A stretch of 64,000 bases of DNA from Methylogaea oryzae (lineage in GTDB: Bacteria; Pseudomonadota; Gammaproteobacteria; Methylococcales; Methylococcaceae): positions 2,350,001-2,414,000 of the forward strand of contig NZ_AP019782.1 in NCBI RefSeq assembly GCF_019669985.1, read 5' to 3'. The notes beneath the pieces are model-generated. The model worked only from the letters and a program-made list of their open reading frames with translations, was not told the origin of the DNA and did no database searches. The translations under genes and the position numbers were made by a program. Shown piece by piece: positions 1 through 64,000 of this stretch (positions are counted from its first letter, which is position 1; each line of letters begins with the position of its first letter).

Positions 1-614
1 TCCCCGATCACTTGGTCGGCGGTCTTAACGCGGGGCTGCCGCCCGAAGGTGACGATGATGTCGCAAAACTCGCAACGGTAGGGACAACCGCGGGAAATCT
101 GCAGGCTGCCCTGTAGATAACGGTCGAGCTTGAGCAAATCGAGGCGTTGGGCGGGCACACTGGCCATATCGGTACGCTCGCTCTGCTCGTAGCGGATTTG
201 ATGGCCGCCAGCGGCCCAATCGCGCAAGAAAACCGGCCAAGTTTGCTCCGCTTCGCCGACAAAAATCACATCGGCCAAACCTTGCAGATAGTCCTCCTGC
301 ACGGTGATCCACGGCCCGCCCACCGCCAAGAACTTGCCCATCGCTTTCACTTTGCCGGCGATCTCCCGCATCCGCTCGCGCTGGACGACCATGCCGGTCA
401 AGCCGACGATGTCGGCCCGGGCCACTTCGTCGTAGTCGATGGGCTCCACTGCTTCGTCGAAAATGCGCACCTCGTGTTCCGCCGGCGTCAGCGCGGCCAA
501 CAGCGCCAAAGCCGCCGTCGGAATGACGGCTTGCCGGCCGAGGATGGGCAGGGAGTGGGTCATGCTCCAAAAGGAAGCGGAAAAGCACGGGTTTATCAGA
601 ATAATGTTTGCCAT
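1..614 (-). CDS. B12-binding-domain radical SAM protein (partial, N-terminal 204 residues)
   Basis: The gene starts at 614 and runs off the left edge. Residues 1-130 look like the cobalamin-binding Rossmann domain found at the N terminus of class B radical SAM enzymes. The radical SAM cluster motif C-x3-C-x2-C follows at about C177, C181 and C184 (SRGCPYRCEFCD), then a GRxPRxKT segment. The family reduces S-adenosylmethionine with a [4Fe-4S] cluster to make a radical, often for methyl transfer. The motif neighbourhood resembles DUF4070/HpnP-like enzymes, and HpnP is the hopanoid C-2 methylase. The C-terminal half that would decide the substrate is outside the window, so I stop at the family. 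It is divergent from rdrA across a 281-bp gap. Confidence 0.85.
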   Translation of the reverse strand, partial: MANIILINPCFSASFWSMTHSLPILGRQAVIPTAALALLAALTPAEHEVRIFDEAVEPIDYDEVARADIVGLTGMVVQRERMREIAGKVKAMGKFLAVGGPWITVQEDYLQGLADVIFVGEAEQTWPVFLRDWAAGGHQIRYEQSERTDMASVPAQRLDLLKLDRYLQGSLQISRGCPYRCEFCDIIVTFGRQPRVKTADQVIG

Positions 615-685
615 GGCGTAAATCCGTAAACCGCATTCGACGACTTGCCGCAAGTTGTTTCAGGGCCACACCAAGCAGCGGTCAA

Positions 686-767
686 TGTATCCATGGTAAC
701 CAGCCGCGCCCCAGGCAAACAACCGAGCCAAATCCCGACTGGCCCAACTATCGCCCAAATGGATACA
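686..767. promoter_or_regulatory. Widely spaced 9-bp inverted repeat upstream of rdrA
   Basis: TGTATCCAT at 686-694 and its exact reverse complement ATGGATACA at 759-767 lie in the 281-bp gap between the divergent radical SAM gene and rdrA. They could be two half-sites of a looping operator or part of an RNA fold. No clear sigma-70 promoter was found between them. This is an inference from symmetry alone. Confidence 0.25.
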
Positions 768-895
768 CTAGGCCGCCCGTCGACACCAGACGGTGCAAGG
801 ACACTCTCGCTCGACTCAGCGTTAACGCCACAGGGGAAACGCCCCACGGACCCGCCAGCGGGCTATACATAAGGCACGGAACAAGGAGATTGCCG

Positions 896-3445
896 ATGAC
901 AGACCACTTCCGCCGGCTAGAAGCCATACCCCTGAGCTGGAACGACCTCAGCAACGACCAGAAAAACGCGGTGGAAGCCGTCTCCGCTTGGCTGGTCAAT
1001 GCCATCGACGCCATACCCGCCCGGCAAGAACGCCACTTCCGCCCGGCCTATCCCTTACCGCTGCTGGATCACAATCGCCGCAGTCAACTGGCTTTCATTG
1101 ACGGCGACCGCGGCACAGGGAAAAGCTCGGTACTGCTGACCTTGCAAAATATGACGATATCGGCTGAACCCGATCACAGCTATGCCAGTGATTTATATGA
1201 AGATCATAAGTTCAACGCTTTTGAGCGTCTGGATAAGCTGAGGCAGCACGTGGTCTGGCTTGAAACCCTGGACATGGAACCCCTGTCGCGGGGCACCAAT
1301 TTGTTCGCCGCCATCCTCGCCCGCATCGCCAAAATGCTGGACGCCGGCCTGCACGGGCTGCCGCCCATCGCCGCCGCCCTGGAAAAGCCGGACGGCCTGG
1401 CCGACGTGCTGGCGAAACTGCACCAGCTGCAAAACGACGCGGCCATCGTATGGGACCGGATGGACGGCACAGGCCAAGGTGGAGATCCTCAAGCACGCGC
1501 CCTCTGGGTAATGCAGGCGGAAAAGGCCGGGCTGGACTTGCACGGCCGGCTTACCGAAGTGCTGGACGGCATTGCCCGCCACCTGCGTTTCGACGGGGTG
1601 GAAAACCCTTTGTTCGTGCTGCCGGTGGACGATTTCGACCTGGCCCCTGCCCATTGTCTGGAACTGCTGCGGCTGATCCGCATGATCACCACGCCCCGGC
1701 TGTTTTTTGTGATTGCTGGCAATACCCGCATCGCCGAGTCGGTGCTTAAGCTGCGCACCGAAGGGGATTTGCTCCGCCTCGTCGAAGGCAAGCCGTCCGA
1801 CAGCAACGAAATGCAGGAGCGCGCCGCCGAAATCGCCGCCAACAATATGCGCAAGCTGGTGCCGCCGGGCCAGCGGGCCATGTTGAAGCGATTGCGCCTG
1901 GAAGAAGCGCTTCGTATTAGGGCGGAGCCTAGGGGGCGTTCGCTCAGGGATCGGCTGGCCGACATTCGTTTCGAGGTCAATCAAGCCCCGACCGATAATC
2001 CTGAAATGTCGCTGTCGCAGTTCCTTTTATTGGACGAAAAGGCTGTGGGCGGCGCTTCCATGACGGCGGAATGGCTAGCCGGCACGCCGAGGCAGGCGCT
2101 CGACTATGCGGAAATGCTGGCCAAATTCGTCCGCCCAAGAACCCAAGCAACGACGACCGATAAAGGTAAAAGCCGGGCAAGGAACATGGCGAAGGACGCC
2201 CCACGCCATATTCAGTATCGACATGACGATCAACTGCTTTCTGTACTGTTGGAAGATATTGGGCGCCAGATAAAAGAAGACTGGATTCTGCCCTACGCGC
2301 TACGGCAGCGGCTGACCGACAAACTCGATACCTCTTTAGGTATCTCACTGGATTTCCAAAATCAATTGTACGTCGACCAAAGTGCCTTGCGAGAGGAGCT
2401 AAAGACATCCGGTGGGGCCACAGTCATTATAAGTAACCCCTATTTCGCAGGATTATTCATCACCACCGGCCGAGATTCGGCCGGCGGCCAGCCCGACACC
2501 GAAGGGAAACGAAGCGGAATCGAGATTCCTCGCCAAATCGCCTCCGCCGTCTTGTTTGCTCACGATCTGGCGGTATCTCTATGGGGCGGCTATCTCCGGC
2601 ATAGCGCCTTGACTTACGGGACGGAACTAGGCCCGAAAGTAACCGCGGTCTGGGGGTATGGGCAAAAGAAAAATACACCTGTCGTTTGGCCATTGCCCGA
2701 ATGGTGGACTTTCCGCGATTACGAACGGTTCGCCCACCAATGGAGGCTGCACGCGGCGCAATGCGACGGGCGGTATGGGCTAGCCTGGGTCATGGCGATT
2801 CTGGAAGTCGTATGCAACGAAGCCTATGAAGGCGGTAACGAAGGGCTTAGTAAAACTCGCCTGCAACGTCTCCTGAGTTGCATGGCGAATGAGAAACCGA
2901 AACGCATGGCGCGACGCGTCCTTAGGGACAGCGTGCTGACAGCCATCGCGCTGATGTTGGCGCCGGAGTCCGCGTCAGGCTTGGATGTTAGTGCCTTTAC
3001 CGACGAAACAATCGGTTTTATACGCGCCATCAGCAATCAACCTACTTTGGTCGGCAGAATACGCCGGCGCCGCGCACAAATATGGAATCAGGCCAATTAT
3101 CAGGGAATCGCTATAACCAAGCAGGAGATTGAGCTTTGTTTTGCTATTTCTCCAGAGCGCGCAAAGAAGGATTTTAATGATCGTGTACGAGGGCTCACAC
3201 GCTACGCTCAAGTAGAAAAACAAGCAGAACTACTGCGCAAGAGCATCGATTACAATACAAAATTTACTATGCTTAAAACCCTGAAAAATCAGATTAACGC
3301 AACGCATCAGGACGATTTGCTAAATAACCTCGAGACGCTTTTGCTATATGAAGATTACTATAAAGACAAACAGAACAAATTCAATGAACTATGCAATGGT
3401 ATATTCATCCCAGAAGAAGACGATTTCATTATTGCGGGAAATTGA
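896..3445 (+). CDS. rdrA: RADAR defence ATPase RdrA
   Basis: This 849-aa P-loop NTPase has Walker A GDRGTGKSS at residues 70-78 (K76) and a Walker B-like hydrophobic strand ending VDDFDL at about 243-248. A long helical region with no recognised domain follows. In RADAR the ATPase RdrA assembles with the deaminase RdrB to give abortive anti-phage defence. I assign RdrA from the P-loop, the length and above all the next gene, an unusually large adenosine deaminase. The start at 896 is preceded by AAGGAG at 883-888; the longer open frame from 608 extends into low-complexity, non-protein-like sequence. No third RADAR gene (SLATT or Csx27 type) is visible next to it. The last 300 bp are richer in A+T than the body of the gene. 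Confidence 0.85.
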   Translation: MTDHFRRLEAIPLSWNDLSNDQKNAVEAVSAWLVNAIDAIPARQERHFRPAYPLPLLDHNRRSQLAFIDGDRGTGKSSVLLTLQNMTISAEPDHSYASDLYEDHKFNAFERLDKLRQHVVWLETLDMEPLSRGTNLFAAILARIAKMLDAGLHGLPPIAAALEKPDGLADVLAKLHQLQNDAAIVWDRMDGTGQGGDPQARALWVMQAEKAGLDLHGRLTEVLDGIARHLRFDGVENPLFVLPVDDFDLAPAHCLELLRLIRMITTPRLFFVIAGNTRIAESVLKLRTEGDLLRLVEGKPSDSNEMQERAAEIAANNMRKLVPPGQRAMLKRLRLEEALRIRAEPRGRSLRDRLADIRFEVNQAPTDNPEMSLSQFLLLDEKAVGGASMTAEWLAGTPRQALDYAEMLAKFVRPRTQATTTDKGKSRARNMAKDAPRHIQYRHDDQLLSVLLEDIGRQIKEDWILPYALRQRLTDKLDTSLGISLDFQNQLYVDQSALREELKTSGGATVIISNPYFAGLFITTGRDSAGGQPDTEGKRSGIEIPRQIASAVLFAHDLAVSLWGGYLRHSALTYGTELGPKVTAVWGYGQKKNTPVVWPLPEWWTFRDYERFAHQWRLHAAQCDGRYGLAWVMAILEVVCNEAYEGGNEGLSKTRLQRLLSCMANEKPKRMARRVLRDSVLTAIALMLAPESASGLDVSAFTDETIGFIRAISNQPTLVGRIRRRRAQIWNQANYQGIAITKQEIELCFAISPERAKKDFNDRVRGLTRYAQVEKQAELLRKSIDYNTKFTMLKTLKNQINATHQDDLLNNLETLLLYEDYYKDKQNKFNELCNGIFIPEEDDFIIAGN

Positions 3446-3451
3446 ATAACG

Positions 3452-3536
3452 CGTAGCCTGGGTTGGAGCAAGAGCGGAAACCCGGCATGGCCGGCGAACC
3501 AATCGCCGGGTTTCGTAGACTCAACTCAGCCTACAC
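3452..3536. repeat. Imperfect intergenic palindrome between rdrA and rdrB
   Basis: GAAACCCGGC at 3477-3486 pairs with GCCGGGTTTC at 3505-3514. Outside it, GTAGCCTGGGTTGG (from 3452) pairs imperfectly with CAACTCAGCCTAC (ending 3534). The whole resembles the dispersed 'GTAGCCTGGGTT...AACCC' intergenic palindromes common in proteobacteria. It has no T-run, so it is more likely a mobile or REP-like element, or an mRNA-stabilising hairpin, than a terminator. Confidence 0.6.
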
Positions 3537-3558
3537 GCCGAATCGGCCCGACTGGACA

Positions 3559-3581
3559 GTCCCCACGCGCAGCGTGGGGAC
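3559..3581. repeat. REP-like perfect hairpin between rdrA and rdrB
   Basis: GTCCCCACGC (3559-3568) and GCGTGGGGAC (3572-3581) form a 10-bp stem with a 3-nt loop, 72 bp before rdrB. The sequence is of the common 'TCCCCACGC..GCGTGGGGA' REP type. It resembles half of a type I-E CRISPR repeat but is single. Confidence 0.55.
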
Positions 3582-3652
3582 GCTTAAACCAGGAAATCTG
3601 AAAAAACCCGGCCGCCCGATAACGGCGGCGATAATGTGATTTGGTTATTGCC

Positions 3653-6265
3653 ATGCATAGCCCAGCCGGCCTGCGCACTTCCTCTTTTCCCACCGAACAC
3701 CTGGACGCCGAACTGCTGGCGGCGCCGTTTGCCGCCCGTAGCGCTTTCGACGGCGCCCTGGCCGTGCTGGAACCGGACCTAAACAACGCAATGGCGCTGC
3801 TGTGGCGCGAAGCGGAAAAGGACCTGCTGTTCCGCTTTCCCGGCATCTCGGTGGACGAATTGATTTTCCGGCGGGACCAAACCTGGTTCGGCGCGCCGGA
3901 GCCGGACAGCAAGCCTGTGCCGCTGGCCGCAGTGTTGTGCCGATCCACGCGCGAGCTATTGACGCCGGATGCCGGGCGGGCTCACTTATGCAGCCATTCG
4001 CCCGGCACGGAGGCGGAGCGGCGGCGGGTATGGCGCTGGCTGACTTTCGCCTTGCCGGCTGACTTGCTGCTAGCCGCCGCCGATGCCGACACCGAGCGGC
4101 TGGAGACGGTATCGCCCAGGCTCCGCGCCCAATTGGCGGACCGCGGTTTGGCCGAGCCCCACCTGCACCTGAAAGCCGCCATCGGTTTTCCCGCCCTATG
4201 GGCTTCGGCGATGCGCTCCCTGGCGCGGACGGATGCCAAGGCAGACATGCTGGACAGCCCCGGCGCCGAGTGGGACGAGGGCAAGTCGCTGGCGCCCTTG
4301 CTGCTGCGCTGCGCCCTGGCCCGGCTGCTGTTGGCGGCTTTCCTACGTACTCCGTCGGCTTGGGGCCAAGGATTCGGCGATTTTCTGGAAAAACATGCCG
4401 CACCCGGCCTGCATAGCCGTTTCGGCGCCCTGGACTGCCGGCCTTTGTGGCGCACGGTCTATAGCTTGGCTGCGGGCCAAGCGGAGCGAGGCGATGCTTT
4501 TGCCGTGCTGCGCGACCTGTACGCCCGCTTGATCGGCCCTGCCCGTGCCGGCTGCGCGGTGGCTGAACTCGATCCGGTCAGCCACTGGTTTGCGCCCGCG
4601 GCAGACAACCATCCGGATTTTGCTTTGACCCGCGCGGCGCTGGCTTATCTGAACCGGCAAGGCGCTGGAGACAAGCTGTTCGCCAAGCTGTTCTGGCAAA
4701 CGGTGCGCGGCCGGGTGATTTTTTTCCGCCACGTGGTGCAGCGGCCGATGACTCCCGGCCTGCAATGGTTTTCCCGCACCTATGGGCGTTTGTCCGCGCC
4801 GCGCAAGGCGGTGCCGGAAGCGGCGTTCGTACGCCAAGCCGCGGAGCTTGCCGGGCCGGGGCTGCGGGCGCTGGAAGTGCGCATCACGCCGAATTCCGAA
4901 ATGGCGGAGATGGCCGCCACGCTGAGTCGCCTGGACCAGGCTGGACAGGGCCTGCCCAGACGACCGGGCGGAGCCCCTGTCGAGTTGGGCATCACTTTCC
5001 ATTTTTCCCGCAGCCGCGGCCCAGCGACGGACCAGGGCAAGCCGGCTGCCTGGAGCCGCGCCAGCCACGACGACCCGGACTGGCGAGACGCAAAGGAAAA
5101 AACCAGCAACCCTTCCGGTTACCGCTATTCCGGCTATTACCGCGAACAAAGGGGGGCTGCGGTGGCCCTGGCCGCCTTACTCATGGCCTACCCGCGCCTG
5201 CTCGAGCGGGTGCGCGGCATCGACCTTTGCACCGACGAACTGGGCGTGCCGCTATGGGTGGTCAAGCCGTTGGTGGAGCACGTGCAACGGGCGGCCAACG
5301 AGGCGGCGAAGTACCTGCACCGCCTGGAAGGCGGCGATCCACGCCCCTTGGGCGTCACCGTGCACGCCGGCGAGGACTTCGTGCACCTTTGGGGCGGCAT
5401 CCGGCGGGTGGACGAAACGGTGGAATTGCTGCAACTGGGCGAGGGTTCGCGCATCGGCCACGCGGTGGCGTTGGGCGTGGATGTGGAGGCCTGGGCGGCG
5501 CAAAAGCGCCGGCTGGTTATCCCCCTCGGCGAGCGGCTGCTGGATTTGCTCTGGGCCTGGCGGGTGGCCCGGCGAGTGCCGGAGCGGCTGCAAGCCTGGT
5601 TGCCCTGGATCGACCAGGAATTGCTCATGCTCGGCCATGAGCTGTTCGGCCGAAAGATTTCAGCCAGCGAAATGGACCGCTGGTGGTTGTCTTTGCACGA
5701 CAGCCGGATTTTGCGCTCGGTGGGCTTTTCCGATGGGCCCAGCCCTCGAGGGCTGGAGGAAGACGATCCGTGGCAGCGAGATTTGGTCTACCGCTGGCTG
5801 ACCGACCATGCGCTGTTCAGGCGGGCACAGCAACTGGTGCCAGTGAAAGTCGGCCCAGAAGTAGGCTTGGTCAAAGCATTGCAGGCGCATGTGCGGGGTG
5901 AACTAGCCAAGCGCTGCATCGTCGTGGAAATCAACCCCAGCTCCAACCTGCTCATCGGCCACCTGGGCGACCTGACTTCCCATCCGCTGTGGCGCTTGTG
6001 CCCACCGCCGGGCATTGCCGGGGACGCCCCGGCGGTGCGGGTCTGCATCGGTTCCGACGATCCCATCACCTTTACCACCAGCCTCCCGGAGGAATACCAG
6101 TTACTCGCCGACGCGTTGACAGAAGCCGGCTTGGCCGGTCCGGACGTGGATGCATGGCTGGAAGAAGCGCGCCTTTGCGGTCTGAGCGCCCGATTCACCG
6201 TGCCGCGCAGCGGCAAGGACTTATTCAGCCCGATGCGGGCCGACACGCTGCCGCCGCCACTTTGA
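3653..6265 (+). CDS. rdrB: RADAR adenosine deaminase RdrB
   Basis: This 870-aa protein carries adenosine-deaminase metal and substrate motifs spread over a long chain: HLH at 170-172, H571-A-G-E574-D, RIGHA with H603, and SDDP at about 801-804. Ordinary adenosine deaminases are about 350 aa. The roughly 400-residue separation between HxH and HxGE is the insertion-rich layout of RdrB, which converts adenosine-type substrates to inosine during phage infection (RNA editing and nucleotide deamination have both been reported). All zinc ligands and the catalytic Glu are present, so the enzyme should be active. The ATG at 3653 is preferred; a TTG at 3641 is in frame and neither has a strong ribosome-binding site. 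It lies 207 bp after rdrA with palindromes between, so expression of the two may be uneven. Confidence 0.88.
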
Positions 6266-6429
6266 CCCCCATTAGTGCGGTTGTCTCGCCGGTCCCCTGT
6301 CGACGAGAATGGACCGAACCAGAGTACAATAACGACATCCTAATCCCGCCTCCCTGTTTGTGGCCGGTCCCGACTGGGCCGCACCGCCGGAAGCGTCTCT
6401 TTGTCATCACCAACACTCTGGAAACACCC

Positions 6430-8022
6430 TTGCTATCTACCGCCAACATCACCATGCAATTCGGCGCCAAGCCGCTGTTCGAAAACGTCTCCGTCAAATT
6501 CGGCGACGGCAACCGCTACGGCCTGATCGGCGCCAACGGCTGCGGCAAATCCACCTTCATGAAGATCCTCGGCGGCGATCTGGAGCCCACCGCCGGCAAC
6601 GTCTCCCTCGATCCCAACGAACGGCTGGGCAAGCTGCGCCAGGACCAGTTCGCCTATGAAGACCAGCGCGTGTTGGACGTGGTGATGATGGGCCATGGCG
6701 AAATGTGGGCGGCCATGTCCGAGCGCGACGCCATTTACGCCAACCCCGAGGCTTCCGAGGACGATTACATGCGCGCCGCCGAGTTGGAAGCGGTGTTCGC
6801 CGAATTCGACGGCTACACGGCGGAATCGCGCGCTGGCGAATTGCTGCTGGGCGTGGGCATCCCCCTGGAGCAGCACAACGGCCCCATGAGCGCCGTGGCG
6901 CCGGGCTGGAAGCTGCGCGTACTGCTGGCCCAGGCCCTGTTCTCCAACCCGGACATCCTGCTGCTGGACGAACCGACCAACAACCTGGACATCAACACCA
7001 TCCGCTGGCTGGAGAACGTGCTGAACGCGCGCGGCAGCACCATGGTCATCATTTCCCACGATCGCCACTTCCTCAACAGCGTCTGCACCCACATGGCGGA
7101 CATGGACTACGGCGAACTGCGGGTTTATCCGGGCAATTACGACGACTACATGATCGCCTCCACCCAGGCGCGCGAGCGCCTGTTGGCCGACAACGCCAAG
7201 AAGAAGGCGCAGATCGCCGAACTGCAAAGTTTCGTCAGCCGCTTCTCGGCCAACGCTTCTAAGGCCAAGCAGGCCACCTCCCGCGCCAAGCAGATCGAAA
7301 AAATCCAGTTGGAGGACATCAAGCTGTCCAGCCGCGTCAACCCGTTCATCCGCTTCAACCAGGAGAAAAAGCTGTACCGCCTGGCGCTGGAAGTGGAAGG
7401 ACTGGCCAAGGGCTACGACGATGGCCCGCTGTTCCAGGGATTGAACCTGATGGTGGAAGTGGGCGAAAAAGTCGCCGTGATCGGCCCCAACGGCATCGGC
7501 AAGACCACCCTGCTGCGTACCCTGGTGGGCGAACTGACGCCGGACGCCGGCAACGTCAAATGGTCTGAGAACATCAATCTGGGCTATTTCGCCCAGGACC
7601 ACGCGGCCGATTTCGCCGAGGACCTCAACCTGTTCGATTGGATGAGCCAGTGGAAACGCGAATCCGACGACGAGCAAGCGGTGCGCGCCACCCTGGGCCG
7701 GCTGCTGTTCTCCCAGGAGGAAAGCAAGAAGTCGGTGAAAGTGCTGTCCGGCGGCGAGCAAGGCCGCATGCTGTTCGGCAAACTGATGCTGCAGCAGCCC
7801 AACATCCTGGTGCTGGACGAACCCACCAACCACTTGGACATGGAGTCCATCGAGTCGCTCAACGGCGCGCTGGAGCAATACCCCGGCACGTTGATCTTCG
7901 TCAGCCACGACCGGGAATTCGTCTCCTCCCTGGCGACGCGCATCATCGAGCTGGGCCCGCAGGGCGTGGTGAACTTCAACGGCAGTTACGACGACTACCT
8001 GGCGAGCCAGGGCGTGGAGTGA
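6430..8022 (+). CDS. ybiT: ABC-F family ATP-binding protein, YbiT type
   Basis: This 530-aa soluble protein has two ABC ATPase domains and no membrane segments. Domain 1 has Walker [10 protein letters not shown] and Walker [11 protein letters not shown]; domain 2 has GPNGIGKTT, the signature LSGGEQGR and [10 protein letters not shown] charged linker of the ABC-F type joins them. The first signature is the variant seen in YbiT (AVAPGWKLR). ABC-F proteins bind the ribosomal E site and affect translation elongation or stalling. I use a TTG start at 6430 because it matches the length and N terminus of YbiT proteins ([12 protein letters not shown]); no ATG upstream gives a sensible N terminus. It is the first gene after RADAR and is probably core genome. 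Confidence 0.88.
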
Positions 8023-8044
8023 CCGGGAGCGAGCGGATAACCGG

Positions 8045-9322
8045 CTAGCCCGCGGCCGGCCCCGACTCCCCTTCGCGCAGGGCCGCTTGATGGCAAGCGG
8101 GCAGATGCGCGGCCACCGTCTCGACGATCTCGCTGTCCAAATGGCCTTGCTGCGCCAGCCGGCGCAGCGTGCCGAGGATATCCTCCGGCGCCATCGGCCC
8201 GCGGTAAGGACGGGCTTGCGCCAGGGCTTGATAAACGTCGGCCACGCTGATGATGCGCGCCTCCAAAGGCAAATGGCTGGCGTCCAAGTGGAAGGGATAG
8301 CCCTGGCCGTTCATTTTCTCGTGATGATAGGCGGCCCAATCGGCGATTTGGTCGATGCCGCCGATGCGCCGGAGAATTTGGTGAGTGGTCAGGGAGTGGT
8401 GCTTCATCTGGCCGAACTGCTCGTCGGACAGCGGCTTGGGACTTTCCAGAATTTCGTCCGGAATGCCCAGCTTGCCGATGTCGTGCAGCAGCCCCGCGAC
8501 CTCGATCATTTCCCGGTGGCGTTCGCCCAGCCCGAGCAGGCGGCCCAAATAACTCGACAGGCGGGCGACGCCGGCCGAGTGGCGATAGGTGTAGGGAGAC
8601 TTGGCGTCCACGATCAACGACATGATGCCGGCGGCCTGGCGGAACTCCGACCAAGTGAGGTTTTGCTCCGTGTCGTGGGCCAACATGGCTTGTTGAAAAT
8701 CCTCGATGGCCTGGGTTTCGCACAAATCGGTCCAGAAATCCGTTTGCTCCGACGCGCTGCGCAAAGCGTCCAGCAAAACGCCGGCAAAGACGCTGTCGCG
8801 GTGGGCTTCCATTTGCGCCAGCACCGTTTCCCGTTGGGCGAACAAGCTGCCGTCGCCGTAATAAGGCGCGGCCGCCACGTCGACGCGATCGGCCAGATAA
8901 ATCAGGTTGGCCAGCAACGCTTGCTCGGCCTCCATATCGCCGGCCTGCAGCAGCGACCAGCGGGTATGGTGGTAGCGAATGATGGGGGCGAAATTCGCCA
9001 ACGGCGGAAAATCCTTGAGCAAGGCATAACCGATGTCGCAATGCTGCTGGGCGCCGCTCCACTCCAGCTCGCCCAGGAGATTGTGGTGCTCGCGGCTTGA
9101 GGACACGCCGCAGTCGTGCAACAACCCGGCGTCGTAGACACGGGTGAGGGGCACGCCGAAACCGGCCATCTGCCGCGCCAGCTTGACCGCGATCATGCCG
9201 ACCCGGCGGCCGTGGTAACAGTCGTCTATGCCGACCAAGTCGACGGTGTAAGCCAACATGCGGATCAACTTGCGGCGGCTGATCTGCTGCGATGGGTCGG
9301 TGGTGCGGGAGAGGGTTTGCAT
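8045..9322 (-). CDS. Tandem HD / HD-GYP domain phosphodiesterase
   Basis: This 425-aa cytoplasmic protein has two HD-superfamily domains. The first (about 20-150) keeps H37, H69-D70 and H118-H119. The second (about 230-400) is a HD-GYP domain with HDIGKLGIP at 280-288 and HHEKMNGQGYP at 333-343. HD-GYP domains hydrolyse c-di-GMP, or cGAMP in some lineages. The usual HHE..DGxGYP carries Asn here (MNGQGYP), a tolerated variant whose effect is unknown. No sensor or receiver domain is fused, so the first HD domain may regulate the second. It ends 23 bp from ybiT (convergent) and is divergent from psd. Confidence 0.82.
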   Translation of the reverse strand: MQTLSRTTDPSQQISRRKLIRMLAYTVDLVGIDDCYHGRRVGMIAVKLARQMAGFGVPLTRVYDAGLLHDCGVSSSREHHNLLGELEWSGAQQHCDIGYALLKDFPPLANFAPIIRYHHTRWSLLQAGDMEAEQALLANLIYLADRVDVAAAPYYGDGSLFAQRETVLAQMEAHRDSVFAGVLLDALRSASEQTDFWTDLCETQAIEDFQQAMLAHDTEQNLTWSEFRQAAGIMSLIVDAKSPYTYRHSAGVARLSSYLGRLLGLGERHREMIEVAGLLHDIGKLGIPDEILESPKPLSDEQFGQMKHHSLTTHQILRRIGGIDQIADWAAYHHEKMNGQGYPFHLDASHLPLEARIISVADVYQALAQARPYRGPMAPEDILGTLRRLAQQGHLDSEIVETVAAHLPACHQAALREGESGPAAG

Positions 9323-9490
9323 AAGATGCTCCTGCCGGTAGCGGTTTTATCCATTTATACACGAACGCCGTCGTCGTACCATTATCACCCCGCTGCCGCG
9401 CAAGGAATACCGGGAAGGAAGCCGCAACACCGCCGCCCCTAAGCATTTTGCCGCGCCACTTTTATCGCAATTTTGGATCATAAAAACCCT

Positions 9491-10348
9491 ATGTCTCTGC
9501 CAGAAACCGTCTTCGCCCTGCCCCAATACCTGCTGCCCCACCACGCCCTGTCGCGGCTGATGGGGCATGTGACGCACTGCACCAATCCGGCGTTTAAAAA
9601 CTGGTTCATTCCCCGCTTCATCGACCTCTTCAACGTCGACATGAGCGAAGCGGCGGAAGAAAATCCGTCCAACTATGCCTGCTTCAACGACTTCTTCACC
9701 CGCGCCCTCAAGCCCGGCGCGCGGCCCCTGGCCCCCGGCAACGGCACGGTGGCTTGCCCCGCCGACGGCGTGTTGAGCCAGTTCGGCTCCATTGACGGCG
9801 ACCGCTTGATCCAGGCCAAAGGGCGCGACTACCGGCTGCTGGATCTCCTGGGAGGAGACCCGCAACTGGCCGGCGAATTCCAGGACGGCCGTTTCGCCAC
9901 GGTGTACCTGTCTCCCCGCGATTACCACCGGCTGCACATGCCCCTGGGCGGCAAGCTGCGGGAAATGATCCACGTGCCCGGCCGGCTGTTCAGCGTCAAC
10001 CGCGCCACCACCGCCGTCATCCCCAACCTATTCGCCCGCAACGAACGGGTCATCGCCGTCTTCGACACCGACGCCGGCCCCATGGCGTTGATCCTGGTGG
10101 GCGCCATTTTCGTCGCCAGCATCGACACGGTCTGGCACGGCACCGTCACGCCGCCCAGCGCCGGCAAGGTGCAACGCTGGCGCTACGACGACAAGCCGGT
10201 CCGGCTGGAACGGGGCGCCGAAATGGGCCGCTTCAACATGGGCTCCACCATCATCGTGCTGTTCGGCAAGAACCGCATGGATTGGGCGGGCGGCCTGGCC
10301 GAGGGTACATCGGTCCGGGTAGGCCAGAACCTCGGCATCCGGCGCTGA
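9491..10348 (+). CDS. psd: Phosphatidylserine decarboxylase proenzyme
   Basis: This 285-aa enzyme makes phosphatidylethanolamine from phosphatidylserine at the inner membrane. The self-cleavage motif GST at 251-253 gives the pyruvoyl group on S252. The catalytic-triad regions PADGV (90-94) and SPRDYHRLHMP (141-151) are intact, as in short proteobacterial Psd proteins. An in-frame ATG at 9473 would add six residues; neither start has a clear Shine-Dalgarno sequence. Confidence 0.92.
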   Translation: MSLPETVFALPQYLLPHHALSRLMGHVTHCTNPAFKNWFIPRFIDLFNVDMSEAAEENPSNYACFNDFFTRALKPGARPLAPGNGTVACPADGVLSQFGSIDGDRLIQAKGRDYRLLDLLGGDPQLAGEFQDGRFATVYLSPRDYHRLHMPLGGKLREMIHVPGRLFSVNRATTAVIPNLFARNERVIAVFDTDAGPMALILVGAIFVASIDTVWHGTVTPPSAGKVQRWRYDDKPVRLERGAEMGRFNMGSTIIVLFGKNRMDWAGGLAEGTSVRVGQNLGIRR

Positions 10349-10354
10349 AACGAC

Positions 10355-10387
10355 GGCGGCATCGGCGCCGATCGAACCGATGCCGCC
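10355..10387 (+). terminator. Hairpin downstream of psd
   Basis: GGCGGCATCGG (10355-10365) pairs perfectly with CCGATGCCGCC (10377-10387), an 11-bp GC-rich stem 7 bp after the psd stop. Only TTGCCTT follows rather than a T-tract, so termination may be weak. Confidence 0.5.
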
Positions 10388-10459
10388 TTGCCTTACGCCT
10401 TAAACCCGCCTATAAGTTGAACGGTTGACAGCGTATTTATCCACGGCCAGGCGGTCAGC

Positions 10460-11053
10460 ATGGGCATGTCCATCGGCTTCTCGACTCACTCCATCCCGCT
10501 AGGGCTATGGCCCAAAGCCAGCGGCGGCGCGCCCGTGGCCGCCCAGGCGGCCGAGGCCGCGCCCGGCGGCTGGAGCAAAGCCGGACAACCCGGCGCTCCC
10601 CGCAAAGCCAGCGGCGCCAACGGCGAATTGACCCAGGAAGCCGTCAAAGCCTTGGAGAAACTCAAGGCGACCGACCGGGAGGTCCGCGCGCACGAAGCGG
10701 CCCACTTGGCCGCGGCCGGCGGCATCGCCGTCAGCGGCGCCAGCTTCAGCTACGAACGCGGCCCCGACGGCCAGCAATACGCCGTCGGCGGCGAGGTAAG
10801 CATCGACACCTCCCCCGTGCCCAACGACCCCGAAGCGACGGCTCGTAAAGCCGAGCAAATTCGCCGCGCGGCCCTGGCTCCGGCCAACCCGTCCGGCCAG
10901 GATATCAGCGTCGCCGCGGCCGCCTCGCAAATGCAGGCGCAAGCGCAAGCCGAAGCGGCGATGACGCGGCAAAAGCCCGAGGGCAAGGCCGACGCTTATG
11001 CCGCCTCCATCGACGGAAATGTTCTGGGCGCCCGGATAGATGTCACGGCGTAA
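10460..11053 (+). CDS. Putative metalloprotease, CJM1_0395 / SprA-related family
   Basis: This 197-aa protein has a short Ala/Gly/Pro-rich N terminus, then a conserved core with the zinc-protease motif HEAAH (HExxH) at about residues 78-82. GGEVSIDTSPVPNDPEAT and an AQQIRRAAL-like helix follow, both diagnostic of this family. The tail is Gln/Ala rich. The family's substrate is unknown. No signal peptide is apparent. The gene stands alone, with a hairpin upstream and 500 bp of non-coding DNA after it. Confidence 0.75.
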   Translation: MGMSIGFSTHSIPLGLWPKASGGAPVAAQAAEAAPGGWSKAGQPGAPRKASGANGELTQEAVKALEKLKATDREVRAHEAAHLAAAGGIAVSGASFSYERGPDGQQYAVGGEVSIDTSPVPNDPEATARKAEQIRRAALAPANPSGQDISVAAAASQMQAQAQAEAAMTRQKPEGKADAYAASIDGNVLGARIDVTA

Positions 11054-11559
11054 ACCGAGCGGGCTCCCCGGAATTTCCACGTGCCTGCAACGGGAATAAA
11101 CCGGACGCCGTCCAGGGACGAAGTCCCGGACAAGCCTCGACCATTGGCTTTTTCCTACAACTTAGCTCAACTTTCTATGTATTAGATAACTCTAATTTTT
11201 CTAAGCGGCTGTTTTTTCGCGCCTTTATCAACGCGAGTTACAAAATGCACTTTTCCCCGCCAGAAACTGTAGACACAATCTCGTTTTCGATTAGACTGTT
11301 GCCAGCTTCAGGGGACGGAGCTCTCGCAAGAGTCGTCAGAGAGGAGGAGGGTCCAGTAGGGCCGACTAAAAATAACAAACAAAAATAACATTCTGTCGTG
11401 CGCTGCCTGGTCAAAAGGGCGACGTGATGATCACAATAATAATAAAAAATTTGCCCGCTTTCTGCGGGCATTTTTATTTAAGCCGTTGTTACCGCAACAG
11501 CTCCGCTGTAAGCCACACCACCGCCCCACGGGATGCGCCTGCCGCATCGGACTACCACT
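11054..11559. other. 506-bp intergenic region with a possible small RNA
   Basis: I see no convincing gene here; a 77-codon minus-strand frame at 11238-11471 lacks protein-like character. The region has AT-rich stretches (11180-11215, 11370-11450), a self-complementary segment around 11310-11340 (CTCT...AGAG within GAC...GTC) and a strong terminator at its end. Because the terminator lies 80 bp before the next gene and far from the previous one, it may end an independent short transcript starting near 11250-11300. Confidence 0.3.
11444..11479 (+). terminator. Rho-independent terminator
   Basis: TGCCCGC (11452-11458) and GCGGGCA (11464-11470) form the stem. It is preceded by an A-run (11444-11449) and followed by TTTTTATTT, so the structure could terminate from either side. 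No recognised plus-strand gene ends just before it. Confidence 0.8.
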
Positions 11560-12615
11560 ATGTCAATCAAGCCTAAATCACTGCTGGGCGAAATCGGCGG
11601 CTACGCTTTTGCCTTGATAATTTCCATTGCGCTGCTCGAATTTTCCGTCGCATTCGTCCTGAACCATTCCGATTTGCTGCGGTTTAAGCGGGACAATCTG
11701 CTGCGCAATTACTACATGAAACATGACCGCAGCATCATCCAATTCCAGCCGGACTGCGCCCGTTACGACCCGGGCCTGGGTTATACGCTCAAGCCGGGCG
11801 TTTGCCGCTTCAGCAACAGGGAGTTCGACACGGAGTACCGCGTCAACAGCCTGGGGATGCGTGACGACGAGGAGTCGCTGGCGACGCCCGAGGTGATCGT
11901 GCTGGGCGATTCCTACGCCATGGGCTGGGGGGTCGAGCAAAATGAAACCTTTGCCGAAATCATCGCCGCACAGACGGGAATGAAAGTGCTGAACACCGCC
12001 GTTTCCTCCTACGGCACGGTGCGGGAATTGAAAGCGTTAAGCCGGATATCCCTGGAACGCGCGAAATTCCTCATAATCCAATATTGCCGCAATGATTATG
12101 AAGAAAACCTTGCCTACCTGAAAAACGGCAATACGCTGCCTGTTATGAGCGAAGCCGAATACAGCAAAATCGCGGCGAAACTCAATCACAAGACGAAATA
12201 CTATTTCGGCAAGCACTCGGCTTATTTGCTGAAAAGCCTGGCGAAGCAGGTTAAATATTTAGTCAAGCCGTCCCGCGGCGGCAAGACGCCACCGCCTTTC
12301 CGCGAGGACGAAACCAGCCTATTTATCAATGCCCTGCTGCATTCTCCGGCGAATCTCGGGGAATTAACGGTGATAGTGGTTGAACTCAACTCCCAAAGCG
12401 ACAACGACGGACGCTTCGTGGCCGCGCTCAACCAGCGCCTGGCGACAAAGGACCAACCGTTGCTCGACCGCGTACAGGCGCTGGATCTGTCCCCCAGCCT
12501 GAAGCCGGACGACTTCTTCGTGCTGGACGACCACCTCAACGCCCGCGGGCACCGCGTGGTCGCCGAGCGATTGATCGAAGCCATGGGAAAAAGCCGGAAA
12601 CATCTCGATCGATAA
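11560..12615 (+). CDS. SGNH/GDSL-family hydrolase with N-terminal membrane anchor
   Basis: This 351-aa protein has a single hydrophobic helix at about residues 11-31, then a periplasmic domain with SGNH blocks: GDSYAMG (block I, nucleophile Ser), a Gly in SSYG (block II), CRND (block III, Asn) and DDHLNARGH (block V, catalytic Asp and His). Such anchored SGNH proteins often deacetylate or acylate surface polysaccharides, but the substrate cannot be read from the sequence. I start at the MSIKPK methionine; an upstream ATG at 11533 would add nine residues. It follows a strong terminator, so it has its own promoter, and converges with the VIT gene 18 bp away. Confidence 0.75.
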   Translation: MSIKPKSLLGEIGGYAFALIISIALLEFSVAFVLNHSDLLRFKRDNLLRNYYMKHDRSIIQFQPDCARYDPGLGYTLKPGVCRFSNREFDTEYRVNSLGMRDDEESLATPEVIVLGDSYAMGWGVEQNETFAEIIAAQTGMKVLNTAVSSYGTVRELKALSRISLERAKFLIIQYCRNDYEENLAYLKNGNTLPVMSEAEYSKIAAKLNHKTKYYFGKHSAYLLKSLAKQVKYLVKPSRGGKTPPPFREDETSLFINALLHSPANLGELTVIVVELNSQSDNDGRFVAALNQRLATKDQPLLDRVQALDLSPSLKPDDFFVLDDHLNARGHRVVAERLIEAMGKSRKHLDR

Positions 12616-12633
12616 CCCGCAGAGTCGCTGGAT

Positions 12634-13425
12634 TCACCCCGGAGGCAGGTCCACCACGAGGCTTTGCAGCAAATACCCGACGCCATAGGCCAAGCCGGCC
12701 GCCACGCCGCCGATGGCGAGCGTTTCCAGGCCCGCCGTATGCCAGCGCTGCGCCACGAACCGGCTTTTCAGCGCGCCCACCAGGAAAAACGCCACGGCGG
12801 TCATGACCAGGCTGGGCCAGAACGGCTCGGCCACGCTGCCGGGCCTGAGCCAATCCAGCACATAAGGCGCCAAAGGCACCGCGCCGACCGCCACGAAAGC
12901 GACGAACGTCGCGGTGGCGGCCCGCAACGGCCTTGGGCCGTTCAATGCCAGGCCCAACTCGTCCTGCAGCATGGTGTCGACCCACTGGCCGATATCGCTG
13001 GTGATGGCCGAAACCGCCTGCTTCAGCGCCTTGCCCTTGAAGCCCTTGCGGGCATAAATCTGCCGCACCTCTTCCACCTCGCCCTTGGGGTAGGTCTCGA
13101 TGTGGCGCCGTTCGGCGTGGCGGTGGGCGTCCAGCAACTGCCGCTCGGCCCGCGTCCCTAGGTAATTGCTCACCGCCATGCTGAAACCGTCGGCCAGCAG
13201 ATTGGCCAAACCCAGCACAATCACCACGCCGCTCGCCATTCCTGCCCCCGTGACTCCCGCCACCACGGCGAAAGTGGTCACCGCGCCGTCGATGGCGCCG
13301 TAGATGAAATCGCGCAGATAACTGTGCCGGTGGCCGTCTTCCAGGCGCTGGGCGATGGCGCGCCGCGTATGCTCCCGCCGATGGCGGCGATGCGCCTCCT
13401 CGCTGTCGTCGTAGCGCTTGGACAA
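12634..13425 (-). CDS. VIT1/CCC1-family metal transporter
   Basis: This 263-aa membrane protein opens with a His/Arg-rich cytosolic tail (RRHRREHTRR). The family core follows: a first helix YGAIDGAVTTFAVVAGVTGA, GLANLLADGFSMAVSNYLGT, an amphipathic His/Glu-rich cytosolic domain, and three C-terminal helices. VIT1/CCC1 proteins move Fe2+ or Mn2+ out of the cytosol. The Glu/His-rich loop (RHAERRHIETYPKGEVEEV) is the likely metal-binding domain. It starts 2 bp after the DUF4202 stop, so the two are co-transcribed. Confidence 0.85.
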   Translation of the reverse strand: MSKRYDDSEEAHRRHRREHTRRAIAQRLEDGHRHSYLRDFIYGAIDGAVTTFAVVAGVTGAGMASGVVIVLGLANLLADGFSMAVSNYLGTRAERQLLDAHRHAERRHIETYPKGEVEEVRQIYARKGFKGKALKQAVSAITSDIGQWVDTMLQDELGLALNGPRPLRAATATFVAFVAVGAVPLAPYVLDWLRPGSVAEPFWPSLVMTAVAFFLVGALKSRFVAQRWHTAGLETLAIGGVAAGLAYGVGYLLQSLVVDLPPG

Positions 13426-13426
13426 G

Positions 13427-14020
13427 CTAGGCCTCCGCCAACGCCAGCGCCACCAGGCGCCGAACGTCGTCCGACAAATTCAGGCCCAGGGCGGCCTGCC
13501 GGGCGGTATCCGACATTTTTTTCCACGTCTTGCGCACGATATCGACCACCTTGGCCTCGTCGTGGCCGGGCGCGAAACCGCCGAAGTAGTGCTCCAAGAA
13601 CACCAGGCAGGCCACGTCCTCGATGAGCTGGGTGTCCGCCTCCCGTTTCAAACCGCGCTTGCGCAGCATGCGCCCCACCCGCTCGACGGTTTCCTCCCCG
13701 TAGCCGGCCTGGGCCAGCAACGCGCCGGCCGTCTCGGCGTGGAACTCGTACAAACCGGTACGCCAGCGCAAATAGCCTTCGCGGGTTTTCGGGTAGCTGT
13801 CCCTCGGCACCATCCAGCGGCGAATGTGCTGGGCGCGGGCCGCCAGCCGCACGGCCTCGTCCGCATCCGGCGCCAGCCGCTCCAGCCATTCGCTCATGCG
13901 CTGACTGTACAACAGCTCCTTGGGCCATTCGCGCCCCTGCCACGACTCCCGGTTGGGGTCTTCGCCGTTGGCGGCGTCGATCAAGGCGATAGCCCGCCCG
14001 AAATTTTCCGATACAACCAT
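13427..14020 (-). CDS. DUF4202 domain-containing protein
   Basis: This 197-aa soluble protein matches DUF4202 along its length: SENFGRAIALIDAANGEDP at the N terminus, AARAQHIRRWMVPR in the middle and LVFLEHYFGGF near 145. The His and Asp residues and all-helical character suggest an HD-like fold, but the activity is unknown. It is the first gene of a two-gene operon with the VIT transporter, which hints at a role with metal handling. Confidence 0.8.
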   Translation of the reverse strand: MVVSENFGRAIALIDAANGEDPNRESWQGREWPKELLYSQRMSEWLERLAPDADEAVRLAARAQHIRRWMVPRDSYPKTREGYLRWRTGLYEFHAETAGALLAQAGYGEETVERVGRMLRKRGLKREADTQLIEDVACLVFLEHYFGGFAPGHDEAKVVDIVRKTWKKMSDTARQAALGLNLSDDVRRLVALALAEA

Positions 14021-14172
14021 AATTCCCGCATCCCCTGTCTACGTTCGCCCCCTGCCAGGCGGTTGAAAAAGGGGCTTTTCAACAGACTGCAAGGAAGCGC
14101 GTCGAAATTTCGCCGAACCGGCCAAAGTTTTCGTTCGCCAGCTACACTTGTCGCTCGACAACAATAATAAGA

Positions 14173-14523
14173 ATGCCTTCCATGCAATTCGAATCCATCA
14201 CACTGCCGAACGCCGTCACCCAGTTTATCCTGAGCGGCCGTCTCGATCCCGCCGGCACCCAGGCCATCGAGAACTCGTTCGCCTTCGCCAGCACGGCGGA
14301 AACGGCCAACATCATCGTAGACCTTTCCGGCGTGGACTTCATCGCCTCCATCGGCATCCGCCTGCTGATGACCTCGGCCCGGGGACAAGCCAAAAAAGGC
14401 GGCAAGCTGGTTCTCGCCTCGCCCCAGCCGCTGGTGCGCAAGGTGCTGGAAACGGCCGGCATCGATCTGCTGGTCCCCCTCTACGCCGATATCGAAGCAG
14501 CCTGCGCCGATCTCGCCCCATGA
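14173..14523 (+). CDS. STAS-domain anti-sigma factor antagonist (RsbV/SpoIIAA type)
   Basis: This 116-aa single STAS domain has the conserved switch segment VDFIASIGIRLL, where the Ser before Ile-Gly-Ile is the usual phosphorylation site. In partner switching the unphosphorylated antagonist binds an RsbW-type kinase and frees its client; a SpoIIE-type phosphatase reactivates it. Both opposing activities sit on the next protein, whose start overlaps this stop (ATGA at 14520-14523), so this gene encodes that protein's probable substrate. No sigma factor is encoded nearby. Confidence 0.9.
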   Translation: MPSMQFESITLPNAVTQFILSGRLDPAGTQAIENSFAFASTAETANIIVDLSGVDFIASIGIRLLMTSARGQAKKGGKLVLASPQPLVRKVLETAGIDLLVPLYADIEAACADLAP

Positions 14524-16250
14524 CGGGGCTGCCGCGCCTCCATCGGCTGACGCTGCTCAGCACGCCCCAGCTCACCAGCGAGGCGAGCGCTTGGCTGCGG
14601 GAACTCGGAAAAAACCAGGAGCTGGACGAAGAGCTGCTTTTCAACCTAGATCTCTGCGCCAGCGAGCTGCTGACCAATATCGGCGACTACGCTTACGGCG
14701 GCGCCGTGGGCGAAATCGGCCTGGAACTGCTGCTCAACCGCAACGCCGCCACGCTGACGCTCGTGGATGCCGGCCCGCCCTTCGATCCCCTAGCGCAACC
14801 GGCCCCCACCCTGCCCGATTCGCTGGAAAACGCGCCGACGGGTGGGCTCGGCATCCATCTGGTGCGCCAATTCGCCGATACCGTGCATTACGAACGCAGC
14901 GACGAGCGCAACCGCCTCACCGTGTGTTTCGGCAGCACGCCGCTGGCCCCGCGCCAGCGGGAGCGCCGCAGCGGGCAAGAGGTCGCCTTTCCGCTGATCC
15001 GCGGCGACGGCACCTGGGTGGAGCACGACCAGCGCAAAGGATCGGACCGCCGGGCGTTGGGCTTCATCTCCCGCACCGTCATCTTCCGCGACGTGCCTTA
15101 CCGCGAAGTGGAACACATCGTTTCCTGCTGCGAGCTGCGCACCTGCCCCAGCGGAGAAGTCCTGTTCCACGCCGGCAGGCACCACCACTGCGTGCTGGTG
15201 ATCGTCGACGGCCGACTGGAAGTGCGGCTGGACAGCCCGGAATCGCGCACCGGCATCGAAATCGGGCCGGGCGAATGCGTCGGCGAACTGTCGGTGGCCG
15301 ACGGCAAGCCAAACTCGGCTTGGGTCGTGGCCGCCACGCCCGTACGCCTGCTGGTGATTCCCGAAGCCGTGTTCCTCGACCAGGTGCTGAGCATTCCCGC
15401 CATCGCCCGCAACCTGATCGTGGTGCTGTCCGAACGCATGCGGCGCAGCAACGCGCAAATCACCGCCCGCCTGCGCGCCGCCCTGGAGCTGGAAGCCCTG
15501 CAGCGGGAACTGGACGTGGCGCGGCAAATCCAGTCCAGCATGCTGCCCGCCGCGCCGCTGTTCCCGATCCAGGAAGACATCCGCGGCCGGGGCTTCATGC
15601 GCGCCGCCCGCCACGTCGGCGGCGACTTCTATGACGCCTTTCCCCTCGGCGACGGCCGATTTTTTCTGGCCATCGGCGACGTGTGCAACAAAGGCACGCC
15701 CGCCGCCCTGTTCATGGTGCGCGCGTTGACCCTGCTGCGCAGCGAAGCGTTGCGCCCGGAGGACGACGCGGGCCGGCACCTGGCCCGCCTGGCCGCCCAC
15801 AGCAACGAACTGCTGTGCGACTCCAACGAGGCCCAGCAATTCGTCACGCTGTTCTGCGCCATCGTGGACCTACCCCAAGGCCGCTTGCACTATGTCAACG
15901 CGGGCCACAATCCGCCCTTGCTGCGCTTGCCGAACGCGGCGCCGGCGTTTATCGAAGGCCCGCGCAATCCGCTGGTGGGTTTGGTCCCGGGCCTGAGCTA
16001 CGCGGTGGACAGCTGCGATTTCCCCGCCGGCAGCCTGCTGCTGCTTTACACCGACGGCGTCACCGAAGCGGAATGCGCCGACGGCGGCCTGTTCAGCGAC
16101 GAAACCTTGCACCGGCTGCTGGCCGACAACAACGCCGCGGACGCCGACGCCTGCGTGGAACAAGTCATCGCCGCGGTGGACGCTTTTGCCGCCGGCCACC
16201 CCCAATCCGACGACATCACCCTGCTGGCCGTCCACCGCCAGACCCCCTAA
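14520..16250 (+). CDS. RsbW-like kinase / cNMP-like / SpoIIE phosphatase fusion
   Basis: This 576-aa protein has three domains. Residues 1-140 are a GHKL ATPase of the anti-sigma kinase type, with ELLTNIGDYAY, DAGPPFDP and GGLGIHLVRQFAD. Residues 180-300 are a cyclic-nucleotide-binding-like barrel with GECVGELSVADG followed by KPNSAWV, where the phosphate-binding Arg expected in that cassette appears replaced. Residues 340-576 are a PP2C/SpoIIE phosphatase with GGDFYDAF, GDVCNKGTPA, NAGHNPPLL, YTDGVTEA and SDDITLL, so the metal-binding Asp residues are intact. Kinase and phosphatase for the STAS partner are thus on one chain, with a sensor-like barrel between. The output could be a sigma factor or another target elsewhere. 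Confidence 0.88.
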   Translation: MTGLPRLHRLTLLSTPQLTSEASAWLRELGKNQELDEELLFNLDLCASELLTNIGDYAYGGAVGEIGLELLLNRNAATLTLVDAGPPFDPLAQPAPTLPDSLENAPTGGLGIHLVRQFADTVHYERSDERNRLTVCFGSTPLAPRQRERRSGQEVAFPLIRGDGTWVEHDQRKGSDRRALGFISRTVIFRDVPYREVEHIVSCCELRTCPSGEVLFHAGRHHHCVLVIVDGRLEVRLDSPESRTGIEIGPGECVGELSVADGKPNSAWVVAATPVRLLVIPEAVFLDQVLSIPAIARNLIVVLSERMRRSNAQITARLRAALELEALQRELDVARQIQSSMLPAAPLFPIQEDIRGRGFMRAARHVGGDFYDAFPLGDGRFFLAIGDVCNKGTPAALFMVRALTLLRSEALRPEDDAGRHLARLAAHSNELLCDSNEAQQFVTLFCAIVDLPQGRLHYVNAGHNPPLLRLPNAAPAFIEGPRNPLVGLVPGLSYAVDSCDFPAGSLLLLYTDGVTEAECADGGLFSDETLHRLLADNNAADADACVEQVIAAVDAFAAGHPQSDDITLLAVHRQTP

Positions 16251-16345
16251 CCGAGCGGCGTTCCCAACGCCGCCGGCCGTCGATTCCTACGCTCCAGTCT
16301 CTGGTAGACCCGGACAGGCAAACTTGATAGCATTCTAAACATGTA

Positions 16346-16397
16346 TCATCGATACACGTTCTCCGCTTCTCGGAGCGTTCATCGATACGCCTACAAT
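16346..16397 (+). promoter_or_regulatory. Candidate activator sites and -10 element upstream of the redox cluster
   Basis: TCATCGATACAC (16346-16357) is repeated as TCATCGATACGC (16379-16390), 33 bp start to start, about three DNA turns. The first copy is also part of a palindrome, GTATC-ATC-GATAC. TACAAT at 16392-16397 directly follows the second copy, and no good -35 box sits 17 bp before it, as expected of an activator-dependent promoter. A small hairpin (CTCCG...CGGAG) lies between the repeats. The regulator is not identified. Confidence 0.4.
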
Positions 16398-16456
16398 GAG
16401 GACTCGCACAAGCCGTTGGATTGCCGGTGAACTGATCAAAATCAATCAACAACAGC

Positions 16457-18439
16457 ATGAACAACAATAAGTTGCTTGAGCAACAGCAATCCCCGATCGT
16501 CGTCGTCGGCAGCGGACCGGTCGGCACCCGCATACTGCGCGATATCCTGCGCGCGCAACCGGACGCGGCCGTGGCCATCTACGGCGACGAGTCCTGGGAA
16601 CCTTACGACCGCAGCAAATTGGTCTCCTTGCTGTCGGGCGATCTCGCCTGGGCGGATCTGCCCAACTTGTCTCCGCTGCCCGACCGCCATAACGCCGTCC
16701 TCAACTACGGCAACCGCATCGAAACCATCGACCGGGAAAACCGGGCGGTGGTCGACTGGAAAGGCAACCGCCAGCCTTATTCCAAACTGGTCCTCGCCAT
16801 CGGCTCCAATCCCTGGCTGCCGGACATTCCCGGCGTCTGGCTACCCAATGTGCACGCTTTCCGCAACGTCGGCGATGTGCGCGAACTCTTGGACAACGGC
16901 TATCCCGGGCGGCGGGTGGTGGTGCTGGGCGGCGGCCTGCTGGGGGTGGAGCTGGCCTGCGGCCTGCAACGCAAAGGCGAAAAAGCCTGCCTCGTCGTCA
17001 GCAGCCGCTTGCTCGGCCGGCAATTGGACCACCGCGCCGGCGAACTGCTGGTCGAACATCTGCAGGCGCTGGGAATCGAGGTCGTTTTCGGGCGAGCGAC
17101 CGAAATTGCCGGCGGCCGCAACGCCGACGGCGAAACGGTCGCCCAAGCCGTCCTGACCTTCGACCAGCGGCAAATCGATTGCGACTGCGTGGTGCTGGCC
17201 ACCGGCGTCAACCCCACCATCGACCTAGCGGTGAAGAGCGGACTCGCCACCGGGCGCGGCATCAAGGTCGACGACTACCTGCGAACCTCCGACCCGCTGA
17301 TCTACGCCGCCGGCGAATGCGCCGAACACCGCGGACGCGTTTACAGCCTGATCGGACCGGGATTCGAGCAAGCCGACGTGGTCGCGCAAAACGTGCTGGG
17401 CGCACGGGTGAAATACCACGGTTCGGCCATCACCACCCAGCTCAAAGGCGCGGACATCGCCGCTTTCAGCTGCTTCCAAGAAGAACTGGACGACGCCGCG
17501 CCGATCCGCTCCCTCAGCTACCAATCCGACGACCAGAGCCGCTATCGCGCCCTGCGCCTGAGCAGGGGACGGCTGACCGGCGTGGTCGGCATCGGCGATT
17601 GGCCGGAAGGCTGGCGCATCCGCGAGGCGGTGCGACAAGGACGGCGCCTCATGCCGTGGCAATGCCGCAGGTTCCTGGCGACCGGCAATCCCTGGTCGGA
17701 AAACGCCGCCGCTTCCGTGCTGCAATGGCCGCCCCACGCCACGGTGTGCAACTGCATGGGCATCAGCCGCGGCCTGCTGGACCTGGCCCTGCAACAGGGC
17801 CACACCAGCGTGGCGGCCTTGCAGACCCATACCAAGGCCGGCACCGGCTGCGGCTCCTGCGTCCATTTCCTGGCGGAACTGGCCGGCCAAGCGCCGACCC
17901 CGCAAGCGGTCGCCGGCGCACGCCCGTTGACGGCCGCGTCCCTGCTGGCGCTGGCGCTGGCGCTGTGCGCGCTGCTGCTGTCGGTGCCCGCCCTGCCGCC
18001 GTTGGACACGTCGCTGGGCGGCTGGCATTGGCAAAACCTGTGGCTGCAAAACGGCTGGAAACAGGCCTCCGGCTATAGTCTGCTGGCCCTGTCCTGCGTC
18101 GCCCTACTCCTATCCCTGCGCAAGCGCCGAAGCTTCGGCCCGCTGAGCTACGCCGGCTGGCGCGTCGTTCACGTCGTCGGCGGAACGCTGGCCCTGGTCC
18201 TTCTCGCCGCGCACACCGGGCTGGGACTCGGCCACAACCTGGACCGTATTCTCGCACTGGATTTTCTGGCCCTAGCCCTGCTCGGCGGCGCCGCCGGCGG
18301 CCTGGTGGCGCTGGAGGGAAGCTCGCCCACGCCCTTGCTGCGACGGCTCCGGGGCGCGGGTTACTGGGGACACGTCCTGCTGTTTTGGCCGTTGCCGGTA
18401 TTGCTGGCTTTCCACATCCTGTCCACTTACTACTTCTGA
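16457..18439 (+). CDS. FAD-dependent reductase fused to BFD [2Fe-2S] and cytochrome-b-like membrane domain
   Basis: This 660-aa protein begins with a pyridine-nucleotide-disulphide-type flavoprotein of the NirB/rubredoxin-reductase kind (about 1-410): FAD motif VVVGSGPVGTRI, NAD(P)H motif VVVLGGGLLGVELA and FAD motif IYAAGECAEH. A BFD-like [2Fe-2S] domain follows (about 430-475) with C-N-C at the start and C-G-S-C at the end. Then come about five membrane helices. Pairs of His in two helices (VVHVV...LAAHTG and WGHVLLF...LAFH) are spaced like the ligands of a di-haem cytochrome b. The apparent path is NAD(P)H to FAD to [2Fe-2S] to membrane haem. It lacks the sirohaem domain, so it is not a nitrite reductase. 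The multihaem cytochrome starts 3 bp later. Confidence 0.75.
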   Translation: MNNNKLLEQQQSPIVVVGSGPVGTRILRDILRAQPDAAVAIYGDESWEPYDRSKLVSLLSGDLAWADLPNLSPLPDRHNAVLNYGNRIETIDRENRAVVDWKGNRQPYSKLVLAIGSNPWLPDIPGVWLPNVHAFRNVGDVRELLDNGYPGRRVVVLGGGLLGVELACGLQRKGEKACLVVSSRLLGRQLDHRAGELLVEHLQALGIEVVFGRATEIAGGRNADGETVAQAVLTFDQRQIDCDCVVLATGVNPTIDLAVKSGLATGRGIKVDDYLRTSDPLIYAAGECAEHRGRVYSLIGPGFEQADVVAQNVLGARVKYHGSAITTQLKGADIAAFSCFQEELDDAAPIRSLSYQSDDQSRYRALRLSRGRLTGVVGIGDWPEGWRIREAVRQGRRLMPWQCRRFLATGNPWSENAAASVLQWPPHATVCNCMGISRGLLDLALQQGHTSVAALQTHTKAGTGCGSCVHFLAELAGQAPTPQAVAGARPLTAASLLALALALCALLLSVPALPPLDTSLGGWHWQNLWLQNGWKQASGYSLLALSCVALLLSLRKRRSFGPLSYAGWRVVHVVGGTLALVLLAAHTGLGLGHNLDRILALDFLALALLGGAAGGLVALEGSSPTPLLRRLRGAGYWGHVLLFWPLPVLLAFHILSTYYF

Positions 18440-18442
18440 ACC

Positions 18443-19813
18443 ATGTCAGCCAAAGCCCTGTGGACCGGCGCCATTCTCGTCACCTTGCTGATCGGCGGCT
18501 ATCTCGGCTATGCGCTGTTCGCCCATACGCCGCTGGCCCAAGCGGGCAAAGCGCTGTTTCTGCCCGGCCCGGCCACCCACGGCCACTACCAAATCGAACT
18601 GGCCTGCTCCGCCTGCCACAAGCCCTTCCAAGGCGCACCGCAAAAAGCATGCGTGGATTGCCACGGCGAAGCGCTGAAGGCGGCCGAGGACAGCCACTCC
18701 AACCGCAAATTCACCGACCCGCGCAACGCCGCCATGTTGCGGCAGGTGGACGCGTTGCGTTGCGTCACCTGCCACCGCGAGCATCGCCCGGAGCAGACGC
18801 GCGCCATGGACGTCACCCAGCCCGACGACTTCTGCTACGCCTGCCATAACGACGTCGCCAAGGAGCGCCCCAGCCACAAGGATTTCGCTCCGGACAGCTG
18901 CGCCAACGCCGGCTGCCACAACTACCACGACAACAAGGCGCTGTACGAGGATTTCCTGGCCGCCCATCTGCACGAGCCGGATCACAAGCAACCGGCGCTG
19001 CTGCCGTTGCGCAATCTGGCGGAACAAGTGCCGGCCGGCCAGCGCAAGCCGCCTTTGGCGGACAAGGACGCCAACGCGCCCGCCGGCGTGTCGTTGCCGC
19101 CGGAGCAACTGCGCGCCTGGGCGGAAACGTCTCACGCCAAAAGCGGCATCAACTGCGCCGATTGCCACCAAGCCAAGCAGCCCAACGGCCAGCCCGCCGC
19201 CTGGCAAGACCGGCTCGACGACAAAGCCTGCCAAACCTGCCACAAGGGCGAAAGCAAAGGCTTCCTCGCCGGCAAGCACGGCATGCGCCTAGCCCAGGGC
19301 CTGCCTCCCATGAGCCCCGGCCAAGCGCGCCTGCCCATGCAGGCCGAGGCGCACGACAAAACGCTGGGTTGCACTGCCTGCCACGACGTCCACGCCTTCG
19401 ACACCCGCCGCGCGGCGGTGGAATCCTGCCTGGGCTGCCACGACGACGGCCACAGCCGCTCGTACAAACAATCCCCGCACTACCGCCTATGGCAGGCCGA
19501 AACGGAAGGCAAAGGCGCGAAAGGCAGCGGCGTCTCCTGCGCCAGCTGCCATTTGCCGCGCCTGGCCGAGAAAAACGACGGACGGACGGACGTTCATGTG
19601 GAACACAACCAAAGCATGAACCTGCATCCCAACGAAAAAATGGTCCGCGGCGTATGCATGCAGTGCCACGGCCTGGGCTATTCCCTGGATGCGCTGGCCG
19701 ACAAAGCATTGGTGAAAAGCAACTTCGACCGCAAGCCGGCCGAGCACCTGCGTAGCCTGGACATGGCCGAAGAGCGCCAGCGCTCCAAGGGGAAAAATAA
19801 AAATCGCCAATAA
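18443..19813 (+). CDS. Membrane-anchored multihaem cytochrome c (11 candidate haem sites)
   Basis: This 456-aa protein has an uncleaved-looking N-terminal helix (residues 6-26), then ten CxxCH motifs (CSACH, CVDCH, CVTCH, CYACH, CADCH, CQTCH, CTACH, CLGCH, CASCH, CMQCH) plus one CANAGCH, a CX4CH variant that can also bind haem. It would lie on the periplasmic face. The short spacing to the upstream flavoprotein-cytochrome b fusion indicates one operon, with this protein carrying electrons outward. The spacing between sites is irregular, so it is not an obvious NrfA, HAO or MtrA homologue. Confidence 0.85.
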   Translation: MSAKALWTGAILVTLLIGGYLGYALFAHTPLAQAGKALFLPGPATHGHYQIELACSACHKPFQGAPQKACVDCHGEALKAAEDSHSNRKFTDPRNAAMLRQVDALRCVTCHREHRPEQTRAMDVTQPDDFCYACHNDVAKERPSHKDFAPDSCANAGCHNYHDNKALYEDFLAAHLHEPDHKQPALLPLRNLAEQVPAGQRKPPLADKDANAPAGVSLPPEQLRAWAETSHAKSGINCADCHQAKQPNGQPAAWQDRLDDKACQTCHKGESKGFLAGKHGMRLAQGLPPMSPGQARLPMQAEAHDKTLGCTACHDVHAFDTRRAAVESCLGCHDDGHSRSYKQSPHYRLWQAETEGKGAKGSGVSCASCHLPRLAEKNDGRTDVHVEHNQSMNLHPNEKMVRGVCMQCHGLGYSLDALADKALVKSNFDRKPAEHLRSLDMAEERQRSKGKNKNRQ

Positions 19814-19818
19814 GCCTA

Positions 19819-19834
19819 GGGGCCGCGCGGCCCC
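19819..19834. other. Perfect 16-bp GC palindrome between cytochrome and haem lipoprotein genes
   Basis: GGGGCCGCGCGGCCCC begins 6 bp after the cytochrome stop and is self-complementary, giving a 6-bp stem with a GCGC loop. No T-tract follows. It may stabilise or attenuate the mRNA inside the operon. Confidence 0.4.
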
Positions 19835-19870
19835 GCCATAAAAACAACAACTCACTACAACGGGGGAAGC

Positions 19871-20458
19871 ATGAAAACGACGAAAGCCTGCGCGGGCATT
19901 TTGGCAATCGGCATCGCGGCCGCAACGGCGCTGCCGGGCTGCGACCAATTGAGCGGCAAGAGCGGCGGCATCCAGCCGCAAACCATGGCGGACGCCCTGC
20001 ACGCCGTACTGGCGGCGGATCGGGCGGTGTATGCCGACAGCGTGGTCAATCGCCTGGCCAACCAGGAAAAAGTGATCAAAGCCACCGAGCACTGGAAGGA
20101 CGACAAGAGCCTGCCGCTGCCGGCGCAAGTGTTCCGCATGGGCTCGGAAACCGTGGCCGAGCAAGGCCACAACTTCAGCTACGCCCTGTTGTCCTTGTGG
20201 CCCATCAACAAGAAAAACGAAGCGAAAACGGAAGCGGAAAAAACCGGCCTGCAATTCGTGACGGATCACCCCGGGGAAAACTACTACGGCGAGGAAGAAC
20301 TCGGCGGCAAGCGCTACTTCACCGCCGTCTACGCCGACAAAGCGGTGTCCGAAGCCTGCGCCGCCTGCCATAACCGTCACGCCGACAGTCCCCGAACCGA
20401 CTTCAAGCTGAACGACGTCATGGGCGGCGTCGTGGTGCGCATTCCCCTCGACAACTAA
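19871..20458 (+). CDS. Tll0287-like (DUF3365) haem lipoprotein
   Basis: This 195-aa protein has a signal peptide ending in a lipobox-like LPGC, then a DUF3365/Tll0287-like sensor-type domain with one haem site, CAACH, near residue 164. DHPGENYYGEEELGGKRYFTAVYAD precedes the haem site in two conserved blocks. Such domains are found alone or as sensor domains of kinases and cyclases and can bind small ligands at the haem. The start has a strong ribosome-binding site (GGGGGAAG). Its place after the multihaem cytochrome suggests a periplasmic electron carrier or redox sensor. Confidence 0.8.
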   Translation: MKTTKACAGILAIGIAAATALPGCDQLSGKSGGIQPQTMADALHAVLAADRAVYADSVVNRLANQEKVIKATEHWKDDKSLPLPAQVFRMGSETVAEQGHNFSYALLSLWPINKKNEAKTEAEKTGLQFVTDHPGENYYGEEELGGKRYFTAVYADKAVSEACAACHNRHADSPRTDFKLNDVMGGVVVRIPLDN

Positions 20459-20526
20459 AAAAACGGCCCGCCGCCTAGGCGCGTCCAATCCCCCTTGTAG
20501 CCCGTAAAGTTAACCGAGGCTGGAGA

Positions 20527-20925
20527 ATGTTGGAGAAACTCAAATCGCTGTTGGGCATGCAGCCTAGCCTATACGCAAGAGTCGGCGGCGGAGCGGCCAT
20601 GGATGCCGCGGTCGATATTTTCTACCGCAAGGTGTTGGACGATTCCTGCATCCGTTACCTCTTCGAAGACGTGGACATGGATCAACAGCGGGCCAAGCAA
20701 AAACGCTTCCTGTCCATGGTCTGCGGCGGCCCCGACAAATTCACCGGCCTGCAAATGCGCGAGGCCCACGCCCACCTGCTGGCCTTGGGCCTGAACGACG
20801 AGCATTTCGATCACATCATGGAACATTTGCGCACGTCGCTGGAATCCTGCGGCGTCAAGCCGCCGGATCTGACGCAGATCCTCGACGTGGCGGAAAGCTT
20901 CCGCGAGGACGTGCTGGGGCGTTGA
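20527..20925 (+). CDS. Group I truncated haemoglobin
   Basis: This 132-aa globin of the trHbI (HbN) type has YARVGGGAAMDAAVDIFYRKVL at the N terminus, F/D-region LFEDVDM, and the proximal His in MREAHAHL. Truncated haemoglobins bind O2, CO or NO, and HbN-type proteins often detoxify NO. It lies 68 bp after the haem lipoprotein and probably belongs to the same transcription unit, which would make nitrogen-oxide or oxygen stress a sensible context for the whole cluster. Confidence 0.88.
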   Translation: MLEKLKSLLGMQPSLYARVGGGAAMDAAVDIFYRKVLDDSCIRYLFEDVDMDQQRAKQKRFLSMVCGGPDKFTGLQMREAHAHLLALGLNDEHFDHIMEHLRTSLESCGVKPPDLTQILDVAESFREDVLGR

Positions 20926-20996
20926 CGCGGGCGAGCCCGGAAGGCCGGCTTGGCCTTATACTGCCAGCCACGCCCTTTCCGCCCTAGGAGACGCCC

Positions 20997-21896
20997 ATGG
21001 ACATACTGCTCACCGGAGGCACCGGCTTCATCGGCCGCAGCCTTTGCACGCAGCTGTTGCAGCAAGGCCACAACCTCACCCTACTGAGCCGCAGCCCGGC
21101 GAAAACGCCGGCGCTGTTCGATCGCCCGGTACAGACCGTCGCCGCGTTACGCGACCTGACGCCGGATCGCCATTTTCACGCCGTCGTCAACCTGGCCGGC
21201 GAGCCCATCATGGACGCCCGCTGGACGGCGAAACGCAAACAAGCCCTGCTGGACAGCCGCGTCGGCATCACCCGCCAGTTGCTGGACTTTATGGCGCGGG
21301 CCGAGCGTAAACCCGCGGTGTTGCTGAGCGGGTCCGCCATCGGCTGGTACGGCGACCAAGGGGACAAGCCGCTGAACGAAACCGCCACCACCGACGCCGC
21401 CGATTTCGGCCACAGCCTGTGCCGGCAATGGGAGCAAGCCGCGCTGGAGGCCGAAGCGCTGGGCGTGCGCGTCTGCCTGCTGCGCACCGGCCTGGTGATA
21501 GGCAAAAACGGCGGCTTCCTGGCGCGCATGCTGCCGGCCTTCCGCCTGGGTCTGGGCGCACGCCTCGGCCACGGCCGGCAATGGATGTCCTGGATACACT
21601 TGGACGACCACGTCGCCATGACCTGCAAACTGCTGGACGACGCCGCCTTGAGCGGACCGTTCAACCTCACCGCCCCGCACCCCGTCACCAACGCCGAATT
21701 CACCCAAACCCTGGCCGCCGCCCTGCACCGCCCGGCCCTGCTGCCGCTGCCGGCCTGGCCGCTGAAACTCGCCATGGGAGAGATGGCGGAACTGCTGCTG
21801 GGCGGCCAGCGGGTGCTGCCGGAACGCCTGCTGCAAGCGGGTTACCGATTCAAATTTCCGACGCTCGACCTGGCCTTAAGCGAGGCGATCGGCTGA
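20997..21896 (+). CDS. TIGR01777 family NAD-dependent epimerase-like protein
   Basis: This 299-aa short-chain-dehydrogenase fold has the nucleotide-binding motif LLTGGTGFIGRSL at the N terminus. The family marks follow: NLAGEPIMDARWTAKRK, SGSAIGWYGDQGD, LRTGLVIGKNGG and MSWIHLDDHVAM. The C-terminal DUF1731-like part is complete (GGQRVLPERLLQAGYRF). Related proteins include YfcH; the substrate is not known. The start at 20997 follows TAGGAG. Confidence 0.87.
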   Translation: MDILLTGGTGFIGRSLCTQLLQQGHNLTLLSRSPAKTPALFDRPVQTVAALRDLTPDRHFHAVVNLAGEPIMDARWTAKRKQALLDSRVGITRQLLDFMARAERKPAVLLSGSAIGWYGDQGDKPLNETATTDAADFGHSLCRQWEQAALEAEALGVRVCLLRTGLVIGKNGGFLARMLPAFRLGLGARLGHGRQWMSWIHLDDHVAMTCKLLDDAALSGPFNLTAPHPVTNAEFTQTLAAALHRPALLPLPAWPLKLAMGEMAELLLGGQRVLPERLLQAGYRFKFPTLDLALSEAIG

Positions 21897-21943
21897 GGCC
21901 GCCGGGCCGGGGCCGACGCCATCGAAGGACGAGCTAAACCGCC

Positions 21944-23326
21944 ATGAAACCGACCGCCCTCAGCGCCCTGCCCCGCACCGTCTGGCTGCTGGGGTGCGTC
22001 AGCCTGCTCAACGACACCGCCTCGGAGCTGGTCTACCCGCTGATCCCGGTGTATCTGGCCGGCGTGCTGGCCGCCGACAGCCGGGCGCTGGGCGTTATCG
22101 AAGGAGTGGCGCTGGCTTTCAGCAGCTTCATGCAACTGCTGTCCGGCTGGCTGTCCGACCGGCGCCGTTCGGCCAAGCCCTGGGTCGTGGCCGGCTATGC
22201 CCTGGCCGCCGCCGCACGCCCTTTGTATGCCCTGGCGGGTGCCTGGCCGGTGGTGCTGGCGCTGCGCCTAGCGGACCGGTTGGGCAAAGGCCTGCGCAGC
22301 GCGCCGCGCGACGCCATGCTGGCCGCCGCCGCCCCACACGACCAGCGCGGCCTGGCCTTCGGCCTGCACCGGGCCATGGACAACCTGGGCGCGGTGATCG
22401 GCCCGCTGCTGGCTTTCGCCATGCTGGAAAGCGGCGTGGAGCTGCGCCAGGTATTCCTGTGGACCGCCCTGCCGGGCGCTTTAGCCGTGCTGCTGGCGGC
22501 AACGGTGCGCGAACAACCCTCCAGCGCCCCTCACCCCAGCCATACCCTGGGAACTGGTGCGGCCTCTCAGCCCCTTCTCCCCCAGGGAGAAGGCTGGGAT
22601 GAGGGGGTTAAAAGGCCACGACCTCTTGATCTCTCCCTCACCCCAACCCTCTCCCTGGGGGAGAGGGAGCCGGAAAGCACCGGTTCCGAGGCGCATTTTG
22701 GCGCGCGCGCCGCGCTTGGGTCGCACCCAAAGGGAGAGGAGCACAAAACAGCGCCAATCCGCCTCCGCTGGTCGCCCCTACCACCGCTGTTCCGTCGCTA
22801 CCTGCTGGCCGTAGCCCTGTTCACCCTGGGCTATCCCTCCAATCTGTTCCTGCTGCTCAAAGCCAGGGAAGCCGGCATCGCCGACGCCCAACTACCGCTG
22901 CTGTGGGGCATGGTGGCCCTGGTGGACTGTCTGTTCTCCACCACGTTATCCGGCCTGTCCGACCGGCTGGGCCGCCAGCGCTTGATTACCGCCGGCTGGC
23001 TGGCTTACGCCGCCGTGCTGGCCGTGCTCGGTTTCACCGATTTGCCGGCTTGGGGATTGTGGCCGCTGTTCGCCGCCTTCGGCCTGTTCTTCGCCGCCAC
23101 CGAAGGCACGGAAAAAGCCCTGGTGGCCGACTTGGCCGGCGCCGGCCAGCGCGGCACCGCCTTCGGCTTTTTCCACCTGGTCAGCGGCCTGATGCTGCTG
23201 CCCGCCTCGATCCTGTTCGGCTGGCTGTGGCACGCGTTCGGCGCCCACGCCGCCTTCGGCTTCTCCGCCGGTTGCGCCCTGCTGGCGGCGGCGCTCCTAC
23301 GGTTGTGGGTATTTAGATCGGCCTGA
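21944..23326 (+). CDS. Major facilitator superfamily transporter with in-frame repeat insertion
   Basis: This 460-aa MFS permease has about six helices before residue 190 and six after 270, including the family loop GWLSDRRRSAKPWV between helices 2 and 3 and a related LSDRLGRQRLI in the second half. Residues about 190-267 match nothing in a transporter: they are translated palindromic repeat DNA (22527-22667 and flank) lying in the central cytosolic loop. Without it the protein would be about 383 aa, a normal MFS length. The reading frame stays open across the insert, so the protein may still be made. The substrate is unknown. The 3' end overlaps the convergent gene by 14 bp. Confidence 0.82.
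   Translation: MKPTALSALPRTVWLLGCVSLLNDTASELVYPLIPVYLAGVLAADSRALGVIEGVALAFSSFMQLLSGWLSDRRRSAKPWVVAGYALAAAARPLYALAGAWPVVLALRLADRLGKGLRSAPRDAMLAAAAPHDQRGLAFGLHRAMDNLGAVIGPLLAFAMLESGVELRQVFLWTALPGALAVLLAATVREQPSSAPHPSHTLGTGAASQPLLPQGEGWDEGVKRPRPLDLSLTPTLSLGEREPESTGSEAHFGARAALGSHPKGEEHKTAPIRLRWSPLPPLFRRYLLAVALFTLGYPSNLFLLLKAREAGIADAQLPLLWGMVALVDCLFSTTLSGLSDRLGRQRLITAGWLAYAAVLAVLGFTDLPAWGLWPLFAAFGLFFAATEGTEKALVADLAGAGQRGTAFGFFHLVSGLMLLPASILFGWLWHAFGAHAAFGFSAGCALLAAALLRLWVFRSA
22527..22667. repeat. Palindromic CCCTCACCCC / CCCTCTCCC repeat inside the MFS gene
   Basis: There are two units. In the first, an outer stem of CCCCTCACCCCAGCC (22527-22541) with GGCTGGGATGAGGGG (22592-22606) encloses CCTTCTCCC/GGGAGAAGG (22573-22593). 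In the second, CCCTCTCCC (22647-22655) pairs with GGGAGAGGG (22659-22667) after CCCTCACCCCAA. This is the dispersed 'CCCTCACCC..CCCTCTCCC..GGGAGAGGG' proteobacterial repeat, also present at 45611-45706, where it is intergenic. Confidence 0.85.
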
Positions 23327-24110
23327 ACGCCGGATTGGCTTCCGCCTCGGCGCTCAGCTTCAGCGCCATGGCCTGGAAATTCAAATTCTGGCTGGCTTCC
23401 AGTTGCACGGCCCGTTGCCGCAGCGTCTCCCAATCGGGCGTTTCCTCGCCCTTCAAGGCGAAAAGGATTTGGTTGAAACCGCTGTCGGACGTGACGGCCA
23501 TCAGTTTGCCGCCGAAGGCTTTGCGCAGCCGCGGCTCGCACACGCCCAATCGGCCGCCGGCTTCGTCCGCGTTGCTGACCAACACACCGTCGTCGCGCAG
23601 GGCCTGGGCACAACGGTTGAAAAAAAACTGGCTGCACAACGCATCCGGCACGCCGTCGGCGTCGTAGCCGTCCAGCAGGATGACGTCGGCGCTGTCGTAG
23701 CAATCCGCCACGTATTCCGCCCCGTCGGCGTGGACCACGGTGAACCGTTCGTCGTCCGGCGGAATGCCGAATTGGTCGCGCAAGGCGATGACGTCCTCGT
23801 TGATCTCCACCGTGACGATACGGGCTTCAGGCACGTGGCGGTAACAGTATTTCGACAGCGAGCCGCCGCCCAGGCCGATGATCAAAATGTCGCGCGGCTC
23901 GGGCCGGAACAACAGAAACCCCATCATCAGCCGCGTGTAGCTGAACACCAGTTCGAACGGCAAATGCTTGTGCATGGCGCTTTGCACGGCGCGAATATCG
24001 AAGCGCAGGGACACCTCCTCGCCGTCGTCGTAAACGAACGGCCGCACCTTGCCGGGCGGCGTAACACTCGCTGCGGAAACTGTAACCCCCTCTTTCGACC
24101 GTCTAGCCAT
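23313..24110 (-). CDS. Spermidine synthase-like aminopropyltransferase family protein
   Basis: This 265-aa Rossmann protein has the (decarboxylated) SAM-binding motif IIGLGGGSLSKY, an acidic strand end VTVEINEDV and LLDGYDADGVP, which corresponds to the catalytic D-x-x-D loop of spermidine synthases. It lacks the N-terminal beta domain of true SpeE. It resembles the stand-alone 'spermidine synthase-like' or fused-MFS set, so the substrate is uncertain. AGAGGTGG precedes the start. It converges on, and overlaps, the MFS gene. Confidence 0.78.
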   Translation of the reverse strand: MARRSKEGVTVSAASVTPPGKVRPFVYDDGEEVSLRFDIRAVQSAMHKHLPFELVFSYTRLMMGFLLFRPEPRDILIIGLGGGSLSKYCYRHVPEARIVTVEINEDVIALRDQFGIPPDDERFTVVHADGAEYVADCYDSADVILLDGYDADGVPDALCSQFFFNRCAQALRDDGVLVSNADEAGGRLGVCEPRLRKAFGGKLMAVTSDSGFNQILFALKGEETPDWETLRQRAVQLEASQNLNFQAMALKLSAEAEANPAFRPI

Positions 24111-24364
24111 TCCACCTCTATGCGAAAATTTGTGTCAAATGAACCGGCTCAACAGCCTGCTGCGCCGCGGGCGCATCGTAACACCTCCGCAGGGGCCAAG
24201 TTTCAGGAAATCCACACCGCACCGGCGCCGCACGCGATGCTTGGCGAACGCATGCCGCGCCGGATTTGGCCGGGGCAAGTCCGGCACCTATGCCACGAAG
24301 CCGGCGTAATCGCAGCGGGTCGCGGATCAGTCCAGCTGGCGTTGCTCGGCTTGGTTGCCACCAT
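24111..24364. other. Gap at the left edge of the accessory island
   Basis: This 254-bp stretch lies between the spermidine-synthase-like start and the end of the RhuM remnant. It holds the promoter region of the former. I see no supportable gene, tRNA or clear direct-repeat attachment site. Confidence 0.4.
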
Positions 24365-24721
24365 TTACTTCCTTTTCTTCGGTTTACACGGCGCGCTGGC
24401 CGATTCGACTAGGCCCACGGCATGGTGCCCGGCCTCGATTCGCTTGACCACTTGGTCGAAGTCGCTTTCGAACAACCGGTCCTGCACGATGCGATATTCG
24501 GAATTTCCGAATAACTGAATCCGCGCCCCCGAATCAAAGATGTTTTTCAAGTGCTCGTTGATCGTCGGAACCGACACGGCAAACAGCTCAGCCATCAGCT
24601 TTTGCGTCAGCCAGACGGTTTCGTCCTCGTAACGCACCTCGATGCTCTGCTCGCCGGCCTGGCCGGTGAAGATCAGGAACTCGGCGGTGCTGTTGCAGAT
24701 GCGTGTTTTGTCTTTGCTCAT
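24365..24721 (-). pseudogene. RhuM-family gene with central deletion
   Basis: The 118-aa reading frame joins the two ends of a RhuM (virulence-associated, PF13310-type) protein. Residues 25-64 are the N-terminal winged-helix part (EVRYEDETVWLTQKLMAELF, PTINEHLKNIF). Residues 74-96 match the family's C-terminal segment (EYRIVQDRLFESDFDQVVKR). The middle of about 200 residues is missing, with the join near residues 65-73 (about 24500-24526). The frame is preserved, so a small DNA-binding protein could still be made. A full-length RhuM relative lies at 29207-30223. Confidence 0.7.
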
Positions 24722-24835
24722 CGAGCTTCATCAAAGGCATTCCTGGGTTGGAAACTTGCTCTATCGGCCGTCATCTGTCTCGTAGAGCAGGAATTCGCCA
24801 GTAAGGAAGGGGGCTCCGAGCCTATTTGTATGCGT

Positions 24836-26011
24836 TCAACCAGCCAACTGGGCCGTCTTTGGGTCATAGACCGCTTCGGTAATCGACCCATCCCGAATGC
24901 GCTGAACCGCTTCGTCAATAACATGGAGTGGCACCAGAAACCATTCCCTCGGTTTCACCGGATGTCCAAATCGATCTTCGATAGTCAAGTCGAGCTGTAC
25001 TGCACCGAACAAGCGGTGGAAGATGTTTTCCAGCCTGGTGCGGTTCAGATTGTGGAGCTTGTAGGTGGCAACCACCTCCACGTCGGCCAATAGGTAGGTG
25101 GCATCCTTTTCCGCGTTGGCGATGCGAGCCTCTACGTTACCGCCGGTTACGCCGATCTTGTGGATCAACTCTCGGTGCTCAGCGACGAATGGATGGCTGG
25201 AGAGACTGCGCAGTACATAGATGGTTCCGGTTTCAATGTCGTCCGGTTCCAGCGCATCGCCAAACAACGGCCCCATGTCGGTGCCAGTCAACATGCGAGC
25301 GTTTTCGTCTTTGTAGAGTGCGCGCTGTAGCGAGCGCATCAACAGATTGCTTTCGGTGCCGTTGGAGTAAATCACGCGCAGGCGCGCATCCTGCTCGTTA
25401 TTGCCCGTACGAAAGATATCGCCCTGTTCGGCCACATAAACCAGCAAACCACCCAAGACAAAGAAATTGCCTACCTTAAAGCTGGAGTCACGCCCAAACT
25501 GGCGGGACTGGCGCACACCCGCCTTCAGTTCCCGCTCCACCTGCTCGAACAGAGGCTGGAACTTGTCAAAATCCGCACACGGCGTACGGTCGGCGATTTC
25601 CTCGGCCGCACGCTTTTCGGTGCTGGAGCGTACATGGCGCAGCACGGTAATGTCGTTCTGGTCGGCTGGTTTATCGCCAATACCCAACTCCGCTAGCAAG
25701 GCGTCCTCATCCAGGCCATTCACATCGGCCGCTGCCGCACCAGACAGCAGACCCGGGCCATCCAGCTCAGCCAGAAGGGCTCGCGCTTCCGGCAATTTGC
25801 GTAGCTGATCGAGACGCACGGCATACAGGCGCTCGAAGATGTCGCGGCCCTCACCATGCAGCGGGGCGCGGCCGTGGGTCTGATGGAAGCGCAGGATGTC
25901 CTCGAATCCGGCGATGATGCGCTCTTCGCGCGGGGTTCGGCTGGAAGCCTTGAGCGGGGCAACCTCCACGCCCAGTGCTTCGAGCAGCGCGTCATCGTCC
26001 ATCTCAGCCAT
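24836..26011 (-). CDS. GIY-YIG nuclease family protein, putative restriction nuclease subunit
   Basis: This 391-aa protein has an acidic helical N-terminal half of unknown fold (1-250). A GIY-YIG nuclease domain of the T5orf172/MUG113 type follows: TIYVLRS at 263-269 and KIGVT at 285-289 for the two half motifs, a catalytic Arg near 296 and Glu at 328 (LENIFHRLF). The residues needed for DNA cleavage appear intact. The start overlaps the helicase stop by 8 bp, so it is translationally coupled to it. As the helicase has no nuclease of its own, this protein is the likely cutting subunit. The long upstream extension in this frame is helicase sequence in another frame. Confidence 0.82.
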   Translation of the reverse strand: MAEMDDDALLEALGVEVAPLKASSRTPREERIIAGFEDILRFHQTHGRAPLHGEGRDIFERLYAVRLDQLRKLPEARALLAELDGPGLLSGAAAADVNGLDEDALLAELGIGDKPADQNDITVLRHVRSSTEKRAAEEIADRTPCADFDKFQPLFEQVERELKAGVRQSRQFGRDSSFKVGNFFVLGGLLVYVAEQGDIFRTGNNEQDARLRVIYSNGTESNLLMRSLQRALYKDENARMLTGTDMGPLFGDALEPDDIETGTIYVLRSLSSHPFVAEHRELIHKIGVTGGNVEARIANAEKDATYLLADVEVVATYKLHNLNRTRLENIFHRLFGAVQLDLTIEDRFGHPVKPREWFLVPLHVIDEAVQRIRDGSITEAVYDPKTAQLAG

Positions 26012-28109
26012 TCCCGGACGCTCCTTGTGCCGCCTTGGCCTGGGCGCGGTATCTCGCCAGTGCGGCCACGCCTTGGGCCAAGAGTTTTTCAAACGGGTCG
26101 GCGGCGTTGATGTCCGGCAGGCGGCCACGTTCGAGCTTGAACAGCAAGGCGCGCTTCGCCAAATCGCGGGCTTCGTCCTCGGGGATGCTCACCTTCTTGG
26201 CGGCAATGCTGGCCTGCACCTGGCGCAACGACTTCTCGTCCATCGCCTTCGCCAGCACCGCATAGGCGGCATCGAAGGGATTGATGCGGTCGATCAGGTC
26301 GATGTCCAGGTCGCGCACATTGACGAAACGACGCACCCCGTCCAGCAAGGCCGTGCTGCCTTGCCCGGTGCCTTCCGCATCGGCCTGGGCCAAGGCGAGC
26401 TTTGCTTGCTGGGTAACGTTCATGGCGGCGATGGCGTGTTGGCGGATGGCCTCCTGGTCGGCCTCGCTCAACTCCGGATAGCGTTCGCGCACGATCTTGC
26501 CCATGCGCAACTGCGTCAGCTCTTCGGGAAGCGTATTCTCCTTGTCGAACAGGCCGCGCTCCAACACGGTTTTGTCCTGCAAGAAACTGGTGACGACTTC
26601 GTTCAAATCCTCCTTGCAAATGCGCGTCGCCTCCGGGCTTTGCGGCGTCGCCAGCCCGTTGATCTCCAGATGAATCTGGCCGGTGCTCGTATTCACCCCA
26701 ATGTTGTGACCGCCTTCCTGGTAACCCCGTTCGCCGTAATCGAAGCCCTCCAGCGGGCCTTGATTCTTGGGCGTGAATTCATAGCGCGGCGCCAGCACCT
26801 GTTCCATCAGCAGGCTGGCGGAGATGGCCTTGAGCATATCGTTCACCGCCTCCGCCACGGCGGCCTGATCGGCGGCCGGTTCGGCGATCAGGTTGGTGAA
26901 GCGCGCTTTCTCCTTGCCCTCGGCATCGCGGGTGGCGCGGCCGATGATCTGCACGATCTCGGTCAGGCTGCTGCGATAGCCGATGGTCAGGGCGTGCTCG
27001 CACCAAATCCAGTCGAAGCCTTCCTTCGCCATCCCTAAGGCGATGATGATGTCCACATGGTCGCGGTTGTTCTTCTGCGCCGGGTCTTTCAGCGCGGCCA
27101 GCACGCGGGAGCGCTGGGCCAGGTCGCTGTCGTCCACCAGGTCCGCCACCTTCAGCGTACGGCCGGTACCGGTTTGTATCAGGTGAAAGCCGGTGGCCGG
27201 GTCGATGCCCTTCCAGTCGCCCAGGGCATGCATGATCTCGTTTACCTCCCGCTCCTTGTCTTTCAGGCTTTCGCGGGCGTTGACGTTGGGAATGTGGACG
27301 ATGGTTTTCAGAGCCGGGTCCAGCACTTTTTCGACGGCCTCCACATAACGGCCCGTGTAGAAGAAATAGCCGATATCCAGCGACTTAAGCCAGTTGTAGC
27401 CGTTGAGCTGTTCGTAATAGGTGTAGGTCACCGTCTCGAACTTGGCTTCATCCGTCGGCGCCAGCACCGCCTCGCTGTCGCCCCGGAAATACGAGCCGGT
27501 CATGGCGACGATATGCACCTTGTCGCGGGCGATGAACGCGCCCAGCTGGTTGCCCAGCACGTTGCCCGGGTTGCTGGAGACGTGGTGGAACTCGTCCACG
27601 GCGATCAGCCGGTTGTCGAACGCCTCGATGCCCAGCTCCTCCACCGCGAAGCGAAAGGTGGCATGGGTGCAGACCAGTACCTGGTCGTCGCCATCCAAAA
27701 ACCTGCGCACCGCCTCCACCTTGGACTTCGCCACTCTCGGCTCGTCGATGCCGGGGGCGTTGCACAGATTCCATTGCGGCGCCACCCGCCAATCCCAGTA
27801 AAAACCGTACTGGCTCAAAGGCTCGTCGGCAAAGCTACCGCCGATGGAACGTTCCGGCACCACGATGATGGCCTGGCGCAATCCCTGGTTGTGGAGCTTG
27901 TCCAAGGCGATGAACATCAGCGCGCGGGATTTGCCCGAGGCCGGCGGAGACTTAATCAGCAAGTATTGTTCGCCCCGCTTGGCGTAGGCGCGCTCCTGCA
28001 TGGCGCGCATGCCCAGCTCGTTGGCTTTGCTCGATGCGCCGGTGCGCGCCGTGGTGATGGAGACCGAGGGCACGGTGTAGGTGTTGGTGGGGTTGGTCTG
28101 GTTGCTCAC
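26004..28109 (-). CDS. DEAD/DEAH-box (SF2) helicase, restriction-type
   Basis: This 701-aa SF2 helicase has Walker A SPPASGKSRA (K60), motif II DEFHH near 172, motif III MTGSYF and motif VI QIIGRATRD near 385, with an SF2 C-terminal domain and then a helical tail. This is the architecture of the R or Res subunits of type I and III restriction enzymes, but with no PD-(D/E)xK domain fused. It begins with GTG at 28109, whose GTGA overlaps the stop of the original DUF1016 frame. GIY-YIG follows with an 8-bp overlap. Predicted role: ATP-driven DNA translocation for a restriction complex made with the GIY-YIG protein. Confidence 0.85.
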   Translation of the reverse strand: MSNQTNPTNTYTVPSVSITTARTGASSKANELGMRAMQERAYAKRGEQYLLIKSPPASGKSRALMFIALDKLHNQGLRQAIIVVPERSIGGSFADEPLSQYGFYWDWRVAPQWNLCNAPGIDEPRVAKSKVEAVRRFLDGDDQVLVCTHATFRFAVEELGIEAFDNRLIAVDEFHHVSSNPGNVLGNQLGAFIARDKVHIVAMTGSYFRGDSEAVLAPTDEAKFETVTYTYYEQLNGYNWLKSLDIGYFFYTGRYVEAVEKVLDPALKTIVHIPNVNARESLKDKEREVNEIMHALGDWKGIDPATGFHLIQTGTGRTLKVADLVDDSDLAQRSRVLAALKDPAQKNNRDHVDIIIALGMAKEGFDWIWCEHALTIGYRSSLTEIVQIIGRATRDAEGKEKARFTNLIAEPAADQAAVAEAVNDMLKAISASLLMEQVLAPRYEFTPKNQGPLEGFDYGERGYQEGGHNIGVNTSTGQIHLEINGLATPQSPEATRICKEDLNEVVTSFLQDKTVLERGLFDKENTLPEELTQLRMGKIVRERYPELSEADQEAIRQHAIAAMNVTQQAKLALAQADAEGTGQGSTALLDGVRRFVNVRDLDIDLIDRINPFDAAYAVLAKAMDEKSLRQVQASIAAKKVSIPEDEARDLAKRALLFKLERGRLPDINAADPFEKLLAQGVAALARYRAQAKAAQGASGNG

Positions 28110-28877
28110 TGCGCATCATCCTCCATAAGTGTGTTGTCGCCAGCCAGCTCGCGCTCGATCTGCTCGATGCTGGGCAGGCTGGACTCCAATTCGGCGGGTA
28201 GGGCGCGCGTCAGCTCGTAGCTGTATATAGGGATCTTTCAGCGTCTGCTGCACCATGGCCGAATCCGGTGCGGGCAGGCGCAGCAAAAAGTTGTTGGCGG
28301 CCCGGCCGGCCCGCTGGTGGCTGGCGGAATCGATGTGCTCCAACAGCAGGTAACGGCTCCAGCCGTTGTCCAGCGCGGCCCGCATGTACCACTGTCGCGC
28401 GGCGGCGTCCCTCACCTTTTCCATCAATACCGCGTGGTGGCCCCATGGGATGGCCAGCAGCAACGGGGCGGGGAAGTCCACCACTGGCAAGGCGGCCGAG
28501 CTTGCGGGATGCAATTCCGCTTGCGCCACAGCCTGTGGCACAAGCTCGGATTCCAGCGCCGCATGGGGATAAAGACGGTAAAACGCCAGCATGCGTTTGA
28601 TGTTGCGTTCGGAAAACCCCTTCTCTTCCGGCAACTCGTTGTGCAGGTCACGGGCCAGCCGAGGAATCACCGCCGTGCCGTAGCCTTCCTGCTGCTGGCG
28701 GCTGTCGATCACCTGTCCGATGCGCCAGTAAAGACGGATCAACTCGGCGCTGACGGCCATCCAGGCGCGGGTCTGGGCATGGCGGATGCGCTGCTTGATC
28801 TCGCCCAGCAACTCGGCGTATTGAGGCATATCGGACGCCTGCATCGCAGCCGTGGTTGTCTTTTTCTTGCGGCTCAT
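28106..28877 (-). pseudogene. DUF1016 (YhcG-like) nuclease gene with its nuclease domain deleted
   Basis: From the start at 28877 the frame encodes a complete DUF1016 N-terminal domain (ELIRLYWRIGQVI, ARDLHNELPEEKGFSERNIK, DNGWSRYLLLEHI). It ends at LKDPY, exactly where the C-terminal PD-(D/E)xK nuclease domain should begin. The present frame then runs into about 38 unrelated residues and stops at 28116. In the other frame, 28106-28222 encodes SYELTRALPAELESSLPSIE and onward, which is the extreme C terminus of this family. About 150 codons were therefore excised near 28223, with a frame change. The truncated N-terminal protein could still be made; nuclease activity cannot. Confidence 0.8.
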
Positions 28878-29206
28878 GCGTTCTTCCCTTTGCTTTTCTT
28901 GCCCCTTCGCACCACTAGTGTCGCGAACCGGGCTGTAATACCCCCCGCGACTAGCGCACTCGTTTCGATGCGAGCCGCCCCTTCCGGGCCTAGTCGTACC
29001 AGATTCCCTAAGGCCAGCGTTGAATGTGTACATTCCCGCTGGCCTTTTTCTTTCCCAAGCGGCGTTTACTTCTTGTTCAGGCCAGCGGTCAGGAACATCT
29101 GGATATTTTATGGAGCATGTGTGCGCCACAAATTCAGTAGCGGAGTCTATTTCTTGTTTTGAGCTCCAGTACGAAGTTTTTGGAGTCCTCACGCTCCATA
29201 AGCCGC
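28878..29206. other. 329-bp gap inside the island
   Basis: No gene is supportable here. It contains a strong hairpin with a T-tract on the plus strand (29011-29053) and the probable promoter of the DUF1016-helicase-GIY-YIG block, which would separate it from the methyltransferase-RhuM block upstream. Confidence 0.4.
29011..29053 (+). terminator. Rho-independent terminator-like hairpin (plus strand)
   Basis: AGGCCAGCG (29011-29019) pairs with CGCTGGCCT (29037-29045), with an internal GAATGT/ACATTC stem. TTTTCTTT follows on the plus strand. All nearby genes are on the minus strand, so it faces against the island. On the minus strand the hairpin has no T-tract after it but can still form in the RNA. 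Confidence 0.6.
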
Positions 29207-30223
29207 TCATGTTGTCTTCTTCGATTTTGCCGCCGGGTTGGATTTAAGTTTTTTTTCCAGACGCTCAATTTCCTGAATGTCGGCGGCCTCCGCCTCCTGC
29301 GCCTCGGTGGCGCGGCGGTTTCGATCAAATAAGTCATAGCGCCCGTGCGCGATACGCACCATCTCTTCATGGCTCACCGAGCCGGAGCCTTGCAAAACCG
29401 GCTGACCGTTGAATGCCAGCATGCCATCCACATGATTGCGCCAGAAATCGAGCGACAGATCGCCCTGCTTTTTTACCCGTAGCTCTGCCTGTTCCAGAAA
29501 AATAACCACCAGCCGGTTCAGCGTGTCGATTTCGTCTCCCGTGAGATAATTCTTGGCGATGATGACATCCTGCTTGCGCACGCGAGAACCGCTGAAATGC
29601 GTGAGCGCCATGTTCGGCGCTCCTGACTCGGCGCGTTGCACAATCAGCTCTGCTGCCGTCAGCCCACAGGCGGCGTAAAGGAGTTTGTTCTGGACCTCGG
29701 CGAAGAATAGCTGCGTCTCCTTTTCCCGTACACGGTAATCCGAGCTGAGCGCAAACAGGTCGCGCACCTTCTGGTAAAACCGCTTTTCCGAGGCGCGAAT
29801 CTCCCGGATGCGCGCCAGTAGTTCGTCGAAATAATCCCAGCCACCGGGGTTCTTGAGGCGCTCGTCATCCATGACAAAACCCTTCGTTAGAAACTCCTTG
29901 AGGTGCCGGGTAGCCCACTGACGGAACTGGGTGCCGCGTGGCGAGCGGATGCGATAGCCAATGGCCAGAATCAGTTCCAGATGGTAAAGCTGGGTGCGGT
30001 AGCTCTTGCCGTCGGCAGCAGTTGTCAAGGATTCCTTGACAACTGAATCAGGGCTTAACTCGCCTTCCGTAAAGATGTTCTTGGCGTGAAGCGAGACATT
30101 CTGCTTGGAGGTCTGGAACAGTTCGGCGATTTCGAGTTGAGTCAGCCAGACGCTACCCGCCTCCACCCGCAGATTGATTCTGGCTTGACCGTCGTCAGAG
30201 GTATAAAGAATCAGGTCGCTCAT
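29207..30223 (-). CDS. RhuM-family (virulence-associated) protein
   Basis: This 338-aa protein begins with a winged-helix DNA-binding segment (SVWLTQLEIAELFQTSKQNV), then the RhuM core: YHLELILAIGYRIRSPRGTQFRQWAT, KEFLTKGFVMDDERLK, and the C-terminal NMALTHFSGSRVRKQDVIIAKNYL. RhuM proteins are frequent inside restriction and defence loci, but their biochemical role is not settled. The start overlaps the methyltransferase stop (ATGA at 30220-30223), so the two are translationally coupled. It appears complete, unlike the deleted relative at 24365-24721. Confidence 0.85.
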   Translation of the reverse strand: MSDLILYTSDDGQARINLRVEAGSVWLTQLEIAELFQTSKQNVSLHAKNIFTEGELSPDSVVKESLTTAADGKSYRTQLYHLELILAIGYRIRSPRGTQFRQWATRHLKEFLTKGFVMDDERLKNPGGWDYFDELLARIREIRASEKRFYQKVRDLFALSSDYRVREKETQLFFAEVQNKLLYAACGLTAAELIVQRAESGAPNMALTHFSGSRVRKQDVIIAKNYLTGDEIDTLNRLVVIFLEQAELRVKKQGDLSLDFWRNHVDGMLAFNGQPVLQGSGSVSHEEMVRIAHGRYDLFDRNRRATEAQEAEAADIQEIERLEKKLKSNPAAKSKKTT

Positions 30224-33000
30224 GCTTTTTTCCTCTTCCTTGCAGCGGACGCTGGCTTGGCCGCCGCCGTCATCTTGGTATAAAGCTCGAACAGTTTTTC
30301 CAGCCGCTCGGTGTCGTTCCTGAAGCGGCGGCCGATGTAGATGCGCTCCAGCACCTCGTCGTTGCGCTCGTGGGCGCGGCGCAGGTTGTCCGGCATGTTG
30401 TCGGGGTTGTACAGGTCGGCGATGGTAGCGGGGAAATGGGCTTCACGCGCCAGCAGGATGTCCTCGGCGCAGCGGGTCAGGTCGGCCTTGTTCTGCTCGG
30501 TGAGCAGGGGAACGGGGAAGGTGTTCCAGCCCAGGGTGTTGGAGTAGCGGAAGTCTGTTTTCATCTTGCCGCAGACGGTGGCGATCCAGACCAGATGCAG
30601 GCGGGAGGCGATGAGGGCCATATTCCAGAGGGGGGCGTCGTAGAGGGCGAAGGCGAGATTACTGACAACGGAATGGTTGTCAATAAGTCCAACCGGAAGA
30701 TACTCACGGCTTTCCGAAGAAACACCGGGCAGAATCAGGCTATGCCTTTCAGCGCAATTCATTTCCCTGAACTGATGGGCACGCGATGCCATTTCTTTCG
30801 TGCCAGCGTCTTTACTCTTAAGACGCATTTCTTTAACGCCATTGATTCGATCACGAATCGAATCTATTTCCAATGCATGCGGTAAGTTTTCATCGGTAAT
30901 CCAGAGACATTTACGAACAAGGCCACGAATAAACTCCGCCGAGCCATAAATACGCCGAACAAATAATTCTTCGTCCTTTTTACCCAACCCAAGCGAAGTG
31001 ATCTCATCTGCCGAAAGAAGAAGATTTCCTCCGTCAATCGGCATGTTGCCGAAGGACATTTGCGGCAAGCCAGCAATGCTATCGCGCTGGCTATTCACAA
31101 CCATGTTTTCGCCGATGGTTAGATAGGGCGTGATGTTTGTTGCATCTCGAACCGTAGTTTCGCCATCGCGGCCCACATCGCAAAGCTGGCACTTCTTGGT
31201 CGCGTGCGTTGAGAGACCAACGATGGCAACCGTGACGCCAGCGTTGTGACTGGCAAGATTGGCCCACTTGAATGAGGTGTGCGCAAAGCGAATGATTGAA
31301 CCCAACTCGAAAATCTTCGGCCACAAAATTGGCACTATGCGCCCTTGGCAAACTGAGTTCGTGCTTACGAAAGCCGATTCTGCGTTTGTTGACTGTGCGT
31401 AGGCCGCAGCCTTCATGAACCAACCTCCAACGTAGTCAATCTGCTTTGATGAAATGCCGTACGGATCAAAAACCGCAGCCAAGTCGGCTTTCTGTTCTTT
31501 GGTTTGTGTCTGACTACCTTTGTACGGCGGATTCCCGCAGATATAAGTCTCCCCGCCCTCGTTCTCAAAATCGATTTCCGTCTGCTCCAGCGGAGTGCAA
31601 AACAAATCGTCGGCGAGCACCTTCACACCCGTCCCCGTCGGCGGACAGATGCTCAACCAATCCAGCCGCAGCGCATTGCCGCAAATGATCCAGTTTTCCT
31701 TCGACAAGGGCAGGAATTCCAGCAGTGCGTCCTTTTGCCCGCGATACAGCACGTCGCACTGGAATTCGGCGATGATGAGGGCCAGCCGGGCGATTTCCGC
31801 CGGGAAATCGCGCAGTTCGATGCCGCGGAAGTTGGTCAGCGGGATTTCCGATTTCAGGTGGGTTTCGCCCCGGCGCCGGTTGATTTCGTATTCGATCTCC
31901 CGCATCTGCTTATAGGCGATGACCAAGAAATTGCCGCTGCCGCAGGCCGGGTCGAACACGCGGATGCGCGCCATGCGGCGGCGCAGATTGAGCAACTTAC
32001 GCTCGTTGTCGCCAGCCTCGGCCAAAGCGGCGCGCAGGTCGTCCAGGAACAGCGGGTTCAATACCTTGAGGATGTTGGGCACGCTGGTGTAGTGCATGCC
32101 TAAGGCGCCGCGCTCTTCGTCGTCGGCCACGGCCTGGATCATGCTGCCGAAGATGTCCGGGTTGATCTGCTTCCAGTTCAGGCTGCCGGCATGGATCAGG
32201 TAGGTGCGGGCCATGCGGGTGAAGCGGGGCGTTTCGGTGCCGCCGGAGAACAGGCCGCCGTTCACGTAAGGAAAGCCATCGGCCCAGGTGGGCAAACGGG
32301 GTTCGGCGTTACCGCGCTCGGCGGGTTTGATGTTCATGGCGCGGAAAATTTCGGACAGCACCTGATGGGTGTTGGAACCGTTGTTCTCGCCCATCTGCTT
32401 CACGGTCTCGGTAAACAGGCCATCGCCGTTGAAGATGTCGGTGTCTTCGGCGAAGAAGCAGAAGATCAGCCGCGCCATGAAGTGGTTCATGTCCGGGCGG
32501 CGCTCGGCGACGGCCCAGTCCGGATTTTCCCGCAGCAGTTCGACGTAGAGCTTGTTCAGCCGCCCGGTGGCGCGCACATCAATGGGGTTGTCCTTGATCT
32601 CCTTGATGGTGGAGATGCCGGCCAGCGGCAGGAAGAACCCGAGATGATTGGGAAAGTCCGGGTAGGCGCAGGCGATGGTCTCGCCGCCGGCCAGTTCTTC
32701 GGCTTCCAGGGTCTGCCCGTCGGTGGCGAGGATAAACTTAGGCTTGGCCTTGGCGGTGGCCGGGCTGGCACGCAAGGCCTTGAGGGTTTCGCCCACGGCG
32801 CCGGCTTCGCACACGGCAATATGGATGTTGTTGCGCTGGAGCACGCCGCCGGGCACATCCGAGGCGTTGCCGGCGCGCAGGCGCTTGAGAGCCGTTTCCT
32901 TGTTGCCGAAGGCGGCCAGGAAAGCGAAGGGGAACTCGGCCGCGTCGAAGGCTTGGAGCGCCAGGTCGGATATGGCGGCTTCGATTTCTACTGCGTTCAT
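30220..33000 (-). CDS. Class I SAM-dependent DNA methyltransferase (adenine type, MmeI-like)
   Basis: This 926-aa protein has SAM motif I DPACGSGNFL (D350) and catalytic motif IV NPPY (N490), the pair typical of N6-adenine gamma-class methyltransferases. The N-terminal 300 residues are a helical domain conserved in this large class, and the C-terminal part (about 560-926) is the probable target-recognition region. Base composition falls towards A+T at 30660-31450, within that recognition region, as is common for exchanged specificity domains. No nuclease motif is fused. It is first in the island and would protect the host from the helicase/GIY-YIG pair downstream. Confidence 0.85.
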   Translation of the reverse strand: MNAVEIEAAISDLALQAFDAAEFPFAFLAAFGNKETALKRLRAGNASDVPGGVLQRNNIHIAVCEAGAVGETLKALRASPATAKAKPKFILATDGQTLEAEELAGGETIACAYPDFPNHLGFFLPLAGISTIKEIKDNPIDVRATGRLNKLYVELLRENPDWAVAERRPDMNHFMARLIFCFFAEDTDIFNGDGLFTETVKQMGENNGSNTHQVLSEIFRAMNIKPAERGNAEPRLPTWADGFPYVNGGLFSGGTETPRFTRMARTYLIHAGSLNWKQINPDIFGSMIQAVADDEERGALGMHYTSVPNILKVLNPLFLDDLRAALAEAGDNERKLLNLRRRMARIRVFDPACGSGNFLVIAYKQMREIEYEINRRRGETHLKSEIPLTNFRGIELRDFPAEIARLALIIAEFQCDVLYRGQKDALLEFLPLSKENWIICGNALRLDWLSICPPTGTGVKVLADDLFCTPLEQTEIDFENEGGETYICGNPPYKGSQTQTKEQKADLAAVFDPYGISSKQIDYVGGWFMKAAAYAQSTNAESAFVSTNSVCQGRIVPILWPKIFELGSIIRFAHTSFKWANLASHNAGVTVAIVGLSTHATKKCQLCDVGRDGETTVRDATNITPYLTIGENMVVNSQRDSIAGLPQMSFGNMPIDGGNLLLSADEITSLGLGKKDEELFVRRIYGSAEFIRGLVRKCLWITDENLPHALEIDSIRDRINGVKEMRLKSKDAGTKEMASRAHQFREMNCAERHSLILPGVSSESREYLPVGLIDNHSVVSNLAFALYDAPLWNMALIASRLHLVWIATVCGKMKTDFRYSNTLGWNTFPVPLLTEQNKADLTRCAEDILLAREAHFPATIADLYNPDNMPDNLRRAHERNDEVLERIYIGRRFRNDTERLEKLFELYTKMTAAAKPASAARKRKKA

Positions 33001-33186
33001 GGGGCGTTTTGCCTATGTGATCTCTTCCCGCCCACGTCCGAATGGATTCACTGACTGGCACGGAACCGCGAGGGCGCCATTTTAGATGGTTGTCAGTGAG
33101 AACTCGTAGTATTTCGCAGTAGCAGGCCTGCAAAAGCCACGCGGAGCACGTTTTTCAACCGCTCGGCCTGCCCCCATCCGATCAAG

Positions 33187-33693
33187 TCAAAATAAGCCGA
33201 GTATGCCCCGCAGCAGCTCGGCGGGAGCCGGCGGACAGCCGGGAATGACGGCATGCACCGGAATGACGTTGCTCACGGCGCCGCAACTGGCGTAGGACAC
33301 GCCGAACTCGCCGCCGCAGGCGGCGCAATCGCCCGCAGCGATCACCCACTTGGGATCGGCGGCGGCCTCGTACGTGCGGCGCAGGGCGGCTTCCATGTGG
33401 CGCGACACGGGCCCCGTCACCAGCAGCACGTCGGCGTGGCGCGGCGAGGCGACGAAGTGCACGCCGAAGCGTTCGATGTCGTAATAGACGTTGTTGAGGG
33501 CGTGGATTTCCAGTTCGCAGCCGTTGCACGAACCGGCGTCCACCTGGCGGATGGCGAGGCTGCCGGCGAAACGGCGGTCGATGGCGGCCTTGAGTTGGAC
33601 GCCGACGGCTTCCACTTCCGGCTCCAGGGGCGGGCGGGGAACGTCCTCCGTCAGCACGCCGGTAGTGAAGATTTTGCGGTACAGGCTGAGCAT
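33187..33693 (-). CDS. NuoB/HyfI-like [4Fe-4S] subunit of a hydrogenase-related (Ehr-type) complex
   Basis: This 168-aa electron-transfer subunit corresponds to NuoB of complex I and HyfI of hydrogenase 4. The Cys pattern for one [4Fe-4S] cluster is present: SCNGC, then GDCAACGG, then PGCPP. It is the last gene of the six-gene minus-strand operon starting at 40387, with 9 bp from the large subunit stop. An intact proximal cluster without a nickel site in the partner (next entry) means the complex can carry electrons but should not activate H2. Confidence 0.85.
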   Translation of the reverse strand: MLSLYRKIFTTGVLTEDVPRPPLEPEVEAVGVQLKAAIDRRFAGSLAIRQVDAGSCNGCELEIHALNNVYYDIERFGVHFVASPRHADVLLVTGPVSRHMEAALRRTYEAAADPKWVIAAGDCAACGGEFGVSYASCGAVSNVIPVHAVIPGCPPAPAELLRGILGLF

Positions 33694-33702
33694 GGCGTCC
33701 CC

Positions 33703-35289
33703 TTACAAATCCTGGCCGGAGTAGGAACCGTTCACCGATTTGTTGCACACGGGGAAGTCGGGAACGATATTGCCGTGGATGAGCTTTTCCAGCGCCGGCC
33801 AGTTGACGGTGCTGGGGTCGCGCGGGTAATAGCGGCCGATCGCGCCGTCCGCGCCGAAGCGCACGAAGCAGAGAATTTCGCCGCGCCAGCCCTCCACCAT
33901 CCCCAGCCCTTCGGCGCCCGCCGGCGGCGCTTGCCAAGGAACCGTCAACGCCCCGGCCGGGAGCTCCTCCAACAGCCGTTCGAGCAAACGCAAGGCGACG
34001 CGGATTTCCTTGTAGCGCACCCAGAAGCGCGAGGCCACGTCGCCCTGCTCTTCCAGCGGCACTTTCACCGGGAAGCGGTCGTAGGGCGCGTAGGGCGCGT
34101 CGTGGCGCACGTCGAAACGCTGGCCGCTGGCGCGCCCGACGAACCCCAGCGCACCCAGGGCCGCCGCATCTTCCGCGCTCAACACGCCGGCGCCGAGCAA
34201 GCGGTCTTCCAGGGAGGAATTAGCGTCGAGGATGGGCAACAGCTCGTCCAGCTCCCGGCGCAGGAAGGCGATGGAAGCGCGCATGCGTTTAATCCCTTCC
34301 CCATCCACATCCACCGCCGCGCCACCGGGCACGACGCGGTCCATCAGCAAGCGATGGCCGAACAGCGCTAGGTTGTCGCGCAGCCACAGCTCCCGCAAGC
34401 GGCCGAACTGGTAATTGGCGAAGGCGAAACCCACGTCGTTGCAAATGGCGCCCAGGTCCCACAAGTGGTTGGCGACCCGCTCCCGCTCGGCCAGAATGCC
34501 GCGGATGAAGGCGGCGCGGGCCGGCGCCTCGATGCCGGCCGCCCTTTCCATGGCTTGGCAGGCGGCGAAGGCGTGCCCCACGGCGGTGTCGCCGGACACC
34601 CTCCCGGCCAGGCGCGCCAAGGCTTCCGGCGTGCGCCCTTCGGCGAGCTTTTCGATGCCTTTGTGCACGTAACCGAGCCGCTCTTCCAGGTTCAGCACCA
34701 TCTCGCCCACCGCCTGGAAGCGGAAATGGCCCGGCTCGATGATGCCGGCATGCACCGGCCCGACGGGGATTTCGTAAACGCCGTGGCCCTGGGCCTTGAG
34801 GAATGGGTAGCCCGAATCCGGCGGCGTTTGTTCCGGCGGCGTACCGGCCAAGGGATAGGCTTTGCGCAGGGGAAAGCTGCCCTCTCCCCAGGCTTGGTGG
34901 CGCGTCCAGCGGCGGCCGTCGGGATGGCCGCTGAAGCGGATGCCGAACAGGTCCTGCATGTGCCGCTCCGGCCTGTCCGCCGCCACGTAATAGGCAGCCT
35001 GGGACGGCAGCGCCGGGTGGCCGCTGTCCACGCGGGTGCGCAGCACGGTATAGCCGCCGTGCTTTTCCAAGCAGGCGCTGACGGAAAGACGCTCGCCCTC
35101 GTCTTCCGCCCAGGCCGCTACCCAGCGCCAGCCGACCGGCTGGGCCAGCTCAGCCGCCCTGCCCCAATCAAAAGCGTCGATTTCCAGCAGCTCCGCCGGC
35201 GCCAGGGGGCTGGGCTGCAACGGGCGCACCACGATGCCCTGTTCCTGCAGCACGGCGGCTAGATGCAAGTCGGCGTTCGTCCCAGTCAC
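33703..35289 (-). CDS. NuoC/NuoD-fusion large subunit, HyfG-like, lacking Ni ligands
   Basis: This 528-aa protein fuses a NuoC-like N-terminal domain (about 1-170) to a NuoD/[NiFe]-hydrogenase-large-subunit-like domain. Where hydrogenases have RxCGxC there is RVSGDTAVGHA, and where they have DPCxxC near the C terminus there is FPVCNKSVNGSYSG, so the four Ni-ligating Cys are not there. This fits the Ehr group of energy-converting-hydrogenase-related complexes, whose substrate is unknown. The start is GTG at 35289, overlapping the stop of the preceding gene (GTGA). A longer open frame to 36654 is only the neighbour read in the wrong frame. Confidence 0.85.
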   Translation of the reverse strand: MTGTNADLHLAAVLQEQGIVVRPLQPSPLAPAELLEIDAFDWGRAAELAQPVGWRWVAAWAEDEGERLSVSACLEKHGGYTVLRTRVDSGHPALPSQAAYYVAADRPERHMQDLFGIRFSGHPDGRRWTRHQAWGEGSFPLRKAYPLAGTPPEQTPPDSGYPFLKAQGHGVYEIPVGPVHAGIIEPGHFRFQAVGEMVLNLEERLGYVHKGIEKLAEGRTPEALARLAGRVSGDTAVGHAFAACQAMERAAGIEAPARAAFIRGILAERERVANHLWDLGAICNDVGFAFANYQFGRLRELWLRDNLALFGHRLLMDRVVPGGAAVDVDGEGIKRMRASIAFLRRELDELLPILDANSSLEDRLLGAGVLSAEDAAALGALGFVGRASGQRFDVRHDAPYAPYDRFPVKVPLEEQGDVASRFWVRYKEIRVALRLLERLLEELPAGALTVPWQAPPAGAEGLGMVEGWRGEILCFVRFGADGAIGRYYPRDPSTVNWPALEKLIHGNIVPDFPVCNKSVNGSYSGQDL

Positions 35290-36752
35290 AGCGGCAGCCC
35301 CCCGGAAATCAAGCGCGTCGCCTGGTTGAACCAATCGCCGAGGAACGCCGGGATCGCCAGTCCCAGCCACAACACCAAGGCCAGGTGGATCATCACCGGC
35401 AACAAATTGGCCTTGATGGGCCGCAAGCCCTCCGGCGCGTCGCCGTAAACCATGGGCTGCAAGTGGCGGAACAAGCCGGCGAAAGCGGTGCCCACGCCGA
35501 GCAACAGCAACGGCGTGAGCCAGGGATAATCCTGCATGGTGGCGACCAGCACCAGGAACTCGCTGGCGAACACGCCGAAGGGCGGAAAACCGGCGATGGC
35601 CACCGTGCCGATCAGCAAGCCCCAGCCGACGGCGGGCTGGGTGCGGATCAAGCCGCGTATCTTGTCCATGCGCTGGGTGCCGGCCAGCTGGGAAGCGTGG
35701 CCCACGGTGACGAAAATCGCCGACTTGGTGAGGGAATGGGTGGTCATGTGGAACAAGGCGGCGAAAGTGGCCCAGGGACTGCCCACGCCGAAAGCGAAGG
35801 TCATCAGTCCCATGTGCTCGATGGAGGAATAACTGAACAGCCGCTTGATGTCGCTCTGGCGATGCAGGAACAGCGCCGCCACCAGGAAGGACAGCATCCC
35901 GAAGCCCATCATCAGATTGCCCGCCGTGTGGTTGCCCAGGGAGCCATCCACCACCATTTTGCAGCGCACCACCGCGTACAAGGCGTCGTTGAGCAACAGG
36001 CCGGAGAGGATGGCCGACATGGGCGTCGGGCCTTCCGAGTGGGCGTCGGGCAGCCACTGGTGCAGAGGCACCAGCCCGATCTTGGTGCCGTACCCCACCA
36101 GCAGGAAGACGAAGGCCAGCGCCAGGATACTGGGATTGAGCGCGGCGGCGTGCTCGTGCAGCACCGTCCACAGCAGCGCGTCGCCGCCCAGCCCCTGCAC
36201 CTGTTCGGCGGCGAAATACAGCAGGATGGTGCCGAACAGCGCCTGGGCGATGCCGACGCCGCACAGGATGAAATACTTCCAGGCCGCTTCCACCGATTCC
36301 GGCGTACGGTACAAGCTGACCAGCAGCACGGTGGCCAGGGTCGCCCCTTCCATCGCCACCCACATCACCCCCATGCTGTTGGTGGTCAGCACCAAATACA
36401 TGGCCAGCATGAAGCCCTGGTACATGGAGTAATACAGGCGCAAGCGGCGCGAACCGATGCGGCCGATCTCCCGCTCGTGGGCCATGTAGGGGCCTGAGAA
36501 AATCGAGGTGGTCAGGCCGACGAAAGCGGTCAAGGCCACCAGGTAGACGTTGAAGGAATCGATATACAGCAGTTTGCCGGGCGACAACCGCGGTCCCCGC
36601 CACAACACGTCCAGCGCCAGCCACACCGATGCCGCCAGCGCCAGCCCGTTGCATAGCACGTTGATGCGGCCGGCTTTGCGGCTATCGCGCTGCAGGGCCA
36701 GAATCGCCATGCCGGCCAAGGGCAAGGCCAGGATCAGGTAGACGCCGATCAT
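35286..36752 (-). CDS. HyfF-like (NuoN/MrpD family) proton-pumping membrane subunit
   Basis: This 488-aa antiporter-like subunit has about 14 helices. It carries the family marks KIGLVPLHQWLPDAHSEGPTPMSA, with a Lys and His in the channel helices, and SDIKRLFSYSSIEHMG. Such subunits couple electron transfer to H+ or Na+ movement. It overlaps both neighbours by 4 bp and is the second antiporter-type subunit of this complex; the other is at 38369-40387. Confidence 0.88.
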   Translation of the reverse strand: MIGVYLILALPLAGMAILALQRDSRKAGRINVLCNGLALAASVWLALDVLWRGPRLSPGKLLYIDSFNVYLVALTAFVGLTTSIFSGPYMAHEREIGRIGSRRLRLYYSMYQGFMLAMYLVLTTNSMGVMWVAMEGATLATVLLVSLYRTPESVEAAWKYFILCGVGIAQALFGTILLYFAAEQVQGLGGDALLWTVLHEHAAALNPSILALAFVFLLVGYGTKIGLVPLHQWLPDAHSEGPTPMSAILSGLLLNDALYAVVRCKMVVDGSLGNHTAGNLMMGFGMLSFLVAALFLHRQSDIKRLFSYSSIEHMGLMTFAFGVGSPWATFAALFHMTTHSLTKSAIFVTVGHASQLAGTQRMDKIRGLIRTQPAVGWGLLIGTVAIAGFPPFGVFASEFLVLVATMQDYPWLTPLLLLGVGTAFAGLFRHLQPMVYGDAPEGLRPIKANLLPVMIHLALVLWLGLAIPAFLGDWFNQATRLISGGLPL

Positions 36753-37429
36753 TTCTCCTCCGCCTCGCTCAGCCGGCTAAGCCGGTCCACGTCCAAGGAG
36801 TCGATGCTGCTGCGGATGTGCAGAAAGAACACGCCGAAAATCACCGCCGCCACCAGCACGTCGAAGGCGATGCCCAGCTCCACCACCATGGGCATGCCGT
36901 AAGTGGACACCACGGCGGCGAAGAACAGGCCGTTCTCGATGGACATAAAACCCACCACATGGGCCATGGCCTGGCGCCGGGTAATCATCAGCAACATGCC
37001 CAGCAGCACCACCGCCAGGCTGACGGCGACGGCGTTGAGCGTCACCAACTGCGATTGGGCGATGACCGGCAAGGACACGTAATAGCTGAACACCATCAAG
37101 GCCGCGCCCCCCATCATGATGCGCGCCGGGTGCTCGATGGTGTCCATTTCCCGGTGCAATCCCAAGCGCACGATCTGGCGGTTGAGCAGGTTGGGAATGA
37201 CGATGCCTTTCAGGCAAAACGTCAACAGCGCGGAAATATACAAATGGGGCGAGTCCAGCACCGCCGCCACCAGGGCCGTGGTGGCCGCCAGCAACAACCC
37301 TTGCAGGCCGAAGATCCACACCAGCCGCACCAGCCGCGACTGGCCCAGCATGAGGAAAGAAGTCAGCCCGATCAGTCCGGCCAACAGCAGCACCGCCTGC
37401 TGGTAATAGTCGAGATCAGTGATGGACAT
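36749..37429 (-). CDS. HyfE-like membrane subunit
   Basis: This 226-aa hydrophobic protein has about seven helices and resembles HyfE, whose C-terminal part is NuoK/MrpC-like (HVVGFMSIENGLFFAAV is the conserved helix, with a membrane Glu). It overlaps HyfF-like by 4 bp (ATGA) and the NuoH-like gene by 14 bp, which indicates a tightly coupled operon. Confidence 0.85.
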   Translation of the reverse strand: MSITDLDYYQQAVLLLAGLIGLTSFLMLGQSRLVRLVWIFGLQGLLLAATTALVAAVLDSPHLYISALLTFCLKGIVIPNLLNRQIVRLGLHREMDTIEHPARIMMGGAALMVFSYYVSLPVIAQSQLVTLNAVAVSLAVVLLGMLLMITRRQAMAHVVGFMSIENGLFFAAVVSTYGMPMVVELGIAFDVLVAAVIFGVFFLHIRSSIDSLDVDRLSRLSEAEEK

Positions 37430-38384
37430 GCGGCGCCTCCAGAATGATGTGGCTCAGCATCCCCAGGACGCTCAACAGATACGCGAAGCTCAAGTATTCC
37501 TGCACGCGGAACACCCGCATCTTGGCGAACAGCGCCTCGGACAGCGCCAGCACCACCGCCAACAGCGCCAGCTTGAGGGTGACCGCCGCCAAGCCGACAG
37601 CTAAGGCCGCCCAGCTCAGTTCGTTGGCGATGCCCCAGGGCAGGAAGATATTGACGATGAGCACGCCGTACAGCATGAGCTTGATCTGCGCCGCCCATTC
37701 CATCAGGCCCAGGTAGCGTCCGCTGTATTCCAGGACCATGGCCTCGTGGATCATAGTCAATTCCAAATGGGTGGCGGGATTGTCCACCGGGATGCGGCCG
37801 GTCTCCGCCACCGCCACCAGCATCAGGCCCAACATGGCGAACACGAAAGACGGGCGCAACGCCAAGCCGGTGTCCAGCACGTAGTCCATGGCCTGCGACA
37901 AGTTGGTGGTGTGGGCGCTCATGGCCAGGGTAAATACCGCCATGAGCATGGCCGGCTCGGCCAGGGAGGAAATGGTCATCTCCCGCGACGACCCCATGCC
38001 GCCGAAAGCGGTGCCGATGTCCATGCCGGCCAGCACCAGGAAGGTCCGCCCCAGGGCGAACAGCCCCACCAGCACGATGACGTCGGCGATGCGCTCGGTG
38101 GGCAGATTCACCGCCAGCAAGGGCACGATGGAAGCCGCCAACACCGCCGAGGCGAACACGACGTAGGGCGCGATGCGGAAAATCCAGGAAGCGGGATGGG
38201 GCACGATGGGCTGCTTGCGCCACAACTTGCGCAAGTCCCGATACGGTTGCAGCAGCGACGGCGGCTTACGGTTCTGCAGCCGGCATTTGACGCGCTTGAT
38301 CCAGCCCGCCAGCAAAGGCGCCGCGCCGATGAACAGCAGGGTTTCCAACACCGCCAGCAGCCACGCCATCAGCTGATCAGCCAT
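37416..38384 (-). CDS. HyfC/NuoH-like membrane subunit
   Basis: This 322-aa NuoH-family subunit anchors the peripheral arm and forms the first part of the ion channel. Typical segments are QPYRDLRKLWRKQPIVP-like (written LLQPYRDLRKLW here), ETGRIPVDNPATHLELTM and EAMVLEYSGR. The carboxylates of the E-channel helix are kept. It overlaps both neighbours by 14 and 16 bp. Confidence 0.88.
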   Translation of the reverse strand: MADQLMAWLLAVLETLLFIGAAPLLAGWIKRVKCRLQNRKPPSLLQPYRDLRKLWRKQPIVPHPASWIFRIAPYVVFASAVLAASIVPLLAVNLPTERIADVIVLVGLFALGRTFLVLAGMDIGTAFGGMGSSREMTISSLAEPAMLMAVFTLAMSAHTTNLSQAMDYVLDTGLALRPSFVFAMLGLMLVAVAETGRIPVDNPATHLELTMIHEAMVLEYSGRYLGLMEWAAQIKLMLYGVLIVNIFLPWGIANELSWAALAVGLAAVTLKLALLAVVLALSEALFAKMRVFRVQEYLSFAYLLSVLGMLSHIILEAPHVHH

Positions 38385-40387
38385 AACAGCACCAGCAAGG
38401 TAAAGAAGGAATAAGCGAGATAGGTGCGCACGCTGCCGGTCTGAATCCGCCCGACCCAGCGCGCCAAGCGGGTGACGCCCTGGCCGAAGGGCTCGTACAG
38501 CGCGTTCCAGGCGCGATCGGCCACCTGCAGGTGGTAAGCCAGGCCGGTGACGTGCCAGCGGCCGGGTCCGTCGCTATGCGTGTCCACGCGCTCCTCCACA
38601 TCGAACACCGGTTGGAAAATTCGCCGTATCGGCATGCTGAAGGCGGCGGCGGTGTACTGCATGCGAGCGTTCAGGCCGCCGAAGCCGCAGTCCCAAGGCT
38701 CGGCGCGGCGCGGCTCCGGGCCGCCGCGGCGATAAAGCGCGTAATAACACAACCACCCCACCGCCACGGCGCCCAGCAACAGCAGCGGCGGCGAATAGGA
38801 AGACACTTCCGGCGACACCGGCGTCAGCCACAACCATCCCAGGGCGGAAGCCTGGGGCAAGTGTTCGCCGGTCAGCAGGCCGGTCACCGTACCCAGCGCG
38901 TTGATGAGGGGATAGGGAAAGATGCCGAACGCCACGCAACAGGCGGCCAGCAGCGCCGGCCCAAGCAACATGCCCCGGTGATGCACCTCGCGGGCGCGGG
39001 CGGCATGATGGGAGCGGGGCAACCCCAGGAACGCCACGCCGTAAACCTGCACGAAGGCGGCGGCGGCCAAGGCGGAAGTCAAGGCCAGCACCGCGCTGGC
39101 GGCGGGAATCACGCTGCGCAACACGCCGCTGCCGAGCACGCCCGCTTGCAGCGCCGCTTGGAAAATCAGCCATTCGGACACGAAGCCGTTGAAAAACGGC
39201 AGCGCCGAAGCGCTCAGGCAGCCCACCAGAAACACCGCCGCCAGCTTGGGCATGCGATGGATCAAGCCGCCCATCAACTCCAGGCTGTGCTCCTTGGCCT
39301 GGTGCAACACGGCGCCGGCGCCCAGGAACAACAGGCTCTTGAACAGCGCGTGGTTGAAGCAATGCAGCAACGCCGCCAACAGCGCCAGGGCGCCCAGCTG
39401 GGTCTGGCCGCCGCCGCGAAAAATCAGGCTCAATCCCAGGGCCATGAAGATGATGCCGACGTTCTCCACCGACGAATAAGCCAGCATGCGCTTGAGGTTT
39501 TGCTGTTGCAGGGCGTAAAGGATGCCCAACACGGCGGAACCGGCGCCGATCGCCAACACCACCACGCCCCACTGCCAGAACGTCGCAGGCAGAAGATCGA
39601 AAACGAAACGGACGAACCCGTACACCGCCACTTTCAGCATCACGCCGCTCATCAAGGCGGAAATATGCGACGGCGCCACCGGATGGGCCTCGGGCAGCCA
39701 GGCGTGCAGGGGAACCAGGCCGGCTTTCATGCCGAACCCGATCAGGGCCAGGGTAAAGGCCAAGCTGGCCCAGGCCGGCGCCAGCGCCACGCCGCGCATG
39801 GCGTCGAAGGTGAGGCCGCCGGCAAAGCCCGCCAGCACGCCGAATGCCAGGATGATGGCGATGGCGCCGATTTCCGCCATCAGCAGGTAAAGGAACGCCG
39901 CCCGCCGGTTGGCGGAGTGTTCGTGCTGGAAAGCCACCAGGAAATAGCTGGCCACCGACATCAGCTCCCAGACGATGACGAAGAAAAACGCGTCGTCCGC
40001 CAGCAGCACCAGCTCCATGCCGGCGACGAACAGGCCGGTGAACAGACCCAGCACGGACAAAGGGCTCTTGCCGTGCTGCAACTCCCGCGCGTAACCCGGA
40101 CCGAACAGGCTGGCGGCGATCAGCGGAACGCCGAGAACGCACAGGAAAAAGCCCGCCAAGGGATCGAGGCGCAAATGCCAGGGCAACCAGGGCAAGCCGA
40201 AAGGCAAGACGGCCGTAACGCTTGCGCCGCCGGACAACGCCTCGACGCCGGCCAACAGGGCGGCGGCGCCCGATAGGCCTAAGCAGGCGAACGGTGCCGT
40301 CCGCCCGATACGGCGCCCCGCCGCCAACGCAACCAGGCTGGACAGCAACGCGGCAAGCACCGACATTTCAGCTAAAAACAATGACAT
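38369..40387 (-). CDS. HyfB/NuoL-like proton-pumping membrane subunit
   Basis: This 672-aa protein has about 16 helices and is the first gene of the Ehr-type operon. Marks are KAGLVPLHAWLPEAHPVAPS, QNLKRMLAYSSVENVG and a C-terminal extension with the amphipathic segment typical of HyfB. The operon order B-C-E-F-G-I follows hyf but lacks the ferredoxin-like HyfA and HyfH, so the entry point for electrons must be encoded elsewhere. The promoter should lie in 40388-40660, shared with the divergent AI-2E transporter gene. Confidence 0.87.
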   Translation of the reverse strand: MSLFLAEMSVLAALLSSLVALAAGRRIGRTAPFACLGLSGAAALLAGVEALSGGASVTAVLPFGLPWLPWHLRLDPLAGFFLCVLGVPLIAASLFGPGYARELQHGKSPLSVLGLFTGLFVAGMELVLLADDAFFFVIVWELMSVASYFLVAFQHEHSANRRAAFLYLLMAEIGAIAIILAFGVLAGFAGGLTFDAMRGVALAPAWASLAFTLALIGFGMKAGLVPLHAWLPEAHPVAPSHISALMSGVMLKVAVYGFVRFVFDLLPATFWQWGVVVLAIGAGSAVLGILYALQQQNLKRMLAYSSVENVGIIFMALGLSLIFRGGGQTQLGALALLAALLHCFNHALFKSLLFLGAGAVLHQAKEHSLELMGGLIHRMPKLAAVFLVGCLSASALPFFNGFVSEWLIFQAALQAGVLGSGVLRSVIPAASAVLALTSALAAAAFVQVYGVAFLGLPRSHHAARAREVHHRGMLLGPALLAACCVAFGIFPYPLINALGTVTGLLTGEHLPQASALGWLWLTPVSPEVSSYSPPLLLLGAVAVGWLCYYALYRRGGPEPRRAEPWDCGFGGLNARMQYTAAAFSMPIRRIFQPVFDVEERVDTHSDGPGRWHVTGLAYHLQVADRAWNALYEPFGQGVTRLARWVGRIQTGSVRTYLAYSFFTLLVLLWLIS

Positions 40388-40660
40388 GAAGTCGCTCTCT
40401 GAAGAAACGGCGCCGCAATCGAAAGGCCTGGGAACCTGCCGCCGCGCGCAGCGTTTACCCGCACACTATCAGCCCCAGGTGATACGTTCCTTAAACGCCG
40501 CCGCCGGCGAGCGGGGGAAATCCCGCGCGGCGCCGGCGGGCAAACCACGACGACAAAGTCGCCGCCCCCGCCTCGCTGTGGTATTTTCCGTTCCAAGGCG
40601 AGAGCCGCGGCACGCCCCCCAAAGACGACCGCCCCGGACGATAAGGACGAAGCGAAACCG

Positions 40661-41704
40661 ATGCAAAATCAAGAAAATCTGTGGGCGCGCGCCGTGGGCG
40701 GCGCGCTGGTGGTAACCCTGGGCCTGTGGCTGCTGCACAGCTTCCTCTCGCCCCTGGCCTGGGCGGTGGTGTTGGCCGTCGCCACCTGGCAACCGTATCG
40801 CTGGCTGGAAAACCGGCTGGAAAAAGGCGCGGCAGCGCTGTTCACCGCCGTCATGGCGGTGTTGGTGCTGGCGCCGATCAGCTACGGCCTATTGCTTGTC
40901 GGCCGCGAAGCGCAATCCTTGAGCCACTTGCTGCTGGAAGCCCAGGCCCACGGCGTCGCGGCGCCGGACTGGCTGCCGAAGCTCCCCCTGATCGGCGATT
41001 GGGCCACGTCCACCTGGTCCGACTATTTGGGCGACGGCGCCACCGTCAACGAAACCCTGCAGGAGTTGCACATCGCCTCCCTGCTGGGCTACACCAAGGC
41101 GCTCGCCAGTCAGGTGATGCATCGATTGGTGGCGGTGTTCGTCACCCTGCTGGCCTTGTTCTTCCTCTACCGTCACGGCGATGGGCTGGCGCGGCAAGTG
41201 CGCCGTTGCGGCGAAGCGCTGTTCGGCACCGTCGGCGAACGTTATGTGCTGCACGCCGCCGTGGCGGTGCGCGGCACCGTCAACGGCCTGGTGCTGGTGG
41301 GCCTGGGCGTGGGCTTGCTGCTGGGCCTGGGCTACGCCGCCGCCGGCCTGCAGCATCCGGCCATTCTCGCCGTGGTCACCGGCGTCATGGCCATGATCCC
41401 CTTCGCCGCCAAGCTGGTGTTCGGCGCCGCCGCCCTGGTGCTGTGCGCCCAGGGCAGCCTGGCCGCCGGACTGGGCCTCCTGGGTTTCGGCCTGGCGGTG
41501 GTGTTCGCCGCCGACAACTACATCCGCCCCACCCTCATCGGCAACGCCCTGCGCCTGCCCTTCCTGTGGACCCTGCTGGGCATCTTCGGCGGCCTGGAAA
41601 ACCTCGGCCTCATCGGCCTGTTCCTAGGCCCCACGGTGATGGCTATCGCCATGTCCATCTGGCGGGATTGGGCAGACGAAACGGCGCAAGCCGCGGCCGA
41701 TTGA
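40661..41704 (+). CDS. AI-2E family transporter (PerM/YdiK-like)
   Basis: This 347-aa membrane protein has about eight helices with the family pattern: an N-terminal pair with LAWAVVLAVATWQPYRWLE, a soluble central loop (about 95-150) and a C-terminal group with FAADNYIRPTLIGNALRLPF and GIFGGLENLGLIGLFLGPT. The family name comes from autoinducer-2 export by TqsA; most members have unknown cargo. AAGGA sits upstream of the start. It stands alone between the Ehr operon and a haem lipoprotein. Confidence 0.87.
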   Translation: MQNQENLWARAVGGALVVTLGLWLLHSFLSPLAWAVVLAVATWQPYRWLENRLEKGAAALFTAVMAVLVLAPISYGLLLVGREAQSLSHLLLEAQAHGVAAPDWLPKLPLIGDWATSTWSDYLGDGATVNETLQELHIASLLGYTKALASQVMHRLVAVFVTLLALFFLYRHGDGLARQVRRCGEALFGTVGERYVLHAAVAVRGTVNGLVLVGLGVGLLLGLGYAAAGLQHPAILAVVTGVMAMIPFAAKLVFGAAALVLCAQGSLAAGLGLLGFGLAVVFAADNYIRPTLIGNALRLPFLWTLLGIFGGLENLGLIGLFLGPTVMAIAMSIWRDWADETAQAAAD

Positions 41705-41800
41705 ACGCCCGGCCGGCGGGCGCCGTCCGCTGCCGGCCAAAGCGCACCATAATAAAACCGTCGCCGATCAACCCTTTCAGATTCAGACCCGGAGCCACCC

Positions 41801-42361
41801 ATGCGCCTCGCTTGCCTGCTGACCCTGCTCTTATTCGTGACCGCGTGCTCTACCGACCGCAAGCCCGAACCGCCGGTCTCCCAGCCGGCCGCGAGCGCTG
41901 CGGCGCCCGCCCCGGCCTATGCGGCGGCAACGGAACCGGCGGACACCGGCCTCCCCGCCATGCACGCGATCCACAACAACCGCCTGCAGCAGGCGATGGA
42001 CCGAATCAATACGCTGGTTTACCGGCAAATGCGCGACGAGGTGAACGCCAGCGTGGAAACGCGCCAGCAAACCCAGGAAGTCGCCAAAACTGCCAGCGAA
42101 CTCTCCGGCACGGTGGAAGCGATTATCGCGACCTTGCCGGCGCTGCGCTTGAATCCGGGCGACCAAGCCACGTTCAGGGCGCTGGCCGATAAATTGCGCC
42201 TGTATGCCAAGCAAATGGAAGAGCAAGCCAACTGGAACCAAATCCACGCCATTCCGGCAACCATGGATGCCATCACCAGCACCTGCACTTCTTGCCATAC
42301 GCTGTTCAGAAAGAACCGCAGCATTCTGGAAAAATGCAGCGACCCGAATTACACCTGCTAG
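41801..42361 (+). CDS. Putative c-type haem lipoprotein (cytochrome c'-like)
   Basis: This 186-aa protein has a lipoprotein signal (VTAC lipobox, Cys16), a Pro/Ala-rich linker and a helical domain ending in a haem site CTSCH at 162-166 and two further Cys near the end (KCSDPNYTC). A haem site close to the C terminus of a four-helix-type domain resembles cytochrome c'. It would be anchored in the periplasm, but function and partner are unknown. GGAGCC precedes the start. Confidence 0.72.
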   Translation: MRLACLLTLLLFVTACSTDRKPEPPVSQPAASAAAPAPAYAAATEPADTGLPAMHAIHNNRLQQAMDRINTLVYRQMRDEVNASVETRQQTQEVAKTASELSGTVEAIIATLPALRLNPGDQATFRALADKLRLYAKQMEEQANWNQIHAIPATMDAITSTCTSCHTLFRKNRSILEKCSDPNYTC

Positions 42362-42449
42362 ACGCTAACCGGAAAAGGCGGTTTCAGCCCCATGACTAAA
42401 AAAGGTTCCGCCCATTAAAACCCGGACAAGTGTTGCCGCCGGCAGCGTT

Positions 42450-43199
42450 TTGATCGGCAATGTACTGGCGCTGCAACCGACGCTGGCCGCCGACGCCCAT
42501 GTCGATCCCCATTGGACCTATGACGAACAAGCCCAGTGGGGCATGCTCGCGGATCCGATATACAAGCCGCCGTTTCCCTACGCCGATTGCAGCATAGGGC
42601 AAAAGCAGTCGCCGGTGAACATCGAGCGGAACAGCGTGAAAAAGCTCAAGGGAAGCGACGAGCTCAAGCCGCGCTACGCCGACGTGCCGTTGAGCCTGAC
42701 CAATAACGGCCACACCATCAGGGCGAATATTTCCAAGGGAAGCCTGTATATCGGCAAAGTCGAATACCGTTTGCTACAGTTCCATTTCCATTCGCCCAGC
42801 GAGCACCTGACCAACGGCGTCCGTTACCCGATGGAAATCCATTTCGTCAACGGCACGGCGGATGGAAAATTGGCCGTTGTCGGCGTATTTGTCGAAGCCG
42901 GGCAATTCAACCAGGAATTCCAGAAAATTCTCGATCTAGCGCCCAGCCGCACCGGTGCTACGGTGAACACGCCGTTGCCGTTGCAACCCGCCGAACTGCT
43001 GCCGAAAAATACCCGGCATTTCTATACCTATGCGGGTTCCTTAACCACCCCGCCATGCACGGAAGGCACCCAGTGGTTCGTGCTACGGGAAACCATACAA
43101 GCGTCCCAAAAGCAGATCGAACAATTCAATGGGAAATACTACCGAGGCAACGCTCGCGCGGAGCAGAAGCTAAACGGGCGCCTCCTCGGCGCCAACTGA
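42450..43199 (+). CDS. Alpha-class carbonic anhydrase, 5' end probably frameshifted
   Basis: The catalytic domain is complete: QFHFHSPSEH and EIHFVNG give the three zinc His, and SLTTPPCTEG is the conserved C-terminal block. Alpha-type enzymes act in the periplasm and interconvert CO2 and bicarbonate. The only start in frame is a poor TTG at 42450 with no ribosome-binding site, which gives half a signal peptide. Upstream, ATG at 42392 is followed by ACT and six A residues (42398-42403), then a stop eight codons on. If one A is removed, the frame reads MTKKVPPIKTRTSVAAGSVL into this gene and gives a complete signal peptide ending at LAAD. A one-base insertion in the A-run, a slippage site or a sequencing error are all possible. 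Confidence 0.8.
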   Translation: MIGNVLALQPTLAADAHVDPHWTYDEQAQWGMLADPIYKPPFPYADCSIGQKQSPVNIERNSVKKLKGSDELKPRYADVPLSLTNNGHTIRANISKGSLYIGKVEYRLLQFHFHSPSEHLTNGVRYPMEIHFVNGTADGKLAVVGVFVEAGQFNQEFQKILDLAPSRTGATVNTPLPLQPAELLPKNTRHFYTYAGSLTTPPCTEGTQWFVLRETIQASQKQIEQFNGKYYRGNARAEQKLNGRLLGAN

Positions 43200-43253
43200 T
43201 ACCGTCCGGTACGCCGGGCGACACGGACCACCGCGAACCCGGCCGCGCAGCCC

Positions 43254-43637
43254 TTATTCGAAAGCGAAGCCGCTCTTCCTCCACGCTTTCGCCCCGCCCT
43301 CAAGATTCATCAAGTTGCGGTAGCCCAGCCGGTAAAGGGCTTTGGCGGCGGCATTGCCCATGGGGCCGCCTTCGCAATAGACATAGATGGCCGTGTTTTT
43401 GTCCTCGGGCAATTTGCTTTGGTACTTATCGACTTCGTTGTACGGGATGAACAGGTCCGTGCCGCGGATGTGTTTCTGCTCGGGGGTATGCACGTCCACC
43501 AGGAAAATGTCGCCGGCCTGCATGATACGGTTCAATTCGTCCGCGGAAACCATTTTGACGTAGTCCGGCTGCTGAAAGTCGCAGCCGGCCAGAATCGCCA
43601 TGGCGGCTACGACGGAATGGAGCTTTTTGGGAAACAT
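43254..43637 (-). CDS. Rhodanese-like domain lipoprotein
   Basis: This 127-aa protein has a short lipoprotein signal (AILAGC lipobox) then one rhodanese domain with active-site loop YCEGGPMG (catalytic Cys followed by a Gly-rich loop) and LVDVHTPEQKHIRGT at the front. Single periplasmic rhodaneses move sulphane sulphur or serve as binding modules. The start at 43637 has GAGG 10 nt upstream; an in-frame ATG at 43664 overlaps the MutS-like stop. It is probably co-transcribed with that gene. Confidence 0.8.
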   Translation of the reverse strand: MFPKKLHSVVAAMAILAGCDFQQPDYVKMVSADELNRIMQAGDIFLVDVHTPEQKHIRGTDLFIPYNEVDKYQSKLPEDKNTAIYVYCEGGPMGNAAAKALYRLGYRNLMNLEGGAKAWRKSGFAFE

Positions 43638-43663
43638 GGCGTTTAACCTCGTCGACAGCGGCA

Positions 43664-45265
43664 TCAAATTCCCTTCTCTTCCAGGTACTTGGCGATATCC
43701 TCCTTGGCAAAGCCGATTTTGCGGGCGACGTGATGGGCGTGGCTGACGCGGGAGATGCCGGGCACCAGGCGGTGGGTGGCGCGTTCCTTGGCGAATTCCA
43801 CTTGCAAGGCCAGGCCGATGTTCTGCTCCTGGAATACGTCCACCAGTTCGTGGTTGTGGGTGATGAGCAGGGTGTTGTTGCCCTTCTTGTGGAAGCCTTC
43901 CAGGATGTTGGCGGAGATTTCCAATTTTTCCTGGGTGGTGGTGCCCTCGGACAATTCGTCCAGCACCACCAGGCTGCTGGCGCTGGTGGCTAGGAAGATG
44001 GCTTTGGTGCGCTTCAACTCCGTGCCGAAGCGGCCTTCGCCGTCGGACAAAGCGCTCATTTCCGGCGTCTGGTAGAAGATGCGGTCGGCCACGGTCAGTT
44101 CCGCCGAAGCCGCCGGCACGTAGCCGCCGGCCTGGGCCAGCAGCTGGATTTGCGCCACGGTTTTGCAGAAGGCGGTTTTGCCGCCGCTGTTGGGGCCGGT
44201 GATAAAAGTCAGGCAATGGCCGTCCAAAGCGGCGTCGTTGGGCACGTAATAGCGGTTGTTCTTGCCCAAGATGGGGTTGCGCGCGCCTTTCATGCTGAAG
44301 CGATGGGACGGCCCCTCCAACAAAGTGGGCAACACCATGGGCGGGCCGTAGGCTTCCGCATAGTTGCGGAAGGACAGCAGCTCGTCCAGACGGCCGAGGG
44401 CGTCCACCGCTTCCTGCACTTCCGGCGAGCGGCGGTAAATGTCCCGCAGCGGGTAGATGCAGCCGTCCCGGTCGAAGCTGCCGACGATGGGGGTGTAGGT
44501 CAGGGCGACGGGCAGCAGGAACAGCCACAGGGCCGGCATGATGGTTTCGACGATGTCCAGCAACAACGGCAGCACGTTGACCAGCACCACGATCGCCACC
44601 GCCGCCAGGGACAGGGCCACCGGCTTGAACAGGGTCGGGGTGAACTTGAGAGCGGGGGTGAACAGGCCCTTCTCTTGCTTGGTGACGACGGTCTTTTCCG
44701 TGCGGTACACCGGCCCGCGCATGAGCGCCCCGGCGCGCGATTTGGCGAAACGGTCGACGGCGGCGAGGATGTCTTTGAGATAGGCGCTCTTCGGCGCCGG
44801 CAAGGCCGCCGCGTCCTCGGCCAGCCCCAGCAGGAAACGGATGCCGCGCTGGTAGGTGTCGTAGCCGTAGCCGCCCAGTTCCTGCTCGTTGGCGGGTTTG
44901 CCCATCAGGCCGATGAAGCTGGCGTAGAGCAGCTGGTAAAAGTCGCCCTCCCACTGGGCGGCCCGCTGCACCAAACGGGTAACGCTTTGCAGTAGCTCCT
45001 TGTTCTGCTCCAGTTCGCGCAGGGCTTCCTGTTTGGCGGCCACCTTCTCGAAAGCGTCCTCCGGCCGCACCAGGGAGCGGTACAGCACCGCCTGGCCCAC
45101 CCGGGTGCGGGCGTGGTTGGCGAAGTCGAACAAGGCGTCGATTTCGATAGTGCGGAAAGTGATGTCGTCGACCACCCCCTCGCCGGTGGCCACCGGCGCC
45201 GTGCCCTTGATGGGAAAAAGCACCGTGGCGTCGCCGCGCAGGATGGTGTCGGTGGTAGCTGTCAT
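43664..45265 (-). CDS. MutS-like ATPase with membrane segments
   Basis: This 533-aa protein has a C-terminal MutS-type ABC ATPase domain with Walker A GPNSGGKTAF, TELKRTKAIF, Walker B LVVLDELSEGT and the H-loop LLITHNHE. The N-terminal part is lever-like and helical, resembling MutS domain III, and is interrupted by two hydrophobic helices (about 220-265). It has no mismatch-binding domain I, so it is not the repair protein MutS. Such membrane-associated MutS-related proteins are uncharacterised. It is upstream of, and possibly coupled to, the rhodanese lipoprotein. Confidence 0.75.
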   Translation of the reverse strand: MTATTDTILRGDATVLFPIKGTAPVATGEGVVDDITFRTIEIDALFDFANHARTRVGQAVLYRSLVRPEDAFEKVAAKQEALRELEQNKELLQSVTRLVQRAAQWEGDFYQLLYASFIGLMGKPANEQELGGYGYDTYQRGIRFLLGLAEDAAALPAPKSAYLKDILAAVDRFAKSRAGALMRGPVYRTEKTVVTKQEKGLFTPALKFTPTLFKPVALSLAAVAIVVLVNVLPLLLDIVETIMPALWLFLLPVALTYTPIVGSFDRDGCIYPLRDIYRRSPEVQEAVDALGRLDELLSFRNYAEAYGPPMVLPTLLEGPSHRFSMKGARNPILGKNNRYYVPNDAALDGHCLTFITGPNSGGKTAFCKTVAQIQLLAQAGGYVPAASAELTVADRIFYQTPEMSALSDGEGRFGTELKRTKAIFLATSASSLVVLDELSEGTTTQEKLEISANILEGFHKKGNNTLLITHNHELVDVFQEQNIGLALQVEFAKERATHRLVPGISRVSHAHHVARKIGFAKEDIAKYLEEKGI

Positions 45266-45339
45266 GGTGGCAAGGCCCTCGCGGCGGATGGTCGAATGGC
45301 GCTAAACCTACACGCTCGCCCGGCCGGCTTCAAGCGGGG

Positions 45340-45573
45340 CTAGTTGGCGCCGGTGAAGCGCATGACGTCTTCCGCGCCGAACGGCCAGCCCAATTCCGCC
45401 CCATCCGCCCGACGCAACACCGGGATGCGGGTGCCGTAGCGCTCCACCAGACCGTCGTCGCCGGCAATGTCGATATGGCGTGCGGAGAGGGATAGGGATT
45501 GCAGCAAGGCTGCCGCCTCTTCGCACAGATGGCAGCCGTCGGTGCCGTAGAGTTCCAGTTTGGCGTCGTTCAT
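45340..45573 (-). CDS. Glutaredoxin-family (DUF836) protein
   Basis: This 77-aa thioredoxin-fold protein has the redox motif C-H-L-C (GTDGCHLCEEA) near residue 14, a cis-Pro block RIPVL and a C-terminal Phe-Gly segment. It belongs to the small glutaredoxin-like DUF836 group, probable thiol-disulphide proteins with unknown partners. Confidence 0.83.
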   Translation of the reverse strand: MNDAKLELYGTDGCHLCEEAAALLQSLSLSARHIDIAGDDGLVERYGTRIPVLRRADGAELGWPFGAEDVMRFTGAN

Positions 45574-45610
45574 AATTCCTCAAGAGTTCCAGGCGCCTTC
45601 CCTTCCGGCC

Positions 45611-45706
45611 CCCTCTCCCTCTTCGGGAGAGGGTTGGGGTGAGGGGAGATAATAAAGTCACGGCCATCCAACTCCCTCACCCTAGCCCTCTCCCTGAGGG
45701 AGAGGG
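45611..45706. repeat. Inverted pair of CCCTCTCCC palindromic repeats
   Basis: Unit 1 has CCCTCTCCC (45611-45619) with GGGAGAGGG (45625-45633), followed by TTGGGGTGAGGGG. Unit 2 has CTCCCTCACCCTAG, then CCCTCTCCC (45686-45694) with GGGAGAGGG (45698-45706). The units are inverted relative to each other, so the whole element can fold into a cruciform. It is the same family as the insert in the MFS gene at 22527-22667 and lies between two divergent genes. Confidence 0.85.
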
Positions 45707-45823
45707 AACCGGATAGCGCTTATTCCCGACGAGCGGCGGCGACCGCCATCCGCGCCCGCCGCTTTCCAAAAAAAAGCGCTGGGCGCAGAATAGCCGCCCG
45801 TTTTCTATTCTAAATGCTATCCC

Positions 45824-46981
45824 ATGGCCCTGCCCGACCTGCTGTCCATGATCGGCCAACTGGTGGCGCAACCGTCCATCAGCAGCTACGACCCCGAGCG
45901 CGACCAAAGCAACCTGCCGGTGGTGCACCTGCTGGCGGAATGGGCGGAGAGCCTGGGCTTCAAGGCCACGGTGCAGCAAATCTCCCCCACCAAGGCCAAC
46001 CTGCTGGCGGTGCTGGGCGATGCCTCCGACCGCAACGGACTGGTGCTGTCCGGCCACACCGACACCGTGCCTTACGATGCTGGCCAGTGGCGCAGCGATC
46101 CGTTCAAGCTCGCCGAACGAGACGGCCGCCTTTACGGCTTGGGCGTGGCCGACATGAAGGCGTTTTTCGCTCTGGCCCTGGCGGCGGCCGGCCAGGTGGA
46201 CCGTAGCAAGCTGCAGCGCCCGCTGGTGCTGCTGGCCACCGCCGACGAGGAAAGCAGCATGTCCGGCGTCAAATGGCTGGTGCAGCAGCAGGAGCGCCCA
46301 GGCCGCTACGCCGTCATCGGCGAGCCGACCCGCCTCAAGCCGGTGCGCATGCACAAAGGCGTCATGTCGGAACGGTTGTGCGTGCACGGCCACGCCGGCC
46401 ACGCCAGCGACCCAGCCTTGGGCGCCAGCGCCATCGAAGGCATGCACAAGGTCATCGGCGACCTGCTGGCCTGGCGCGAAGGCTTGCAACAGCGCAACCA
46501 CAACCCCGCCTTCAAGGTGCCGGTGCCGACGGTGAATCTGGGCGCCATCCACGGCGGCGACAATTCCAACCGGATCTGCGCCTATTGCGAAACCGCCATC
46601 GACATCCGCCTGCTGCCGGGCATGACGCCGCAGGCGGTGCGCGACGAGCTGCAACGCGCCTTGGGCGGCAGCCTGGCGGCCGACCCCAAGCTGCGGCTGG
46701 AGCTCTTGCCCTTGTTCGAAGGCCTGCCGCCGTTCGAGACTCCCGCCGACGCGCCCCTGGTGCAAGCCTGCGTGGCCGGCAGCGGCCACCCGGCGGAATC
46801 GGTCGCCTTCGGCACGGAAGCGCCCTACCTGGACTCCCTCGGAGTGCAAACGGTGGTGCTCGGCCCCGGCGACATCGACCAGGCGCACCAGCCGGACGAA
46901 TACCTGGCCCTGACCCAATTACAGCCCGGCATCGCCATTTACCGTCAACTGATCGAAGAGTTCTGCCTCCATGCTCGATAG
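45824..46981 (+). CDS. argE: Acetylornithine deacetylase
   Basis: This 385-aa M20 metallopeptidase-family enzyme removes the acetyl group from N-acetylornithine in arginine synthesis. Metal and catalytic positions are visible: SGHTDTVP, GLGVADMKAF and ATADEESSMSG (catalytic Glu-Glu), then GEPT and a C-terminal His in IDQAHQPDE. The start at 45824 has no strong ribosome-binding site. Its 3' end overlaps argA by 11 bp, so the first and a later arginine step are made together. Confidence 0.93.
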   Translation: MALPDLLSMIGQLVAQPSISSYDPERDQSNLPVVHLLAEWAESLGFKATVQQISPTKANLLAVLGDASDRNGLVLSGHTDTVPYDAGQWRSDPFKLAERDGRLYGLGVADMKAFFALALAAAGQVDRSKLQRPLVLLATADEESSMSGVKWLVQQQERPGRYAVIGEPTRLKPVRMHKGVMSERLCVHGHAGHASDPALGASAIEGMHKVIGDLLAWREGLQQRNHNPAFKVPVPTVNLGAIHGGDNSNRICAYCETAIDIRLLPGMTPQAVRDELQRALGGSLAADPKLRLELLPLFEGLPPFETPADAPLVQACVAGSGHPAESVAFGTEAPYLDSLGVQTVVLGPGDIDQAHQPDEYLALTQLQPGIAIYRQLIEEFCLHAR

Positions 46982-48287
46982 CCTCGAATTCGTCCGCTGG
47001 TTTCGCGGCTCGTCCCCCTATATCCACGCCCATCGCGGCCGCACCTTCGTCGTCTCTTTCGGCGGCGAGGCGGTGGCCGACGGCTTGTTCGCCGGCTTGG
47101 CCCACGACTTCGCCCTGCTCAACAGCTTAGGCATCCGCCTGGTGCTGGTGCACGGCTTCCGCCCCCAGGTGGAGGACTTGCTGCACTTGCGCGGCCAACA
47201 GCCGCGCTACAAGAACGGCTTGCGCATCACCGACTCCCAGGCCTTGCTGTGCGTAAAAGAAGCCGCCGGCATGGTGCGGGTGGAAATCGAAGCCCTGCTG
47301 TCCATGGGGGTGGCCAATTCGCCCATGGCCGGCGCCCGGCTCAGGGTGGCATCGGGCAACTTCGTCACCGCCAAGCCCTTGGGGGTGCGCGACGGGGTGG
47401 ATTTCCAGCACACCGGCGATGTGCGCCGCATCGACGCCGACGCCATTCGCCAGCAGTTGGACCAGGGCAACGTGGTGCTGCTGTCGCCGGTCGGCTATTC
47501 GCCGACCGGCGAGGTGTTCAACCTGAGCGCCGAGGAAGTCGCCACCGCCGTGGCCATTGCTCTGCAGGCGGACAAATTGCTGCTGCTGATGGAGCAGGAA
47601 GGCCTGAGCAACAAGGGCCAGCCGACCCGCCAGCTCACCACCCAGGAAGCCGAAACCTTGCTGCGCGACGACGCCGGGCTGTCCCGCGAACTGCGCGCCC
47701 ATCTCAAAGCCGCCCTAGCCGCCTGCGTCGGCGGCGTAGCCCGCTGCCACCTCATCAGCCGCGAACTGGACGGCGCCATGCTGCTGGAGCTGTTCACCCG
47801 GGACGGCGTCGGCACCCTGGTGAGCGCCGCCCCGTTCGAGGACATCCGCACCGCCGCCATCGACGACGTGGGCGGCATCCTGGAGCTGATCGCACCGCTG
47901 GAAGCCCAAGGCATCCTGGTGCCGCGCACCCGCGAGCGGCTGGAAATGGAGATCGACGACTACACCGTCATCGAGCGGGACGGCATGATCGTCGGCTGCG
48001 CCGCCTTGCACACCTACGCCAGCCGCACCATGGCCGAGCTGGCCTGCTTGGTGCTGCACCCGGAATATCGGGGCGAGAAACGCGGAGACCGCCTGCTGGC
48101 GCTGATGGAGGAACGCGCCCGCAAGGCCGGGGTGACGGAGCTGTTTGTTCTCACCACCCACGCCGAACACTGGTTCCGGGAACGGGGCTTCGCCACCGCC
48201 AACGTGGCGGCCCTGCCCCTGGAACGCCAAGCCCTCTACAACCCCAACCGCAATTCCAAAGTTTTAACCAAGGCGGTGGACAACTAG
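46971..48287 (+). CDS. argA: Amino-acid N-acetyltransferase (N-acetylglutamate synthase)
   Basis: This 438-aa enzyme has an amino-acid-kinase-like domain (about 20-270) that normally binds arginine for feedback inhibition, and a GNAT acetyltransferase domain (about 290-438) with ACLVLHPEYRGEKRGDRLL for acetyl-CoA binding. It catalyses the first committed step of arginine synthesis. It is translationally coupled to argE, an arrangement that skips the usual ornithine acetyltransferase cycle. Confidence 0.94.
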   Translation: MLDSLEFVRWFRGSSPYIHAHRGRTFVVSFGGEAVADGLFAGLAHDFALLNSLGIRLVLVHGFRPQVEDLLHLRGQQPRYKNGLRITDSQALLCVKEAAGMVRVEIEALLSMGVANSPMAGARLRVASGNFVTAKPLGVRDGVDFQHTGDVRRIDADAIRQQLDQGNVVLLSPVGYSPTGEVFNLSAEEVATAVAIALQADKLLLLMEQEGLSNKGQPTRQLTTQEAETLLRDDAGLSRELRAHLKAALAACVGGVARCHLISRELDGAMLLELFTRDGVGTLVSAAPFEDIRTAAIDDVGGILELIAPLEAQGILVPRTRERLEMEIDDYTVIERDGMIVGCAALHTYASRTMAELACLVLHPEYRGEKRGDRLLALMEERARKAGVTELFVLTTHAEHWFRERGFATANVAALPLERQALYNPNRNSKVLTKAVDN

Positions 48288-48336
48288 CCATGGGCCCTTT
48301 ATCTTGCCGTTCATATTTCCATAAGGATTGTGACGT

Positions 48337-49161
48337 ATGACGCAGTCGACGCCCGGCGCCCGCCCCCCCGTAAAAGTGCTGCATATCACCGATCCGCATT
48401 TGCTGGCGGACGAGAGCGAGCGTTTTCTTGGGCTGGACACGGCGCAAACGCTGCGAGACGTGTTGGAATTGGCGGGGCGAGACAAGGATTGGCCGCCCGA
48501 TCTGGTCCTGCTGACCGGCGACTGCGTGCAAGTCCCCACGCGGGAAAGCTATGCCCGCCTGCGCAGCATCCTGGCGCCGCTGAACCTGCCGTGTTATTGC
48601 CTGCCCGGCAACCACGACGACCCCGCCCTCATGGCGGCGGAACTGAATCAGGGCGATATCCGCTGCCAAAAACAGATATTGGCCGGCGATTGGCAGATCG
48701 TCATGCTGGACAGCACCATTCCCAACGACGCCGCCGGCTGTCTGGCCGACCGGGAGCTGGCCTTGCTGGAACAATTGCTGTCGCAAGAGCCGCGGCGCCA
48801 TGCGGCGGTGGTGTTGCACCACCAGCCGGTGCCGGTCTACAGTCAATGGCTGGACACCATGGCCTTGCCGCCCAACAACCGCGAGCGCCTGTTGCTGCTG
48901 CTGGGGCGACACCGCCAAGTGCGGCTGGTGTTATGGGGACATATACATCAAGTCTACGACGGCCACAGCGGCAACCTGCGGCTGCTGGCGACGCCGTCCA
49001 CCTGCGTCCAGTTCACCCCCAAAAGCGAGGAATTCGCTATCGAAGCGGCGCCGCCGGGCTATCGCTGGCTCAATCTCCATGCGGACGGCAAGCTGGAAAC
49101 GCGCGTCGTGCGGCTGCCGGAACCGCCGGCCGGGCTGGAACTCGGCTCCACCGGCTACTGA
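48337..49161 (+). CDS. cpdA: 3',5'-cyclic-AMP phosphodiesterase
   Basis: This 274-aa calcineurin-like metallophosphatase has the metal ligands ITDPHLL, LLTGDCVQ, GNHDD, VLHHQPV and GHIHQ in order. It fits CpdA in length and motifs. It would lower cAMP, and the window also contains a protein with a cyclic-nucleotide-binding-like domain (14520-16250), although no direct link can be shown. Confidence 0.9.
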   Translation: MTQSTPGARPPVKVLHITDPHLLADESERFLGLDTAQTLRDVLELAGRDKDWPPDLVLLTGDCVQVPTRESYARLRSILAPLNLPCYCLPGNHDDPALMAAELNQGDIRCQKQILAGDWQIVMLDSTIPNDAAGCLADRELALLEQLLSQEPRRHAAVVLHHQPVPVYSQWLDTMALPPNNRERLLLLLGRHRQVRLVLWGHIHQVYDGHSGNLRLLATPSTCVQFTPKSEEFAIEAAPPGYRWLNLHADGKLETRVVRLPEPPAGLELGSTGY

Positions 49162-49197
49162 CGACGACACCGCCTCGAGGCGGGGCGGCAAGAGAAA

Positions 49198-49731
49198 TTA
49201 TTCCGTCGCGATGCGATGCTGGGCCGACAGGAAACCGCGAGGATTCACCGGCACTTGTTCCGATATCAGCAAGCCGCCCAGCTCGGTCAACGCCTGGCGG
49301 TAGACTTCGCGCTTGAAATACACCACGTCGCGCAGCGGACGCCAGTAATCGACCCAGCACCAAGCATCGAATTCCGGCCGATCGGAGCAGTCGAAACGGA
49401 TGTCCGCTTCGTCGCTAATCAGACGCAAGATGTACCACAGCTGCTTCTGTCCGATACAGAGGGGATGGGAATCGCGCCGGATATAACGTTCCGGCAATTG
49501 GTAGCGCAACCAATCGCGGGTGCGGCCGATCACCTGCACGTGTTCCTGGCGCAGGCCCACCTCTTCGTGCAATTCGCGAAACATGGCGGCATCGGGATCT
49601 TCGTTGGCCTGAATCCCTCCCTGGGGAAACTGCCACGAAGTCATCCCGATGCGCCGCGCCCAAAATACGCGGCCTTCATCGTTGCAAAGGATGATGCCTA
49701 CATTCAGGCGATATCCTTCTTCGTCAATCAT
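49198..49731 (-). CDS. rppH: RNA pyrophosphohydrolase
   Basis: This 177-aa Nudix protein removes pyrophosphate from the 5' end of mRNA to start decay. The Nudix box [20 protein letters not shown] is intact, and the N terminus ([26 protein letters not shown]) is that of RppH. It is divergent from the HAD gene across 148 bp and converges with cpdA. Confidence 0.93.
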
Positions 49732-49879
49732 ACCGGCACTCTAAGTTTTGCCCGTTTACCGATGCTAAAATAGGGCCGTTTCGCCCCATAGGTTTTTGCG
49801 CATTGTTTCACACTTGAAGTATGCGCGCCAGCCGCCGGGCCGGCTCAAAAGCCCGCCATACAAGCCATTCAAGGAATCC

Positions 49880-50566
49880 ATGACCCTCGCCATATTCGAC
49901 TTGGACAACACCCTGCTCGCCGACGACAGCGATTATCTTTGGGGACAGTTTTTGGTGGAACGCGGCATCGTCGATCGGGACGTATACGAAACCGCCAACG
50001 CCCGGTTTTACGAGCAATACAAGCATGGCACGCTGGACATCGTCGAATTCCTGACGTTCGCCCTAAAGCCCTTGGCCGACAACGAGCCGGAGCAGTTATA
50101 CCGCTGGCGCGAGCAATTTCTGCAGGAAAAAATCCGGCCGATCCTGCTGCCCGCGGCTCAACAGTTGATCGACAAACACAAGCTGTTGGGCCATACGCCC
50201 CTGGTAATCACCGCCACCAACCGTTTTGTCACCGAGCCCATCGTCGCCTTGTACGGCATAGAGCACCTGATCGCCACCGCGCCGACCATGGAAAACGGCC
50301 GTTATACCGGCGGTTTCGACGGCATACCCTGCTTCCAGGACGGCAAGGTCAAACGCCTAGACGCATGGCTGAAAGACCAAGACGCCACGCTGCAAGGCAG
50401 CTGGTTTTATAGCGACTCGCACAACGATTTGCCGCTGTTGTCGCAAGTGGAGTTTCCCGTCGCCGTCGACCCGGACGAATCGCTGTACAACATCGCCCTG
50501 GAACGGGGCTGGCCGGTCATCACCCTGCGCGATGGGCGCTGCCCGGATCACCACTTCGCCAAGTAG
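49880..50566 (+). CDS. HAD-IB family hydrolase (SerB-like phosphatase)
   Basis: This 228-aa enzyme has HAD motif I DLDNTLL, motif II Thr in LVITATN, motif III Lys in DGKVKRL and motif IV YSDSHNDLPLL. It belongs to the subfamily containing phosphoserine phosphatase-like enzymes and histidinol-phosphatase-like HisB relatives; the substrate is unknown. The start at 49880 is preceded by AAGGAA. It converges with tusA 3 bp away. Confidence 0.87.
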   Translation: MTLAIFDLDNTLLADDSDYLWGQFLVERGIVDRDVYETANARFYEQYKHGTLDIVEFLTFALKPLADNEPEQLYRWREQFLQEKIRPILLPAAQQLIDKHKLLGHTPLVITATNRFVTEPIVALYGIEHLIATAPTMENGRYTGGFDGIPCFQDGKVKRLDAWLKDQDATLQGSWFYSDSHNDLPLLSQVEFPVAVDPDESLYNIALERGWPVITLRDGRCPDHHFAK

Positions 50567-50569
50567 GTG

Positions 50570-50797
50570 TCAGGCCTTGCGTATCCAGAACGTCAAGGTA
50601 CCATCCGCCTGGGTCCGCTCCAGCAGCTGGTGGCCGGCTTGGTCGAGAAACACGCCGAAGTCCAGCACCGCGGCCGGATCGGTGGCCAGCACCCGCACCA
50701 CCTGGCCGCTGTCCATGGCCTGCAGCGACTTTTTCAAGCGCAGCAAAGGCAAGGGACAGTTAAGGCCGGAGGTATCCAATTCCAAATCAAACTGCAT
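50570..50797 (-). CDS. tusA: TusA-family sulfurtransferase
   Basis: This 75-aa TusA/SirA fold protein has the active-site motif [12 protein letters not shown] (Cys-Pro-x-Pro). It carries sulphur for 2-thiouridine in tRNA or for other sulphur paths. An in-frame start at 50827 would add ten residues and is less like the family. Its stop lies next to the HAD gene, and the divergent cysG starts 75 bp from it. Confidence 0.88.
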
Positions 50798-50872
50798 CAC
50801 GCGCAAACACCCGATAATGTCATCCAACGCCGGAAACGGCCCGACTCACGATTATTGAAGCCAAAGAAAGCC

Positions 50873-52261
50873 ATGGAATACCTGCCGATTTTTCTCAGGC
50901 TCCAGAACGCGCCGTGCTTGGTGGTAGGCGGCGGCGCCGTGGCCGCCCGCAAGGTCGGCTTACTGCGCAAGGCCGGCGCCAGGGTCACCGTGGTGGCGCT
51001 GGAACTGGACCGGCAACTGGCCGAATGGGCAGATGATAGCCAAATCGCCTACCGGAAAAAAGCGTTCGAGCCCAAAGACATGGACGGCCAGCAGTTGGCG
51101 ATCGCCGCCACCGACCGGCAAGAAGTCAACGCCCTGGTTTCGCAAACCGCGCGGGGATTGGGCATACCGGTCAACGTAGCCGACCAGCCGGATCTGTGCA
51201 GTTTTATTTTTCCGGCGGTCATCGACCGTTCTCCCGTCATCGCCGCCGTCAGCAGCGGCGGCGCCTCCCCCATCCTGGCCCGCACCCTGCGCGATCGCAT
51301 CGAGCAGCTGTTGCCGGCCGGCTACGGCCGGCTGGCGGACTTGGCGCGCCGCTACCGGCGCCCAGTCAAGCAAGCGCTGCCGGACGCCCTGAGCCGCAAC
51401 CGCTTCTGGCAAACCGTGCTGCAAGGCCCCATCGCGGAATTGGTGCTGGCGGGGCGGGAAGCGGACGCCGCCGAGCATTTGGAACGGCTGCTGACGGAAG
51501 CGGCGCCGAAAGCCCCGCAAGGCGAGGTCTATCTGGTCGGTGCCGGCCCGGGAGATCCGGATCTGCTCACCCTGCGCGCCCTGCGCCTGATGCAACAGGC
51601 CGACGTGGTGGTATACGACCGGCTGGTGTCCCCCGCCGTGATGGAAAAGGTGCGCACCGACGCGGAACGCATATACGCCGGAAAGCAGCGCAGCGACCAT
51701 ACCCTGCCCCAGGAGGCAATCAACGGCCTATTGGTGCGGCTGGCGCGCGAAGGCAAGCGGGTGCTGCGCCTGAAAGGCGGCGATCCGTTCATTTTCGGCC
51801 GCGGCGGAGAAGAAATCGAAACCCTCATGGAACAGGGCATACCGTTCCAGGTGGTGCCGGGCATCACCGCCGCCTCGGGCTGCGCGGCGTATGCGGGCAT
51901 CCCGCTCACCCACCGCGATTACTCCCAGTCCTGCGTATTCGTCACCGGCCACCGCCAGGACGGCAGCGTCTCCCTCGATTGGCCGCGCTTGGCCGTGCCC
52001 AACCAAACCGTGGTGATTTACATGGGCTTGGTCGGCCTGGACATCATCTGCCGGAACCTGATCGCCCACGGCTGCCCGGGCGATCGCCCCGCCGCGCTGG
52101 TGGAACAAGGCACCACCCCGCGCCAACGGGTGCTTACCGGAACCCTGGAAAACCTGCCGCGCCTGGTGGCGGAAACGCCGGTGCAAGCCCCCACGCTGGT
52201 CATCATCGGCGACGTGGTCAAGCTGCGGGAAAAACTCGACTGGTTTCACCCGTCGGCTTGA
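50873..52261 (+). CDS. cysG: Sirohaem synthase (trifunctional)
   Basis: This 462-aa enzyme has an N-terminal precorrin-2 dehydrogenase/ferrochelatase part ([14 protein letters not shown]) and a C-terminal uroporphyrinogen-III methyltransferase ([43 protein letters not shown]). It makes sirohaem for sulphite or nitrite reductase. The start at 50873 is chosen from the family N terminus; the longer open frame to 50567 is not protein-like. It overlaps the convergent darP by 16 bp. Confidence 0.95.
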
Positions 52262-52839
52262 TCCTCCCCAGCCTCCTCGGACGGTTCCGCCGCCTCGCCC
52301 CGCTCCGCCTGCAGCAATGCCTTCACCGCCTTGAACAAGAGCCGCGCCGACTTGGGCGGCTTACCGGCGGCGTGTTCTTTTTGAGCGTTGCGGATCAGCT
52401 GCCGCAGCGCCTGACTGTCCGCCTCGGGGTATTGCGCCAATAGCTGCCGTAACGCCCCATCGCCCTCGGCCAGCAAGCGATCCCGCCACTGCTCGATTTT
52501 GTGCAATTCCTGCGTAGCCTGGACGTTTTTCGATTGCAACCGCGCCAATCCCTGCCGGATCGGTTCCGGGTCCAAGCGGCTGAGTAAACCGCCGATATAT
52601 TTGATCTGCCGCTTGCGCGCCCCATGGGCATCGATGGCAAGCGCGGCCACCAGCGCCTCGTGCAATGCGTCGGGCAAATTCAAACGCGTCAGTTGGTCGC
52701 GGGACAACGCCGCCAACTCCGCCCCCAAATCCCGCGAAGCCTGCGCCTCGCGCTTCAATTGCGACCTGCTGACGCGCCCCTGGCCCTCGTCTTCGTACTC
52801 TGCTTCCGGATCGTGCATGGTGCTCTGGTTATCTCGCAT
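52246..52839 (-). CDS. darP: Ribosome biogenesis factor DarP (YjgA, DUF615)
   Basis: This 197-aa charged helical protein matches the YjgA family: [45 protein letters not shown]-like ([12 protein letters not shown] here) and [13 protein letters not shown]. It associates with late 50S precursors. An acidic tail ends the protein. Confidence 0.92.
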
Positions 52840-53161
52840 TCAAGTCCAATTATCCGCACAGTTTCGCACACCCGCCGCCGCAGCGGCACGCCCCCCTCGC
52901 ACCGGCGTCCCCGGCGCCATACGGCCGCGCCCCATTGACGCCTTTCCCACGGTTTGCCATATTATCCGCCGGCCATCCAATCCGACGCCTTCCCCGCGCG
53001 CGCATAAAATCAGCCCGATCTAATACAGAGTAGAACGAGGCCGAATAAAGCCATTCCATCAAGCCAGTTTTATTCTTAATAATCGACGGCGATAATCGCG
53101 GCGGTGTTGCCGCGGGCGTTTTGCCTCTTTCCCGCCAGTAACCACAGCCCCTCTACCGCGC
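52840..53161. other. 322-bp intergenic region
   Basis: Divergent promoters of darP and the acyltransferase gene must lie here. 53070-53095 is AT-rich (TTTTATTCTTAATAATCG) with an overlapping GATAATCG near-repeat. I see no gene, no terminator and no RNA with a recognisable fold. Confidence 0.35.
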
Positions 53162-53992
53162 ATGGAAGCAGCCGAACACTCCGATTTAAGCAATCGATTT
53201 TTCGAGTATTTCGAAATCCTCCCGGCGGATAGCGAAGCGCTGAGACAAGAGGCTTTCAAAATCCGTTACGAAGCGTTTTTCAACTGCCTGCGCCTGCAAA
53301 CGGAAGACCATCCGAACAGCCAGGAAAAAGACGCTTATGACGCCGACGCCCTGCACAGCCTGCTTTACCACCGCCCCAGCGGCGTTTACGCCGGAACGCT
53401 GCGCCTCATCGTGCCGAAACCGAACGACGACGCTTGGAGGTTTCACATCGAGCGAGTGGCCGGCCGCCATTTTTACAACCCGGTCATGCCGTCCAGCCTC
53501 GCCACACGCCCCGCCATCGGGGAGATTTCCCGGTTTTGCCTGTCTCGACAGTTCCGCGTCCGGCAAGGCGAATGGGATCGGCCGGAAGGCCTGCCGGACA
53601 TGGCATCATCGCCGGCGGCTGCCGGCGAACGGCGCACGCTGCCCCACCCGATACTCGGCTTGGTAGCCGCGGCGATTCGCATGAGCCGAAACCAGGGGAT
53701 GGTTTATTGGTACGCCATGATGGAGCCCGGCCTGGAACGGCGGCTCAAACAATTCGGCCTCGAGTTTCACCCCATCAGCGATCTTTTCTATCACTACGGC
53801 CCGCGAAGGGCTTATCTGGCCCATTTGCCGCGCATGCTCGACCAGATGCGGAAAACCCACCCGCAGGTATGGCACTTATTGACCGGCGGCGGCGCCATGG
53901 CGTTTCCTCCCGACGGGGCCGGACCAGAACTATTGGAGCGATATTCGCGCCAGTCTCCTCTCAATCCAGCCGAAGCCGCCCAGCATGCCTAG
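53162..53992 (+). CDS. PEP-CTERM/exosortase system-associated acyltransferase
   Basis: This 276-aa GNAT-like N-acyltransferase has FEILPADSEALRQEAFKIRY at the front, GEISRFCLSRQFRVRQGE in the middle and PILGLVAAAIRMSRNQGM, all family marks of the TIGR03694-type enzyme that accompanies exosortase loci. It resembles autoinducer and N-acyl amino-acid synthases and may acylate an amino-acid or lipid precursor. No exosortase or PEP-CTERM substrate is visible within the window. The 3' end overlaps the next gene by 8 bp. Confidence 0.83.
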   Translation: MEAAEHSDLSNRFFEYFEILPADSEALRQEAFKIRYEAFFNCLRLQTEDHPNSQEKDAYDADALHSLLYHRPSGVYAGTLRLIVPKPNDDAWRFHIERVAGRHFYNPVMPSSLATRPAIGEISRFCLSRQFRVRQGEWDRPEGLPDMASSPAAAGERRTLPHPILGLVAAAIRMSRNQGMVYWYAMMEPGLERRLKQFGLEFHPISDLFYHYGPRRAYLAHLPRMLDQMRKTHPQVWHLLTGGGAMAFPPDGAGPELLERYSRQSPLNPAEAAQHA

Positions 53993-54464
53993 CGCGGCAA
54001 CGGACGCAACGCCATCGAAAAATCGGCGCATCGCCGGTTTCGCCCGCGCGCTCGTCCTGTCGGGAACGCTTTTTTTCAGCGCGACCGCCTCGGCCGACGC
54101 CGACAACATCGCCGTCGTCGCCCGCGCCCAGGAACACGCCAACCCGGCACTTTCGCGCAACACGCTGCAAGCCATATTCGGCATGCGCCTGCGCACCTGG
54201 CCCAACGGCTCGGCCATCAAAGTGTTCGTGCTGCCCGACAACCACCCCGCCCACATCGCCTTTTGCAAACAGGTGTTGCGCGTATTCCCTCACGAAATGC
54301 GCAACGCTTGGGACCGCCTGGTGTTTTCCGGCACCGGCCAAGCCCCCATCGAAGTCGCCACGGAAGAGGAAATGCGCGCCAAGATCGCGGCGATGCCCGG
54401 CGCCATCGGTTACCTGCCCAACGTCATGACCGGCGACGCCATCGCCGTCATTCCCATCAAGTAA
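53985..54464 (+). CDS. PstS-like substrate-binding-type periplasmic protein
   Basis: This 159-aa protein has an N-terminal signal peptide (hydrophobic FARALVLSGTLFFSATASADA) and one domain like half of a phosphate-binding protein (LSRNTLQAIFGMRLRTWPNG, VFLPD-like VFVLPDNHPAH, PGAIGYLPNVM). At this length it resembles the short PstS-like proteins found beside porins. Its overlap with the upstream gene and closeness to the barrel protein downstream suggest a joint sensing or uptake unit. Confidence 0.75.
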   Translation: MPSAATDATPSKNRRIAGFARALVLSGTLFFSATASADADNIAVVARAQEHANPALSRNTLQAIFGMRLRTWPNGSAIKVFVLPDNHPAHIAFCKQVLRVFPHEMRNAWDRLVFSGTGQAPIEVATEEEMRAKIAAMPGAIGYLPNVMTGDAIAVIPIK

Positions 54465-54472
54465 TCCTGCCT

Positions 54473-55804
54473 ATGGACTCGTTAATGACAGCTTTTTCCA
54501 GGGACTCGCGAAAAGCACGCCGCAGCCAGAGCGCAAAACCGGCGCCGCTGCGGCGGCATAACGCCTGGCAACCCCGCATCGCCGCCGTCTGCCGGATGCT
54601 GCCATGGCTCGTTTGCTCCCTGCCGGCGGCAGCCCTGGAGCCTTTCGAGGGCGCGCAGGTGCACGGCTTCCTCAGCCAAGGCTACATATTGACGAGCGGC
54701 AACCAGCTGTTCGGCGACAGCCGCCACGGCGGCAGCCTCGATTACACGCAACTGGGCGTGAACGGCTCCTGGCGGCTGCTGCCGCAATTGCAGATTTCCG
54801 CCCAAGGCTTGTACCGGCGCGCCGGCGTAGGCCACGAAAACGACAAAAGGCTGGACTACGGATTCCTCGACTACACGCCCCTGTCCAACGACGAGTTGAC
54901 CCTGGGCGTGCGGCTAGGCCGCGTCAAGCTGCCCATCGGCCTGTACAACGCCACCCGCGACGTCCCGTTCACCAAGCCGACCATCTTGCTGCCGCAGTCC
55001 ATCTACTTCGAGCGCACCCGCGATTTGGCCCTGTCGGCGGACGGCGGAATGTTCTACGGCGAGCACCGCGCCGATTGGGGCAACATCTCCGCCGACTTCG
55101 GCGTCTTTTCCCTGGGCGTGGACAGCGCGGAATCGAACCTGGCGGTGTTCGGCCGCAATCGGGTAACGGGCCAAAGCTGGCCGGGAAGCCTGCAAAGCAA
55201 GCCGTCCTATATCAGCCGCCTCATGTACGAACACACCGACGAAGACGGCGGCAACCTGCGCCTGGGCATCACCTCGATCTGGCTCAACGCCTATTTCGAT
55301 CCCAAGCTTCCGGCGGCGCAACGGCTGGTGGGAAGGACGCGCTACGATCTGGAAAAAGGCGATTTCACTTTCCAACCATGGTATTTTTCCGCTCAATACA
55401 CCGCCGAAAACTGGAGCCTGACCGGCGAATACGCTTTCCGCCAACTGCATTTCCAAGGGTTTGGCAGCCCTATGGATCGGCGGGTGGATGGTGAAAGCTG
55501 GTACCTGCAGGGAACTTACCGCCTAGCGCCTCAATGGCAAGCGGTGGCGCGTTACGACGTGTATTACGCCAATCGGGACGACAGGGGCGGCAACGCCGTG
55601 GCGGCGACCCAGCCGACCTATACGCAGTACGCCAAAGACTGGACCGTCGGCTTGCGTTACGACATCACCCCCAAACTCATGCTGCAAACCGAGTACCACC
55701 GGGTCAACGGCACCGGATGGCTGCCGCCCCTGGACAACCCGGACCCCAGGAAGACCCAGAACAACTGGGATATCTTCGCGGTGCTGCTTTCCTACCGGTT
55801 CTAG
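54473..55804 (+). CDS. Outer-membrane beta-barrel, porin-like protein
   Basis: This 443-aa protein has a basic N-terminal segment with a signal-like hydrophobic core (AVCRMLPWLVCSLPAAA), then alternating amphipathic strands typical of a barrel: VHGFLSQGYILTSGN, TLGVRLGRVKLPIGLYNATR, and a terminal strand ending in FAVLLSYRF, where the last Phe is the usual outer-membrane insertion signal. It begins 9 bp after the PstS-like gene. The substrate is unknown. Confidence 0.8.
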   Translation: MDSLMTAFSRDSRKARRSQSAKPAPLRRHNAWQPRIAAVCRMLPWLVCSLPAAALEPFEGAQVHGFLSQGYILTSGNQLFGDSRHGGSLDYTQLGVNGSWRLLPQLQISAQGLYRRAGVGHENDKRLDYGFLDYTPLSNDELTLGVRLGRVKLPIGLYNATRDVPFTKPTILLPQSIYFERTRDLALSADGGMFYGEHRADWGNISADFGVFSLGVDSAESNLAVFGRNRVTGQSWPGSLQSKPSYISRLMYEHTDEDGGNLRLGITSIWLNAYFDPKLPAAQRLVGRTRYDLEKGDFTFQPWYFSAQYTAENWSLTGEYAFRQLHFQGFGSPMDRRVDGESWYLQGTYRLAPQWQAVARYDVYYANRDDRGGNAVAATQPTYTQYAKDWTVGLRYDITPKLMLQTEYHRVNGTGWLPPLDNPDPRKTQNNWDIFAVLLSYRF

Positions 55805-55819
55805 CTTATAAAAACGGGC

Positions 55820-58699
55820 ATGGACAAATCGATGCAATCGGCGAGATTCCTCAGCCTGAAATGGAGCGCCTTGCTGCTCACCAGCTTGGTGTTGATCGCC
55901 GTAACAGGCGCCTATGCCTTCTACAGCTCCTACGAGCTGCATAAGCTGTTCCAGGAACGGCGCGAACAGGTCAAAAATCAAAACGCCCGGCAAGTGCAAG
56001 GCCTGCTGGAGCAATCGGCAAAGCGCCTGCAACAACTGGGCATGACGGTCGCCGCCCTGCCCACCGTGCAGCGATCCCTCTCGGCGACACCGCCGGCCCA
56101 GCCCGGCGAAGACTCCCGGGCAGCCAGAGATCTGGAGGGCATTCTGTCGATTCTCGACCTGGACCTGGGCATACAAACGGCCGCCATATTCACCGACTCG
56201 CCGACGCCCATCGCCGCCAACGGTTGGCGGCAAAACGCCCGGCTGTCGTCGGCGGTCGAACTCGCACGGACCCAGGAAACCCCGATCAGCGTCCACCAAT
56301 GCGACCAGGGCTGCACCCAGTACGCCGCGGTTCCCATCTTGGGCCATTCGCGCAACATCGGCGTGGTGGTGCTCGGCGTATCCCCGGCCGACCTGATATT
56401 GGAATTCCAAGGCGTTTCCGGCTCGGATATCGGCTTGCTGGTGCTGGACAACGCCGAACGCAGCGAAACCGACCCGTCGCGCTGGGTGGCCCCATGGCAA
56501 GCGGCGATCGTGGCGCTAAGCAACGCGGAAGCGAACGCGCCTTTGTTGCGCCAGCTGGCGGCGTCGTTCCCAACGCCCGACAGCCTCGACCGCTCCACGA
56601 TCGTGCAACGGGCGCAACGCAGTTACGAGATCCACTTGGTCCGGCTGAAGCAGTTCGAGCCCGGCAGCCAGGCGTATCTCGTCTTCATCGCCGACATCAG
56701 CGACGAACTGGAGCAAATTGAAATAGCCACGCGCCGCACCGTGCTGCTCGGCTTAGCCGGCTTGGTGGTTTCGGAGTCCTTGTTGCTGGCGATTCTGTGG
56801 ACCCCGATGTCGCGGTTGCGGCGGGCGGCCGACACCCTGCCGATGCTGGCGGAAGCGGCTTACGATCAGGTCCGCGCGACCATTGCCCATAAACGGGGCA
56901 GGCGCTGGACGCGGGACGAAGTGGACGTGCTGGACGACACCGCCATCGCCTTGTCGCACCAGCTGGAGACGCTGAATCAGCAGGTCGTCGACAAGACGCA
57001 AGACCTGTCGGACCGGATGCGGGAATTGGCCAAGGAAAAACGCTTTGTCACGCACATCCTGGACGCCGCCCAGGCGCTGGTCATGACCCACGACAGGCAA
57101 CACAACGTCCTCATGGCCAACCGCTATTGCGAAACCATCACCGGCTATAGCGCGGCGGAATTGCAGGGACAACCGCTGACCGGCCTATTGGCCCAAGAAC
57201 TGTTGCGACCGGCCGTCACGCGGGAACTGGACCGGCTTACCGCCCAGCGAATCGACCACCTCGAAGAAGAGTGGGATATCCGCTGCAAAGACGGCTCGAC
57301 GTTGAACATCGTTTGGCACCATTCCGTGTTAACCGACCAGGATTCCGGCGAACCCATCACCCTGTCCATCGGCATGGATATCACCGCCCGCAAGAACGCC
57401 GAACTGCGGCTGGCCTGGCTGGCCGATCACGATCCCTTGACCCGGCTGTACAACCGCCGCCGTTTTCAAGAAGAACTCAAGGACGCGCTGGCCGCCGGCA
57501 AACGCTATAACCACGGCGGCGCGTTGCTGTTTTTCGACCTCGACCAATTTAAATACGTCAACGACACCAGCGGCCACCGGGCCGGCGATCAATTGCTGGA
57601 ACGGCTGGGCGAGATGCTGCCGCCGTTGCTGGGGGAAACCGACGTGCTCGGACGCATCGGCGGCGACGAATTCGCCGTCATCCTGCCCCACGCCGACGCC
57701 GAAGCGGCTGTCGCCGTGGCAAGAAGCCTATTGGCCCATATCGGTGGCACGGAGTTTTTATTGTCCGGCCGGGTGTACAAAATCTCCGCCAGCATCGGCA
57801 TCGCGCTGTTCCCCCAGGACGGCAACAACGTGGGCGATTTAATGGCCCGCGCCGACATCGCCATGTACCAGGTCAAAGACACCGGCCGCGGCGGTTGGCA
57901 TTTATTCTCGCAAAACGACGAAAGCCACCGGCTGATCCAGGAACGCTTTCTGTGGAAGGAGCGCATCGAAAAGGCCCTCGCCGAGCAACGCTTCCTGCTT
58001 TACGTACAGCCCATCGTCAAAATTCCCGAAGGGCACGCCAGCCATTACGAAGTGTTGCTGCGCATGAAAGGAGAGGACGGCAGCGTCATCGGGCCGGCCC
58101 AGTTCATCGAGGTCGCGGAACGCTCCGGCTTGATCCATGCCATCGACCGCATGGTATTGAGCAGCGCCATTCGCTATCTGGCCATGCTGGAAAACCGGGG
58201 CATTTCCGTCACTTTCGCCATCAACCTGTCCGCCCATGCCTTCAACAACCCGGAGCTGCTGAACCACCTCAGCGGCCTGTTGCAGGAAACCAAGGTCAAT
58301 CCGCGCCAAGTGATCTTGGAAATGACGGAAACCGCGGCGATCGGCGACTTGAATGCCGCCAAAAGCCTGCTCACGTCCATACAGGAGCTCGGCTGCCGCT
58401 TCGCCCTGGACGACTTCGGCGCCGGTTTCTCGTCGTTCTACTATATGCGCGAACTTCCCATGGAATTCGTCAAAATAGACGGCGCATTCATCAGAAAGCT
58501 CGCCGAAAACCCCGACGATCAAGCCTTGGTCGTCGCCATGAGCCAAATCGCCCGCGCCTTCGGCAAAACCACCATCGCGGAACAGGTCGAAAACGCCGAA
58601 ACCCTGCGGCTGCTGGAGCAATTCGGCATCGATTATTCGCAAGGCTATTTCACCGGCAAACCCGCGCCGGTCGAAAACGTTTTCGGCATCGAAGCTTAG
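55820..58699 (+). CDS. Membrane sensor with PAS, GGDEF and EAL domains
   Basis: This 959-aa protein has helices at about 13-35 and 306-328 flanking a periplasmic sensor domain of about 270 residues, which contains a CDQGC pair. Inside the cell come a coiled region, a PAS domain (about 395-520), GGDEF (motif RIGGDEF near 612) and EAL (EVLLR near 742, with DDFGAGFSS, NLSAHAF and a KIDG block). Both c-di-GMP synthesis and breakdown residues look intact; EAL is written EVL but the catalytic Glu is kept. It starts 16 bp after the barrel gene, so the periplasmic binding protein, barrel and c-di-GMP enzyme probably form one signalling operon. Confidence 0.9.
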   Translation: MDKSMQSARFLSLKWSALLLTSLVLIAVTGAYAFYSSYELHKLFQERREQVKNQNARQVQGLLEQSAKRLQQLGMTVAALPTVQRSLSATPPAQPGEDSRAARDLEGILSILDLDLGIQTAAIFTDSPTPIAANGWRQNARLSSAVELARTQETPISVHQCDQGCTQYAAVPILGHSRNIGVVVLGVSPADLILEFQGVSGSDIGLLVLDNAERSETDPSRWVAPWQAAIVALSNAEANAPLLRQLAASFPTPDSLDRSTIVQRAQRSYEIHLVRLKQFEPGSQAYLVFIADISDELEQIEIATRRTVLLGLAGLVVSESLLLAILWTPMSRLRRAADTLPMLAEAAYDQVRATIAHKRGRRWTRDEVDVLDDTAIALSHQLETLNQQVVDKTQDLSDRMRELAKEKRFVTHILDAAQALVMTHDRQHNVLMANRYCETITGYSAAELQGQPLTGLLAQELLRPAVTRELDRLTAQRIDHLEEEWDIRCKDGSTLNIVWHHSVLTDQDSGEPITLSIGMDITARKNAELRLAWLADHDPLTRLYNRRRFQEELKDALAAGKRYNHGGALLFFDLDQFKYVNDTSGHRAGDQLLERLGEMLPPLLGETDVLGRIGGDEFAVILPHADAEAAVAVARSLLAHIGGTEFLLSGRVYKISASIGIALFPQDGNNVGDLMARADIAMYQVKDTGRGGWHLFSQNDESHRLIQERFLWKERIEKALAEQRFLLYVQPIVKIPEGHASHYEVLLRMKGEDGSVIGPAQFIEVAERSGLIHAIDRMVLSSAIRYLAMLENRGISVTFAINLSAHAFNNPELLNHLSGLLQETKVNPRQVILEMTETAAIGDLNAAKSLLTSIQELGCRFALDDFGAGFSSFYYMRELPMEFVKIDGAFIRKLAENPDDQALVVAMSQIARAFGKTTIAEQVENAETLRLLEQFGIDYSQGYFTGKPAPVENVFGIEA

Positions 58700-58805
58700 G
58701 CGAACGTTCGCGCGCCCGGCACGCCCCCGCCGCGCTCCCCGTTAAAGAATTGTGACGCGGTACCGATAAAGTGCATGAAATTCCCGACATTGCGGGGAGG
58801 GAGCC

Positions 58806-59075
58806 ATGTCCGAAATACCGAAGGTTGTCGGGGCCGGTCAATCACTCGACGCGCAACGTTTTCACGGGACGGCCGCACTGCCCCAGCTCGGGCCGGCGGC
58901 ATCGGAAACTGGAGGAGTGGGGGGAGGCGAGCCGCTGTTTACCGAGCGCCGCAAAGTCCCTGATCGCCGCAAACGCCGGCGCGGCGACGATCCCGATGAC
59001 CGATCGTCGCTCCCATTCGACACCAGGCAAAAAAACGAGCGGAGAAAAAGCAGGGCTTTGGATTACGAAGTCTAG
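58806..59075 (+). CDS. Small Arg-rich hypothetical protein
   Basis: This 89-aa protein has a low-complexity Gly-rich first half and a basic second half with RRKVPDRRKRRR and NERRKSRALDYEV, resembling the 'ERRxxxDRR' tails of small proteobacterial proteins of unknown function. GGGAGGGAG sits 5 nt before the ATG, which supports translation. No fold can be assigned. Confidence 0.55.
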   Translation: MSEIPKVVGAGQSLDAQRFHGTAALPQLGPAASETGGVGGGEPLFTERRKVPDRRKRRRGDDPDDRSSLPFDTRQKNERRKSRALDYEV

Positions 59076-59098
59076 CCGGCAGGCGCCGAGGGGAGCGC

Positions 59099-59500
59099 TC
59101 AAGCGCTACGGTTCGCCCTGCTCTGGTCGCTGACCGCCGACAATCGCGCCAGGTCAGCCTCGATTTCCTTGTCCATCGTCGAAAAAGTAGCGGACGTATC
59201 CAAGATGGATGAACGCAGCAGTATCGCGGCGCGCTGCACCTCGCCGGCCTGATGCAGGATGGGCTCGACAATCTCGTTGAATTGCCCAAAAGGTCCGCGG
59301 TACTGCCACTCCCCACCAGAAGCGTAGCGGGTAAAAATACCGCTTTCTTTGGCACGAAACCCGCCGGAGTCGCCGGTAAACGCCTCCCCCACCTGCATGA
59401 AGCGAAGGATCACGCCGTTAACGCAGGTCGAGCCTTGCTCGCGCAGGATATGATTCAGCGCCGTCAACAAAGCGGCCAGATCATCATGTTCGGCTGTCAT
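59099..59500 (-). CDS. Hypothetical protein
   Basis: This 133-aa soluble, mostly helical protein has a compact middle part (GVILRFMQVGEAFTGDSGGF, GEWQYRGPFGQF) and a C-terminal helix with acidic and basic repeats. I do not recognise the family. It converges on the small Arg-rich gene and has protein-like composition, but no operon partner. Confidence 0.55.
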   Translation of the reverse strand: MTAEHDDLAALLTALNHILREQGSTCVNGVILRFMQVGEAFTGDSGGFRAKESGIFTRYASGGEWQYRGPFGQFNEIVEPILHQAGEVQRAAILLRSSILDTSATFSTMDKEIEADLARLSAVSDQSRANRSA

Positions 59501-59770
59501 CGGCTTTCCCTCATTGACTTGCTCTTAACGGCCGCCCACCGCCGGCACCGACCAGGGCAGCCCCGAAAGGCAAGCGGCGGGCCTTGCCCTAGGTGTTGGA
59601 GACGCTCGACTCGCCCGCAGCGAAGGGAATTCCCCATCAACGCTCGCCGCACAGGCGCTAGGCGCATGCGACCGAATAAGCGGGCTGGCGGCTTGCCGCC
59701 TTCTTTGCGGATCGACCGGCCGCGCGGCTTTTCCGCGCAAAGCCTCAGAAACAGAAAGTTACCGAATGAA
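59501..59770. other. Gap between the hypothetical gene and tRNA-Leu
   Basis: This 270-bp region holds the promoter of the 59099-59500 gene. I see no gene and no terminator-like hairpin after the tRNA. Confidence 0.35.
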
Positions 59771-59857
59771 TGGTGCCCCGGGCCGGACTCGAACCGGCAC
59801 GCTTTTAACGGCGAGGGATTTTAAGTCCCTTGTGTCTACCAATTTCACCACCAGGGC
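59771..59857 (-). tRNA. tRNA-Leu (anticodon UAA)
   Basis: This 87-nt minus-strand gene has a 7-bp acceptor stem (GCCCTGG with CCGGGGC), anticodon loop CTTAAAA (UAA), a long class II variable arm, T-loop GGTTCGAGTCC and an encoded CCA at 59771-59773. Confidence 0.97.
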
Positions 59858-59901
59858 GGAATGTTCTTCGTCCAATGCGCGACGTGAGATGCCCCGTTCC
59901 C

Positions 59902-60549
59902 TTAGGCGTCGCGAACCACATCGTTGATTAGTTTGTATTTCAACGCCAGCCGGGTCAACTCGACGTCGTTCTTGACCCCTAGCTTTTCGTAACAGCGGTA
60001 CCGATAAGTGTTGACGGTCTTCGCGCTGATCATGAGTATTTCAGCCATGTCGGGAATGGTCGTGCCTTGCAAAGTCAGCATGACGACCTCCATCTCCCTT
60101 TGCGACAAACGCTCGAAAGGCGCCAGCTCGCCGGGCAAGACAGACAAGGCGATGTTGCTGGCCACATCCGCGCTCAAATAACGCTTACCCTGTTGCACCA
60201 TCTGGATGGCGGACACCATTTCCGCCGCCGGGCACGACTTTGACACATAACCTTGCACGCCCAAATGCAGCAATTGCTGCGGCAGGGGGCCGTCGTCATG
60301 AACGCTCAAAGCGATGATTTTCGCGTCGGGATAACGCTTGAACAGGCGTTTGCTGGCTTCCACGCCGCCCATGCCGGGCATATTCACGTCCAGTAACACC
60401 ACGTGAGGGTTCACCGTAGGATAAAGCTCCAGCGCTTCCTCCCCCGAACCCGCTACGGCCACGACCCTGATTCCACTACTGTCGTTGAGTAAATACTCAA
60501 TCGCCGTACGGACCAACTCGTGATCGTCAACCAACAGTACATCTATCAT
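59902..60549 (-). CDS. gacA: GacA/UvrY-type response regulator (LuxR/FixJ family)
   Basis: This 215-aa protein has a receiver domain with D8-D9, phospho-acceptor D54 (VVLLDVNMPGMGG) and Lys in YVSKS, then a LuxR-type helix-turn-helix (SQREMEVVMLTLQG, SAKTVNTYRYRCYEKLGVKN). The sequence is closest in style to GacA/UvrY, which activates small RNAs that sequester CsrA. The usual uvrC neighbour is absent and the gene sits between two tRNA genes. The start at 60549 gives the family N terminus; an upstream in-frame start would extend through the tRNA. Confidence 0.8.
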   Translation of the reverse strand: MIDVLLVDDHELVRTAIEYLLNDSSGIRVVAVAGSGEEALELYPTVNPHVVLLDVNMPGMGGVEASKRLFKRYPDAKIIALSVHDDGPLPQQLLHLGVQGYVSKSCPAAEMVSAIQMVQQGKRYLSADVASNIALSVLPGELAPFERLSQREMEVVMLTLQGTTIPDMAEILMISAKTVNTYRYRCYEKLGVKNDVELTRLALKYKLINDVVRDA

Positions 60550-60590
60550 GCCGTCTTCGCCGCCTTCTATCGTTATAGCGAAGCCCAATA

Positions 60591-60679
60591 TGGCGGAGAG
60601 GGTGGGATTCGAACCCACGGAAGGGGATACCTTCAACGGTTTTCAAGACCGCCGCTTTCGACCGCTCAGCCACCTCTCC
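60591..60679 (-). tRNA. tRNA-Ser (anticodon UGA)
   Basis: This 89-nt minus-strand gene has a 7-bp acceptor (GGAGAGG with CCTCTCC), anticodon loop CTTGAAA (UGA), a long variable arm as in class II tRNAs, T-loop GGTTCGAATCC and encoded CCA at 60591-60593. Confidence 0.97.
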
Positions 60680-60791
60680 GAGTTCCTGCGGGAATCATAT
60701 CATATCGGGGAGGTTATGAATCCAACGAAGCGGGGAGCGAACCAAAAGACCGACTGCAAGCGCCGCCCCAAGCTGTTAACATGCGCGACCC

Positions 60792-61811
60792 ATGCGTAAA
60801 AGCGACCTCCATTACGACCTGCCCGAGCGACTCATCGCCCAAACCCCTTTGGCGGAACGGGCCGCTAGCCGCCTGCTGCGGTTGGATGGTCCGAACGGAA
60901 CCCTGGAAGACTTGGCGTTCGCCGATCTGCCCTCGTTGCTTCGCGCCGGCGACCTGCTGGTGTTCAACGACACCCGCGTAATTCCAGCAAGGCTGTTCGG
61001 CCGGAAAGAAAGCGGCGGACGGGTCGAAGTGCTCGTGGAGAGAGTAACGTCCGAACGGCGAGTCCTGGCCCACGTGCGCGCCAGCAAAGCGCCCAAGCCC
61101 GGAAGCCTGTTGCTGCTGGACGGCGGCAGCCGCTGCGTGATGGTGGAGCGGCGAGACGATCTGTTTTTATTGGAATTCTCCGAAACGGTGGACGACGTGC
61201 TGGAGCGCGCCGGCCACATGCCATTGCCGCCCTACATCGCCAGGCCCGACAACGCCGACGATCTCAACCGCTATCAAACCGTATACGCCCGCACCAAAGG
61301 CGCCGTGGCGGCGCCTACCGCCGGACTGCATTTCGATGAAGCCATGCTGGAAAGATTGCGGCTGGGCGGCGTGGCCAGCGCTTTCGTCACCCTGCACGTG
61401 GGCAGCGGCACGTTCCAACCGCTGCGGGCGGAAAAACTGGCGGACCACCACATGCACGCGGAATACTGCGAAGTGTCCCAGGCTACCGTGGACTTGGTGC
61501 GGCAAACCCGCGCCGCCGGCGGCCGAGTTGTGGCGGTGGGCACCACGACGGTGCGCGCCCTGGAGTCGGCCTCGCACAGCGGCGCGCTGGAACCCTATGC
61601 CGGCGACACGGACATATTCATCACCCCCGGTTACCGTTTTCGGAGCGTGGACGCCCTGCTGACCAATTTCCACCTGCCGGAATCGACCTTGCTGGCCCTG
61701 GTCTGCGCATTCGCCGGCTACGGCCATACCATGGCCGCCTACCGCCACGCGGTGGAACGGGAATACCGCTTCTTCAGCTACGGCGACGCCATGTTCGTCA
61801 CCCGCGCATGA
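60792..61811 (+). CDS. queA: S-adenosylmethionine:tRNA ribosyltransferase-isomerase
   Basis: This 339-aa enzyme transfers the ribosyl part of SAM to 7-aminomethyl-7-deazaguanine in tRNA to make epoxyqueuosine. Family blocks are present: [55 protein letters not shown] and [13 protein letters not shown]. It starts the coupled plus-strand set and overlaps the next gene by 4 bp. The usual tgt neighbour is absent here. Confidence 0.95.
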
Positions 61812-62899
61812 GCCCGAAGCCGCCGGCCCTGCACCGCTTCGGCTGGCGCTATCTGCTGCCGCCGTTGTTGCTGGGCGGCGGCCTCATCGCCTATTTGTGG
61901 CAATGGCAATTGGCCCAAAACGGCATGGCGCTGGCCGATCTCTGGGCCAAGCTGCCGAAAAACGGCGCGGTATTCGGCTGGCTGGGATTGGCGCTGTCCA
62001 TGGATTGGCTGCGCGACTTCGCCTATATGTGGCAGTTGCGCATACTCACCGACCGGCGCCTGTCCTGGCTGGCCTGCTGCCAAATCCTGCTGATCTGGAA
62101 TTTCTCCGCCGCCGTGTCACCCTCCATGGTCGGCGGCGCGCCGCTGGCCCTGTTCATGCTGACGCGGGAAGGCTTAAGCCTGGGTACCGCCACAGCCATC
62201 GTGTTCACCACGGTGTTTCTGGACCAGGCGTTTTACCTGGGCATACCGCCCGTTACGACGCTGCTGGTGGACCATGCCGCCATCGTCGCGCCGTTGGCGG
62301 ATCTCAATTCGGGCCTGATGGAGGGCGGAGTGATCGCCGGCTTTTGGAGCGCGTTCGGCTCCATGGCCGCTTATGTGGCCTTCCTGGCTTTTGCCCTCTT
62401 CGTGGCGCCGGGCTGGGTCAACCGCCGTCTCAAGCAACTGCTGCGCTGGCGGCGCATGAAACCCTGGCGGCGGCGCGGCTGGCGCATGCTGGACGATCTT
62501 AAAGCGGCCTCGAGCAACCTGCGCGCCCGGCCGCAACGATTCTGGTGGCAGCTGTGGGCCGTCACCTCCCTCGCCTGGATCGGCCGCTATCTAGTACTCA
62601 ACTGCGTGCTGCAAGCCTTCGCCGGCCACACCATGGGCTGGCAAGAACACGTGCTGGCCTTCGCCCGCCAGGCCGGCTTATATGTGCTTATGGTGGTGTC
62701 CCCCACCCCGGGCAGCGCCGGCATGGCGGAAATGGCCTTCGCCTGGCTGTTCCGCGATCTCATCCCGCCCGGCCTGGAACTGACCCTGGCGATGATCTGG
62801 CGCGGCATTGGCTATTATCCCTACCTGATCATCGGCATCCCGATGATGACCTGGTGGCTCAAGCGCGTGCGCTTGGCCGGACTGTTGGAGAAAGAGTGA
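61808..62899 (+). CDS. Lysylphosphatidylglycerol synthase TM-domain protein (UPF0104)
   Basis: This 363-aa membrane protein has about eight helices with the family features [28 protein letters not shown] and [19 protein letters not shown]. The domain was named from the flippase part of MprF, but stand-alone members have unknown function. The start overlaps the queA stop (ATGA) and its stop overlaps the next start (TGATG). Confidence 0.85.
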
Positions 62900-63321
62900 T
62901 GTTCGAGCTGCACCCCCGCTTGCAACAGGACTGCATCGTCCTGGGGCGCTTCCCTCTCTGTCTGCTGCTGCTGATGAACGACAGCCACTACCCCTGGTTC
63001 ATCCTGGTGCCGGAACGAGCGGAAGCCAGAGAGATTTTCCAACTGAGTGAATTGGATCAGCTACAACTGATGCGAGAATCCAGCGCCCTGGCGCAGGCCA
63101 TATCCGAGGTATTCCAAGCGGACAAAATCAACATCGCCGCCATCGGCAACCTGGTGCCGCAACTGCATGTGCACCACGTGGCGCGCTACCGGGACGACAT
63201 CGCCTGGCCCAAGCCGATCTGGGGTTACGCCGAAGCCGTTCCTTACGACGCCGCCGGCATCGCCGCCGTGAAATCCCGCCTGGAGCCGGCCCTGGGCGAC
63301 AGCTACACAGCCCAGCCGTGA
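62899..63321 (+). CDS. HIT family protein
   Basis: This 140-aa HIT domain has the histidine triad region [11 protein letters not shown], with an earlier [12 protein letters not shown] and [11 protein letters not shown], and hydrolyses nucleotidyl groups. It is closest to the proteobacterial HIT class where the triad reads HxHxH-like HVHHV. It is coupled to the neighbours by TGATG and GTGA overlaps. Confidence 0.85.
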
Positions 63322-63584
63322 CAACACCCCTGCCCTGCCGCCCCGGCTGCGGCGCCTGCTGCATCGCACCGTCCATCTCCAGCCCCATTCCCGGCATGCC
63401 CCAGGGCAAGGCAGCCGGGGCGCGCTGCGCGCAGTTGAGCGACGACAATCGCTGCTTGATTTTCGGCCGGCCGGAGCGGCCGGCGGTGTGCGGCGGACTC
63501 AAGCCGGAGGCGGCCATGTGCGGCGACAATGCCGAACAGGCCATGATGTGGCTGACGCGCTTGGAAGCAGCGACGCGGCCTTAA
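63318..63584 (+). CDS. YkgJ-family cysteine cluster protein
   Basis: This 88-aa protein has Cys-rich pattern CRPGCGACC then [21 protein letters not shown] and MCG, as in YkgJ-type proteins that may bind a metal or Fe-S cluster. It starts with GTG overlapping the HIT stop, so it is the last gene of the coupled run. Confidence 0.83.
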
Positions 63585-63617
63585 CGTGAAGCGAAGGGCG
63601 CAAACTTGAGCGCAGGA

Positions 63618-63935
63618 TTAGAGCTTCGCATCATCATGAGTATTTCCCATCGGGGTGTTACATACGTAACAGCGCTTCCTAGGCAAACGAACATCAAGGA
63701 CAGACCAGCCTCGGAAAACTTGATGCGTTCGACAAACTGGACAACGAATGGAAAGCGCATAGATAGCGAGAGCAACACCTCCCAAAAGAGCGAGAAGATA
63801 GTGCCATTCAAGGCTCAGTGGCGAGTTCAAATCACTTGGTTCCCGAAGCAAAACATGAAGCGCAACCAGGGCAACCTCCATGATGAGCAGGGATATTAGC
63901 CGTGTTCTCTGTGAAACCATTTTTTGCTTTAACAC
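63618..63935 (-). CDS. Small membrane protein with C-terminal zinc-ribbon-like Cys pairs
   Basis: This 105-aa protein has two hydrophobic helices (LISLLIMEVALVALHVLL and HYLLALLGGVALAIYALSI) and then CPVC and CYVC pairs that could bind zinc. I do not recognise the family. The base composition is less GC-rich than its neighbours. It converges on the YkgJ gene. Confidence 0.55.
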   Translation of the reverse strand: MLKQKMVSQRTRLISLLIMEVALVALHVLLREPSDLNSPLSLEWHYLLALLGGVALAIYALSIRCPVCRTHQVFRGWSVLDVRLPRKRCYVCNTPMGNTHDDAKL

Positions 63936-63939
63936 CCTG

Positions 63940-64000
63940 TCAATCCAGCGTCCAGCGGCCGGCGATTTGCACCGGCGCGTGGCCGAAATATTCGCCGGCC
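63940..64000 (-). CDS. C-terminal end of an unidentified gene
   Basis: The last 19 residues of a minus-strand frame (AGEYFGHAPVQIAGRWTLD) run in from the right edge and stop at 63940, five bp before the small membrane protein start. Too little is present to name it. Confidence 0.4.
   Translation of the reverse strand, partial: AGEYFGHAPVQIAGRWTLD

Follow-up and report, generated by a model that had tools for sequence, protein, structure and literature searches.

The locus at positions 896-6265 of the window is, judging from its sequence, very probably a divergent chromosomal RADAR system of Methylogaea oryzae. The window is the whole 64,000-nt stretch of DNA analyzed (assembly GCF_019669985.1, contig NZ_AP019782.1, positions 2,350,001-2,414,000 of the forward strand), and coordinates below are window positions unless another locus is named. 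The locus is a new branch of the known RADAR and not a new kind of system, and what makes it interesting is its lineage and how poorly annotation picks it up, rather than the two-gene layout or the palindromes between the genes. The tandem rdrA-rdrB order that RADAR requires is present, and family profiles from PADLOC and NCBIfam match both genes, in agreement with the RdrA-RdrB layout proposed in the first-pass annotation, whose stated coordinates are correct. A Shine-Dalgarno-like AAGGAG is separated by seven bases from the ATG of rdrA at 896, and the frame is open through 3445.

883-888, + strand: AAGGAG, Shine-Dalgarno-like, before rdrA (direct sequence reading)
896-3445, + strand: rdrA, predicted divergent RADAR AAA+ ATPase, 849 aa (PADLOC, NCBIfam, profile-profile comparison)
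3653-6265, + strand: rdrB, predicted divergent RADAR adenosine-deaminase-fold enzyme, 870 aa (NCBIfam, PADLOC, PDB 8fnw)

RdrB matched the NCBIfam RdrB model at 1.6e-43 (149 bits against a cut-off of 800), the PADLOC RdrB profile at 4.3e-33, and the solved E. coli RdrB (PDB 8fnw) at 2.2e-28 across residues 481-832. When RdrB of the lineage was compared with an E. coli-type RdrB profile (hhalign), the match reached 8.3e-52 over 506 columns with 24% identity, and the first 320 residues were left unaligned. The histidine tetrad and the catalytic glutamate are complete (H170, H172, H571, H603, and E574). They correspond to H152, H154, H498, H530, and E501 of E. coli RdrB, for which these roles have been published (PMC9994260). 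Conservation of the active site was followed in an alignment of 14 diverse RdrB from three phyla.

4160-4168, + strand: HLH with H170 and H172 (E. coli RdrB H152 and H154); histidines invariant in 14 RdrB
5363-5374, + strand: HAGE with H571 and catalytic E574 (E. coli H498 and E501); invariant in 14 RdrB
5459-5461, + strand: H603 (E. coli H530); invariant in 14 RdrB
6056-6061, + strand: D802-D803 (D748-D749 of E. coli-type RdrB); invariant in 14 RdrB

All of these residues, including D802 and D803, had been named in the first-pass annotation as zinc ligands. A direct check found every one at its assigned position, but E574 is the catalytic glutamate according to the E. coli structure and not a ligand (PMC9994260).

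The RdrA frame also hit RdrA families, namely the PADLOC profile at 5.8e-8 and the NCBIfam model at 5.2e-11 (41.7 bits against a cut-off of 600), in both cases with the ATPase part only. RdrA of the lineage aligned with a profile built from known RdrA, the E. coli type among them (hhalign, E 7.4e-13, probability 97.8), with ~20% identity to the E. coli type over 261 columns. In this alignment, the Walker A motifs and the sensor 1 positions coincide, and LPVDDFD pairs with ITFDDID at Walker B. The Walker A lysine, correctly numbered K76 from the outset, is the counterpart of E. coli K82. The sensor 1 residue is Asn in the clade of the window and Asp in most sister-clade members; Asn is usual at this position in AAA+ proteins. 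A probable sensor 2 arginine, R399, is invariant among 8 lineage members.

1103-1126, + strand: Walker A GDRGTGKS, residues 70-77 with K76, aligned to GTRGAGKT of E. coli-type RdrA
1628-1633, + strand: Walker B D245-D246, aligned with D246-D247 of Pantoea E. coli-type RdrA (E. coli D221-D222)
1721-1723, + strand: N276 at the sensor 1 position by alignment; Asp in E. coli RdrA (D253)
2090-2092, + strand: R399, probable sensor 2 arginine, based on motif similarity alone and not within the hhalign alignment

A plain HMM search of solved structures with the lineage RdrA profile matched no RdrA, and its best matches were spurious. The AlphaFold models, computed from two-sequence alignments, had a mean pLDDT of 34.8 for RdrA, with four low-confidence helices at 136-231, and of 41.6 for RdrB; both are unusable as fold evidence.

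Although both proteins scored far below the curated NCBIfam cut-offs, such a cut-off is a calling threshold and not a biological feature. Our leading reference was a Pantoea plasmid pair, of which RdrA aligns with 8hr7 and RdrB with 8fnw over almost the whole length. Among published RADARs, identity is only 22-25% for the ATPase domain of RdrA and 24-28% for the C-terminal part of RdrB (PMC9994260). By this measure, the distance of the window system from E. coli RADAR is comparable to the distances among the experimentally tested systems. The missed cut-offs most likely reflect narrow models rather than another family. Between the window and its relative in a Methylobacter metagenome-assembled genome (L003), differences per codon position were 0.39/0.29/0.68 for rdrA and 0.32/0.21/0.68 for rdrB. 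This bias indicates that both genes are under protein-level constraint (purifying selection).

The same gene pair was found again in distant genomes and is inherited together in related methanotrophs. RdrB matches were present in 20 of 311 Methylococcales genomes, comprising 4 of a close clade (the window, G050 with L003, G033, and a fragment in G037), 9 of a sister clade (including a fragment in G029), and 7 of other RADAR types; the window lineage, i.e., the close and sister clades, thus occurs in 13 of the 311. In a tree of 26 rows, which carries a long-branch warning among the other RADAR types, the window, L003, and L028 grouped at 100/100 and joined the sister clade at 100/100. The L003 system (Methylobacter DP16D_bin.19, SCPZ01000094.1) shares 63% RdrB and 51% RdrA identity with the window, as well as the gene order. 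The sister clade (L029, L030, L070-L075) has the same gene pair with ~35% RdrB identity, but its RdrB is longer (~925-975 aa), and HLH is replaced by HQH in L029 and L030. Outside Methylococcales, a phylum-wide sample of 398 genomes yielded RdrB in ten or so. Of these, nine were scored with both profiles: the E. coli-type profile gave the better score for eight, and the remaining one is a partial frame. Therefore, within this limited sampling of 311 and 398 genomes, the RdrB lineage has so far been seen only in Methylococcales. Of note, two contigs of one genome (G517) each carry an RdrB gene, and the two belong to different RADAR types (L070 and L080).

The system is absent from G001, the only genome of the same genus that was searched. 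In addition, rdrA is AT-rich in its 3' half, with a GC content of 50.6% there and 41.5% in the last 446 bp, against a window mean of 62.8%. Both observations would be compatible with horizontal transfer. Phage records gave no match to the system, a plasmid search with the window RdrA as query gave none, and the four RADAR RdrB found in viral contigs were all of other types, with none of the window lineage. An empty site could not be defined: the downstream ABC-F gene is conserved in relatives, but the DNA upstream of it is not shared with them, and there are no convincing translated matches either.

The window differs from its relatives at the junction of the two genes, where 207 bp with two palindromes separate rdrA from rdrB. 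Relatives show either an overlap of the two genes, which is 4 bp in L003 and L028, or a spacing of no more than 43 bp; larger tabulated overlaps stem from over-extended mechanical starts. L003 has no repeats between its genes, and the gap in the Pantoea E. coli-type locus is ~20 bp. L033 was left out of this comparison because its RdrB is truncated. There (L033:8358-10400, - strand, genome G095), RdrB has only 680 aa and is not preceded by a recognizable RdrA; the system is possibly decayed.

3446-3652, unstranded: 207-bp rdrA-rdrB gap with two palindromes (comparison with relatives)
3477-3514, unstranded: palindrome 1, GAAACCCGGC / GCCGGGTTTC (sequence reading and genome search)
3559-3581, unstranded: palindrome 2, GTCCCCACGC-GCA-GCGTGGGGAC, member of the dispersed GTTCCCACGCNNNGCGTGGGAAC repeat family

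The GTTCCCACGCNNNGCGTGGGAAC family occurs at 9 places in the genome, compared to 0 for a reversed-pattern control, and the left flank of palindrome 1 recurs at 2 further places with 84-86% identity. The hairpins in the gap are stable (fold z -4.2), and the palindromes resemble REP-type repeats. The C-terminus of RdrA matches that of L028 to its end and the N-terminus of RdrB begins at matching residues, so the gap represents extra DNA at the junction, with neither gene damaged. The two palindromes reported earlier are thus real, but a role as a RADAR component was ruled out, as palindrome 2 is a dispersed genomic repeat and relatives lack the gap. A terminator, a promoter, or a known RNA was likewise rejected: terminator and promoter searches of the palindromes gave no more matches than shuffled sequences, and an Rfam search of them gave no family. 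Probably, the two genes once overlapped and the repeats entered later at their junction. Since no Shine-Dalgarno sequence is evident upstream of ATG 3653, a loss of translational coupling of rdrB to rdrA is plausible, and the insertion may have caused this uncoupling.

Neither the window nor L003 has a third ORF beside the gene pair. The absence of an accessory gene noted in the first-pass annotation is therefore correct, but it is not special: RADAR was published as a two-protein system, and the two-gene form is standard, not reduced (PMC9994260). SLATT or Csx27 proteins accompany only some RADAR variants (PMC11676413). In the sister clade, unlike in the window, a gene of 217-235 aa lies just upstream of rdrA in L070, L071, and L073.

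L073:13037-13744, - strand: SLATT_2 (PF18183, 1e-13), upstream of rdrA
L070:4807-5460: SLATT-family gene upstream of rdrA, homologue of the L073 protein
L071:5411-6064: SLATT-family gene upstream of rdrA, homologue of the L073 protein

In the Aureibacter plasmid system (L049), a SLATT gene lies downstream of rdrB. PADLOC gave no match to the SLATT-family proteins of L073 and L070. A SLATT_2 search of the window's own genome gave no match, and no control genome matched either, which confines this negative to the window's own genome. In L029 (positions 2196-5441), a patatin-like DUF3376 protein of 1081 aa ends 122 bp 5' of rdrA; this was seen in G020 only.

The E. coli RADAR (PDB 8fnt, 8fnv, 8fnw, and 8hr7-8hrc) shares with the window the tandem gene order, the positions of Walker A, Walker B, and sensor 1 in RdrA, the histidine tetrad, catalytic Glu, and Asp pair in RdrB, and protein sizes of ~800-950 aa. 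It differs in having Asp instead of Asn at sensor 1 and in overall sequence, as the identities of ~20% (RdrA) and 24% (RdrB) reflect. By analogy with this system (PMC9994260), RdrB would form a multimeric deaminase shell on which RdrA rings would dock, phage infection would trigger the conversion of (d)ATP to (d)ITP, and this conversion would limit phage replication. RdrA of RADAR is known as a heptamer with a crown insertion and an alpha-helical C-terminus, and RdrB as a dodecamer. A function in phage defense is thus inferred by homology. The CARF-fused adenosine deaminase of type III CRISPR (PMC12669630) also uses an adenosine-deaminase fold in defense. In contrast to that enzyme, the window protein is partnered with an AAA+ ATPase and has no CARF domain, as Pfam found A_deaminase only.

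That Pfam match (7e-8) would also be expected from an ordinary metabolic adenosine deaminase that happens to lie beside an unrelated P-loop ATPase. However, the strongest metabolic adenosine deaminase profile reached 5.2e-12, far weaker than the NCBIfam RdrB match, and the length of 870 aa and the recurrence of the gene pair in distant genomes also speak against this explanation, which is hardly credible. A system that is RADAR by descent may nevertheless act differently, with another nucleotide as the deaminase substrate or another trigger for the ATPase. The low RdrA identity to other types, confined to the ATPase part, the unaligned first 320 residues of RdrB, and the Asn at sensor 1 in the window clade would fit such a change. 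On the other hand, the catalytic residues of RdrB are all unchanged, and the similarly divergent RADARs of E. coli, C. rodentium, and S. suis all protect against T-even phages (PMC9994260), which makes a different action unlikely.

The junction repeats could also mean that the system is decaying, with rdrB poorly translated and the defense weak or silent in this strain. The stable hairpins in a 207-bp gap, where relatives have a 4-bp overlap, and the ATG 3653 without an evident Shine-Dalgarno sequence point in this direction. However, neither frame is interrupted and the active sites are complete, RdrA is homologous to its L028 relative up to the C-terminus, and the codon constraint is long-term, although constraint alone does not exclude recent silencing; decay therefore appears quite unlikely. 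We consider it similarly doubtful, though conceivable, that the lineage is a separate, Methylococcales-confined RADAR subtype with its own assembly or trigger, whose RdrA is mostly missed by annotation libraries, and that the repeat makes the ratio of ATPase to deaminase separately adjustable here. A divergent RADAR system that acts as its E. coli counterpart would be the preferred reading.

The locus leaves the understanding of the RADAR mechanism unchanged; it matters for annotation, which rests on profiles that the window lineage barely reaches. PADLOC at 1e-3 gave no match to the sister-clade RdrA of L030 (L030:5988-8681) and L073 (L073:9994-13044). These two systems are likely missed by automatic calling, and RADAR is thus probably under-counted. 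The sequences of the lineage, being very unlike the solved ones, can also serve to identify the essential surfaces of RdrA and RdrB.

In the neighborhood of the RADAR pair, no defense genes were found directly beside it. A 700-aa ORF at 14148-16250 (+ strand) gave weak PADLOC matches to TIR-effector and Pycsar profiles (residues 322-465, 6e-9), and the matched region could be an ordinary signaling domain. About 24 kb from the pair, a Type IIG restriction-methyltransferase is encoded at 30220-33000 on the - strand (PADLOC 2e-278, near full length).
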